Shown: positions 1-41,139 of the stretch, one piece after another | How the letters are laid out: every line of letters begins with the position of its first letter | Position numbering within the stretch: the stretch's first letter is position 1 | DNA from: Methanomethylovorans sp. | Lineage (GTDB): Archaea > Halobacteriota > Methanosarcinia > Methanosarcinales > Methanosarcinaceae | Direction of reading: 5' to 3' | Assembly: GCA_014361205.1 (NCBI GenBank) | Contig: JACIVZ010000007.1 | Coordinates: 1-41,139, forward strand | DNA: 41,139 nt | Position numbers and translations under genes: made by a program | The notes under the pieces: generated by a model | The model's input: the letters and a program-made list of their open reading frames with translations, nothing else | What the model was told of the DNA's origin: nothing | The model's database searches: none

Positions 1-39
1 AAGAAATTGTGGGATATGCAGTAAATTAATAAGTAGCTA

Positions 40-68
40 CCAGGCAATGATGCCTGGAACATTTTTTT
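40..68 (+). terminator. Intrinsic-type terminator of an upstream gene
   Basis: A perfect 7-bp stem, CCAGGCA (40-46) with TGCCTGG (51-57), has a 4-base ATGA loop and is followed by a run of seven T (62-68). It lies before the promoter of the first gene. A stem plus T-run is seen directly. That it ends a plus-strand transcript entering from outside the window is inference. Confidence 0.7.
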
Positions 69-117
69 GAAGATGAGATCAAGTGTTTAAGACATTTTGA
101 ATCGTTCACTATATGAG

Positions 118-143
118 TATAAAGAACATTTTGTAATTGAACA
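118..143 (+). promoter_or_regulatory. TATA box of the TatD gene, probably leaderless
   Basis: TATAAAG starts at 118, 25 bases before the ATG at 143. Archaeal transcription starts about 25 bases downstream of the TATA box, so the mRNA would begin at or next to the start codon. No Shine-Dalgarno motif is visible. This spacing favours ATG 143 over the in-frame TTG at 137. Confidence 0.5.
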
Positions 144-901
144 TGAATTATCAAATAATAGATTCTCACTGCCATCTTGATTTCCCTAAATTCAACAGGG
201 ATAGAGATGAAACGATACAACGTGCCCGTAAAAGCGGTGTAGATCAGATAATCAATTCTGGAGTTGATCTAAAGACTAATTTATCAACTCTTAAGCTTTC
301 TCAAAAATATGAATATATACATGCAACTTTGGGATTCAGTCCTCATCTTTCACCAAAAGCAACTGATGAACAAGTAGTCGAGATGTTAAATTTTATAGAA
401 GATAATGTTACCAAGATAGCAGGAATTGGTGAAGCAGGATTAGATTACTATTACTTTACTTCGATTGCTGAAAGGGAAAGACAGATAGAAGTGTTCAAAC
501 AAGTCATTGAACTTGCAGAGAGATACAATAAACCCCTTGTAATACACGGCAGAGATGCAGAAGATGTAGCATTCAAAATGACTGGTAATATCGATAAATT
601 AATTTTTCATTGTTATGGAGGAGATCTTCAGACAATGAAAAATATAGTAGATGCTGGCCATTTTATTTCAGTTCCTACTTTGGTATGTTTCTCGGATCAC
701 CATCAGAAAATTGCAAGAGAACTTCCATTAGAGCATATGCTTCTTGAAACTGATAGTCCATATCTTTCCCCCCGCAAAGGTAGAAACGAACCGGCATTTA
801 TTGTCGATTCACTGACATGGATAGCAAGATTCAAAGAAATAGAAGAAATAGATGTAGCAGAAGCAACGAGTAAAAATGCTATTAAAGTCTTCAATCTTTA
901 A
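143..901 (+). CDS. tatD: TatD family metal-dependent deoxyribonuclease/hydrolase
   Basis: Cytosolic TIM-barrel hydrolase of the TatD family, whose characterised members are metal-dependent DNases. The 252-residue length is normal for the family. Metal ligands can be read in order: HxH at H9/H11 in SHCHLDF, E97 in GEAGLD, H135 in VIHGRD, H156 in FHCYGG and D204 in LLETDSPYL. The start ATG 143 was chosen over TTG 137 because a TATA box lies 25 bases upstream. It is followed after 43 bases by a metallo-hydrolase and a radical SAM gene on the same strand, probably co-transcribed. The substrate in archaea is not known; DNA 3' ends or damaged DNA are the inference from the family. Confidence 0.92.
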   Translation: MNYQIIDSHCHLDFPKFNRDRDETIQRARKSGVDQIINSGVDLKTNLSTLKLSQKYEYIHATLGFSPHLSPKATDEQVVEMLNFIEDNVTKIAGIGEAGLDYYYFTSIAERERQIEVFKQVIELAERYNKPLVIHGRDAEDVAFKMTGNIDKLIFHCYGGDLQTMKNIVDAGHFISVPTLVCFSDHHQKIARELPLEHMLLETDSPYLSPRKGRNEPAFIVDSLTWIARFKEIEEIDVAEATSKNAIKVFNL

Positions 902-944
902 AATAATTTTTAAAAATCATGTGGTATAAAAGGAATTACAAAAT

Positions 945-1589
945 ATGCAGGTAAAGAAATTTCATACAGGCTATTACGATGCAAATTCATATCTTGTCAA
1001 TGGTAAAGTGCTAATAGATACAGGTATTAATACAAATTCATTAATATCCGAGATAGAAAAAATCATCGATATCAAAAACATTGAACTTATTATTCTTACT
1101 CATTGCCACTATGATCACACTGCATCAGCGGAAATAATTTCCAAAAAAAGCGGAGCTGACATAGCTATTCACAAAGCAGATATAAAATTATTGCATCATG
1201 ATGAAGGTAGTGCAGCTGCAGCTTTTGGTAGCAAAGCTCCATCTTTTGAGCCTGATATCTTGCTTGAAGGTGGAGAAAATATATCCATCAGCGATGAAGA
1301 ACATCTCGAAATAATACATACTCCCGGACATACCCCTGGATGCATATGTCTTTATGAACCGCTGTCAAAATCATTATTCTCAGGAGATACTATATTCCCT
1401 CAGGGAAGTATAGGGCGTACGGATTTTATAGGCGGGAGTGCCGCTCAAATAAGCAATTCAATAAAAAAAATCACACAATTAGATATAAAAATAATGTATC
1501 CTGGACATGGGGAACCCACTTCTGACAATGTGAATCGGCAAATTGAATTGTCTTACCATATGGCTAAAAATATATTTAATATCATATGA
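945..1589 (+). CDS. Metallo-beta-lactamase fold hydrolase, glyoxalase II-like
   Basis: A 214-residue MBL-fold enzyme. The signature THCHYDH gives metal ligands H53, H55, D57 and H58. HTPGHTPG supplies H129, SGDTIF supplies the bridging D148, and YPGHGE near residue 190 supplies the last His. This full set fits hydroxyacylglutathione-hydrolase-like (glyoxalase II) proteins. Methanogens lack glutathione, so the substrate is probably another thioester. AGGA at 931-934 precedes ATG 945. The 3' end overlaps the next gene by 4 bases (ATGA), which indicates translational coupling with the YgiQ-like gene. Confidence 0.88.
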   Translation: MQVKKFHTGYYDANSYLVNGKVLIDTGINTNSLISEIEKIIDIKNIELIILTHCHYDHTASAEIISKKSGADIAIHKADIKLLHHDEGSAAAAFGSKAPSFEPDILLEGGENISISDEEHLEIIHTPGHTPGCICLYEPLSKSLFSGDTIFPQGSIGRTDFIGGSAAQISNSIKKITQLDIKIMYPGHGEPTSDNVNRQIELSYHMAKNIFNII

Positions 1590-3460
1590 CGATGAATGAA
1601 AAAAAGCAAAAAGTAAGTCCACTTACCTCCCGATTTCTCCCTATGGACCTTACAGAAGCATACCAAAAAGGCTGGGAAGAACTTGATGTTATCATAATCA
1701 GTGGGGATGCCTATGTGGACCATCCGGGCTTCGGAACAGCCATAATTGGTAGGGTTCTTGAAGATGAAGGATATAGAGTGGGCATTATTGCACAGCCAAA
1801 ATGGGATAATGTCGAAGATTTTAAGAAATTGGGAAAACCTCGGCTGTTCTTTGCTGTAAGTGGTGGAAATACAGACTCTATGGTGAGCAACTACACACCT
1901 TCCAAGAGACCACGGCGTGAAGATGCCTATTCACCAGGCAATAAAACTGGAATGAGACCAAACAGAGCAACTATTGTTTATTCTAATAGACTAAGGGAAA
2001 TATTTCCTGATGTACCGATCGTTATTGGAGGCATAGAAGCATCTTTGCGCAGGTTTGCACATTACGACTATTGGTCTGATAAAGTTCGCCAATCAATTCT
2101 TGCAGACACGCCTGCTGACCTTTTGGTATATGGCATGGGGGAATTGCAGATACTCCAGATAGCAGAAAAACTGAATAAAGGAATACCTGTAAAAGAGATA
2201 ACTGACATTGATGGCACAGTTTGGAAAATGGATGTAAAAATGTGGGAGAAAAAAAGAGAGGAAATGCTACAGAAAAATATAGAGATACCTTCCTACTCAG
2301 ATGTTTCACAGAACAAAGTACTCTATTGCAAAGCTTTCAGGCTCATATTCGATGAACAAGACCATGTACGGGGAAGAGGACTAGTACAGACTCATCCGAA
2401 AACAGTGATCATACAGAACAAGCCCATGCGACCTCTTAATGAAAAAGAGTTGGACCATGTGTATGAGCTGCCTTATACAAGGAGTGCACATCCATCATAC
2501 AAAGAACCCATACCTGCCCTTGACATGGTCAGATTCTCCATCACCACCCACAGAGGATGTTTTGGTTCCTGCTCTTTCTGTGCTATAGTCCTGCACCAGG
2601 GAAGAATGATCTCCAGTCGCAGCATTGAATCAATCCTGAGAGAAGCTGAAGGGTTTAAGAAGATCAAGGGCTTCAAAGGTATCATCAACGGGCTTGGCGG
2701 ACCATCTGCTAACATGTATGGGATGGAATGCGCAAAGTGGGAAAAGAAAGGGACATGTACAGACAAATTATGTATTCATCCACAGGTTTGCCCCTCACTT
2801 GACACAAGCCATAAGAAACTGATAGAACTGATGAGAAGACTGCGGGAAATACCCGGCATATCAAAGGTTTTCGTTGGTTATGGCGTACGTTACGATCTGG
2901 CACTCCTTGATGAACAGTATATGGAAGAACTGTGTGCCCATCACGTCAGCGGACAGCTCAAGGTAGCACCCGAACATTACTGTAACGCAGTTACCGATGC
3001 CATGAAAAAACCCCGCAGGGAAATATTTGAAAAGTTCGAGCAGAAATACAAGGAGATAAATCGAAAATTAGGCAAAGATCAATACCTTGTAGCATTCTTG
3101 ATGTCTGGCCATCCAGGATGTACCCTTAACAACATGATCGAAACTGCAGAATACATCAGAGATAATGGCAGATATACGGAACAGGTGCAGGATTTCACAC
3201 CTACCCCCATGACTGCTGCCACATGCATGTTCCACACTGGAATTGATCCTTTCACAGGCAAGAACATTTATGTTGCAACTTCCAGGAAAGATAAAATGAT
3301 ACAAAGAGCCTTCTTACGTTATAAGGACCCACAGAATCAGATGCTTGTATACGAAGGGCTGAAACGGGCTAACAGATTGGACCTTGTGGGCAATAGCTGG
3401 AACTGCCTTATCAGAAGACCACCGAGAAGAGAAGAACAAAATGGCAGAAAATCATTTTGA
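1586..3460 (+). CDS. YgiQ family (UPF0313) radical SAM protein
   Basis: A 624-residue protein of the YgiQ/UPF0313 family. The radical SAM cluster motif CxxxCxxC is C325, C329 and C332 in RGCFGSCSFC. The N-terminal third resembles a cobalamin-binding-like fold (DAYVDHPGFGTAIIGRVL, then VIGGIEASLRR), as in other YgiQ proteins. The C-terminal part holds the conserved QVQDFTPTPMT segment. The reaction is not established for this family; S-adenosylmethionine radical chemistry on an unknown substrate is the family-level inference. The start ATG 1586 overlaps the upstream stop; a second in-frame ATG lies at 1592. Expected location is the cytosol. Confidence 0.93.
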   Translation: MTMNEKKQKVSPLTSRFLPMDLTEAYQKGWEELDVIIISGDAYVDHPGFGTAIIGRVLEDEGYRVGIIAQPKWDNVEDFKKLGKPRLFFAVSGGNTDSMVSNYTPSKRPRREDAYSPGNKTGMRPNRATIVYSNRLREIFPDVPIVIGGIEASLRRFAHYDYWSDKVRQSILADTPADLLVYGMGELQILQIAEKLNKGIPVKEITDIDGTVWKMDVKMWEKKREEMLQKNIEIPSYSDVSQNKVLYCKAFRLIFDEQDHVRGRGLVQTHPKTVIIQNKPMRPLNEKELDHVYELPYTRSAHPSYKEPIPALDMVRFSITTHRGCFGSCSFCAIVLHQGRMISSRSIESILREAEGFKKIKGFKGIINGLGGPSANMYGMECAKWEKKGTCTDKLCIHPQVCPSLDTSHKKLIELMRRLREIPGISKVFVGYGVRYDLALLDEQYMEELCAHHVSGQLKVAPEHYCNAVTDAMKKPRREIFEKFEQKYKEINRKLGKDQYLVAFLMSGHPGCTLNNMIETAEYIRDNGRYTEQVQDFTPTPMTAATCMFHTGIDPFTGKNIYVATSRKDKMIQRAFLRYKDPQNQMLVYEGLKRANRLDLVGNSWNCLIRRPPRREEQNGRKSF

Positions 3461-3486
3461 TTCCCTTGAGAAAACAGTTTAATAAA

Positions 3487-3511
3487 TAAAAAAAGATTGG
3501 AGGTTACTCCT
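3487..3511 (-). terminator. Terminator of the membrane-anchored protein gene
   Basis: On the minus strand GGAG and CTCC (3499-3502 with 3507-3510) can pair, followed by a run of seven T (3488-3494 in minus orientation). The gene's TAA stop (3504-3506) lies in the loop. The stem is short, so the T-run is the stronger part of the signal. Confidence 0.45.
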
Positions 3512-4244
3512 TAACTTCTTTAAAACTCTTTATTTCCGGCTCATACCCTTTTTCAATGGCATCCAGCAATTCTTTCTGATCCACATACTCATATTCCCTT
3601 ACAGCCAGTCCATCATCAGTTAATGTGAATTTTCCCAATGACGCACCAATCACAAGATAGTGTTCAGGGCCAAAGTCCTTAAATCTGGTAGAAACATCCT
3701 TACTTACATACAACAAGACCTTTTCACCTTCTTTGAAAGATGGTTCCGAATCGAAGGCCATTTTCACAACTTCGTCCTCTCCTCCTTGAATGCGAACCCT
3801 AATTTCTTTCTGCTCAAGTGGGTTCTTAAGATATTGATCCACACTTATAATGACATCAGTGTACATAGCATCATATTCACCCAAATTTTCAATTGTATCA
3901 CCCCGCCTTTTTCCGTCATGAGTGTTCCATTTTGCGGGCAGAATCTCCTTTACTGTGCCAATAACAATCGATTCAGATCGCTGATTTAGCTCAGTAAAAT
4001 TGAGATATGCAAGTGATCCACTACTCGAAATCAATATTTGAGGAGAATCTACTTCTGTACTATTACCTTGTGCATCTTGTGTTAGATGATCAGAACTGAC
4101 TGGAAGGGCTGATTGTTGCAAATTTTCTTCTGGAGAGTTGTTTTGCAGATGTTGTGTTAGATTCCCAAATAAGACTATGCCGACAATTAACACTGATAGT
4201 AATCCAACACTCAATAATCCATATTTTGTTGTTCGATTAACCAT
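3504..4244 (-). CDS. Membrane-anchored extracytoplasmic protein of unknown function
   Basis: I do not recognise the family. The 246-residue protein has one N-terminal membrane segment (about residues 8-27, GLLSVGLLSVLIVGIVLF), a low-complexity Ser/Gln/Asn linker to about residue 70, and a soluble C-terminal domain rich in beta-type segments. That topology puts the domain outside the cell. There are no cysteines and no obvious catalytic motif. The start ATG 4244 is preceded by AAGGTGG. It begins 9 bases after the stop of the secreted metalloprotease, so the two are almost certainly one operon. It might be a partner, inhibitor or tether of the protease; that is inference from position only. Confidence 0.75.
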   Translation of the reverse strand: MVNRTTKYGLLSVGLLSVLIVGIVLFGNLTQHLQNNSPEENLQQSALPVSSDHLTQDAQGNSTEVDSPQILISSSGSLAYLNFTELNQRSESIVIGTVKEILPAKWNTHDGKRRGDTIENLGEYDAMYTDVIISVDQYLKNPLEQKEIRVRIQGGEDEVVKMAFDSEPSFKEGEKVLLYVSKDVSTRFKDFGPEHYLVIGASLGKFTLTDDGLAVREYEYVDQKELLDAIEKGYEPEIKSFKEVKE

Positions 4245-4253
4245 TATACCACC

Positions 4254-4808
4254 TTATGTCCCATATATTGCAATGATCCCATTTTTGTCATCTTGTTCAA
4301 GACTTCTTTTGTATACAGTACCTGAATTAGTATCTTTAAACATGGTAGCTGAAGTAATAGTTGAATGGCCCAAACCAACGCCATGTCCAAACTCATGCGT
4401 GAATACGCTTAAGACATCATATTTACCTGAAGGGCATGGGGTTGAAGTAGACCAACTCGAACTATAATCGCTGTTCAGATCAATGTACATCTTTGAAAGA
4501 CGAGTAGTGCCTGAATAAACATAACGTGTACATGATCCGAGATAGTTTACCTGCGATCCAAAAGAGTAATACCTCACTTTATTGTTAGAATTCACAGACG
4601 AATAATAATCAAAGTCTGCACCGGCATTTGTCCAAGCATTTGCAGCTGCATCAACACAACTTTTGTATGCAGTTGGGACAGAACTATCGATTGTATAGCC
4701 GACATAACCGTTACTCCAATAATATTGTGTAGTATATGCTGATGCTGGACATATTAAACACAACAGCATCAGACAAAACACAATTACTCGATTTGATATT
4801 TTTGTCAT
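4254..4808 (-). CDS. Secreted matrixin-like (M10) zinc metalloprotease
   Basis: A 184-residue exported zincin. Residues 1-24 are a signal peptide with a hydrophobic core and a likely ASA cleavage site. The metzincin motif HEFGHGVGLGH gives zinc ligands H138, H142 and H148 with catalytic E139; Met156 in SATMFKD is a plausible Met-turn. C51, C93 and C125 are the only cysteines of the mature part. The mature chain is Ser/Tyr/Asn rich, as is common for exported proteins. It is about the size of a bare matrixin catalytic domain, with no propeptide or C-terminal module. Start ATG 4808 has a strong GAGGTGA ribosome-binding site. It is first in an operon with the membrane-anchored protein. The substrate is unknown. 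Confidence 0.88.
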   Translation of the reverse strand: MTKISNRVIVFCLMLLCLICPASAYTTQYYWSNGYVGYTIDSSVPTAYKSCVDAAANAWTNAGADFDYYSSVNSNNKVRYYSFGSQVNYLGSCTRYVYSGTTRLSKMYIDLNSDYSSSWSTSTPCPSGKYDVLSVFTHEFGHGVGLGHSTITSATMFKDTNSGTVYKRSLEQDDKNGIIAIYGT

Positions 4809-4980
4809 ATATTCACCTCACTATTTTTGAGGCAAGAACACGATAGATTTAAGTTTAGTAAAACTAACTTAGTCTTGCCTCAGGGCGTTTGGGGTTCAAA
4901 TCTACTTTGCAGGTTTCGTTTGAACCCCATTCCACATAATCGGTTGTGGCGTAACTCAATTAAACTTGTATATAAATTTT
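4809..4980 (-). promoter_or_regulatory. Structured leader and TATA box of the metalloprotease operon
   Basis: Read on the minus strand, an AT-rich TATA element (AAATTTATATACAAG, about 4961-4975) is followed by three inverted repeats and then the ribosome-binding site. The repeats are CCACA/TGTGG (about 4932-4949), a perfect 10-bp GGGGTTCAAA/TTTGAACCCC (4919-4928 with 4891-4900), and a perfect 10-bp TGAGGCAAGA/TCTTGCCTCA (4873-4882 with 4828-4837). The last one encloses a further imperfect stem (AGTTAGT/ACTAAACT). GAGGTGA and ATG 4808 follow directly. The repeats are seen; a leader RNA with a regulatory role is inference. The rest of the 452-base gap (4981-5260) shows only AT-rich sequence. 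Confidence 0.45.
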
Positions 4981-5260
4981 TTATGGCCATGCTATCAAAC
5001 TGAGAACTTGTTTGCTACCATAATACATAGAAAGAAAAATTGCATAATTGTTGAATACTTTTCTAAGACGCATAGCAATATCTAGTAGACTGACTTCTGT
5101 TATGGCTATGGACTAGGATTTAGAATTCAGAGAATTGTTCTCCGAAAGAAGATCAGTAATCCATTATGCTAAAATTATCCACACGATATTGAAGAGAACA
5201 AAAAGAATAAATCATACCGTATTAAAAGAGAAAAGAGTTTTTAAGTATAACTGTATAAAC

Positions 5261-6313
5261 TTATTTCATTGCCATTTTCAGCAGATCCAGAATATCAATA
5301 ACTTCTACTTTTGGCCCTCCGCGCTGTAGATTCGTTCTGCACAGTGGACAGGACGTGACGAGATAATCCACACCTTCGGGTATCTCTTCCAGGCGTTTCT
5401 TTGAAAGGGCCATTGAAAGATCAGGATAACCTTTCAGTACACCACCACCCGCACCGCAGCAACGGGATTGCTCGTGATGAGATTTCATTTCCTTAAGTTC
5501 GCAGATAGATGTGATTATCTTTCTGGGTGCATCGAAAACACCATTGCATCTTCCCAGATGGCAGGGATCATGGTAGGTCACCTTGAGATCCAGATGTTTC
5601 AGATCCATTTCTGGAAGGCGTTCTGCAAGAAACTCTGAAACATGTATTACTTTTAGATCACCAGGATAATCGTTCTTAAGAGTGGTGTAACAACCTGCAC
5701 AGCCTGTGATGATGGTATGTGCACCTATCTTTTTAATCTGCTCCATATTTTTAGAGACCAGAGAATCCGGATCCGAACCTGTACGCAACAGAGGTGAGCC
5801 ACAGCAAACCTCCTCAGGAATAAGTGTGACATCAAACTTCTTAAGCAGATCAAAGGTCCTGCGAGTAAGTTCGGGATACCTGTAAGAACCCAGGCAGCCC
5901 ACGAAAAAAACGTACGGGGCATGCTTTTTAATATCTGCAATGTCTCCCAGCCAGCTATGACGATATTGCGTTTCTCCCAGAGGATTGCCCTTTGATGTGG
6001 TTTCATCCCTGAGTACAAGCTGAGCATCTGTCATTCTACCCTTAAGCATAAGCTTGCGACGGGTATCCTGTACCACTTGCACTGGAGAAGCTCCCGATGG
6101 ACACATCTGTTCGCAGAGACCACATGTAGTACACATATTAAGACTGTTTAGCACATTTTCGTCTACTTCTAAACCATTATGAATACCAAGAGCAATAAGC
6201 ATGCGACCTCTGGAACTTGCTGATTCCCAACCAGCTTCTTCAAAAACTGGGCATACTGACCTGCAAGTTCCGCAACGTACACATTTAAGTATTGACCTAA
6301 GATCTTTTTCCAT
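5261..6313 (-). CDS. Fe-S oxidoreductase with two 4Fe-4S and two CCG domains (GlpC/HdrD-like)
   Basis: A 350-residue electron-transfer subunit. Two ferredoxin-type clusters are readable: C11-x2-C14-x2-C17-x3-C21 and C61-x2-C64-x2-C67-x3-C71. Two cysteine-rich CCG domains follow (GCLGSYR with EVCCGSPLL, and DPCHLGRC with RCCGAGGG), as in GlpC, LutA/GlcF and the HdrD subunit of heterodisulfide reductase. It should pass electrons from the FAD dehydrogenase encoded just upstream. No membrane segment is seen. The stretch is open from a GTG at 6322, but ATG 6313, with GGGTG just upstream and starting 1 base after the dehydrogenase stop, is preferred. The natural electron acceptor cannot be told from sequence. 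Confidence 0.9.
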   Translation of the reverse strand: MEKDLRSILKCVRCGTCRSVCPVFEEAGWESASSRGRMLIALGIHNGLEVDENVLNSLNMCTTCGLCEQMCPSGASPVQVVQDTRRKLMLKGRMTDAQLVLRDETTSKGNPLGETQYRHSWLGDIADIKKHAPYVFFVGCLGSYRYPELTRRTFDLLKKFDVTLIPEEVCCGSPLLRTGSDPDSLVSKNMEQIKKIGAHTIITGCAGCYTTLKNDYPGDLKVIHVSEFLAERLPEMDLKHLDLKVTYHDPCHLGRCNGVFDAPRKIITSICELKEMKSHHEQSRCCGAGGGVLKGYPDLSMALSKKRLEEIPEGVDYLVTSCPLCRTNLQRGGPKVEVIDILDLLKMAMK

Positions 6314-6314
6314 A

Positions 6315-7697
6315 TCATACACCCATCTTGCCGGGGTTCAGTATTCCTTTTGGATCCAGAGCCTTTTTAATAGTAATCATGACATCCAGAGCACTTCCCA
6401 ATTCCAAGCGCATGTATTCAGAACGTGCACTGCCTACACCATGTTCCGCCGTGACCGTCCCACCCAGCTCAATGGCAGTCCGATGAATTTTATCAGCTGC
6501 TGCGTTAAGCTTCATCCAGTCTTCATCACTAAGCATATCGATACACATACCAGTATGAAGATTGCCATCTCCAATGTGACCATATGTCATAATAGGAAGA
6601 TCAAACTCCTTAGAGATCTCATCCACCTTATGCAACATTTTTGGAATCTCTTTTATAGGAACCCCCACATCTTCTCCTACATATACCCTGGTCCTTACAG
6701 GATCAAGACGTGAAATAGCTGCACCTGCAAGTCTGCGGGCGGCCCATATCTCATCTCTCTCTTTCTTATCAGAAGCAGTCCGGATAGCTGACGCCAAATC
6801 TTCACAGGCTTTTACTATGAGATTAATACCTTCCTTTACTTCAGCTTCACTGCCATCAACCTCAAAAAGTAAGATGGCGCCAGCTTGTGGAAGATTCAGT
6901 TTGGGATCATAGTTATTTAAGGCTCTGATTATGTTGGAATCAAGGATTTCACATGCAGAAGGAACTATTCCCGATGAAAGAACTTTAACCACTGCTTTAC
7001 CTGCAAGCTCAGGAGTTTTGAATGAAGCAAATATAACAGAACGTTCTTTAGGAAGGGCACGTACTTTGATTATTGCCTGAGTGATGATACCAAGAGTACC
7101 TTCAGAACCCACAAAGAGATCGGTCAGTGAATAACCTGCAACCGTTTTCATGGTCTTTGAACCTGTCTTTATTATTTTTCCATCTGCCATCACTATTTCG
7201 AGCCCAAGAACATAACTGCGAGTAGTACCATACTTTACTGAACGCATACCACTGCCATTATTAGCAATTAACCCTCCAATCGTGCACATTGCAGAACTTC
7301 CTGGATCAGGTGGAAAGAAAAAACCGTATGGTTCCAACGCTTTATTTAACTTTTCCTGTACAATACCAGGTTCAACTATTACCTGCAAGTTATCAAGATC
7401 AAATTCCACTATTCTGTTCATCCCGGACATATCAAGAACAATGCCACCTTCTAATGGAACACAGCCACCCGACAGACCTGTACCTGCTCCCCTGGCAGTG
7501 ACTGGAATATTATGTTCGTAAGCAAGCCTGACAATATCAGATACCTGCGCAGTTGTGCGGGGTTTGATGACAACTTCCGGCATACCTCTTATCTGGGATG
7601 CATCAGATGAATAACAATATAGTTCACAGGAAGCAACAGATATATTTTCGGTACCTACTATATTTCCCATTTTTTCTATTAGATCCACATTAAGCAT
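6315..7697 (-). CDS. glcD: FAD-linked 2-hydroxyacid (D-lactate/glycolate-type) dehydrogenase, GlcD family
   Basis: A 460-residue flavoprotein of the GlcD/D-lactate dehydrogenase family, oxidising a 2-hydroxyacid to the 2-oxoacid. The PCMH-type FAD-binding domain shows ARGAGTGLSGG, CTIGGLIANNGSGMRS and VGSEGTLGIIT; the C-terminal FAD-oxidase domain shows YGHIGDGNLHTGM and TAEHGVGSARSEYM. The open frame extends to a TTG at 7742, but ATG 7697 gives the usual family length and start. It is followed 1 base later by the CCG-type Fe-S protein, a pairing seen in GlcDF and other D-lactate dehydrogenases. The actual substrate is not visible; D-lactate, glycolate or 2-hydroxyglutarate are all possible. 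Confidence 0.9.
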   Translation of the reverse strand: MLNVDLIEKMGNIVGTENISVASCELYCYSSDASQIRGMPEVVIKPRTTAQVSDIVRLAYEHNIPVTARGAGTGLSGGCVPLEGGIVLDMSGMNRIVEFDLDNLQVIVEPGIVQEKLNKALEPYGFFFPPDPGSSAMCTIGGLIANNGSGMRSVKYGTTRSYVLGLEIVMADGKIIKTGSKTMKTVAGYSLTDLFVGSEGTLGIITQAIIKVRALPKERSVIFASFKTPELAGKAVVKVLSSGIVPSACEILDSNIIRALNNYDPKLNLPQAGAILLFEVDGSEAEVKEGINLIVKACEDLASAIRTASDKKERDEIWAARRLAGAAISRLDPVRTRVYVGEDVGVPIKEIPKMLHKVDEISKEFDLPIMTYGHIGDGNLHTGMCIDMLSDEDWMKLNAAADKIHRTAIELGGTVTAEHGVGSARSEYMRLELGSALDVMITIKKALDPKGILNPGKMGV

Positions 7698-7798
7698 AAC
7701 TTTGAGTGTAGATAAGTGGTCTGAATTTAAAGATTTCGGCAATATAATATTAATTTATACAAAACATTTACATTTAACCATGCAGTATTCTACCAATA

Positions 7799-9634
7799 AT
7801 GACACGATATTTTGAAGTATATCAGAGAGACGGTGCAGCAAGGAAAGGCAAACTACTCCTTGCCAAAACTGTAGAAACACCATGCATTCTGAAAACTGAG
7901 AAACTTACAGATCAGACACAACCAATTGTATATGCTGGCTCTCTCTGGGAAATAAGTACTGTGGATAAAGCTGAAAAGCGCTTATATCAACTTAGAAAAA
8001 ATATTGGAGACAATCGGCTCATCATTCTGCCGCATATATCTCTTGTACCTGATATTTCAAACTGCATTCCAGAAAATTTAGAGAATATTGCATCACATAG
8101 TGGAGCTATAGGAAGAATATATAGGAAAGGAAGAAATCCTACAGAAGATGTTGACCTTTACATTCTCGAGGGTGCAGGTGTCTTTGAGAACAATGCAAAA
8201 AAATTGCTGGAAAATATTCTCGACCTGAAAAATAACACACCCCCGGACACAGCATTATACCTTCCTAATATTGGTCTTCCAGAAAATCTTGCAGTTCTTG
8301 TGTACATGGGAGTTGATGTGCTGGATACAACAAAGGCTACAATTGCAGCATATAATGATATTTATCTTACTCATGCAGGCAGTTTTCATATAGAATCATT
8401 TTCTGAATTTCCCTGTAGATGCAATGTCTGTACGTCTGTCACCACACTGGAAATGAAACAGATGAATAAAAGAGACAGAGCTTCATTGCTCGAACAGCAC
8501 AATATAAATGCAATGGAAGCAGAACTCGCCATGGTACGAGAAAAAATATCAAGGGGTAATTTGAGAGAATATGTGGAAAGTCAGTGTCGTACAAGACCAT
8601 GGCTTACTGCGCTGTTGAGATTACTTGACAGAGAATATCACTATATAGAAAGAGGGACCCCTATCACACGCAACACGGATATGCTTGCTAACTCCGGCGA
8701 ATCCCTCACAAGACCTGAAGTTGTCAGATTTGCCCGCAGGGTACAGGAAAGATATACTCCTCCTGAGCTTGATGTGCTTCTGCTTTTACCCTGTTCAGCA
8801 AAAAAACCCTATTCAATTTCGCAATCACACCAGAAGTTCAGTTTGGCACTGGGCAAATACCGTAAATTTGTACATGAAATAGTAATTACCTCACCTCTTG
8901 GAATTGTACCCAGAGAATTGGAACTAACTTATCCGGCAGCACATTATGATGTTGCTGTTACTGGCCATTGGGATGCAGAAGAAGTGCAATGGGTTTGCGG
9001 ATGCCTTGAAGATTATCTTTCAAAGCATAGATATACTTCAATAGTAGCACATGTTGATGGAGCTTACAGACAAATATGTGAGAGGGTGGCAGATAAGCTT
9101 GGTCTGCACATATATTATACTAACATTGGAACTCTCACTTCTTATGAATCACTTCTGAACCTTCATAAGACCATTGCAGGGCTGTGCACTGGAAGAACTG
9201 TCAACGAAAAAGAAAGAAAGATAACTATAATGAGGGCAATTGCAGATTATCAGTTTGGTAAAGGAGCAGGAAAGATATTGGTTCCAGATAATTCCGAAAT
9301 AAAAGGGCCTTTCCCAAAATATCAATGTTTTTACGAAAAAACTCAACTTGCGACCCTTATACCCCAATATGGCACACTAGCAGTTACTATTGAGGGGGCA
9401 GAAAAGATGATAAAACGCAATTCTTACGTAGTTCATATAAATGATTTCCTACCTAAAGGTTCTATCCTGGCACCTGGTATAATAGAAGCAGATCCTACAA
9501 TTAGAGAGGGAGATGAAGTATTTGTCATCGGTGAAAAAGCAATGGGGGTGGGGAGAGCTCGAATGAATGGAATTGAAATGACTAAATCTACAAGAGGGCA
9601 AGCAATTGATTTGCGTCATGTAAAACCTAAATGA
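7799..9634 (+). CDS. arcS: Archaeosine synthase ArcS (TgtA2)
   Basis: Acts after archaeal TGT on tRNA position 15 and forms archaeosine (or the lysine-adduct intermediate, depending on lineage) from preQ0. The 611-residue protein has a TGT-like N-terminal half (zinc-type cysteines C206, C208 and C211 in PCRCNVC). The diagnostic ArcS motif PC-x3-KPY-x2-S-x2-H runs from P331 to H344. A C-terminal PUA domain from about residue 530 ends in GRARMNGIEMTKSTRGQ. The ArcS motif and lack of canonical TGT catalytic pattern separate it from true TgtA. ATG 7799 follows an AT-rich divergent promoter shared with the hydroxyacid dehydrogenase. A GNAT gene follows after 16 bases. Confidence 0.93.
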   Translation: MTRYFEVYQRDGAARKGKLLLAKTVETPCILKTEKLTDQTQPIVYAGSLWEISTVDKAEKRLYQLRKNIGDNRLIILPHISLVPDISNCIPENLENIASHSGAIGRIYRKGRNPTEDVDLYILEGAGVFENNAKKLLENILDLKNNTPPDTALYLPNIGLPENLAVLVYMGVDVLDTTKATIAAYNDIYLTHAGSFHIESFSEFPCRCNVCTSVTTLEMKQMNKRDRASLLEQHNINAMEAELAMVREKISRGNLREYVESQCRTRPWLTALLRLLDREYHYIERGTPITRNTDMLANSGESLTRPEVVRFARRVQERYTPPELDVLLLLPCSAKKPYSISQSHQKFSLALGKYRKFVHEIVITSPLGIVPRELELTYPAAHYDVAVTGHWDAEEVQWVCGCLEDYLSKHRYTSIVAHVDGAYRQICERVADKLGLHIYYTNIGTLTSYESLLNLHKTIAGLCTGRTVNEKERKITIMRAIADYQFGKGAGKILVPDNSEIKGPFPKYQCFYEKTQLATLIPQYGTLAVTIEGAEKMIKRNSYVVHINDFLPKGSILAPGIIEADPTIREGDEVFVIGEKAMGVGRARMNGIEMTKSTRGQAIDLRHVKPK

Positions 9635-9650
9635 AAATCATTTTGATACT

Positions 9651-10172
9651 ATGAATATAAGGATAAGACGCTTTAATCCTGATGACTTTGAAGAGGTATT
9701 GTACATAGAATCCGAATCTTTTGCAGAACATAATCCCTTTGCTTATATGCATTTCTACGAAATGCATGGAGATATGTTTCTTGTCGCAGAATATCTTGGC
9801 CTTATAGTTGGTTTCATAGTGGGGTATAGATTGAATGATAGCGAGGGAAGGGTTTTTTCCCTTGCAGTCAGAGAGGATTTTCAACGAAAAGGAGTGGGCA
9901 CAATGCTTCTGGATTCATTGTTTAAAGTTTTTTATTTGAATTTGTTGAAATATGCTACTTTGGAAGTGAGAGCTAGTAACATAAAGGCAAGAAATCTTTA
10001 TAGTAAGATGGGATTCATTCCGTGTTGGATTGAAAAAAATTATTACCCAGATGGAGAAGATGGGATAATAATGAAGTTAAAACTTTCATCCTATAGATTT
10101 CTGAATTTTGATTGCTCCACATCAAAAATAGAAACTATATTAACGAAAGATTTTGGAAAGACTGATGACTAG
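9651..10172 (+). CDS. GNAT family N-acetyltransferase
   Basis: A 173-residue Gcn5-related acetyltransferase, resembling RimI/ArdI-type protein N-terminal acetylases. The acetyl-CoA-binding motif A is visible at FSLAVREDFQRKGVGTMLL (about residues 64-82, R/Q-x-x-G-x-G/A pattern), followed by the motif B region LEVRASNIKARNLYSKMGF. The last ~30 residues are not typical of the family. It lies 16 bases after arcS, so is probably co-transcribed. The acceptor substrate cannot be inferred. The TAG stop lies inside an inverted repeat that looks like a terminator. Confidence 0.85.
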   Translation: MNIRIRRFNPDDFEEVLYIESESFAEHNPFAYMHFYEMHGDMFLVAEYLGLIVGFIVGYRLNDSEGRVFSLAVREDFQRKGVGTMLLDSLFKVFYLNLLKYATLEVRASNIKARNLYSKMGFIPCWIEKNYYPDGEDGIIMKLKLSSYRFLNFDCSTSKIETILTKDFGKTDD

Positions 10173-10179
10173 TCTTTCC
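10155..10179. terminator. Inverted repeat between convergent GNAT and UPF0058 genes
   Basis: Perfect 9-bp arms GGAAAGACT (10155-10163) and AGTCTTTCC (10171-10179) flank a 7-base loop. The GNAT stop codon (10170-10172) straddles loop and arm. Position between convergent stops suggests a shared terminator. No long T-run follows, so confidence is moderate. Confidence 0.45.
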
Positions 10180-10191
10180 GGAAGTTAAATA

Positions 10192-10479
10192 TTACAGATT
10201 TTGCTGCAACATTCTTTGCTGTAGACGAGTGGCAAGTTCTTTCATTCTCTCCGAAGTTCTTCCAAAGCCTGAAAATTCATCTTTGGACATTACAGATGCA
10301 AGACTATTACCCAGTACAAAGATGGCTAGTTTATGCTCAGCCTTGCTTCTGTGCACATGTACCGGACTTATTGCCAAAGAGTTATAAGCAGAAAACTCAT
10401 TCGTAAAACCTTTTTCTTCCAGATAATTCTTCATCTGTGCCATTAAAGTGTGCAACTGAATCAATTCGTCTTTATGCAT
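10192..10479 (-). CDS. UPF0058 family protein
   Basis: A 95-residue archaeal UPF0058 protein. The start MHKDELIQLHTLMAQMKNY is characteristic of this family, followed by the conserved SPVHVHRSKAEHKLAIFVLG segment. The function is not known; the family is small, soluble and largely restricted to Euryarchaeota. The open frame runs upstream to 10527, but ATG 10479 matches the family start and has AAAGGATATGTTGGT ahead of it. The upstream 16 codons are lysine-rich and probably untranslated. It lies between the arcS operon and dnaG, both in a genome-information neighbourhood. Confidence 0.88.
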   Translation of the reverse strand: MHKDELIQLHTLMAQMKNYLEEKGFTNEFSAYNSLAISPVHVHRSKAEHKLAIFVLGNSLASVMSKDEFSGFGRTSERMKELATRLQQRMLQQNL

Positions 10480-10693
10480 ACCAACCAACATATCCTTTTT
10501 TTGTTTGTACATTGTGCTATTGTGCACTGATAAAATTAATGTATGAACATAAATCGATAGATTTCAATAAAAGGTTATTGTAGGAAACAACTTTCCTTTA
10601 AACTAATAAATAATATTAACTAATAAACATATTAATATAATTTAATAAAAATAAAAAATAAAAAGTTGAAGCACGTAACATTCTTCATGGAAA

Positions 10694-12025
10694 CTATAAA
10701 TCTTTTATAGTCAATATTTTTACGGAAGATGGTCTTTTAGTGATACTTCCTATCTTGGCACCAACAAGGCATTGTATACCTTTGTTCTCAGCTATGTCAA
10801 GAATCCTTTGTGTTATTACCCCATCAAACACAACACTTTTCACATCTCCATTGTAATTCTTAAGATTATTGACAAGATCACGCACAGCCGTTTCACCAAT
10901 CACATTATTATTATTGTCGAGGAAACGCGCACCAAAGGTACCCACAAGTTCATCTGCATGAGATTTGAACTTTTTAGATGCTGGTGAAAGCTTAACTGCG
11001 GGCTCACTGACATCCTCTACTTCCTCAGAAGTCAGATGCTCATCCCCGGATTCCTGCAGCAACTCGCGTTGTTTGAGGGAACGTTTCTTTAATTTTGTGG
11101 GTGCAGCTACCCGTGGAATCTCAACAGGCCTTCTTTCTTTTTGTTTCTGAAGACGTTGAGCTGTTGTAGTAGTTTTCAAGGAATCTGAATCCTTCAAAGA
11201 ATACTTATCTATAACTTGCTCTACAGGTACTTTTTGTCTTAAAGCTCTGATAATTTCCTTTTGTACAAGATCTTCAACACTTTTGCCGTCTGGAGCGCGA
11301 GCAATATAATCTACATTAGCTACTTGGAGAAGTTCCTTTATAATAAGTTCTCCTCCCCGGTCACCATCAGTAAAAGCTGTAACAGTTTCTTTTTTCTTTG
11401 TTAGTTCTGCAACTTCCGGCGGAACATTAGTACCACCTACGCATATCGTGTTTTTTATCCCATACCTAAGAAGGTTTAATACATCTGCACGGCCTTCAAC
11501 TACAACAATGGCATCAGAATCAAATACAGCTGGACCACATGGAATTTTGTTCTTACCATAATACTGCATTTCTTCTACGCGTATAGACTGACGTACCTCT
11601 TCGGCTATTTCCTGTGACTCCGGTACATTTGTATCAAACATATCAGTAAGAATAAATTTGGCACGTTCAATTATCTGCTTTCTCTTGGTAGCCCGTACAT
11701 CTTCTATATTTGTTACTTCGATCTTGGCACTGCAGGGCCCTACCCTATCGATGGTCTCAAGTGATGCAGCAAGAATGGCTGTTTCAACTTTATCAAGACT
11801 GGAAGGCACCAAAATAGTACCCTTTGATTTACCACCTTTAGCACTAACAAGGACCTCTATCCTCCCAATCCTTCCGGTTTTCTGAAGGTCACGCAGATCC
11901 AAATCCGAACCTAGTAGTCCCTCTGTCTGTCCAAATATAGCACCCACAATATCCGGACGTTCAATAATACCATCTGCACTGATTTTTGAATGAATAATGT
12001 ATTTAGTAGTATCTACATTTTGCAT
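10694..12025 (-). CDS. dnaG: Archaeal DnaG primase (exosome-associated)
   Basis: A 443-residue archaeal DnaG. The N-terminal region ([20 protein letters not shown]) is family-specific. The Toprim domain shows [13 protein letters not shown] with E178 and [11 protein letters not shown] with D220/D222 for metal binding. A basic, low-complexity linker (about residues 285-345) precedes a C-terminal domain. There is no N-terminal zinc ribbon or C-terminal DnaB-binding domain, in contrast to bacterial DnaG. In archaea the protein is found with the RNA exosome and has primase activity in vitro in some species. ATG 12025 follows GGAG. Downstream (10528-10693) is an AT-rich spacer. Confidence 0.95.
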
Positions 12026-12490
12026 ATATAAATCTCCACATTATTTATGCTGATTTATGGCAGTTAGCTATGGCACATAGCTTGTTCATCATGCAAAAAC
12101 AGTCTAACAAGTAACTTACATAGCCTAGGTTCAAAGGACCTTATACCGTTTTTAGGTCACTTAAACAGTAGCACTTTGCTGAACCCACTCTCAACTCTTT
12201 TCGTTTTTTGCCGACGTGCCACACATAATTCAGCATTATATATGCCATTGTCATGAACACACGCCTACACAGCATTACAAGGGTAACTATCGCTCAATTG
12301 GTATATCCAATATCACCACTTTACTACATACCCTTATCGCCATTCCCTTGGCAATTCATATCATATGGGATATTTGATGCTTTTTATCAAACGTGAATTC
12401 CAACTTATTTCCTGACTATTGTAAATTAATGATGATAAACTATTTTTGCGTGATCAGAATACCCATGTTGCATGGATATCCTCAATGATT
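12026..12490. other. Intergenic region rich in inverted repeats; possible structured RNA
   Basis: No convincing gene is seen here. Several inverted repeats stand out: AGCTATG/CATAGCT with a 3-base loop (12066-12082), CTTGTT/AACAAG (12081-12111), GGTTCA/TGAACC (12128-12185) enclosing GACCT/AGGTC (12137-12158), AAGGGTA/TACCCTT (12279-12335) enclosing ATTGG/CCAAT (12297-12311), and TTTGAT/ATCAAA (12373-12391). The nested arrangement suggests a folded RNA, but strand and ends are unknown. A 47-codon open frame at 12253-12396 has no supporting evidence. I could not match the conserved elements of RNase P RNA or SRP RNA. Confidence 0.3.
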
Positions 12491-12498
12491 CTTGATTA

Positions 12499-12556
12499 AT
12501 TTCAAGTTAAATTTCAAGTTAATGTAGCCATATAAATAATGATTACAATATGTAAT
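12499..12556 (+). promoter_or_regulatory. Tandem repeat, TATA box and palindrome upstream of the flavoprotein gene
   Basis: A 12-base unit ATTTCAAGTTAA occurs twice in perfect tandem (12499-12522). TATAAATAAT follows at 12531, and a perfect palindrome ATTACA-ATA-TGTAAT sits at 12542-12556, overlapping the expected transcription start. This is the layout expected for an activator or repressor site around an archaeal promoter. A second AT-rich TATA candidate (about 12632-12643) lies closer to the ATG, so which promoter is used is open. Confidence 0.4.
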
Positions 12557-12665
12557 ATCCGCATGAAGTATAATAAACTTGTGGGTTTGCGAATGCTCTG
12601 CGTTCTTTGAGAAGTAAAGATGCATAACGAATAAAATAAATATAGAAATTGCAGAGTTCAGATAC

Positions 12666-14042
12666 ATGACAGAAAAAAAAGAGGAACAAACTAAAAAACT
12701 TTTGATTATTGGCGGTGGTGCTGTTGGCATGGCAGTAGCCACAGGTGCCAGAAGGCACGGGAACTATGACGTAACGGTCATATCTAGTGACAAACATGCC
12801 TCCTACAGCCAATGTGGAATACCATACGTATTTTCTGGAGATGTTCCAAGCTTTGAACAATTAATAATAAGGGACTCTGAGTTTTTCAGAGAAATGGGAA
12901 TCAATCTAAGGCTTGACACTCATGTAGACTCTATTGACCTTGAAAACAATTCAATTACTGTTGGAAACGAAAAACTAACTTTTGACAAGCTTGTGATAGC
13001 CACCGGAAGCTTGCCATACATACCTAGAAATATAGAAAAAAGTATCCTGCTAAAAAATGTATTCACTCTGCGTACCTTATCAGATGGTATGCAGATTGCT
13101 GAAGCTCTGAAGAATGCAAATAATATTGTTATAATTGGAGCTGGTTCCATTGGTAGCGAGGTTGCTGTAGCTACGGCACGCCGAGAAATAAAAACCGTAT
13201 TATTAAATCGGAGTAATACTATCCTTTCATCAAGTCTTGATCCTGATATGGCAGAAATAGTGATATCATACCTCAAAAAGGAGGGAGTTGAAGTATTAAC
13301 TGGCCATGTTCCTGAATCTATCACTAGCAAAGATAATACTATATCAGTTACAGTTAATGGAAGGGAAATTGCTGCAGATCTTGTATTGATATCAGTTGGT
13401 GTAACCCCTCAGACAACTCTAGCATCAAAGGCTGGAATCGATATTGGAACTACAGGCGGAATTCTTACAAATGACAGACTTCAAGTATTATCACACGGAA
13501 GGGCTGTAGAAAATGTTTTTGCCGGAGGAGAGTGTACAGAGATCTATAATTTCGTTACAGGTAAACCCATGATTAGCCATTTGGCAAGTACAGCACGTAG
13601 GATGGCAGGAGTAATCATAGATAACCTAACCAATAAAGATACACGCTTCAATTCTGTAGTAAACCCTTGGGTCGCAGTGATTGGCGAGCTGGAAATCGGT
13701 TCAGTGGGAATTACAACTGCAGAAGCAGAAAAGCAAGGGATGAAATTAGTTAGTGGTATATCCATGGGTTCTACCAGAGCTGAATATTTTCCAGGAGCTG
13801 GTAAGATATTCATAAAAGTTTTATTCCATCAAAGATGCTTGGTAGGTGCTCAGATAATTGCAACAGCCGGTACAAAAGAACGCATTGACGGGTTATCGTT
13901 AGCAATAAAGAGGAAACAAACCATAGATGAACTGCTTGAAATGGAGACTTGTTACTCGCCTACTGTAGCTACACTTCAGGACCCTCTTCTTTTCGCTGTT
14001 AAAGGTGCATATAAAAAAATTCCAAAAAAAGGCATTCTATGA
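12666..14042 (+). CDS. FAD/NAD(P)-dependent disulfide oxidoreductase (CoA-disulfide reductase / NADH oxidase family)
   Basis: A 458-residue flavoprotein. The FAD-binding Rossmann motif GGGAVGMAVATGARR is at about 16-30, the NAD(P)-binding GAGSIGSEVAVATARR at about 159-174, and FAGGECTE provides the second FAD contact. The redox-active single cysteine C50 in SQCGIPY marks the CoA-disulfide reductase/NADH oxidase/polysulfide reductase group rather than the two-Cys type. In an oxygen-sensitive methanogen a role in disulfide, sulfur or oxygen removal is plausible, but the substrate is not determined. The stop overlaps the rtcA start by 4 bases, so the two are translationally coupled, although their functions have no obvious link. 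Confidence 0.88.
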   Translation: MTEKKEEQTKKLLIIGGGAVGMAVATGARRHGNYDVTVISSDKHASYSQCGIPYVFSGDVPSFEQLIIRDSEFFREMGINLRLDTHVDSIDLENNSITVGNEKLTFDKLVIATGSLPYIPRNIEKSILLKNVFTLRTLSDGMQIAEALKNANNIVIIGAGSIGSEVAVATARREIKTVLLNRSNTILSSSLDPDMAEIVISYLKKEGVEVLTGHVPESITSKDNTISVTVNGREIAADLVLISVGVTPQTTLASKAGIDIGTTGGILTNDRLQVLSHGRAVENVFAGGECTEIYNFVTGKPMISHLASTARRMAGVIIDNLTNKDTRFNSVVNPWVAVIGELEIGSVGITTAEAEKQGMKLVSGISMGSTRAEYFPGAGKIFIKVLFHQRCLVGAQIIATAGTKERIDGLSLAIKRKQTIDELLEMETCYSPTVATLQDPLLFAVKGAYKKIPKKGIL

Positions 14043-15034
14043 TAGAAATCGATGGCTCTTATGGGGAAGGAGGAGGACAAATCCTTAGAACAGCTATTGC
14101 TTTGGCAAGCATTACATCAACTGACGTGAGAATATTTAATATTAGGGCTCATCGACCTCAACCTGGACTTAAAGCTCAACATATGAAAGCCATAGAAACT
14201 GCGGCAAAGCTCTGTAATGGTGATGTTGAAGGGCTTTATATAGGTTCGCAGGAAATTACCTATTTTCCAATGGAAATAGAGGGGGGTAAATATACAATAG
14301 ATATAGGTACTGCCGGGAGCATATCTCTTCTGCTTCAGTGTATAATGCCTATGACAGCATTTTCCAGTGGTGATATACTACTTGAGATTATTGGTGGAAC
14401 CGATGTTGCGTGGTCCCCTACAATCGATTATCTTAATAATGTGACATGTATAGCACTTAAAGAAATGGGTTACAGATGTAACATAGAAATTTTACAAAGA
14501 GGATATTATCCTGAAGGTGGAGGAAAAGTACGTGCTTCTTTTAAACCAGCAAAATTGTATGGTTTTGATTTTGAACGAAAAGAAGAGAATATAAAGGGAA
14601 TATCACATTCATCTAAGTTACCTGAACACGTAGCAGAGAGACAGTCAGAGGCAGCTAAAAGACTACTTGAAAAACGGGGGATGAAATGTGAGATAGATGT
14701 ATATAGAAAAGATGAATTTTCAACAGGAAGTGGTATAACATTGTGGAGTAACTATACTGGTGCCAGTAGTCTGGGAAAGAAAGGAGTTCCTGCTGAAAAA
14801 GTCGGAGAAATGGCTGCAAAAAACATGATTGAATACCTTACTTCAGGAGCCTCTGTTGACCGTTACCTTGCCGATCAATTAATTACATATATGGGTATTG
14901 CAGGAGAAGGATCATTTACTACAGATAATATAACAAAACACACACTAACAAATATTTATATCACTGAGCTGTTCATGGACGTTAAATTCGACATACAGAA
15001 ACAGGGAAATCTTATCGGTGTCTCGGTAAGATAG
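14039..15034 (+). CDS. rtcA: RNA 3'-terminal phosphate cyclase RtcA
   Basis: Converts an RNA 3'-phosphate to a 2',3'-cyclic phosphate using ATP through a histidine-AMP intermediate. The 331-residue length is normal. The N-terminal GSYGEGGGQILRTAI and HRPQPGLKAQH signatures are present, as are the GYYPEGGGKV and LADQL segments. The likely nucleophile is H301 in ITKHTLTNI, aligning with the catalytic His near the C terminus of bacterial RtcA. It overlaps the flavoprotein gene (ATGA) and converges on kptA, another enzyme that acts on RNA phosphates, 14 bases away. Confidence 0.95.
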   Translation: MIEIDGSYGEGGGQILRTAIALASITSTDVRIFNIRAHRPQPGLKAQHMKAIETAAKLCNGDVEGLYIGSQEITYFPMEIEGGKYTIDIGTAGSISLLLQCIMPMTAFSSGDILLEIIGGTDVAWSPTIDYLNNVTCIALKEMGYRCNIEILQRGYYPEGGGKVRASFKPAKLYGFDFERKEENIKGISHSSKLPEHVAERQSEAAKRLLEKRGMKCEIDVYRKDEFSTGSGITLWSNYTGASSLGKKGVPAEKVGEMAAKNMIEYLTSGASVDRYLADQLITYMGIAGEGSFTTDNITKHTLTNIYITELFMDVKFDIQKQGNLIGVSVR

Positions 15035-15048
15035 CGCAACAATTTAAA

Positions 15049-15684
15049 TCAATTGTCATAATCTACAATACTTAAGTACTCCGGCGGTATATAAGTTGCA
15101 AGAGCAATGTCCTCATTGGCTGTGATGATAGCTATTCCTTCCTTTTGAGCTGATTTCGCATCTATTTCAAGTATTACAGGATTTTCAGTGTGCACAAGTG
15201 CAGCTTCTACAGCCCTTTCATAAGAAGTACTTAAATGCACGTAGGTCTGCCTGATTGGTTTGATACCACTTTCCAGCAACATGTCAACTTCTTCCTGACT
15301 GACACCATAATAAAGAGTTGGAAGATCATTTTCCGGATAATCGGATTCAAGTTCTACATCTACTGAATGACCATACTTTGCTCTTATATGCTTGCCATTT
15401 ATTTCATATCGGTGTTTTTTATCTGACTTAACAAGCGCAATAAGCCTTTCTTTGGTTCCCCACCTATAGCGCTCGCTCAGAACATCCAGAAGATGTCCCA
15501 GATTTACCCAGCCGTGTGGGTCCATTTTTAAACCTACATCTTCAGGGAAATGTCTGAGTGCTCCAGATACGAATTTTCCCAGACGTTCTTCCCGGTCGTC
15601 ATCAAGAACGTAACGGCCTTCTACACCGCATGCCGGACATGTCTCACCTCTGAAATATCCATGCTCATTGCATTTACGGATCAT
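15049..15684 (-). CDS. kptA: RNA 2'-phosphotransferase Tpt1/KptA with N-terminal zinc finger
   Basis: NAD+-dependent enzyme that removes an RNA 2'-phosphate, producing ADP-ribose cyclic phosphate. The Tpt1 catalytic set can be read as R44-H45 (ALRHFPED), R101 (IRAKYGHS) and R157, with the NAD-binding YVHLS around H150 and the VILEID strand near 171. Residues 5-19 add a zinc-finger-like C-x2-H-x7-C-x2-C, as in many archaeal homologues. Length 211. Archaea have no fungal-type splicing ligase, so the natural substrate is unclear. Its gene converges with rtcA. Upstream lies a divergent promoter region shared with the RPA-like gene. Confidence 0.93.
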   Translation of the reverse strand: MIRKCNEHGYFRGETCPACGVEGRYVLDDDREERLGKFVSGALRHFPEDVGLKMDPHGWVNLGHLLDVLSERYRWGTKERLIALVKSDKKHRYEINGKHIRAKYGHSVDVELESDYPENDLPTLYYGVSQEEVDMLLESGIKPIRQTYVHLSTSYERAVEAALVHTENPVILEIDAKSAQKEGIAIITANEDIALATYIPPEYLSIVDYDN

Positions 15685-15883
15685 GATATATCGGTTTTGA
15701 GATGTAATTAATCGTTAATATATGTTATTGAGGAAAGGAAATCTATGATAATCCTATGATAATAGTTTCGTCAGGTTTAATACACACCCATACTATCCGG
15801 TTATACAGAACCAAAGCGATTTATCATATGAGTAACAGCCCCAAATAATATACATATTTATATACGCTTTCTGGAGAACTATC

Positions 15884-17011
15884 ATGAGTGAAATAGATGA
15901 CATCTACTCAAAGCTTAGTAGACATATGACCAAAGAAGAATTTAATAAAAAAGTAAATGAGAAAGTAATACAATTGGGAGGGCTATGTGACGAAAAAACT
16001 GCAGCTATTTTGGTTGCAAATGATCTTGGAGTTAACGAAACTGGGAAATCTTTGCACAAAATAGCTGATATTGAAAAAGAAAGTGGTAATGTAAATTTTA
16101 TTGCAAAGGTTGTTTCGATTTATCCCACAAGGGAATTTATACGTAGCGATGGTACTAAAGGAAGAGTGGGAAATATTCTGGTCGCTGATGAAACAGGGAG
16201 TATAAGGATAACTCTGTGGGATGAGAAAGCAGACTTGATTAATGAAAATGCTATTGAAATTGGACAGAATCTCAAGATAGGCGGTTATGTAAAAGAAGGT
16301 TTTTCAGGAATTGAAGTAAACATAGGTAACAATGGCATATTGACTAAAACAGAGGAAGAAATAGAGGTTAAGCACCCTTCTACAAAAATTTCAGATATCA
16401 AAGATGGAATGGTAAGTATTAATGTAGTTGGAAAGTTGCTTGATATATCAGATGTCCGCACCTTTAACAAAAAAGACGGGACAAAGGGACGTGTAAGAAA
16501 TATAACTATTGGTGATGATACCGGTAAGATTAGGATAACATTGTGGGATGATAAAACAGAAAAGGTAGAAGGATTTCATATAGGAGATTCTGTAGAGGTC
16601 ATCAATGGTTATGCACGAGAAAACAACTTCAATCATCAAATAGAAATACAGATAGGTAATCATGGACTAATAAAGAGAACAGAAATGCCTGTGAAATATG
16701 AAGAAAATTTTACACCCATTTCAGACATCGTCCCTGGAGAATCCTACTCAATACAGGGCTACATATCCGGATTAGGAGAAATAAGGGAGTTTAGGAGGGA
16801 TGATGGGACAATTAACATGGTCTCAAATATATACGTTTCTGATGACACGGGCAGGATAAGGATAGCTTTGTGGGCAGACCATGCATCATTGGTTGATGAG
16901 CTTGATATCGGTACACCCGTGCAGATCATAGATGCCTATGCAAGATCTGGCTTCAATGAAGATGTTGAGCTTAGTGCAGGAAACCGGACAAGGATAATCA
17001 TCAATCCCTGA
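15884..17011 (+). CDS. RPA-like single-stranded DNA-binding protein with three OB folds
   Basis: A 375-residue protein with three OB-fold repeats of about 95 residues (about 62-150, 166-260 and 277-372). Each carries a recognisable core: R-x-F-x-x-DGT, then V-x-N-I, then D-(E/D)-TG-x-IRI-x-LW (ADETGSIRITLW, GDDTGKIRITLW, SDDTGRIRIALW). This matches archaeal replication protein A. It lacks the C4 zinc finger of Methanosarcina RPA2/RPA3 and has one OB fold fewer than the four-OB RPA1. An N-terminal helical domain of about 60 residues precedes the folds. GGAG (15873-15876) lies 7 bases before ATG 15884. Role: coating ssDNA in replication and repair. Confidence 0.9.
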   Translation: MSEIDDIYSKLSRHMTKEEFNKKVNEKVIQLGGLCDEKTAAILVANDLGVNETGKSLHKIADIEKESGNVNFIAKVVSIYPTREFIRSDGTKGRVGNILVADETGSIRITLWDEKADLINENAIEIGQNLKIGGYVKEGFSGIEVNIGNNGILTKTEEEIEVKHPSTKISDIKDGMVSINVVGKLLDISDVRTFNKKDGTKGRVRNITIGDDTGKIRITLWDDKTEKVEGFHIGDSVEVINGYARENNFNHQIEIQIGNHGLIKRTEMPVKYEENFTPISDIVPGESYSIQGYISGLGEIREFRRDDGTINMVSNIYVSDDTGRIRIALWADHASLVDELDIGTPVQIIDAYARSGFNEDVELSAGNRTRIIINP

Positions 17012-17055
17012 TATTATCCAATAAATTTACCTTTCATACACTGCTCCTTTATATT

Positions 17056-17083
17056 GCATATATGCTATGAACACCTATATATA
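17056..17083 (+). promoter_or_regulatory. Promoter of the CBS-domain gene cluster
   Basis: CTATATATAC (17074-17083) is a good TATA box, placing the start of transcription near 17103. Nine bases upstream is the 10-base perfect palindrome GCATATATGC (17056-17065), where an archaeal regulator could bind. The TATA match is convincing; the operator role is inference. Confidence 0.45.
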
Positions 17084-17149
17084 CAATAAATAATAACACT
17101 TATTCGTGGGCAATCACTTTCCTTTAAAATGACAGGAGCGTGTTATGCA

Positions 17150-17758
17150 ATGGTTTTGGGTGCACAATGGGACCTTGAAACTGACACATCCATTAATGAA
17201 ATCCGTAAAGAAATGTCAGTTCGTGAAGTAATGACCACAAATTTGGTCGTTGCAGATATAAATAAGAGTGTTCTTGAAATTGCCCAAGAGATGATCCGCC
17301 AGAAAGTAGGTAGTGTGATCATCACTGATGATGGTGATCCTGTGGGAATAATAACCGAGACAGATATCATCAGCAAAGTGGTAATAAATGATGCGGTCCC
17401 AAGTACAGTTGTGGCAGGTCAGATAATGTCTTCTCCCATCATAGCAACAAAACCATCAACAAACGTCATAGAAGCTGCAGAACAAATGACTAGATGCAAT
17501 ATCCGAAGGCTTGCAGTAATAGATGGTGACAAAATAGTAGGTATTATTACCGACAGGGATATGCTTGCAATATCTCCCAGTCTTAACACCATTCTTGAAA
17601 GCCTGATCGAATTGCATCGAGACGAGAGTAATTTTGAAGATGAGTCTGGGGTAGAAAGAGGAATATGCCAAGGATGTGGTGCATATACAGACCTTACCCT
17701 TATGAACGGACTAATGCTTTGTGAAGACTGCAAAGAAGAAGAAGGCTATTACGACTAG
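17150..17758 (+). CDS. CBS-pair protein with C-terminal zinc ribbon
   Basis: A 202-residue protein. One Bateman module formed by two CBS motifs (SVREVMTTNLVV to TDIISKVV, then AGQIMSSPIIAT to TDRDMLAISP) is followed by a linker and a zinc ribbon CQGCGAY with CEDC near the C terminus. CBS pairs bind adenosine ligands such as AMP, ATP, SAM or NAD; the ribbon may bind nucleic acid or protein. The frame is open from ATG 17129, but ATG 17150 has GGAG 12 bases upstream, while 17129 has no ribosome-binding site; either is possible. It is the first of five CBS genes. The stop codon sits in a terminator-like hairpin. Confidence 0.9.
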   Translation: MVLGAQWDLETDTSINEIRKEMSVREVMTTNLVVADINKSVLEIAQEMIRQKVGSVIITDDGDPVGIITETDIISKVVINDAVPSTVVAGQIMSSPIIATKPSTNVIEAAEQMTRCNIRRLAVIDGDKIVGIITDRDMLAISPSLNTILESLIELHRDESNFEDESGVERGICQGCGAYTDLTLMNGLMLCEDCKEEEGYYD

Positions 17759-17765
17759 CCTTTTT
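17742..17765 (+). terminator. Terminator or attenuator between first and second CBS genes
   Basis: AAGGCTA (17742-17748) and TAGCCTT (17756-17762) form a 7-bp stem with a 7-base loop, ending in TTTTT (17761-17765). The TAG stop (17756-17758) is in the descending arm. This could separate the first CBS gene from the rest, or act as partial attenuation. Confidence 0.55.
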
Positions 17766-17800
17766 ACGAATAATATGTCCATTCTACATGGAGGATATCT

Positions 17801-18589
17801 ATGACAGTGGAGAGGATAATGTCAAAGAATCCCTTATATGTAAAAGAGACTGACTTTATGACCCATGCACGTCAAGTAATGCGGGATAATTTTTTGAGAG
17901 GTGTGCCCGTAGTAGATGATTCAATGAAAGTTAGTGGGATACTTACAGATGGAGATCTGCTTAAAATACGAGCAACCAAGTCCAACGTAACAGTAAAGGG
18001 ATATATTCATGTGGTGCCAATGATAACACCTGATATGGAGATATTGAAAGCTGCTCGTTTAATGCTTGATGCATCTCTCCACAGGGTACCCGTGGTATCT
18101 GGTTCAGATAGACTGTTAGTAGGAATCCTAAGTGATGTTGATATATTGGCAGCCATAAAACCCACAAAAAAATCTCCCAAAAATATAGGAGATATCATGG
18201 TGAAAAATGTGATAACCTGTTATCCTGATGATAGTGTATCTAAGGTTTGGCATCAGATGCTTGATTATGATTACACGGGAATACCAGTAATATCACATAA
18301 TGATGAAACTATTGGAATGATAACCAGAAGGGATATTATAAAAGCAGGTTACGCAAGAATAGGAGAAGTGGATGGAGAAGGTTCAAAAGCCGGTGAATCA
18401 CCTAAAGTTGAAAAGGTTATGTCTACTCCTATGTACACTTTACCCCCAGAAGCTTCCTTAAATGAAGCCATTGACAAAATCCTGCAATATGACATTGGAA
18501 GGATAGCTGTAGCCAGCAACAGGAAATTATTAGGCATCGTAAGCAGATCTGAATTATTATCTGCATGCCTTATAGGTACTGGTTTATGA
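17801..18589 (+). CDS. Four-CBS-motif protein (double Bateman module)
   Basis: A 262-residue protein made almost entirely of four CBS motifs. They begin at about residues 3 (VERIMSKNPLYV), 68 (HVVPMITPDM), 129 (IGDIMVKNVITC) and 203 (VEKVMSTPMYTL). Typical endings VSGILTDGDLL, LVGILSDVDIL, TIGMITRRDII and LLGIVSRSELL are visible. No catalytic or DNA-binding domain is fused. Expected to bind adenine nucleotides and to act on another protein. A strong GGAGGAT precedes ATG 17801. After the stop an 82-base gap contains a T-rich stretch (about 18622-18636) that could end transcription. Confidence 0.92.
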   Translation: MTVERIMSKNPLYVKETDFMTHARQVMRDNFLRGVPVVDDSMKVSGILTDGDLLKIRATKSNVTVKGYIHVVPMITPDMEILKAARLMLDASLHRVPVVSGSDRLLVGILSDVDILAAIKPTKKSPKNIGDIMVKNVITCYPDDSVSKVWHQMLDYDYTGIPVISHNDETIGMITRRDIIKAGYARIGEVDGEGSKAGESPKVEKVMSTPMYTLPPEASLNEAIDKILQYDIGRIAVASNRKLLGIVSRSELLSACLIGTGL

Positions 18590-18671
18590 AACTGGTAAAA
18601 CTATAATATTCAAAATTAGGACTTTTTTCTTTTTGGTCCCTGAAAGCTGTTAAACACAAGAATGTTTTATT

Positions 18672-19676
18672 GTGCCGGTGGTTGAATTGATAAAGAAAAG
18701 AACTAATTTGGTCACAGAAGATAGATTGAAATTCCAGAAAAATCCTGAATACAGAAATAACCATAAAAAAGACCCTGGTCTGTTCAGTAGTGCAAGTACG
18801 ATGGACGTATCACCTGTTGAATTCAAAGCCAAAATTTCAGAAAAAAAAGGTGATATGGATATTGTGGCCAAAAAAGATGTTATTACTCTGCCACCCACGA
18901 CAACTATCATGGGTGCCATAAAAACGATGACAAACAAAGGCTTTAGAAGAGTACCGATAGCAGATGCAGGCACAAAACGCCTTGAAGGAATAATAACTTC
19001 AATGGACATTGTGAATTTCTTAGGGGGTGGTTCGAAGAACCTGCTTGTAGAGAAATACTACAAAGGAAACTTGCTTGCAGCTATTAATGCTGAAGTGAGA
19101 GAGATAATGCAACAGGATGTAGCGTATATTACTTTAAAAGCAAGTATTTCTGATGCAGTGGAAATGATGATTCAAAGAAACATTGGCGGCTTACCTGTAG
19201 TCGATGAAGATAGCAGAGTATGTGCCATATTCACAGAAAGAGATTTTCTGGATCTGATAGCAGACACTATTGACTATGATTCCATTGGGAACTATATGAG
19301 TACAAAAGTGAAAACTGTACCCTTTGATACTACTATAGAAGAAGCGGCAAAAATAATGGTAAATCGAGGATTCCGGAGATTACCCATTGTAAAAGATGGA
19401 ATATTAATTGGTATTGTTACAGCATCTAATATAATGAATTTCCTGGGAAGTGGAAAAGCATTTGAAAAAATTATTACTGGTAATTTCCATGAGGCTTTCA
19501 GTGAGCCAATAACCTCACTTATAAACAAAGATGTAGTATGGGCTTCTTCAGATATGGATCTGGGAGATGCTGCAAGATTAATGATAGAGAAGAAAGTAGG
19601 TTCTCTACCAGTAATAGATAATGATGTGCTTTGCGGAATCATTACTGAAAGAGATTTCCTACGGGCTGTATATTAA
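18672..19676 (+). CDS. Four-CBS-motif protein with basic N-terminal extension
   Basis: A 334-residue protein. A basic, poorly conserved N terminus of about 60 residues precedes four CBS motifs (starting near 69, 137, 213 and 273). Endings include LEGIITSMDIV, VCAIFTERDFL, LIGIVTASNIM and LCGIITERDFL. The repeated FLGGGS/FLGSGK after motifs one and three shows that the two halves are duplicated. The start is uncertain: GTG 18672 gives the length stated; TTG 18687 has GGTGG six bases upstream and may be the true start. It sits third in the CBS array. Confidence 0.88.
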   Translation: MPVVELIKKRTNLVTEDRLKFQKNPEYRNNHKKDPGLFSSASTMDVSPVEFKAKISEKKGDMDIVAKKDVITLPPTTTIMGAIKTMTNKGFRRVPIADAGTKRLEGIITSMDIVNFLGGGSKNLLVEKYYKGNLLAAINAEVREIMQQDVAYITLKASISDAVEMMIQRNIGGLPVVDEDSRVCAIFTERDFLDLIADTIDYDSIGNYMSTKVKTVPFDTTIEEAAKIMVNRGFRRLPIVKDGILIGIVTASNIMNFLGSGKAFEKIITGNFHEAFSEPITSLINKDVVWASSDMDLGDAARLMIEKKVGSLPVIDNDVLCGIITERDFLRAVY

Positions 19677-19720
19677 ATATCCAAAACGGTAATTAATGAG
19701 TTAATAAGTGGAGGAAGTAA

Positions 19721-20569
19721 ATGAACGTTTCAGATATAATGAGCTCACCTGTCTTCATAATACGACCAGATGAGCCCGTATCACATGCAAGAAATCTAAT
19801 GCTTAAACACAAAATCAGCACTATTGTTGTTGTGGATGATGAAAAAATTCTTGGCGTTATCTCACAGGCAGATCTTAGCAAGAAGCTAGCTCAGGCAGAA
19901 CCCATATGGAGAAGGCGTCCTATCGACAAGATCCCTGTTAGTATGGTGATGACAGAAAATCCAATAACAATCTATCCAGAAGCTACAATCTCTCAAGCCA
20001 GCAACCTCATGCTTGAAAACAACATCAATTACCTTGTTGTGATGAAAAAAGGGCTTGTTGGGATTCTAACAGGAACAGATATTGTAAAATATATTTCCAG
20101 TCTCGACGATAAAAAATTCGATAAGAAAGTATATGAAATCATATCTGATGAGCCTATCCGAGTACATAGACATCACACAATTAACCACACAATAGAAGAG
20201 ATGGAAAAGAATAATGTTGAAGAAGTATTAGTTGTCGATGACGCGGAAAAGGTAGTAGGAATAATATCAGTCAGCAACGTTGCCCTTAACATAATGGCAG
20301 ACTCGAGTGGGGAATTTCCCACCAAAAACATCAAAATGACTCGGCGCTCTACATCTGGAGGTCAGAAGATATATAGGTACATAAAAGAAGTTCCTCTTGT
20401 TGCTGAAGATATTATGTCAGATATAGATACTGTCGTAAAATGGAATGATTCAGTGGTAAAAGCTGCTAAGCTGATTATAGCTGAAAACTCAAAAGTTCTG
20501 CCTGTAGAAAAGGATAACCAAATTGTTGGCGTTATCCGACGGAAAGACTTGATAAGAATAGCACAGTGA
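19721..20569 (+). CDS. Four-CBS-motif protein
   Basis: A 282-residue stand-alone CBS protein. Motifs start near residues 2 (VSDIMSSPVFII), 73 (VSMVMTENPITI), 138 (VYEIISDEPIRV) and 226 (AEDIMSDIDTVV), with endings ILGVISQADLS, LVGILTGTDIV, VVGIISVSNVA and IVGVIRRKDLI. A charged linker (about 197-222, MTRRSTSGGQKIYRYIKEVP) separates motifs three and four. GGAGG lies 9 bases before ATG 19721. The downstream gap is 36 bases, so co-transcription with the next CBS gene is likely. Ligand and partner are unknown. Confidence 0.92.
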   Translation: MNVSDIMSSPVFIIRPDEPVSHARNLMLKHKISTIVVVDDEKILGVISQADLSKKLAQAEPIWRRRPIDKIPVSMVMTENPITIYPEATISQASNLMLENNINYLVVMKKGLVGILTGTDIVKYISSLDDKKFDKKVYEIISDEPIRVHRHHTINHTIEEMEKNNVEEVLVVDDAEKVVGIISVSNVALNIMADSSGEFPTKNIKMTRRSTSGGQKIYRYIKEVPLVAEDIMSDIDTVVKWNDSVVKAAKLIIAENSKVLPVEKDNQIVGVIRRKDLIRIAQ

Positions 20570-20605
20570 AGGAACAAAAACGGAGATAATCTGAAGGTGA
20601 AAGAA

Positions 20606-21382
20606 ATGGAAGTAAAGGATATAATGACAGAGCCCCCAACTATCAATAAATCAGATACCCTATCCCACGCCCTTGATATTATGGAAAAGAAAGAAATGCG
20701 TCGACTTCTTGTGAAAAATGAAGATAAAATAGTTGGCATCCTTACTATGAGAAACCTTACGAGAGAACTTGGTACAAGAAAGAAGGGAAGTATGCCTGCA
20801 TCTTCACTGCATGTGGCTACAGCTGTTTCAGATAACTTTGTTAAGGTCTTCCCAGATGTTAAAGTGAAGGACGCAGTGGTTCTTATTGACAAGAATGAAG
20901 GAGTTATAATAGTCTGTAAGGACGAAAAAGTGATTGGGTGGGTAACCCCTGCAGAACTTCTCCGGACTAATAATTTCAATGGATATGCCGGGGAGTATAT
21001 GCAGAAAGAACCCATAATTGCAAGCCCAGGTGACCGAGTCAGTCATATTAGGCATCTGATGCTCGATAATAATATTGGAAGAGTTCCTATAATAGAAGAT
21101 GGCAAATTGGTAGGTATAGTCAGTGAAAGGGATGTGGTGAAGGCCATGAGAGCTTTCAGGGATATAGTTTCAGGCAACCAGCAGGAAGCCAGAATCAAGA
21201 ACCTGATTGTTGCAGATATCATGAAACGTAGCGTGAAAACAGTTAATACGAATACCCCCCTCTCAGATGTTGCAAAGATTATGCTTGAAGAGAATATCGG
21301 GGGTTTGCCTGTGCTTAACCTTGAAGGTGAGTTTGTAGGATTCATCACAAGAAGAAATCTGGTACATGCAATGGCTCAGTGA
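20606..21382 (+). CDS. Four-CBS-motif protein
   Basis: A 258-residue CBS protein, the fifth in the array. Motifs start near residues 2 ([12 protein letters not shown]), 68 ([13 protein letters not shown]), 130 ([12 protein letters not shown]) and 202 ([12 protein letters not shown]). Motif two is the most divergent, ending in [12 protein letters not shown]. The frame is open from GTG 20597, but ATG 20606 has AGGTGA at the right distance and is preferred. The stop is followed 1 base later by the ATG of the RNA ligase gene, so the two are very tightly coupled. This is the strongest hint in the sequence that the CBS proteins relate to RNA processing. Confidence 0.92.
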
Positions 21383-21383
21383 C

Positions 21384-22550
21384 ATGGAAAAATATACCAT
21401 AACAGGTCTAAACATTGAAAAAGCCGCATCTTTTCTGGGAATTTCTGCTCAAAAGATGCAAGAGATAATAGAGAGAAGAGTATTGGTACCTAACTGGAAC
21501 GAGTACCAATACCTTTTTCGTTTTGAACATAAAGCTTTGAATATCGATATTGGCAGCGTCCTTGTACAAAAGGACGATGTTTTTAGTCTTATTTTCGGAT
21601 TTCCAAAAATCAAAAGGGCAATGCTACTTGGACCTGCTATCAGATCTAACTTCGGTACAATTTCAAAGGTTGCAGTAGAAGAAAAAATGAATGGATATAA
21701 TGTAAGAGTAATACTCCTAGAAGGAAAACTTGTAGCTCTTACACGCAGTGGTCACGTATGCCCTTATTCGTCAGAAAAAGCTAATAACTTATTAGACACT
21801 AGTTTCTTCATTGATAACCCCCAACTTGTTGTCTACGGAGAAATGGTAGGACCTGATAATCCATATGTTCCCCGGAAAATCTACGGGATAGATTCGTTGG
21901 ATTTCTTTGTTTTTGATATGAGACACAAAGATACAGGTTTGCCATTGCCCGTATATGAACGCAGAGAACTTTGTGAAAAATATGGCTTCAAACAGGTAAG
22001 GCTTTTTGGAGAATTCCATATCCAAGAAGCTGCAGATATGGTTACAAATATAATCCGGGATATTGGAAGGAAAGGGCATGAAGGCGTTGTGATTAAAGAT
22101 CCTGAGATGGTATTGCAGCCAATTAAATACACTGCTTCTCAAAGCAATTGTTCTGATCTGCAACATGCCATGAAAGTTTATAATGAAAGCGGAAGGGATT
22201 TTATATTCTCCAGAATAGTAAGAGAAGGCTTCCAGTCGGTGGAATGGGAAGAAAGTGAAGAGGAGTTCAGAAAACGTTGCCTGCAATTGGGAGAAAGTAT
22301 CCTTCGGCCTATGAAAGAATCTATAATAAAGGTCAGGGATGGAGAAAGGGTTACAGAAGAGTTCACTTTACGAGTAAAAGACAGAATTACACTATTAAAG
22401 TTTGAGGAGTACATGAGAAGACTTGGAATGGATATAATATTTAGTGAACCTAAGATTGTGGATGATGAATATCTGGTATATATGACAAAAATCAACAAGA
22501 GTACCAGTGATAAAACTTTGGCTATGTGGGAAGGCCAGTTATGGTCATGA
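21384..22550 (+). CDS. ATP-dependent RNA ligase, Pab1020/Rnl3 family
   Basis: A 388-residue nucleotidyltransferase. Motif I is K101-M-N-G in VEEKMNGYNVRV (adenylated lysine). Motif III is seen in LVVYGEMVG, IIIa in DFFVFDMR, motif IV in HEGVVIKDP and motif V in QPIKYT. The size and the ~130-residue C-terminal domain match the archaeal Pab1020 family, which joins and circularises RNA in vitro as a homodimer. ATG 21384 was chosen over upstream in-frame 21366 because it starts 1 base after the CBS gene stop. In vivo RNA substrates are poorly known. The annotation DNA ligase would be a common mislabel. Confidence 0.9.
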   Translation: MEKYTITGLNIEKAASFLGISAQKMQEIIERRVLVPNWNEYQYLFRFEHKALNIDIGSVLVQKDDVFSLIFGFPKIKRAMLLGPAIRSNFGTISKVAVEEKMNGYNVRVILLEGKLVALTRSGHVCPYSSEKANNLLDTSFFIDNPQLVVYGEMVGPDNPYVPRKIYGIDSLDFFVFDMRHKDTGLPLPVYERRELCEKYGFKQVRLFGEFHIQEAADMVTNIIRDIGRKGHEGVVIKDPEMVLQPIKYTASQSNCSDLQHAMKVYNESGRDFIFSRIVREGFQSVEWEESEEEFRKRCLQLGESILRPMKESIIKVRDGERVTEEFTLRVKDRITLLKFEEYMRRLGMDIIFSEPKIVDDEYLVYMTKINKSTSDKTLAMWEGQLWS

Positions 22551-22600
22551 AAAAATATTGATATAATACATTCGTAATTTAATACAAAACAGGTGTCACT

Positions 22601-23638
22601 ATGACAAAAATTACTATTATAGGAAGCAAGCAAAGTGGTAAATCAACACTAGCTGCCAAACTGGGAAAAAAAGGGAATGTATCTGATATCACAATGTATG
22701 ATTATGCTAAAGGTGATAAAATACTGACAATTATTGATCCTACGGGCTATCCTGATTCTGTTAAACCACTGATTGCTTCCCTTAACCTTTCAGATATTGC
22801 TGTCCTATGTGTGCCTCCCACTGGTCTGGATGTATATGCAGGAGAATGTATTGTCTGTCTGGAGTGTATGGGATACAAACATGGTCTTGTATTACTTACA
22901 AAATCTGATACTACTTACCCACAAGCAACAGATGAATTGAAGACAAAATTGCAGAAGATTACAAAAGGTACAGTACTTGAACATTGGGAACATATAATAG
23001 TATCCACTAAAACCTTTGAAGGAATGGAGGAGTTCAAGGAAAAAATTTTTAATATTGGTGAGGAAATCGATGAAGAGAATATAAAAAAAGCTACTCTTCC
23101 ACCAAGGGTTATGATTGATCAATCTTTCAATGTTACAGGAATTGGCTGTGTTGTACTTGGCATTGTGACACAAGGTACCATTAAAACAAAGGATAAAATG
23201 GTAGCATACCCTATCAAAAAACCTTTGGAAATCAGGTCAATACAGATGCATGATGTGGATGTTAAAACTGCTGCCTGTGGAGCAAGAGTAGGCCTTGCAC
23301 TTAAGGGAATCCAGTCAAAGGATATTGATAGAGGATATGTCCTTTCAAATGATGAAATTGTCAGTAAGGATATTAAAATAAAATGCAAAATTTTGCCTTT
23401 ATCTAAGGGTTTCAATATTGGAAACGTGTTGCATGTATTCGTTGGATTACAATCAGCCCCTCTGCGTGTCAATTGCATAGAAAAAAATGGAAAAAATACA
23501 GATAGTGCCTCAGGAGGAGATGAATGCATCCTTGAACTCACAGGCACTAAGGAAATATCTTATTCACAACAGGATAGGTTCATACTCACAAATCTGGACG
23601 AAAAACAAAGGTTTTTAGGATATGGCTTTCTTCAATGA
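22601..23638 (+). CDS. SelB-like translational GTPase homologue (aSelBL)
   Basis: A 345-residue protein with an EF-Tu/SelB-like G domain and one or two beta-barrel domains. The P-loop GSKQSGKS is intact (residues 8-15). The G3 element reads D46-PTGY instead of DxPGH, and G4 reads TKSD (100-103) instead of NKxD. This combination of an intact P-loop and eroded G3 fits the archaeal SelB-like family aSelBL, which is distinct from selenocysteine SelB. Domain 2 (about 187-260) contains TGIGCVVLGIVTQGTIKTKDK, like EF-Tu domain II. GGTG precedes ATG 22601. Function is unproven; ribosome-related binding is inferred. Downstream gene is convergent with no spacer. Confidence 0.82.
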   Translation: MTKITIIGSKQSGKSTLAAKLGKKGNVSDITMYDYAKGDKILTIIDPTGYPDSVKPLIASLNLSDIAVLCVPPTGLDVYAGECIVCLECMGYKHGLVLLTKSDTTYPQATDELKTKLQKITKGTVLEHWEHIIVSTKTFEGMEEFKEKIFNIGEEIDEENIKKATLPPRVMIDQSFNVTGIGCVVLGIVTQGTIKTKDKMVAYPIKKPLEIRSIQMHDVDVKTAACGARVGLALKGIQSKDIDRGYVLSNDEIVSKDIKIKCKILPLSKGFNIGNVLHVFVGLQSAPLRVNCIEKNGKNTDSASGGDECILELTGTKEISYSQQDRFILTNLDEKQRFLGYGFLQ

Positions 23639-24142
23639 TTATTTTTTGGGAGAAAGCTGTTTAAAGCCATCCAAGATTGATGGCCTTTCCACTGCTTTTG
23701 TAAGAGAAGTATTTTCTGGTAAATCTGTAAATTGAGGCATTTCTAGAGGAGCTGGAGAGCTTGCCTGAAAAGAATCTTTTTTTCTGAAAGAATTGTCAAT
23801 TCCTGAACTTTTATTCGGCTTAGGATGCTGAATCGGTGAAGATGCAGGCAATGTTTTATTCCCATCCAGAGATTTCTTTGAAAAACCTGCCTTCATATCA
23901 CGTTCTCTGTTTCTGGCACCCTCTGATTTACCACATTCATAATTTTCCTTGACAAAATTTCCAAGACCACCTTGGGATGCATATTCATAAAGTGCATTAA
24001 ATCTATCTTTTACCCATCCTATCTCGGAATGTTTATGATAACCCACTTCAAAACCCAGTTCATAGGAGCTTTTTATAAGTATCTGCTTCTGAGCTTCTGT
24101 GAGTTCTATTTTACTTTCATGTTTCTTAAATATCCTGACCAT
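23639..24142 (-). CDS. Hypothetical protein paired with a KaiC-like ATPase
   Basis: I do not recognise this 167-residue protein. The first ~90 residues (KIELTEAQKQILIKSSYELGF and ENYECGKSEGARNRERD) look helical and charged; the rest is Pro/Ser/Lys-rich and probably disordered, with only a short C-terminal conserved-looking stretch. There are no membrane segments. Its stop directly abuts that of the aSelBL gene on the other strand. It starts 12 bases after the KaiC-like ATPase, so is likely in its operon and may be a partner or output protein. The gene call is supported by a full-length frame and operon spacing. Confidence 0.7.
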   Translation of the reverse strand: MVRIFKKHESKIELTEAQKQILIKSSYELGFEVGYHKHSEIGWVKDRFNALYEYASQGGLGNFVKENYECGKSEGARNRERDMKAGFSKKSLDGNKTLPASSPIQHPKPNKSSGIDNSFRKKDSFQASSPAPLEMPQFTDLPENTSLTKAVERPSILDGFKQLSPKK

Positions 24143-24154
24143 GAAATCAATCCA

Positions 24155-24898
24155 TTATTCAAGATATCCTTCTATTTTCAGACCTTTCTCAGTGAACTGC
24201 ACAGTGCGCATATTACAATCATGCTTTGTTCCTCTCATTTTTATAATTTGTATTGCTCTGGTCATATTCTTATCATAAAGGAAATTATGCATGAAAATGA
24301 CGCCATGTGCTGCGAACTGCTCTGTAGAGTAGGCTGTGGGATCTGTCAATTCTCCTATCAGTATGGTGGTACAGCCGAGCTTCTTGAGGTTCCTTATGAA
24401 CCTTGTCATCTCCTTTTCCTGTAAAGAAATATCCTTTGTTGTAAAACGGATAGCAGATACTGAATCCAATACGAGTCTTTTTACATTATATTCTGTCACA
24501 TAAGCAGCTATTTCTTTGAATACCATTGCAGGAGAAGGTGCCTCACTTTCAAGAGAAGTTCTGTTTACCTCATAGTGAGTGGATAGAAGCTCATTTTGCT
24601 CGTCTATGTACCCATATTCCATCCTCGGACCTAAGTCTGCAAACAATAGTTTCTTCATTTTTAAAAGTGGAATCACATTTAATGAATAATTAGACATATC
24701 ATCAATTATATTTTGGGGACTTTCCAATAGAGTTACATACAGACCTACATCGCCTAGGGTAGCACCATGTGCAAGGAATTGTACACAGAATGTTGTTTTA
24801 CCACTACCTGGCGGACCACTTATAAGATACACCCTTTCAGAGAGGAGACCTCCCTGAACGAGTTCATCAAAACCTTCTATTCCTGTTTGTATTCTCAT
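24155..24898 (-). CDS. KaiC-like RecA-superfamily ATPase, single domain
   Basis: A 247-residue protein with one KaiC-type RecA domain. N-terminal TGIEGFDELVQGGL is typical of archaeal KaiC-like proteins. Walker A is GPPGSGKT (28-35), and Walker B is near RLVLDSVSA (about 140-148). It lacks the second KaiC domain and the serine/threonine phosphorylation region of cyanobacterial KaiC. Such proteins in archaea are linked to signalling, motility or regulation, without a common role. AAGG directly precedes ATG 24898. It is divergent from the SpoIIM-family membrane protein, with a short AT-rich shared promoter (24899-24992). Confidence 0.9.
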   Translation of the reverse strand: MRIQTGIEGFDELVQGGLLSERVYLISGPPGSGKTTFCVQFLAHGATLGDVGLYVTLLESPQNIIDDMSNYSLNVIPLLKMKKLLFADLGPRMEYGYIDEQNELLSTHYEVNRTSLESEAPSPAMVFKEIAAYVTEYNVKRLVLDSVSAIRFTTKDISLQEKEMTRFIRNLKKLGCTTILIGELTDPTAYSTEQFAAHGVIFMHNFLYDKNMTRAIQIIKMRGTKHDCNMRTVQFTEKGLKIEGYLE

Positions 24899-24992
24899 CC
24901 TTAATCCTCATCTGCGATGGAATAAGATAATATATTTATAAACTAATATATAAGGCATACGTTCATAAAATTTAATTGGAACTGTACAACAG

Positions 24993-25997
24993 ATGAAAAC
25001 TAAAAAAGAAAACAATTTTCATATCAGCTGCCAGGAAATTGGATGGTCTTCCAGAATATTCATACTGTCAGTGTACTTTGCATTTATGATCAGTATGGTG
25101 TTCTATCTCCTCACCCTCGCAACAACATCTCCTGAACCTGTCAATACAGCTATAACTTCCGGTACTTCCATGGCCATGAAGAAAGTGGAATCATTAGGAG
25201 AGCACTTAAAACTTATGTGGTCTATCTTCTTTTTTAATTCACTTGCAGTTATAACAACATCAGTAGGGACTGGATTGTTACCCTATATACAAAACATTTC
25301 TATTGCTGAGATCAAACTGCGTGCAAAAAACCAAAAGTATTCAAAATGCTCAGTAAAACTGGAAAAAACATTCAGTATATTCAGCTTCCTGATAAAGAAC
25401 AATGTACAACACCTGGATAAGGGGATTGCAATTCTAAGAGCTCAGAACAATTATGAGCAAGAAACTTCTATATGGAAACGCGCAAAATACAATAAGGAAA
25501 ACTTTAGATTATTGGCTTATGTTGTTCCTTATCTTATACCTATTACAGCACTAGTATTAAATGGGACATTACTGGGGATAATGCTGTCTTTTTTTGTCTT
25601 TAATGGAGTCCTATCAGCCTATGAACTCACAGGCCTGCAGGGTATGTTGCCAGGATTTCTTTTTTCTGTACTCTATTTTTTTGCATATATTCTTCCCCAT
25701 GGAATTATAGAATTGCCGGTAATTATAACAGCTGCTTCCCTTGGATATCGGTTTGCCAGAATATATTCTCATGAGATAGTGGAGAATAAACTGTTTTTGG
25801 GTGATGAAGCAGAAAGCATTGAAAAAGATATATTATACATGAATAGAATATCTTCACAGTACATTCGATCTTCTTATCTCTGCACAATGTTAAGCATCAT
25901 GCTGATCCTGCTCTTGATAGCTTCCTATATAGAAACTAACGTTACACCTACTGTAGCCCAGATAACTGCACATATTCTATATTATTTACTATTTTAA
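24993..25997 (+). CDS. SpoIIM-family (DUF95) membrane protein
   Basis: A 334-residue integral membrane protein with about six hydrophobic segments (around 24-45, 76-98, 177-200, 202-222, 232-260 and 300-320). The signature ILPHGIIELPVIITAASLG (about 234-252) is the hallmark of the SpoIIM/DUF95 family. Compared with the bacterial sporulation protein there is an extra soluble loop (about 105-170). Archaeal members are of unknown function; interaction with membrane remodelling or transport proteins is a guess from the family name only. It starts 94 bases from the divergent KaiC-like gene and ends 2 bases from a convergent gene. Confidence 0.82.
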   Translation: MKTKKENNFHISCQEIGWSSRIFILSVYFAFMISMVFYLLTLATTSPEPVNTAITSGTSMAMKKVESLGEHLKLMWSIFFFNSLAVITTSVGTGLLPYIQNISIAEIKLRAKNQKYSKCSVKLEKTFSIFSFLIKNNVQHLDKGIAILRAQNNYEQETSIWKRAKYNKENFRLLAYVVPYLIPITALVLNGTLLGIMLSFFVFNGVLSAYELTGLQGMLPGFLFSVLYFFAYILPHGIIELPVIITAASLGYRFARIYSHEIVENKLFLGDEAESIEKDILYMNRISSQYIRSSYLCTMLSIMLILLLIASYIETNVTPTVAQITAHILYYLLF

Positions 25998-25999
25998 GT

Positions 26000-27028
26000 T
26001 CATATCTCAGATATCTTTATACCCTGCGCTACATTTTGCAGTAACTGGAAAGCTATTTTCTGAGAGGGCCATGAACCAAGGCCACAATCGGGACCCACAT
26101 ACTTTATCCTTTCACCAAAGATAGAATAAGCTTTTTGAAGTCTTTTACTGATCACATCAGGAGTTTCAAGCTGGGTAACAATCTCCTGAAGACGTGATGT
26201 ATCTTTCCAGACATTAGTATCATATTTATCATTGAGGAATGAAACAAGATTTGATATATCAGTTCTTGCAATGCCTACCCTCAGAAAAGAATCTGATTCC
26301 TCAAGTACTTTTTTATCTATCAGGTCAAGATAAGAGGGATGAGAAGCTGATTCGACTCCTATCACATTGATATTGGAAGAATCACAAGCAAGTTTATAGT
26401 GAAGTGGTGAATGTAAGTGTATCTGTACATCAATGCCTCTACGATGAGCTGACTTAGTGGCGATCTTAAGAGCTGTTATGAGTTCATCATCATCAAACAT
26501 GACCTGAGGATTGATACCAATGCTGGGCTCGTCTATGGAGACTACACTTATATTCAGGTATCCTGAATTTTTGATAGAATTTTTCAAAAAACGGTCTACA
26601 CTTTCTGCTAAAAGATAGAGGATGTCAGAGTATTCTGTTCCTCCAAATTCTTTCAAGTACATTTCCAAGGGGCCTGTAACACATACTCTGACATTTTTCT
26701 TTTCACCTTGGGATTGCATGTACATTTGAGCAGCTGGCTGAATAGCATCGAGTTCTATAATTCTGGCAGCTTCCTCTTTTACCTTGAAAGGCTCTTCTGT
26801 ACTTTCTGTGTCCTTTATTATGGAAAGAAATTGTTCATTCATATCCTGATATTGAGGATAGGTGGGAACTTCAACTCCTGCATCTATTTTCTGCTGAAAT
26901 GCATTATTGATGACGTGAAACAGTTTTTCGCTCTCTGTATGCTTTGAAAATGCCTTTTCTACCCATTCCTTTGTTATACCTTCGGGAAGAGGATAACTAC
27001 CTATATCATCAAAGATAACATTATTCAT
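26000..27028 (-). CDS. Core methionine synthase (MetE C-terminal-like) family protein
   Basis: A 342-residue protein of the cobalamin-independent MetE catalytic-domain family. Archaeal core MetE proteins transfer a methyl group, often from methylcobamide, to homocysteine. The start DDIGSYPLPEG and SIDEPSIGINP are typical. Zinc ligands expected as HxC, E and C appear as H204-x-H206, E226 and C315 (GPDCGLGSWPS). The second ligand is therefore His where MetE has Cys. That may place it in a divergent subgroup or change its substrate. It is a single transcription unit, convergent with the SpoIIM-family gene. Assignment as a methyltransferase is firm; methionine synthesis is less sure. Confidence 0.8.
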   Translation of the reverse strand: MNNVIFDDIGSYPLPEGITKEWVEKAFSKHTESEKLFHVINNAFQQKIDAGVEVPTYPQYQDMNEQFLSIIKDTESTEEPFKVKEEAARIIELDAIQPAAQMYMQSQGEKKNVRVCVTGPLEMYLKEFGGTEYSDILYLLAESVDRFLKNSIKNSGYLNISVVSIDEPSIGINPQVMFDDDELITALKIATKSAHRRGIDVQIHLHSPLHYKLACDSSNINVIGVESASHPSYLDLIDKKVLEESDSFLRVGIARTDISNLVSFLNDKYDTNVWKDTSRLQEIVTQLETPDVISKRLQKAYSIFGERIKYVGPDCGLGSWPSQKIAFQLLQNVAQGIKISEI

Positions 27029-27121
27029 GTTTTAGAATTGAAAGAGCAACGAAATATAAGTTTTGGCACACAAATGACTAAAAAAGGATTATTAAGAGCT
27101 TTAATATGAGATGTAGTTAAA

Positions 27122-27442
27122 TCATTCTCTTCTTAACTTTCCCTTCTTAGCAACATGTTCAACGTAATAATCCACACATTTCTGTGAGTAATCAATAGAG
27201 ACTTTAGACATATGAGCAATGATTTCACTTAAAGGCCTTTCAATATGGATATTACGCCTTGGTATACCATATTTTTCATTATGTCTTGCAACAGTGTCAA
27301 GCATGATGTTCTGTAATTGCAATACATCCAACTTTTCTGAGGGAGAGAGTTTTTCAAAATCTTCCATTATCTTTCTTATGCGTTCCCTATCCTTTTCATC
27401 TACTTCTAATTCGGAGATCGGGTGTTTTATATGCTCCTCCAC
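27122..27442 (-). CDS. Small charged hypothetical protein
   Basis: A 106-residue protein that I do not recognise. It is highly charged and mostly helical by appearance, without membrane segments or metal motifs. The likely start is GTG 27442, with GGTGAT ahead of it; no earlier ATG exists. Neighbours are the core-MetE-like gene downstream (94 bases) and the SSS transporter on the same strand upstream of a 94-base gap. A transporter link is possible but unsupported. The gene is plausible because the frame has normal amino-acid use and a good ribosome-binding site. Confidence 0.6.
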   Translation of the reverse strand: MEEHIKHPISELEVDEKDRERIRKIMEDFEKLSPSEKLDVLQLQNIMLDTVARHNEKYGIPRRNIHIERPLSEIIAHMSKVSIDYSQKCVDYYVEHVAKKGKLRRE

Positions 27443-27536
27443 TCTATCACCACAACAATGTATACATCATTGCTTAAAAAACTTGACTATAAATTATACA
27501 GATAATATAAAATATAAAACAATATAAAATGAGAAT

Positions 27537-29453
27537 TTAAGAAATGGTGACTACTGCACCCATTTCCTTTAAGATCTCTGAAACTTCATTATATGCTATG
27601 AACATTTCCTTGCGATATAAGTCAACTTCTTTTACAATTGGTTCAGATTCAAGCCAGATTTCTTTTTCAGTCTGCCCCCGAGTTACACTAACACATGCCA
27701 GCATATCTGATTTGGTCAGTCTGTACACCGAATCAAAACCTGCAGGAGTTACCCATTCGTGATACTTGCTAGTTATGTTCTTAACGAATTTGTTCCAGTT
27801 GACTTCAGTAGATGCTTCCACAATTAGATGCAAATGAGCACGATCGCCTGTTATTTCTTCTGTCAGAACCTTACGCATCTTTTTGTATTGGGGATCTGCT
27901 TCATCGACAACGATCCTTTCCTCCAGCTTCATGGCAGCGTCCTTGAAGAAAGGAGCTAAGTTAACTGTTTCTGATGGCTTGGTTGCCAAAGAAACAACAA
28001 AGAAAGCTATTCCACTTAAAGCCATACCGGCTATAACACCATGATTGGAGAGCACTGGGTGGATAGAATCCAGATAAGAGGGAGAAAAAGCTGGAGTGTT
28101 GACAAGATCAATAACAGTAAGAGATACTTGTGCAACAAAACCTACTACCAATCCGGCAAGGGCACCTTCCTTTGTAGCTCTTTTCCAGTACAATCCTCCC
28201 ATCAGGGGGAAGAAATACGCAGCACTGGCAATGAAAGTAGCTATATGAATAGCATCGATGATACCATCTATATAGAAAGATCCTATGGTTGCACCTACGA
28301 CTATTATGAGTACACTCACCCTGTTTATCACAAGCATCTCTTTCATAGTTGCGTCTGGCTTTATGTATCTCTGGTAAATGTCACGAGAAAGACATGAACC
28401 ACCTGAAGTTGCGAAAGTATCCGTGGAAGACATTGCAGCTGCTGCCAGACCTACACCTGCTAGACCTATTAACAGAGGAGAGAAATGATCAAAAATGTAA
28501 ACAAGCAAGGCTGGTTCTGCCTGAGCCATTGCACCCATACCTATCTCTCCAAATGATATCTGAATATCAGGATATATGTGATTTAGCCCTATGGCAATGA
28601 TGGTGCATGCCACACCAAAGACGAGGAATATTAGGAATGAACCCAGGATCATACCGTTTCTTGCTGATTTTTCATCCTTAGCAGCCCAAACTCTTTGCCA
28701 GGGGTCTTGTTCCGTAATCCAACCAGGAATGATAGCAAAGATGAATATCATCACTGCAAGAATACCTATACTGAATGGATTCCACCATCCTTCCGGTACA
28801 TTTGAGAGAAGTTCTGAAGTTGAAATCGATGCAGTCATATCAGACGAAGTTGCTGAACCTGTTACAGCTAATGCCATTGCAAAAGCGAAACCTGCAAGAA
28901 AGAGAAATTGTATCACATCTGTCCATATTACTGCAGAAAGACCACCAAGGGTCACATACACAGAAACAGCTAATGCCACGATGGCTGCCGCATATACAGG
29001 AGGAAGTCCAAAAAAGATTTCAAGAACCAAAGCAAAACCTTTTATATCTGCCACTGCAAAAAGAATCATCACAACTGCAATAATGAGAGCTACCGGACCT
29101 CTTATAGAACTGCTATACCGCTGTTCTAACAGTTCAGGCTGGGTGATAGCAGGCAGATGCTTTATTTTACCTACCAATAAAGCTATCAATAGCAAGGCAA
29201 GGATATTAGGGGCCACGAAGCTCCAGATGGAACCCATACCAAGTAGCATATAAAGACCCACTACAGCAAGAATGCCTCCGGCAGTCATCCATGAAGCGGC
29301 TGCAGAACAACCAATCGCTACAAAATTAATCCTGCGCCCTGCAAGCCAGAAATCAGTGACAGACTTCTGTTTCTTTGTGAAATACCAACCTATAGCGACC
29401 AGTATCAGAATATAGGTCGCAAGCAATATCATAAACAGACCATATGAATTCAT
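27537..29453 (-). CDS. Sodium:solute symporter (SSS family) with soluble C-terminal domain
   Basis: A 638-residue Na+-coupled symporter with about 13 transmembrane helices. SSS features are the N-terminal SVTDFWLAGRRI, the ASWMTAGG segment and the GLGGLSAVIWTDVIQ-like TLGGLSAVIWTDVIQ segment. The last ~130 residues (from about 505) form a hydrophilic domain containing RAHLHLIVEAS, unusual for plain proline or pantothenate carriers. GAGGT precedes ATG 29453. The substrate cannot be inferred; osmolytes, acetate or amino acids are typical for the family. The gene is divergent from nurA, separated by 241 bases with AT-rich promoters. Confidence 0.88.
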   Translation of the reverse strand: MNSYGLFMILLATYILILVAIGWYFTKKQKSVTDFWLAGRRINFVAIGCSAAASWMTAGGILAVVGLYMLLGMGSIWSFVAPNILALLLIALLVGKIKHLPAITQPELLEQRYSSSIRGPVALIIAVVMILFAVADIKGFALVLEIFFGLPPVYAAAIVALAVSVYVTLGGLSAVIWTDVIQFLFLAGFAFAMALAVTGSATSSDMTASISTSELLSNVPEGWWNPFSIGILAVMIFIFAIIPGWITEQDPWQRVWAAKDEKSARNGMILGSFLIFLVFGVACTIIAIGLNHIYPDIQISFGEIGMGAMAQAEPALLVYIFDHFSPLLIGLAGVGLAAAAMSSTDTFATSGGSCLSRDIYQRYIKPDATMKEMLVINRVSVLIIVVGATIGSFYIDGIIDAIHIATFIASAAYFFPLMGGLYWKRATKEGALAGLVVGFVAQVSLTVIDLVNTPAFSPSYLDSIHPVLSNHGVIAGMALSGIAFFVVSLATKPSETVNLAPFFKDAAMKLEERIVVDEADPQYKKMRKVLTEEITGDRAHLHLIVEASTEVNWNKFVKNITSKYHEWVTPAGFDSVYRLTKSDMLACVSVTRGQTEKEIWLESEPIVKEVDLYRKEMFIAYNEVSEILKEMGAVVTIS

Positions 29454-29694
29454 AAATAGACCTCACTTTAATCCATTATAATTGACTTCTTTATTTTCTT
29501 CCATATAATAATAATTCTTTTATTCATTAAAAGATTAATTGCAGACTTTTTCTGTGGGAAAGTATTTAAGTTTTTCAAAAAAATCTGGTTTACAAAAAAA
29601 CAAATTAATTTGACTTCAGGTATCAATTGTTAATTCTTTTAGATATGACATAATCAGAAGATATACATATTTCTTATCAGCAATATTATAGTTC

Positions 29695-30978
29695 ATGACC
29701 CTTGAATCGGTCCACATAAAAGCAATATCAAAGCTTGTAGATCGTATTGATAGATGCCTCATGCCTGACAACTTAGAAAAAGCAGATGACATTGGCATTA
29801 TAGACATTATGGAAAAGCTTAAAGAACTCAAATATAACGAAAAAGTTGTTTTGAAAGCTATCGGAAGGCTTAAAAGAGGACGATTGGATATAGAAAAAAT
29901 GTCTCAGACTCAGGATCCTTTTCCCATAACATATTCATGCGACAGCGGGAGCACAACTACAAGATCCTTTGATAATGGTCTTTATGTGGATTTTTGTCAC
30001 TGTGCCATGGCCTCCACTCCTACAGATCTGAACCTGCACAATAAAAGAACTATAGTTGCTGCCACATATTCTCCAAGTTATAAAGTTCATATAGATACTA
30101 CACATGATTGGGAAATCTTTGATAATGGGGCGAGTCGTAGTCAAATAATCCGTATCATGCCTGGCTTACTGAATAAGCGCATCGATAGAATAGTACATGA
30201 TATAGCCCTCTATCTTGCTGAATCCGAGCATATCTTGTGGTTGAAGGACGAACTTGATCCAAAAGGATTTTTTATTATGGATGGACCTATTTATCCTAAG
30301 CATCTGATGTACTGGATGGTGGTAGAATCTGAGGATGTTATGCTGCGTTATGATTCTCATACAGAGCGTATTTTACAGAACTACATCGATATAGTAGATC
30401 ACCATATTGATAAAAGATTTCCTTTTATTGGTTTTGTGAAGAATCCTGAGGACATGCAGATAATGCAAGCTTTGAGAAAAGAAGGTATTGAAGACATACC
30501 ATGGCTGATAGATGCTCAATTTTTCAAAAATCTGCTTTCTGAAACTAAGAATAGAAATGAAACAAATAAATACAAACATCATCTTACCTTCACTAATTGG
30601 TTCATGCAACCTAATCAATTTTATGAAAGAATGCTTGGAACCACATCACCCCTTGTCAAGGAAAAGCTTAGAGCGAAATACCCTCTTGAATATTATTCAC
30701 TAACATTTTTCGTGGTTTACGTTCCTTCAAAAAACTTGCTTTTTAAGATAGAAGCACCATACGGCCTCACTATAGATGAGAGAATGCGAGATATCATTAC
30801 CAGAAAGGTACTTTATGATATTGCACTAAGTGATATACCAAACACCTTGAAGAAAGCTGACTCTATTGCAAAGATACAGTTATCGGAAAGGAAACAAATA
30901 ATAGATAGATTCAGATATTGCCGTCTTGATACCAGCTATAACGAGATAAGATGGGGTGAATACGATGAAAATAGATAA
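29695..30978 (+). CDS. nurA: NurA 5'-3' nuclease
   Basis: A 427-residue NurA nuclease that works with HerA to resect DNA double-strand ends. The first catalytic aspartate is D83 in ITYSCDSGSTTTRS, and a second acidic motif lies in FFIMDGPIYP near residue 195. The C-terminal RYCRLDTSYNE closes the fold. The 3' end overlaps the herA start region, and the ATG of herA lies inside the last codons of this gene, so the two are translationally coupled. Length is in the usual range. ATG 29695 lies about 25-30 bases after an AT-rich promoter. No mre11-rad50 lies next to it in the window. Confidence 0.9.
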   Translation: MTLESVHIKAISKLVDRIDRCLMPDNLEKADDIGIIDIMEKLKELKYNEKVVLKAIGRLKRGRLDIEKMSQTQDPFPITYSCDSGSTTTRSFDNGLYVDFCHCAMASTPTDLNLHNKRTIVAATYSPSYKVHIDTTHDWEIFDNGASRSQIIRIMPGLLNKRIDRIVHDIALYLAESEHILWLKDELDPKGFFIMDGPIYPKHLMYWMVVESEDVMLRYDSHTERILQNYIDIVDHHIDKRFPFIGFVKNPEDMQIMQALRKEGIEDIPWLIDAQFFKNLLSETKNRNETNKYKHHLTFTNWFMQPNQFYERMLGTTSPLVKEKLRAKYPLEYYSLTFFVVYVPSKNLLFKIEAPYGLTIDERMRDIITRKVLYDIALSDIPNTLKKADSIAKIQLSERKQIIDRFRYCRLDTSYNEIRWGEYDENR

Positions 30979-32770
30979 AGACTTACTTGCCTATTTGCCT
31001 TCAGAAAACGGAGACAATAATACCATTGGTGGAACTGAGAAAAAAAATATTGGAAATTCCTTCGAAGAGTATGATGTGTCTCCAGAAAGCTACCCCCCTC
31101 TACAAGACATTAAAGATGAAGCTTTTGGTATTATCACGACTGGTATTGAACCTTTGGAGATTACAGAATCTGGAGCAATTATCACAGGATACATTAATAC
31201 TGAAAAAAGAAAGGATGTAAGGTTAGGAACTTATGTTATTGTACCATACAATGATGAAGATTTATTTGCACGCATATGGAAAATGCAGTATAAACAGGAG
31301 TATGCAGTTGATGATGCAACTGAAATACATTCCAAAAGGATGCTCAGATCCAACATTACAGATGAAGTGGACTACAAATTCCTCGCATATTTGGACCCTA
31401 TATGTATCCTTTATTCCAAAGATAACCTTCTGACACGCAGAATGAGCGATCGTATACCCCGACCTAATACACCTATAATGCCTGTAAAGGATAAAATGAA
31501 AATTCAGATCGGGCTTAATATTCCTGAAGAAGGGATCTTCTTGGGTCATCTGAGTGTTGGAGGGGAGATAATTAAGACACATGCAGTACCCCCCACTGTA
31601 CCATATTATTTGCGTAATGACTATTCAATTGGTGATCCTCTGGTATTTAGACACATACTGGTATGCGGCAGTACCGGGACTGGCAAAACATTTCTTACAA
31701 AAAATATTTTACGCCAGTTTATGTCAAAAGAGAATCGCTACAATGTAAGAGGTACCAATGCAAGTAAAAAACCTTGTTTAATTGTACTTGATCCTCAAGA
31801 TGAATATTCACAGATGTTGGAAGACAATCCTGAACTTACACAAGAAGATAAATTTAAGTTTATGTCCGAAAAAGTGGATTTTGGAGGATGTGAGAATACT
31901 CTAACATTTATAGCAAAAGTCGATGGACAATCCTATAATGGACGTTCGCGTGCACAACAGATGGAATTTACCATACCTTTTGACATGGTGAGGAATAATT
32001 CTTGGCTTATAGCACCAGTAGGGATGACCGATTTGCAATATCATGGTGTGGAACTGTTGCTTGATGATTTTTTCAAACAGACAGGAGAACATACCTATAA
32101 TCGCTTTTTGGATTACATAGATGATGATTTGACAAGAAGTAATTATGTTGACACCGGAAAAATACATGAAGCTTCCTATGATGGTATCGTGCGCAGAGTG
32201 AGAGATAGAGCACTTAGCAAGGTGTTTGATCAGCCAGCAAAGCCCATTGATCAGATGTTAGACGAAATCGTAAGACCTGGACAAATCAGTGTCTTCCCCA
32301 CTGAATACATTAGCAACACCCGTATACGTGACTTGATAACTCTCACTTTAATGACGATAATAGTTGACAACAAGCTAAGCACGTCCGGGGAAGCTGCAGT
32401 TAAGGAAACACCCATTATTCTTGCCTTGGACGAAGCCCACAGGTACCTTGCCCATCCCACAGGGGAGCATAGTAGAAGAATCGTAGCCAAATTCGCCGAT
32501 GCCGCACGTCAGGGAAGAAAAGAAGGATTGGGATTATTCCTCATTACCCAGGACCCACAGGATATTGATGATACAGTGTTCAAGCAAATCAACACGCGTA
32601 TAATCCTCAATCTAACAAATGATGCTGCTATTAATGCTCTAAAAGTTAAAAAAGAATATGAAAGACGCATTCCTTATCTCAAAAAAGGACAGATGATAGT
32701 GCACAGTCCTGATAACAGCGATATGGTGGAAATAATGGGATTACAGAAATGCGTAGTGAAGCATGTGTAA
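30965..32770 (+). CDS. herA: HerA bipolar DNA helicase/translocase
   Basis: A 601-residue FtsK-HerA superfamily ATPase acting as a hexameric DNA translocase together with NurA at broken ends. The HAS barrel-like N terminus is followed by Walker A GSTGTGKT (about 235-242), ILDPQDE-type segment LIVLDPQDEY, and Walker B IILALDEAHRYL. Sensor-like TQDPQDID and the arginine-rich GRKEGLGLFLI segment also match. ATG 30965 was preferred over GTG 30956 because GGGGTGA (30953-30959) is placed as a ribosome-binding site. The start overlaps nurA by 14 bases. Confidence 0.93.
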   Translation: MKIDKDLLAYLPSENGDNNTIGGTEKKNIGNSFEEYDVSPESYPPLQDIKDEAFGIITTGIEPLEITESGAIITGYINTEKRKDVRLGTYVIVPYNDEDLFARIWKMQYKQEYAVDDATEIHSKRMLRSNITDEVDYKFLAYLDPICILYSKDNLLTRRMSDRIPRPNTPIMPVKDKMKIQIGLNIPEEGIFLGHLSVGGEIIKTHAVPPTVPYYLRNDYSIGDPLVFRHILVCGSTGTGKTFLTKNILRQFMSKENRYNVRGTNASKKPCLIVLDPQDEYSQMLEDNPELTQEDKFKFMSEKVDFGGCENTLTFIAKVDGQSYNGRSRAQQMEFTIPFDMVRNNSWLIAPVGMTDLQYHGVELLLDDFFKQTGEHTYNRFLDYIDDDLTRSNYVDTGKIHEASYDGIVRRVRDRALSKVFDQPAKPIDQMLDEIVRPGQISVFPTEYISNTRIRDLITLTLMTIIVDNKLSTSGEAAVKETPIILALDEAHRYLAHPTGEHSRRIVAKFADAARQGRKEGLGLFLITQDPQDIDDTVFKQINTRIILNLTNDAAINALKVKKEYERRIPYLKKGQMIVHSPDNSDMVEIMGLQKCVVKHV

Positions 32771-32906
32771 TCTGCTTAATGATACAATTTATCCAATATT
32801 ATAATTAAACTGATATCTCATAAAATGACATTTCTTATTCATACCAAAACGTATATATTGCACAAATACGTATGGTGGCATCACCTTAAAGAAAGGTAAG
32901 AAAGAT

Positions 32907-32980
32907 GGGCCGGTAGCTTAGCCAGGCAGAGCGACGGACTCTTAATCCGTAGGCCAGGGGTTCAACTCCCTTCCGGCTCG
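32907..32980 (+). tRNA. tRNA-Lys (anticodon CTT)
   Basis: A 74-base cloverleaf. Acceptor GGGCCGG pairs with CCGGCTC, leaving discriminator G. The D arm is GCTTAGCCAGGCAGAGC. The anticodon stem ACGGA/TCCGT holds loop CTCTTAA with anticodon CTT (reads AAG, lysine). The T arm AGGGG-TTCAACT-CCCTT is complete. No intron is present and CCA is not encoded. An upstream GTATATATT (about 32850) is a likely TATA box. A T-rich run after the gene (about 32987-33000) may stop transcription. Confidence 0.96.
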
Positions 32981-33089
32981 TCAACTTATTTTCTTTTTTA
33001 AAGTAGTTTGTGGTGTATTCCCATATCTTCCAGTGAAAATTTGAAAAACATAAATCCTATATAATCTCTTTATTCACAAGGTGAGCCTA

Positions 33090-33269
33090 ATGCCAAAAGT
33101 AAGCGTAGAGATCCCTCAGGAGTTGCTGGACGACCTCAACAAGCATGTAGGAGACGACAGGAAATTCGTTAATCAGTCTGATGCCATCAGGACGGCTATC
33201 CGCAAGATGCTAGACATAATGGACGAGATAGATAAAAGGCACGGTAGGCTAAAAGAACAGGAGAGATGA
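33090..33269 (+). CDS. Ribbon-helix-helix (CopG-like) DNA-binding protein
   Basis: A 59-residue RHH regulator. It opens with a beta-strand PKVSVEIPQELLDDL and has the SDAIRTAIRKML helix typical of CopG/Arc repressors. These bind operator DNA as dimers through the paired strands. The frame is open from GTG 33081, but ATG 33090 with GGTGA upstream is preferred. No toxin gene follows, so there is no sign of a toxin-antitoxin pair. It stands alone downstream of tRNA-Lys and converges on the TIM-barrel gene. Its target is unknown. Confidence 0.85.
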   Translation: MPKVSVEIPQELLDDLNKHVGDDRKFVNQSDAIRTAIRKMLDIMDEIDKRHGRLKEQER

Positions 33270-33285
33270 AGATATTGGGTTGATT

Positions 33286-34059
33286 TTAAAGGCTGTAAAG
33301 ATATGCAATACACTCGTCACCTTCCTGGAGGCTTGACATTTCAGTAACAAACCTTCCATTGTAACCTTCCAGACTTTTAATGACCTTTTTCCATTGCACA
33401 GTCCCCCTTCCCAGAGGTAGATGGTCATCTGATTTTCCATAGTTATCATGAATATGCACATGGATTATATTTTCTTTGCATTTTTCCAGAAATTCGTCCA
33501 CTGCACCCAAAGTATTGGCATGGCCTACATCCAGCGTCAAACCTAAATTTTCCCTGTGCACTTCCTCAAGGGTTCTGAGCATTTCATCAGGAGATTTACC
33601 AAATATTTTTGGTATATCGGGCATATTCTCAACAGCTATCTTGATACCATATTCGGCAGCTATGTCACATATATTTTGAAGGGACTTTATGTAAGTCTGC
33701 CATGCTTTTTCAGGCATCTGAGCACCATATGGAGACAAGTAACCCGGATGGACCACAGCCAATTCCACGATATCGTTTCCAAGTTCAAGGCAGCGATACA
33801 TTTGTCTTAACACTTCATTACGTATACCTTCATTAAGACCTGCAAGATTCATATCTGAAAAAGGTAAATGCATTGTTATCTTAAGGTCAGTGGTGTCACA
33901 TATCTCTCTAACCTTGCCCACATTCCCGTTATTTAAAGTCTGAAAACCTTCCTGCACTATTTCCCAGCCAGTATATCCCATATCTTCAAGCTGATAGACC
34001 CAAACAAAAGAATGCCCTAACTCTACTCTGGAAGAAAAACTAAGATTTTTTACTTTCAT
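33286..34059 (-). CDS. Sugar phosphate isomerase/epimerase family TIM barrel
   Basis: A 257-residue protein of the AP-endonuclease-2/xylose-isomerase-like superfamily. Metal-binding segments include VVHP-like LAVVHPGY, AVENMPDIP, TLDVGHANT and IIHVHIHDNYGK, the usual E/D/H set. The superfamily covers sugar isomerases, epimerases and endonuclease IV; lack of the full three-metal set of Nfo suggests an isomerase-type enzyme. It overlaps the UPF0201 gene by 4 bases (ATGA) and is third in an operon. The substrate is unknown. The stop lies 16 bases from the RHH gene, which is convergent. Confidence 0.85.
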   Translation of the reverse strand: MKVKNLSFSSRVELGHSFVWVYQLEDMGYTGWEIVQEGFQTLNNGNVGKVREICDTTDLKITMHLPFSDMNLAGLNEGIRNEVLRQMYRCLELGNDIVELAVVHPGYLSPYGAQMPEKAWQTYIKSLQNICDIAAEYGIKIAVENMPDIPKIFGKSPDEMLRTLEEVHRENLGLTLDVGHANTLGAVDEFLEKCKENIIHVHIHDNYGKSDDHLPLGRGTVQWKKVIKSLEGYNGRFVTEMSSLQEGDECIAYLYSL

Positions 34060-34514
34060 CTACTTTCCACGTCCTTAACATCTGGTTCAAAAATGATCTT
34101 ACCTTTTTCAGTAGGAGGAGTAAGCCATCTTATAAGTCGCTGAAGCTCAGGGACTGAACTTGCAGTTATTGTTACATGTATTGAACCCAGTGGTTCTTCC
34201 TCTTCCAAAAAATTCAGTCGCCCCACAACAGCTACAAATTTACTTATCTTAAAAGATGTGGAAGGTGAAACACCATACATACCCATCTCAAACTGTGTGC
34301 GTGCTGTGTCAATAATTTCTTCTTCTCTTAGCAGGGAATGAAAGTGAAGTAAACCCTCAATGCCGGTAGTTCCCTCTAACATACCATAAAGACCAGTATC
34401 ATCTGTTAAATTGTACCTTATATCCATAAGAGGAAAAATGTTCTGAATGGCTTTCCTTACCTTATCCTCAGTTTCTGTGGGATTTACTCTAGCTGTAACT
34501 CTTACTTCTATCAT
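34056..34514 (-). CDS. UPF0201 family RNA-binding-like protein
   Basis: A 152-residue archaeal UPF0201 protein. The opening VRVTARVNPTETEDKVRKAI and the mid-segment LLREEEIIDTAR match this family, which has a fold suggestive of RNA binding. It overlaps UPF0200 upstream and the TIM barrel downstream by 4 bases each. In some other archaea UPF0200 and UPF0201 are fused in one protein; here they are separate but coupled. The exact role is unknown. ATG 34514 overlaps the preceding stop in ATGA. Confidence 0.85.
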   Translation of the reverse strand: MIEVRVTARVNPTETEDKVRKAIQNIFPLMDIRYNLTDDTGLYGMLEGTTGIEGLLHFHSLLREEEIIDTARTQFEMGMYGVSPSTSFKISKFVAVVGRLNFLEEEEPLGSIHVTITASSVPELQRLIRWLTPPTEKGKIIFEPDVKDVESR

Positions 34515-35053
34515 AGCTGACCCACTATATTGAGCACTTTTTTTCTGAATTCATCTAATGTTCCCGTATTCTCTATAACAATATCAGCTGCAGCTATCGC
34601 TTCACCCATGCCCCAGCCTAGTTCTCGCTCATCTCTTACCTTCAATGCATCGATATCCTTCATGTCATCACTTCTTTTTCTGGTCTTAATCCTTGCAAAT
34701 CTAATTTCAAAAGGGGCGTTTATTGTCACTAAAGTAAAATCAGAACCAAAGGCTTTCTTAAAACAATTAACCTCTGCAAGACTACGTATACCGTCAATAA
34801 CAAGAATAACAGAATCCTCCGCTTTTATCTTGGGTATACAGCGTTTTGCCACTACATCATTACCTTCTTTTTTGCGTAAGTCAGTTCCTACACCACCTAC
34901 ATTAGTATCCGTAGGCTCAAGTCCTCTACGAAGAACCTCTTCTCGTATAACATCACCCATATTAACTACCTTAATACCGGATTCTCCTAATATCGATGCT
35001 GCCAATGACTTTCCTGAAGCCGGCATTCCTACAAAAGCTATGATTTTTTTCAT
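34511..35053 (-). CDS. UPF0200 family nucleoside/nucleotide kinase-like protein
   Basis: A 180-residue P-loop kinase-like protein. The phosphate-binding loop GMPASGKS is at residues 9-16, and DGIRSLAEVN and the R-rich IKTRKRSDD lid segment follow, as in dephospho-CoA kinase/adenylate kinase-type folds. It is annotated as UPF0200 in archaea, with unknown substrate; it should not be called dephospho-CoA kinase on sequence alone. It is first in the three-gene operon with UPF0201 and a TIM barrel. ATG 35053 has GGT just upstream. Confidence 0.88.
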   Translation of the reverse strand: MKKIIAFVGMPASGKSLAASILGESGIKVVNMGDVIREEVLRRGLEPTDTNVGGVGTDLRKKEGNDVVAKRCIPKIKAEDSVILVIDGIRSLAEVNCFKKAFGSDFTLVTINAPFEIRFARIKTRKRSDDMKDIDALKVRDERELGWGMGEAIAAADIVIENTGTLDEFRKKVLNIVGQL

Positions 35054-35301
35054 ACCAATCTACTGTTGTTAATTGATTTTATAGAACTAATCAACTATTT
35101 TGATATTATAAATAAACATACATCCAAATAAAATGCCTTCGAGAACTTTGCTGTTTAATTGAAACTGATGTTATAACATAATATGCCTTATCAAGATAAT
35201 TATATTTTATTATTGCATTTTTCATAAGTATTCTTTGATATCCTTTATATTATACTGTGCGAATAGAAGGCTAAAAAAATCTATTGGGAGCAAAAACAAA
35301 G

Positions 35302-36255
35302 ATGAAGATAGGAAGTACAAAAGTAAATGGAAAAATATTCCTTGCCCCAATGGCAGATGTTACAAACCTAGCCTTCCGAATGCTCTGTAAAAAGCACGGT
35401 GCTGCTCTTACATATTCTGAGATGATAAGTGCTGATGCAATACTCCATGATAATACAAGAACTGATTACCTTGGTCTTAGCTGCAATGAAGAGAAACCTT
35501 TTGGAATCCAACTCTTTGGCAACTCTGCAGATACCATTGCTAAAGCATCAAGTATTATAGAGGAGAAGTATGCACCAGATATTATAGATATTAATTTTGG
35601 ATGTCCTTCCAATGTGCTTGTAAAATATGGATATGGTTCAGCACTACTTAATTCTCCGGAAAAAATAAGAGAAGTTGTTTCAAATGTTTGTAGAAAAGTG
35701 GATACACCAGTGACAGTAAAGATGAGAGTTCTTCCTGACATTAAAAAAACACTTAACATCGCAAGTATAGTAGAAGATGCAGGTGCAAGTGCTATAACTG
35801 TACATGGAAGAACTCAAGCCCAGCAATATTCTGGAAAAGCAGACCATGAGTATACAAGGAACATCAAGGATGAACTTTCAATTCCAGTAATTGCAAATGG
35901 CGATATAGTTGATGGTCTTTCCGCAAAGTATGTGATAGATTATACAGGATGTGATGCCTTGATGATAGGCAGAGCTGCTATGGGTAATCCCTATATTTTC
36001 AGTGAAATATCTCACTTTCTGCATACAGGAAAACAAATACGTCCTGATTGTACTCAACGATTTGAAGATTTTACAGAGTACATAAGATTATTAAAAAAGT
36101 ATGACATTGTAAAATATGTCGATCTGAGAATGCATGCGAAATGGTTCACAAGGGGCATAAGAGATGGGAGGCATGTACGTCATGCCATATCATCAGCAAA
36201 AGATACAGAAACTATAATCAGGATTATGGAAAAATTATTTGTCAAATCGTACTGA
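35302..36255 (+). CDS. dus: tRNA-dihydrouridine synthase
   Basis: A 317-residue FMN enzyme that reduces uridine in tRNA. The start MKIGSTKVNGKIFLAPMADV is standard, with catalytic C101 in INFGCPSN and the FMN-phosphate site VIANGDI and MIGRAAMGNP. The C-terminal helical domain carries the Lys/Arg-rich RNA-binding surface (MHAKWFTRGI). The frame is open from TTG 35284; ATG 35302 fits family starts better. A TATA box (TTTATATTATA, about 35245) lies about 55 bases upstream. It belongs to the DusB/DUS group common in archaea. Confidence 0.92.
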   Translation: MKIGSTKVNGKIFLAPMADVTNLAFRMLCKKHGAALTYSEMISADAILHDNTRTDYLGLSCNEEKPFGIQLFGNSADTIAKASSIIEEKYAPDIIDINFGCPSNVLVKYGYGSALLNSPEKIREVVSNVCRKVDTPVTVKMRVLPDIKKTLNIASIVEDAGASAITVHGRTQAQQYSGKADHEYTRNIKDELSIPVIANGDIVDGLSAKYVIDYTGCDALMIGRAAMGNPYIFSEISHFLHTGKQIRPDCTQRFEDFTEYIRLLKKYDIVKYVDLRMHAKWFTRGIRDGRHVRHAISSAKDTETIIRIMEKLFVKSY

Positions 36256-36363
36256 AATTGCTATGAATAATTGTTTTCATGGTAACTGATACAGTTTTCT
36301 ATTCAGTTCAAACCGAAAGGCTTTATAACTATCAGACGGTTCATAATCTACACAATTAAACAT

Positions 36364-36393
36364 TGCATTTATTCGTAATTGTGCATAAATGCA
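36364..36393 (+). promoter_or_regulatory. Inverted repeat in the por leader
   Basis: Perfect 9-bp arms TGCATTTAT (36364-36372) and ATAAATGCA (36385-36393) flank a 12-base spacer. They lie just after the expected start of transcription set by TTTATAAC (about 36322), about 100 bases before the porC ATG. The site could be an operator for a dimeric regulator or a leader hairpin. Confidence 0.45.
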
Positions 36394-36489
36394 GTTCAGA
36401 AATCCAATATTCGGACAGGATATTCAAAAAATAAACGTCAAGATACAAAGTTATTCGATTTATTGTTTCTAATATTGTGGAGAATTCAG

Positions 36490-37038
36490 ATGAAAGAGAT
36501 ACGAATACACGGCAGGGGAGGCCAAGGTTCGGTGACTGCTGCCGAGCTTTTAGCTGTTGCAGCTTTTGCTGATGGTAAATTCAGCCAGGCATTTCCAGCT
36601 TTCGGTGTGGAAAGAAGAGGAGCACCCGTACAGGCGTTTACAAGAATCAGTGATACACCCATCAGACTTAGAAGCCAGATATACGAACCAGACTATGTAA
36701 TAGTTCAAGATCCAACTCTTATAGAAGCAGTCGATGTAGCAGGTGGTCTGAAAGATGATGGTATGATCATTATAAACAGTGACTTTGATCCCTCTAAATT
36801 TTCACTAAATACTAAAGCTAAAGTTGTAACTGTCAATGCTACAAAAATTGCATTGGACGTCATAGGAAGACCAATAGTTAATACAGTGCTGCTTGGTGCC
36901 TTTGCAGGAGCTACGGGAAAAATTAGGCCAGAATCCATCAAAAAAGCAGTAAAAGAAAGATTTCCGGGTAAAGTGGGCGAGAGGAATGCTGAAGCCATCC
37001 AACAGGCCTACAACATGATGAAGGAGGCTAAGGTATGA
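36490..37038 (+). CDS. porC: Pyruvate:ferredoxin oxidoreductase gamma subunit
   Basis: A 182-residue gamma subunit of the four-subunit pyruvate synthase. The start [20 protein letters not shown] contains the conserved [18 protein letters not shown] is also typical. The open frame extends to 36379, but ATG 36490 with GTGGAG upstream fits the family. In methanogens the complex reductively carboxylates acetyl-CoA to pyruvate using reduced ferredoxin. It overlaps porD by 4 bases. The leader is about 140 bases from the likely TATA box and contains a 9-bp inverted repeat. Confidence 0.94.
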
Positions 37039-37295
37039 AGATAACCATTGGAGGAGTCTGTGAACCTGGCACCACTTTAGTTAACAAGACTGGAGGCTGG
37101 AGAACCTATAGACCTGTTTATGATTATGATAAATGTATCAAATGTAAGTTGTGCGAACTGTTATGTCCAGATATGGCAGTTTTACCAAAAGAGAATGGAT
37201 ACTTTCAATTCAATTATGATTACTGTAAAGGATGCGGGATCTGCGCCAACGAATGCCCCAAGACGGCCATAACCATGGTACTGGAGGAAAAGTAA
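37035..37295 (+). CDS. porD: Pyruvate:ferredoxin oxidoreductase delta (ferredoxin) subunit
   Basis: An 86-residue 2x[4Fe-4S] ferredoxin subunit. The two cluster motifs are [12 protein letters not shown] and [12 protein letters not shown]. It carries electrons between the TPP/iron-sulfur centre in the catalytic subunits and external ferredoxin. ATG 37035 overlaps porC; the TAA stop shares one base with the porA ATG at 37295. GGAGG inside its 3' end serves porA. Size and position are as in other methanogens. Confidence 0.94.
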
Positions 37296-38509
37296 TGACA
37301 TCCAAAGAAAAACTTGAAATGGAAAAGATGGTAGTCGTTGAGGGTTCTTATGCTGTAGCACATGCTGTGAAGGTATGCAGACCTAACGTAATATCTGCTT
37401 ATCCGATTACTCCTCAAACCCATATTGTAGAAGGATTATCTCAGTTCATGGCTGATGGAGAGATACCAAATTGTGAATATATCAACGTAGAATCAGAGTT
37501 CTCGGCGCTTTCTGCACTTGTAGGATCCTCAGCAGTTGGGGCTAGATGTTACTCTGCCACAACTTCTCAGGGACTGGAACTGATGCATGAAGTGCTTTTC
37601 AATGTCTCTGGTATGAGATTGCCCATAGTCATGACCGTTGTTAACAGGGCTGTGAGCGCACCTATCAACATATGGAATGATCAACAAGATTCAATATCCC
37701 AAAGAGATACCGGCTGGATCCAGCTATATGCGGAAAACCTCCAAGAAGCTGCCGACATGATAGCTCAGGCCTACAAAATAGCGGAAGACAAGGAAGTACT
37801 TCTACCAGCCATGGTATGTATGGACGGTTTCATCCTTTCCCATGTGTATGAACCTGTGATACTTCTGGAACAGGAACTTACAGATAAATATCTACCTCCA
37901 TATGAGCCTCTTTACAAACTTGACCCAAAGAAACCTATGACTTTTGGTGCGCTGGCTGACCCTAATTACTACACTGAGTTTAGATATCTGCAACAAAAGG
38001 CAATGGAAAATGCCCTTAAGAAGATAGAATCTGCGGCAAATGAATTCTACGAGATTTTTGGAAGATACTATGGAGGGCTTATAGATGAATATCAGACCGA
38101 GGATGCTGATATAATTCTCATGGCAATGGGCTCCATAGCAGGTACTATTAAAGATACAATTGATAACCTAAGACAAAATGGAGTGAAGGTGGGTTTACTC
38201 AAGGTGAGGGCTTTCAGACCCTTCCCCGCAGAAGCCATCAGAAAAACGATCAAGGATGCAAAGGTAGTTGTTGTATTGGATAAAAACATCTCACTTGGAC
38301 TCAATGAAGGTGCACTGTTCACTGAAACAAAATCATGTTTGTACAACACTAAAAATCGTGTACCTGTCGTAGGTTACATGATAGGCCACGGAGGCCGTGA
38401 CATACGTATGTGCACAATTGAGAAGATAATATCTGAGGCACAGGAAATTATGAAATCTGGTATCAAGATAGAAAGCCAGTTCACTGACGTGAGGGAGGAA
38501 TTAATATGA
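37295..38509 (+). CDS. porA: Pyruvate:ferredoxin oxidoreductase alpha subunit
   Basis: A 404-residue alpha subunit. Conserved elements are [28 protein letters not shown], the [29 protein letters not shown] region, and the C-terminal domain with [11 protein letters not shown]. The alpha subunit binds CoA/TPP together with beta. The open frame extends upstream into porD, but ATG 37295 has GGAGG (37283-37287) and the family start. It overlaps porB by 4 bases. Similarity to vor/kor subunits exists; the gene order C-D-A-B and beta-subunit motifs support pyruvate. Confidence 0.94.
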
Positions 38510-39378
38510 AACATCTTTTTGTATCTGGACACAGGGGATGTGCGGGCTGCTGTGACGCAATGGCAACAAAATTTACTCTGATGGGAGCAGGCGAAAACTG
38601 CATAGTTGTAAGTCCTACAGGTTGTCTTGAGGTCATGACCACTCCTTTTCCTGAGAGCTCATGGAATGTACCCTGGATACACTCCCTGTTTGAGAATGCT
38701 GCTGCAGTTGCTTCGGGCATTGAAGCAGCATTAAAGGCTCTGGGCAAGAAGGATAATACAAGAGTTGTTGCTATTGGTGGTGACGGTGCAACTATGGATA
38801 TCGGTCTGCAGGCAATTTCAGGAGCTTTTGAAAGAGGACATGATTTCACTTATGTGTGTATAGACAATGAAGCCTACATGAACACCGGCGTACAGAGAAG
38901 TAGTGGAACACCCTTTGATGCTTCAACAACTACAAGTCCCGCTGGAAAGATTTCTTTTGGAAATCCCCGTCCAAAGAAAAACATGCCTGCCATAATTGCA
39001 GCTCACGGATCACCATATGTAGCCACAACTTCCTTAGGATATGCAAAGGATATGATAAATAAAGTGAAGAAAGCAACTGAAACAGTGGGCCCTACATATA
39101 TACACTGCCATGCACCATGTACAACAGGTTGGGGATTTGATACCTCAAAGACTGTAGAAGTTGCCCAGATGGCAGTTAAGACTGGTCTATGGCCACTTTT
39201 CGAGATGGAAAATGGTGAGATCACCAAAGTAAGAAAGATCGGAAAACCTGCACCTGTGGAAGATTATCTGAGAATGCAGAGCCGCTTCAAACATCTTTTC
39301 ACTAAGGAAGGTGGTGAAGAAGAGATAGCTAAGATCCAGGCCATCGCTGACAAGAATATCGAATACTACGGGCTTTGA
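38506..39378 (+). CDS. porB: Pyruvate:ferredoxin oxidoreductase beta subunit
   Basis: A 290-residue TPP-binding subunit. The TPP/metal motif is [10 protein letters not shown] with DNEAYMNTG. Cluster-binding cysteines appear at C12, C15 and C40 ([13 protein letters not shown]), with a fourth in HAPCTTGW near 205. PFPESSW and [11 protein letters not shown] are typical of pyruvate-specific subunits. It ends the por operon. Downstream a T-rich stretch (about 39405-39422) may stop transcription before nth. Confidence 0.94.
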
Positions 39379-39460
39379 TGCCTGTATTTATTCTATTTCA
39401 GGGGATTTTTCTCTTGTTTTTTCTAAAAAAAGATAAAAACTATCAGATACTATTAGTTTC

Positions 39461-40114
39461 ATGCTCCCTGTAAAAAAGGTTCCTGATAATACTCATAATT
39501 TCAAGCGTATTTTCAACCTTCTCAAGCAAATATATCCGGATGCTGCTCCTGCTCTGAATTATAGTTCTCCTTTGGAATTACTCATAGCTACTATTCTTTC
39601 AGCCCAGTGTACAGACCGGCAGGTAAATCAGGTGACTCGGTTTATTTTCAAAAAATACAGAACTGTGGAAGATTATGCTAACGCTGATATAACAGAATTT
39701 GAAAAAGAAATATATTCTACAGGTTTTTATCATCAAAAGGCTAAACACATAATTGAAAGTGCTCAGATAATACTTTCAGATTTTGGAGGAAAGGTCCCCG
39801 ACAAAATGGAAGAGCTGTTGAAGCTTCCCGGAGTGGGCCGCAAGACTGCCAACATTGTGCTTACCAGAGCATTTGGAAAGATAGAGGGTATCGCAGTTGA
39901 TACGCATGTGAAACGTCTTTCGCAGCGATTGGGTTTCAGCCTTAACGACGACCCTGAAAAGATAGAGAAAGACCTTATGAGAATAGCAAAAAGAGAAGAC
40001 CTGGAAACGCTTTCTATGACCCTGATCCTTCACGGGCGCAATATATGTATGGCGCGCAATCCGAAATGTGTGGCATGTGTTGTAAAGGAGTTGTGTCCGT
40101 CGAGTAGAGTGTAA
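39461..40114 (+). CDS. nth: Endonuclease III
   Basis: A 217-residue DNA glycosylase/AP lyase for oxidised pyrimidines. The helix-hairpin-helix LPGVGRKTAN carries the catalytic lysine K128; the essential aspartate is D147 in VDTHVKR. The [4Fe-4S] loop is C196-x6-C203-x2-C206-x5-C212. Substrate-recognition LSAQCTDRQVN is intact. Length is normal. ATG 39461 has no strong ribosome-binding site. The gene converges on a flavoprotein, with a 9-bp inverted repeat between the stops. Confidence 0.94.
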   Translation: MLPVKKVPDNTHNFKRIFNLLKQIYPDAAPALNYSSPLELLIATILSAQCTDRQVNQVTRFIFKKYRTVEDYANADITEFEKEIYSTGFYHQKAKHIIESAQIILSDFGGKVPDKMEELLKLPGVGRKTANIVLTRAFGKIEGIAVDTHVKRLSQRLGFSLNDDPEKIEKDLMRIAKREDLETLSMTLILHGRNICMARNPKCVACVVKELCPSSRV

Positions 40115-40146
40115 AAAAATAAGATAAGTTCACATTACTTATTTTT
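40115..40146. terminator. Bidirectional terminator between nth and the flavoprotein gene
   Basis: Perfect 9-bp arms AAAAATAAG (40115-40123) and CTTATTTTT (40138-40146) flank a 14-base loop between convergent genes. Both strands end in T-runs, so transcription from either side could stop here. Confidence 0.55.
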
Positions 40147-40861
40147 CTAATGAATCCAGAACTTCCTTACAGTACTGATTAACTTTTTCAATAAACATAT
40201 CGCGTGGCAGAAGTTCACGGCCTACGATATCAAGAGTCTTCTGTGATATCCTGCCTTCGTTTACTAGCTGGCGACCTGCATCTTTTGCAGCTTCGAAGAT
40301 ATCATCTATCGGCATACCCATCTGTATCATAATTTGCATACTTTCACCATGCGGACGCAGCAATGCTCCAGCAAACTCAAATGATGCGTTCTTGCAAATG
40401 GCCTGCATGTGAGCAAGCAGGGAATCAAAATTTTCCATCTCCCAGAAACCACAATTTGAAATCAATACCATCTTTCGGTCCTTCGAAACCCCACGACGAG
40501 GATGACGACAGCGATCAGCACGCAGTTCCACAAAAGGATCAAGTACTGGAATCGTCCTATCGATAAAGTTCTTCATAGGACCGTTGATCCCATCGGAATA
40601 CAGCGGTGAGGCAAACACAAACACATCTGCCTCCTTTATCTTGGGATATAGCATTTGCATATCATCATCCTGATAACACTCCCCCGGTGTTTTGAACCAA
40701 CAATTGAATTCTCCTGTGCAGGGATTGATATTGAGCTTTCTTGTATAGAAGAGATCTACCTCTGCCCCTGCTTCTGTCATCCCATCAAGGAATGGGGTCA
40801 ATATCATAGAAGTATTGCCCCTTTCCATCCTGGGACTTGAGTTGATTGCTAAAACTTTCAT
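40139..40861 (-). CDS. NADPH-dependent FMN reductase / iron-sulfur flavoprotein-like
   Basis: A 240-residue flavodoxin-fold protein. The FMN phosphate-binding start is INSSPRMERGNTSMI, followed by FASPLYSDGINGPMKNFIDR, characteristic of the NADPH-dependent FMN reductase/Isf superfamily. Cysteines in NPCTGEFNCWFKTPGEC (about residues 48-62) resemble the compact cluster motif of archaeal iron-sulfur flavoproteins, with the spacing C-x5-C-x7-C. The C terminus is about 70 residues longer than a minimal FMN reductase. Likely role: electron transfer or oxidative stress defence. AGAGGAAAGGAT precedes ATG 40861. Confidence 0.88.
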   Translation of the reverse strand: MKVLAINSSPRMERGNTSMILTPFLDGMTEAGAEVDLFYTRKLNINPCTGEFNCWFKTPGECYQDDDMQMLYPKIKEADVFVFASPLYSDGINGPMKNFIDRTIPVLDPFVELRADRCRHPRRGVSKDRKMVLISNCGFWEMENFDSLLAHMQAICKNASFEFAGALLRPHGESMQIMIQMGMPIDDIFEAAKDAGRQLVNEGRISQKTLDIVGRELLPRDMFIEKVNQYCKEVLDSLEK

Positions 40862-41139
40862 ATCCTTTCCTCTTATGTACCTTGACTATCCTTTCAAGGG
40901 TAAAAATGGAAAACAACAGTCATGTTGCTTCCAACCACAAGCAGATCAGCTGGCTAGTCAGCAGACCTTTATACCAACTGAAAATATACCCTATACATAA
41001 AAATTACATAAAGAAATATAACTATTTCTACTATACATCATGTTTTTTAGTTTGTAAGTTTTGATTTAATATTAAAAATTTGAATAATTTTTAAAAATAT
41101 AGATTTAAATTGTTATTAGATGATATTTTATTAGAAGTA
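40862..41139. other. AT-rich intergenic end of window
   Basis: No gene is seen. On the minus strand a TATA-like GGTATAAAGG (about 40965-40975) is a likely promoter for the flavoprotein gene, implying a leader of about 80 bases. The rest (41000-41139) is strongly AT-rich, without recognisable structure. Confidence 0.4.

Follow-up and report, generated by a model that had tools for sequence, protein, structure and literature searches.

A recurring structured leader before exported-protein genes of methanogenic archaea, with a proposed role in translational control

Described leader RNAs and their relation to the present locus

Conserved leader RNAs that are common to many genes have, to our knowledge, rarely been described in archaea. 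The closest described system is that of sRNA162, sRNA171 and the MM2442 gene in Methanosarcina mazei (RF02792; PMC3510493). According to the parts of that paper available to us, the start of sRNA162 has been mapped, and the RNA overlaps the MM2442 5' UTR by 65 nt. Binding to the MM2442 leader is reported for both sRNA162 and sRNA171, in the case of sRNA162 with a gel shift and a footprint. Overexpression of sRNA162 leads to a slight drop in MM2442 mRNA, and stable 5' fragments of sRNA162, 55-65 nt in length, are present in stationary phase. In the same available parts, the system is presented as a single antisense pair in three Methanosarcina species only, and the sense leader is not recognised as structured, multi-copy or linked to secreted proteins. 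The leader of the MM2442 type is, however, a member of the family described here, since our covariance model R2 matches it opposite the sRNA. sRNA162 is antisense to its P1 hairpin and to the 5' arm of its P2 hairpin. RF02792 models the antisense strand. It does not match the window, by which we mean the whole 41,139-nt stretch of Methanomethylovorans sp. DNA that was analysed (contig JACIVZ010000007.1), and no match up to E 10 was obtained in positions 4700-5100.

Other archaeal leaders share single traits with the present one. The L7Ae k-turn leader is likewise a folded 5' leader that controls translation, but it acts on L7Ae's own gene as far as the accessible text of PMC6298567 goes, and no k-turn was seen by eye in our leader family. 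Long 5' UTRs are also found in Methanolobus psychrophilus, one of which is predicted to bury its ribosome-binding site (RBS). The portions of PMC5378194 at hand treat these as individual cold-response cases and describe no shared family. Translational riboswitches with a shared anti-Shine-Dalgarno arm are alike in that one strand pairs either with a 5' arm or with the Shine-Dalgarno (SD) sequence. Compared with these, the leader family has no known ligand and no Rfam class, and it covers a whole regulon of exported enzymes.

The hairpin leader of a matrixin gene

The leader of the window precedes a gene for a secreted matrixin-type metalloprotease of 184 amino acids (4254-4808, minus strand). 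A preliminary description of this DNA had inferred an exported protease from the letters alone, and the Pfam comparison agrees: the ORF matches PF00413 (E 2.5e-12, 47.4 bits against a cut-off of 24) and has a signal peptide. It contains HEFGHGVGLGH, which we take to be the M10 zinc motif. The ATG lies at 4808-4806 and the GAGGTGA SD sequence at 4813-4819, both on the minus strand. After a gap of 9 bp follows a second ORF of a putative operon (3504-4244, minus strand; 246 amino acids), which has a hydrophobic N-terminus and no family match in Pfam. DNA of similar appearance lies 3' of the matrixin gene in the close relative L003 and, less clearly, in L004 (by eye). The window's own genome holds a second matrixin gene reduced to a remnant (L015 1501-1665, G000:C1:19054-19218), which consists of the N-terminal part with one internal stop. 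A tRNA gene at 32907-32980 on the plus strand is the sole Rfam match of the window.

The TATA element of the leader promoter is TTTATATA at 4969-4976 on the minus strand (plus-strand letters TATATAAA), identified by sequence. Transcription presumably starts at about 4945-4950, at the foot of the first hairpin, a position inferred from the archaeal TATA spacing that we assume. In relatives, TATA-like elements are found 24-27 nt or 45-57 nt 5' of P1. As a separate observation, long inverted repeats of 13-20 bp with locus-specific sequences lie 5' of the sense promoter in four Methanosarcina leaders (L031, L056, L239 and L264).

Three hairpins stand in tandem between the TATA element and GAGGTGA, as had been proposed. 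P0, at the predicted 5' end, is a 5-bp hairpin (4932-4949, minus strand; CCACA 4932-4936, TGTGG 4945-4949) and corresponds to the shortest of the three inverted repeats reported earlier. Small hairpins like P0 are seen by eye 5' of P1 in several genera, without a covariation test. P1 (4890-4929, minus strand), supported by its inverted repeat and by covariation in relatives, has perfect arms of 11 bp, TGGGGTTCAAA at 4890-4900 and TTTGAACCCCA at 4919-4929. The P2 core (4827-4889, minus strand) is defined by the match to the models R1 and R2, with its 5' arm at 4882-4873 and its 3' arm at 4837-4828. Its outer arms are perfect over 10 bp, TGAGGCAAGA at 4828-4837 and TCTTGCCTCA at 4873-4882. The two longer repeats had both been described as perfect and 10 bp long; the perfection holds for both, the length only for P2.

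For positions 4800-4950 of the minus strand, the folding energy is -43.7 kcal/mol, compared with -26.3 ± 3.3 kcal/mol for 200 dinucleotide shuffles (z -5.2; 0/200 as low), and a wider segment (4790-4960) gives z -4.8. All folds were computed at 37 °C only. These values support the earlier view that such stems are unlikely by chance, although covariation in relatives is the stronger argument. In the family member of M. mazei, transcription has been mapped to start 5' of the stems, according to the available parts of PMC3510493. On the sense strand, Rfam gave no match to the leader either at the gathering score or at high E-values. It returned no riboswitch, and none had been recognised in the preliminary description. 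Low-score Rfam hits to miRNA and snoRNA families were at chance level and were rejected.

Distribution, covariation and genes of the leader family

The matrixin is present in 12/99 related genomes, its own included. Among 16 loci with a matrixin protein match, eight have a similar leader by eye, one being the window itself (L002). Seven of these eight served to build R1, a covariance model of P2; L011, whose leader looks similar by eye, was misaligned and hence excluded. No such leader was seen by eye at the matrixin loci L008 and L010, and R1 does not match the Methanoperedens locus L079. Of the 237 genomes of the class, 93 have an R1 match at a per-genome E ≤ 0.1 and 82 at E ≤ 1e-3. The stricter count is safer because chance could yield about two dozen genomes at the looser threshold. 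The 110 located R1 hits reduce to 108 distinct leaders, one of them without an ORF; a further 4/107 were dropped for an unusual start distance, leaving 103 usable leaders (the start in L045 was reset by hand). In these, the start codon lies about 18-36 nt after the P2 core. A hairpin like P1 (≤ -8 kcal/mol) lies 5' of P2 in 97/103, compared with 6/25 shuffled sequences.

A second model, R2, was built from 90 leaders. In a sample of 392 genomes from the phylum, it has matches in 77 at E ≤ 0.01 and in 71 at E ≤ 1e-3; 27 of the former and 21 of the latter lie outside the class. Thirty loci fetched from outside the class look alike, with a hairpin, a core of the GCCC-GGAGGCA type and an SD sequence. 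A hydrophobic N-terminus or signal peptide stands behind the leader in 24/30 of them, and 3/30 gave no start. Raw match counts per genome are inflated because the near-palindromic P2 produces echoes on the opposite strand, which account for most opposite-strand hits. After removal of the echoes, the window's own genome has one copy and its nearest relative (G005) three, and the 31 R2 matches of another genome, G168, come down to about 26 copies with five echoes removed. Control regions totalling 240 kb, taken from two genomes that carry leaders, contained no leader match. The window copy scores 71.1 bits with R1 (E 9e-15, the copy being included in the model) and 55.6 bits with R2. It shows the traits of the family throughout: a P2 core match, P1 directly 5' of it, complementarity between the P2 3' arm and the SD sequence, a start codon close by and a gene with a signal peptide.

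Both main stems covary. For P2, the alignment comprised 90/103 leaders (90 cores, 89 distinct), in which 12/20 pairs had at least one row with both bases changed. Double-changed cells numbered 70, compared with 27.9 ± 4.4 in shuffles (0/500 as high). Two kinds of control were used, as kinship persists in the shuffles and is removed by sliding the register. Slid registers of P2 have 31-55% of cells paired, against 86.8% in the true register. However, a slide of +1 nearly equals the true register in double-changed cells (66 against 70). RNAalifold alone found no consensus fold for the 90-row alignment of P2, and the P2 structure was therefore set from single folds and then counted. Apical and loop positions of P2 are conserved beyond pairing, and the apical stem is gapped in 11 leaders with a short P2. 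For P1, all 11/11 pairs changed on both sides in 40 regions, with 58 double-changed cells against 21.7 ± 4.3 shuffled (0/500) and at most 16 in slid registers. These rows are 40/63 non-redundant P1 regions chosen for alignability, so the P1 alignment is biased towards clean P1. The compensatory changes proposed as a check on the stems are therefore seen for P1 and P2. Together with the recurrence before secreted-protein genes in many genomes, they support the inference of a structured, possibly cis-regulatory 5' leader.

The genes behind the leaders have export in common. A Sec-type signal was found by a crude test in 77/82 leader ORFs of at least 100 amino acids, compared with 10/161 background genes taken from two genomes, in 12 regions placed at round-number positions. 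This background replaced a first control made of ORFs from the same loci (56/97 positive at a cut of 2.2), a poor control because secreted genes and spurious ORFs abound at these loci. The signal-peptide genes of the control regions have no leader, and the leader hence marks only a subset of exported proteins. The mature parts of the proteins belong to many unrelated families. Pfam comparison of 70 leader proteins (70/79 kept) gave 9 C39-like, 6 matrixin and 4 M12-type peptidases and 1 trypsin-like protein, and most of the others remained unnamed. By eye, other families behind leaders carry motifs that we take to be GDSGGP or phospholipase C-like. Behind some leaders (L020, L024, L028, L036, L039, L048:1067, L139:2324 and L142), the signal-peptide ORF is short, truncated or frameshifted; these ORFs are decaying paralogues behind intact leaders. 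Truncated or frameshifted ORFs likewise follow the leader at some loci outside the class. The product of L049 7362-8387 (minus strand) starts with MIKNK like its neighbours and has no hydrophobic stretch; it seems to be a paralogue that has lost its signal peptide.

The leader family is almost certainly real, and it has no Rfam entry of its own. The preliminary description, limited to one locus, could not show that the leader is multi-copy, that the P2 3' arm is complementary to the SD sequence, or that there is a link to sRNA162. No description of the family was found among the open-access papers searched; subscription papers and supplements were outside the scope of the search. Its parts, a structured leader and SD sequestration, are ordinary. 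What is undescribed in the sources searched is a recurring multi-copy family that accompanies exported hydrolases and extends over more than one class of archaea.

Control of SD access and its possible triggers

The 3' arm of P2 (UGCCUC and flanks) has two complementary partners, the P2 5' arm and the SD sequence. Any SD sequence is partly complementary to CCUCC, and only the excess over swapped pairs was therefore counted. Over all leaders (n=97), the duplex of each arm with its own SD sequence reaches -11.02, against -9.01 ± 0.19 after swapping (0/5000 swaps). The excess is also present in swaps within Methanosarcina (0/5000, n=39), within genus g5 (5/5000, n=15) and within the single genomes G169 (0/5000, n=10) and G168 (39/5000, n=10). 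It is absent in g9 (618/5000, n=10), in genome G055 (1196/5000, n=8) and among the leaders outside the class (523/5000, n=26).

Constrained folds were computed for 96/103 leaders, the other 7 having no GGC in the arm window. When the SD sequence is kept free, both P2 arms pair with each other in 96/96. When the P2 5' arm is blocked, the 3' arm pairs with the SD sequence in 90/96, and the computed mean openness of the SD sequence falls from 0.67 to 0.19. In the window, the predicted MFE structure has the SD region UGAGGUGA (4813-4820, minus strand) paired with the 3' arm of P2. This SD-hidden fold lies 3.6 kcal/mol below the SD-free fold. For L003, the SD-free fold is predicted as favoured, so the resting state differs in prediction between these two close relatives.

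We put at roughly 0.7 the probability that the leader in the window belongs to a cis-regulatory family with many copies, one that exerts translational control over secreted hydrolases in methanogenic archaea, a reading made without expression data. That the family works by switching access to the SD sequence, as a bistable translational switch, is probable to the same degree. Pairing of the P2 3' arm with its own 5' arm would leave the SD sequence free (ON), and pairing with the SD sequence would hide it (OFF), both states being inferred. Binding or blocking of the P2 5' arm would then turn translation off, a direction that is likewise inferred. The trigger is unidentified; candidates are an antisense RNA, or a ligand or protein that acts on the conserved apical part.

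An antisense RNA would fit the SD switch and would name its trigger. On this account, P2 carries the promoter of an RNA like sRNA162. By covering P1 together with the 5' arm of P2, this RNA would leave the 3' arm free to hide the SD sequence, in cis and on sibling leaders. RF02792 is present in 22/30 Methanosarcina genomes, 16 of them above the cut-off. A leader lies opposite the sRNA in 23/30 fetched loci (21/24 above the cut-off), with an overlap of about 13 nt at the sRNA 5' end. No leader/sRNA overlap was found at the RF02792 loci L248, L249, L252, L254, L255 and L263, and in L256 the leader is on the same strand as the match. The other strand of the L182 leader reaches 52.6 bits with RF02792, under the cut-off of 78 bits. 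G168 has two RF02792 matches (214.8 and 204.7 bits) that are 5.4 kb apart, as expected of M. mazei, from which we infer a genome like that of M. mazei. The published start of sRNA162, in the part of PMC3510493 available, follows TTAAAATA at a distance of 30 nt; on the opposite strand, this sequence reads as the apical motif of P2. Since sRNA162 thus starts inside a P2 of Methanosarcina, its cis target is a member of the family. The binding of sRNA162 and sRNA171 to that leader, established by others, points the same way.

Behind the leader of the MM2442-like locus L235 (1250-1513, minus strand) come AAAGAGGTGG and then a TTG start for a signal peptide, MKLNSKVRKISGLFMIMLVIGMILVTPAMAC (translated by eye). 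MM2442 may therefore be annotated with a start too far downstream. This would explain why, in the accessible parts of PMC3510493, no RBS is found before the annotated start and sORFs are proposed.

TTAAATA, TTAAGTA, TTATATA or TTTAATA occurs on the antisense strand in 69/90 leaders, and the spacing from motif to P2 5' arm is 26-27 nt in 76/90. Both are kept even where, in 11 leaders with a short P2, the apical stem is gapped. However, the motif is a poor TATA box in about one-fifth of the 90, and RNA pairing partly accounts for it. Methanosarcina leaders that were not chosen by RF02792 have an upstream inverted repeat of the SL3 type (7.00 against 5.58 ± 0.23 bp), but in other genera, the window included, this stem does not exceed shuffles (5.67 against 5.69). 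Overexpression of the sRNA162 5' fragment gave no obvious phenotype, as far as the available text of PMC3510493 reports. An antisense pair of this kind is possible but less likely than not, and that antisense RNA is the general trigger of the family is offered only tentatively. In the window, a possible antisense promoter (4848-4877, plus strand) would consist of TTTAAG at 4848-4853 with a start near G4877, inferred from the family spacing and by analogy with sRNA162. Antisense transcription from about 4877 on the plus strand is a prediction from motif and spacing, without RNA data.

The same platform could serve a riboswitch. A small molecule or ion would then bind in a pocket formed by P1 and P2, and by stabilising P2 it would open the SD sequence of exoenzyme genes. 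The covarying stems, the apical and loop conservation beyond pairing, the shared-arm expression platform and the coherent gene set would suit such an element. The gene set, however, has no ligand theme such as transport or biosynthesis, no riboswitch class described in Rfam matches, and the apical part is missing in one subgroup. We regard this account, which has no binding data behind it, as doubtful. It is unlikelier still that the leader is a protein-binding site at which an RNA-binding regulator or an export factor links translation to growth or secretion. All targets are exported and their mature parts are unrelated, which speaks for it, but only a subset of exported proteins is marked, the leader being absent from control regions with 10 signal-peptide genes (crude test), and there is no candidate protein. 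An RNA thermometer, or passive hairpins that stabilise the mRNA without a regulating factor, could draw on the isoenergetic folds, here computed at 37 °C alone, and on the long structured 5' UTRs that are common in these methanogens (available parts of PMC5378194). We consider this quite improbable, because loop conservation and the fit of arm to SD sequence exceed the needs of mere stability. Duplication of promoter-leader-signal cassettes by recombination or gene duplication, with functionless hairpins, can be set aside almost entirely: tandem paralogues with identical leaders (L049) and decayed ORFs behind leaders speak for it, but the proteins are unrelated past the signal peptide, the stems covary and several classes are involved.

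A bolder form of the bistable SD switch may be stated as a conjecture that we would more readily expect to fail than to hold. Each leader would be a two-strand switch, in which the P2 apex is both RNA structure and antisense TATA element. The antisense RNAs would pair with the P2 5' arm both on their own leader and on sibling leaders, the 3' arms would turn to the SD sequences, and exoenzyme genes would be silenced together. This would amount to an RNA-only regulon in several archaeal classes, each genome having many copies that cross-talk, and sRNA162 would be the sole known case of its antisense RNAs.

For methane-producing archaea, the leader marks a defined set of genes, those of secreted peptidases and other exported proteins. 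It offers the concrete hypothesis that the output of exported proteins is set at translation. The well-studied sRNA162 can be reinterpreted in this light, as its cis target would be one of about 26 similar leaders in an M. mazei-like genome. These hypotheses are testable in the genetically tractable Methanosarcina.

Follow-up and report, generated by a model that had tools for sequence, protein, structure and literature searches.

The window analysed here, the whole stretch of 41,139 nucleotides from a contig of Methanomethylovorans sp., contains a tandem row of five genes for CBS-domain proteins (CBS1 to CBS5, 17129-21382, with CBS5 as the last), followed by an RNA ligase and by a SelB-like factor, aSelBL. 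We consider it fairly probable that the run CBS1-CBS2-CBS3-CBS4-CBS5-ligase-aSelBL is a unit for ribosome dormancy and maintenance, in which the ligase takes part alongside the CBS proteins. This reading is built on the gene order and its breadth, on orthology to ribosome-bound chains, on the relocation of CBS2 and CBS3 in one group of genomes, and on ligand motifs, all of which are observed directly.

The CBS proteins and their counterparts on the ribosome

All five CBS genes lie on the forward strand. CBS1 (17129-17758) carries two CBS domains (Pfam PF00571) and a C-terminal Zn ribbon, whose cysteines C180, C183, C198 and C201 are all invariant in the alignment; CBS2 (17801-18589), CBS3 (18672-19676) and CBS4 (19721-20569) have four CBS domains each, with a conserved basic loop preceding the last one in CBS4, and CBS5 (20606-21382) is a CBS-module protein. 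CBS1 to CBS5 account for 18 of the 35 CBS domain matches in their own genome. In a sequence search of the PDB, CBS2 to CBS5 each found a different best chain, with E-values of 1e-76 to 6e-105 and the next matches far weaker: the orthologs are chain 4 of 9ZNF for CBS2 (1e-76), chain 5 of 9ZNF for CBS3 (E-values of 1e-104 and 1e-60; this protein resembles MJ1225, 3KH5, as well), chain 6 of 9ZNI for CBS4 (1e-92), and chain 7 of 9ZNI and 9ZNG for CBS5 (6e-105). These orthologs occur as pairs in the ribosome entries, those of CBS2 and CBS3 in 9ZNF and those of CBS4 and CBS5 in 9ZNI. A search with the uL2 of the window genome revealed that the uL2 of 9ZNF, 9ZNG and 9ZNI is identical to that of 9NRI, 9NTA, 9O17 and 9OU7, which are ribosomes of Methanosarcina acetivorans from a J Biol Chem 2025 deposit (PMC12605026). 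Since uL2 is common to both series of entries and the additional chains are orthologs of the window proteins, four of the five CBS proteins are represented by orthologs in modelled ribosome structures. Judged by these matches, CBS2 to CBS5 are best read as putative ribosome-binding proteins rather than as sensors for the ligase. The same pairing emerges independently from four genomes of the Methanolobus group (L281, L283, L284, L285), in which CBS2 and CBS3 have been relocated together and CBS1, CBS4 and CBS5 remain with the ligase. No strong match to any chain of the 9ZN series was found for CBS1, the most widespread CBS member, whose top PDB match is MJ1225 (58 bits).

Archaeal CBS modules CM-1 to CM-6 are described in a Nat Commun 2026 paper, the main text of which (PMC13324472) proposes CM-1, -2, -4 and -5 as ribosome hibernation factors, reports that standalone CBS modules are found in M. 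acetivorans ribosomes in the dormant state, and states that CBS-module genes occur in clusters and that the module of HibA binds AMP; this main text makes no mention of a ligase or of SelB. As presented there, CM-1, CM-2, CM-4 and CM-5 are like the window genes in having CBS modules and clustered genes and in being linked to M. acetivorans ribosomes, where the window proteins have their orthologs in the entry series, whereas CBS1, with its two domains and Zn ribbon, falls outside the four-domain definition of the module. Dri from Pyrobaculum calidifontis (9E6Q, 9E7F) also has CBS modules on the ribosome, and CBS4 aligns to its C-terminal half (9E6Q) over 200 residues; in Dri, however, two modules are fused in one chain, whereas in the window the modules are separate genes. 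HibA from Pyrococcus abyssi, which likewise places an AMP-binding CBS module on the ribosome, shares the module type with the window proteins but carries an HPF/RaiA domain, whereas a Pfam scan of CBS1 to CBS5 returns CBS domains only. Separately, two genomes of genus g5 (L286:7066-8958, L287:7155-9038) have a second CBS1-CBS2 copy, after which CBS3 and CBS4 are naturally fused into one protein of ~630 aa with a Dri-like layout.

Adenosyl motifs of the form G-h-h-[TS]-x-x-D are conserved at both sites of CBS1 and at three of the four sites of CBS3, and are fewer in CBS4 and CBS5 than in CBS1 or CBS3. The motifs in CBS1 and CBS3 make nucleotide sensing by the CBS cluster plausible. The first-pass annotation had proposed that adenine-nucleotide sensing by the CBS proteins controls the ligation of translation-related RNA: the motifs speak for the sensing, and the evidence described below speaks against a dedicated control of the ligase. 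A plausible formulation is that the CBS cluster is a candidate nucleotide sensor, for which the ribosome would be the likelier target.

The RNA ligase, aSelBL and the neighbouring genes

The ligase gene (21384-22550, forward strand) has its ATG at 21384, one base after the TGA stop of CBS5 at 21382, and aSelBL (22601-23638, forward strand) starts at 22601, 50 bases after the end of the ligase at 22550; the spacings were thus reported correctly by the first-pass annotation, and its recognition of an RNA ligase with an intact K101-MNG also holds. The protein matches TIGR01209 over its full length with 383 bits (cut-off 136.9), Lig_C (PF18330) with 138 bits, and PF09414; the closest PDB entry is 5D1O, annotated as an ATP-dependent RNA ligase (288 bits), with Pab1020 next. 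The adenylation lysine of motif I (K-x-[DN]-G) is K101 in EKMNG, with its codon at 21684-21686. This is clearly an ATP-dependent RNA ligase of the archaeal Rnl3/Pab1020 type, predicted to seal 5'-phosphate/3'-OH RNA ends. In a comparison by sequence, family, domains and motif I are as in MthRnl (5D1O) and Pab1020 (2VUG); the window ligase sits in a CBS run. Its PDB matches are isolated ligases only, and none of them is a ligase on a ribosome.

Two further observations concern ligases of other genomes. In genus g5, probably Methanococcoides (L033, L036, L099, L110), the reading frame of the ligase contains a conserved TAG codon where the window protein has V61, flanked on either side by conserved sequence; one in-frame TAG is present in eight of the nine genomes, the ninth has Cys at that position, and pylS is found in all nine. 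It is likely, from these reading frames, that the TAG represents a pyrrolysine in an RNA ligase. No pylS above the cut-off was found in the nearly complete window genome (G000), and a genome of the same genus (G087) has pylS. An archaeal ligase at 49% identity also occurs on a contig labelled Candidatus Dojkabacteria (L197), which is probably a mis-binned archaeal contig.

With 345 aa and 384 bits to 3WNB, aSelBL belongs to the family of translational GTPase relatives described under that name (PMC3037878; 3WNB). It combines a G domain and a domain II of the SelB/EF-Tu kind, lacks the C-terminal domain of SelB, and scores 141 bits against TIGR00475, under the SelB cut-off of 242; its GTPase domain is altered, with only ~30 residues from the P-loop to the DPTG (DxxG) motif when the sequence is read by eye. 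Directly after the ligase, aSelBL is found in 49 of 50 Methanosarcinaceae and in no other family of the survey. The suggested link to translation is real; its aSelBL part is confined to Methanosarcinaceae. Part of this adjacency is on record: Atkinson 2011 (PMC3037878) reported a ligase and CBS genes beside aSelBL in Methanosarcinales, taking the ligase for a DNA ligase and drawing no connection between the CBS genes and ribosomes.

Most neighbours of the CBS cluster are translation- or RNA-end-related. Upstream of the CBS run, the window presents at 14039-17011 an RNA end-processing neighbourhood of the Methanosarcinaceae, consisting of the RNA 3'-terminal phosphate cyclase RtcA (14039-15034, forward; PF01137, 272 bits), a neighbour in several Methanosarcinaceae, the divergent RNA 2'-phosphotransferase Tpt1/KptA (15049-15684, reverse; PF01885, 115 bits), conserved in that family, and an RPA-like OB-fold protein (15884-17011, forward), which precedes CBS1 and is also conserved there. 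In many families, at ligase-less and other clusters alike, CBS1 is preceded by a divergent gene for an Era-like GTPase together with OapB and OapC, and deoxyhypusine synthase is found downstream of CBS5 in five ligase-less Methanomicrobiales-like loci (L263, L264, L266-L268); the GTPase and the synthase are translation-related, in keeping with the dormancy reading. On the other side, an uncharacterised 167-aa protein and a KaiC-like ATPase (23639-24898, reverse) are convergent with aSelBL and are kept beside it in most Methanosarcinaceae outside Methanosarcina. A defence system was considered and rejected, there being no PADLOC match for CBS1 to CBS5, the ligase, aSelBL, KptA or RtcA.

Breadth of the CBS-ligase linkage

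Gene order was surveyed in the DNA around ligases from the order and the phylum of the window genome. At 108 of the 120 ligase loci, in families ranging from Methanosarcinaceae to Archaeoglobaceae, a CBS gene is the last upstream member, and because of this the adjacency is not due to chance; conserved adjacency in other archaea, a check that the first-pass annotation had put forward, was found far beyond expectation. The order 1-2-3-4-5-ligase occurs in Methanosarcinaceae, Methanoperedenaceae, the ANME-2 families, and families f6, f15, f21, f29 and f32 (9/9 in f6, a class-mate family, and 1/2 in f32). A short form, CBS1-CBS3-ligase without the other CBS genes, is present in 17 of 17 loci of family f9, which we take to be Archaeoglobaceae. 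The last CBS frame and the ligase start overlap by a median of 4 bases both in this family and in Methanoperedenaceae (f5). In Methanosarcina-like loci (L037-L040, L043, L044, L046, L049, L052) the CBS5-ligase order is kept with the two genes 1.2-1.6 kb apart.

The two parts also occur without each other. Ligases of the haloarchaea-like families f13, f18, f22 and f28 have no CBS neighbours; intact CBS1-5 clusters without a ligase are found in many families and were seen, by direct reading of the loci, in Methanomicrobiales-like and Methanocellaceae-like ones; and genus g17 (family f4) has both the ligase and an intact CBS cluster, at separate places. The genes beside lone ligases (haloarchaea-like families and f4) show no relation from one locus to another, and this context was discarded as a clue. 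Among 247 genomes of the phylum, 90 have the ligase and a CBS3 ortholog, 19 the ligase alone, 69 CBS3 alone, and 69 neither, a co-occurrence whose significance (Fisher p ~1e-7) is inflated by shared ancestry. An obligate partnership with co-loss can be discarded, as CBS3 is kept in 10 of 10 genomes of family f3 tested, all of which are without the ligase. Decay of the ligase while the CBS genes stay is observed in two cases, one being a complete genome (G004, L090) in which the ligase is broken into two frames, and the other a genome (G158, L278) in which a C-terminal ligase remnant is left alone downstream of the CBS cluster.

Of the two, it is the CBS cluster that is stable, whereas the ligase is an optional partner that holds a conserved position. 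From the existence of CBS clusters without ligase and of ligases without CBS genes it follows that the functional link is optional, and that a dedicated switch from CBS proteins to ligase is unsupported. The combination of a stable cluster with an optional ligase points to a shared process and counts against the notion that control of ligation is what the CBS proteins are for, a notion that the ribosome-bound orthologs of CBS2 to CBS5 do not support either.

Proposed role and alternative explanations

In the reading that we favour, CBS2 with CBS3 and CBS4 with CBS5 would bind the ribosome as pairs and occupy its functional sites at low energy, the energy signal being probably adenine nucleotides in the sites of CBS1-CBS3. 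The ligase, made together with the CBS proteins and in several lineages presumably by translational coupling, would seal 5'-phosphate/3'-OH ends of ribosome-related RNA, which may be nicked rRNA of stored or waking ribosomes, or C/D-box sRNAs, the guides of rRNA modification. Its place would be beside the CBS proteins in a ribosome process, rather than under their control. aSelBL would be a later, Methanosarcinaceae-specific addition, probably also ribosome- or tRNA-binding. Hibernation in Methanomethylovorans itself, its nucleotide control and the substrate of the ligase are what we infer from the observations. The optional character of the CBS-ligase link, the separation in g17, the PDB matches of the ligase to isolated ligases only, and the missing ribosome-chain match of CBS1 count against this reading, as do the doubts of the T. 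kodakarensis authors described next. Studies of Thermococcus kodakarensis bear on the substrate: in cells without Rnl, circularisation of C/D sRNAs is abolished and rRNA fragments are left close to the sarcin-ricin loop and to the 5' end of 16S rRNA; the authors doubted a direct action of Rnl on rRNA, and Rnl is dispensable for growth (PMC9014305). Circular 23S rRNA is present in M. acetivorans ribosomes, where RtcB has been invoked (PMC12918454); we do not attribute it to Rnl here. A narrower proposal, that the CBS factors park ribosomes at low energy and that the co-expressed ligase re-seals breaks in the parked rRNA when ATP returns so that the old ribosomes can be reused, is in our estimate rather unlikely.

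The T. kodakarensis results can also be placed in an explanation by co-expression alone, according to which C/D-box sRNAs, or other small RNAs, are matured by the ligase for ribosome biogenesis and its gene has a promoter in common with ribosome-maintenance genes, leaving dormant ribosomes untouched. This would account for a ligase that circularises C/D sRNAs and is dispensable, that comes and goes while the CBS cluster stays, and that in Methanosarcina-like loci keeps its order despite the distance from CBS5; we nevertheless hold it to be unlikely, because genes held together by a shared promoter alone would be expected to drift more, whereas the ligase has stayed immediately behind the last CBS gene even in distantly related families, and with translational overlap. 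The overlapping frames and the conserved adjacency can also be invoked for a model in which the CBS proteins sense adenine nucleotides, bind the ligase and turn RNA ligation on or off, as can the complete G-h-h-T-x-x-D motifs in CBS1 and most CBS3 sites, the fact that both the ligase and the CBS proteins handle adenylates, and the minimal CBS1-CBS3-ligase unit of Archaeoglobaceae. Such a switch appears quite improbable in view of the CBS2-CBS5 orthologs on the ribosome, the intact CBS1-5 clusters without ligase and the haloarchaea-like ligases without CBS genes; for the control of a single enzyme, moreover, a set of five CBS genes would be oddly large. That KptA/Tpt1, RtcA and the ligase form a pathway of RNA end healing and sealing, with the CBS genes as bystanders, would agree with the divergent KptA upstream in Methanosarcinaceae, joined by RtcA in several genera, but is very improbable, since in the loci examined outside this family neither KptA nor RtcA is beside the CBS-ligase run, whereas the CBS linkage persists.

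The recognition of CBS clusters as hibernation genes is knowledge of 2025-2026. We found no description of the ligase as their long-standing, position-conserved partner, PMC13324472 being covered by its main text; this partnership over several archaeal families may be what is new here, which is not certain. M. acetivorans, in which ribosomes appear to have been solved together with the products of the neighbouring genes, is genetically tractable. As to the role of archaeal Rnl3 in vivo, the conserved position of the ligase at the end of the CBS run suggests that its substrates be sought in stored or stressed ribosomes.
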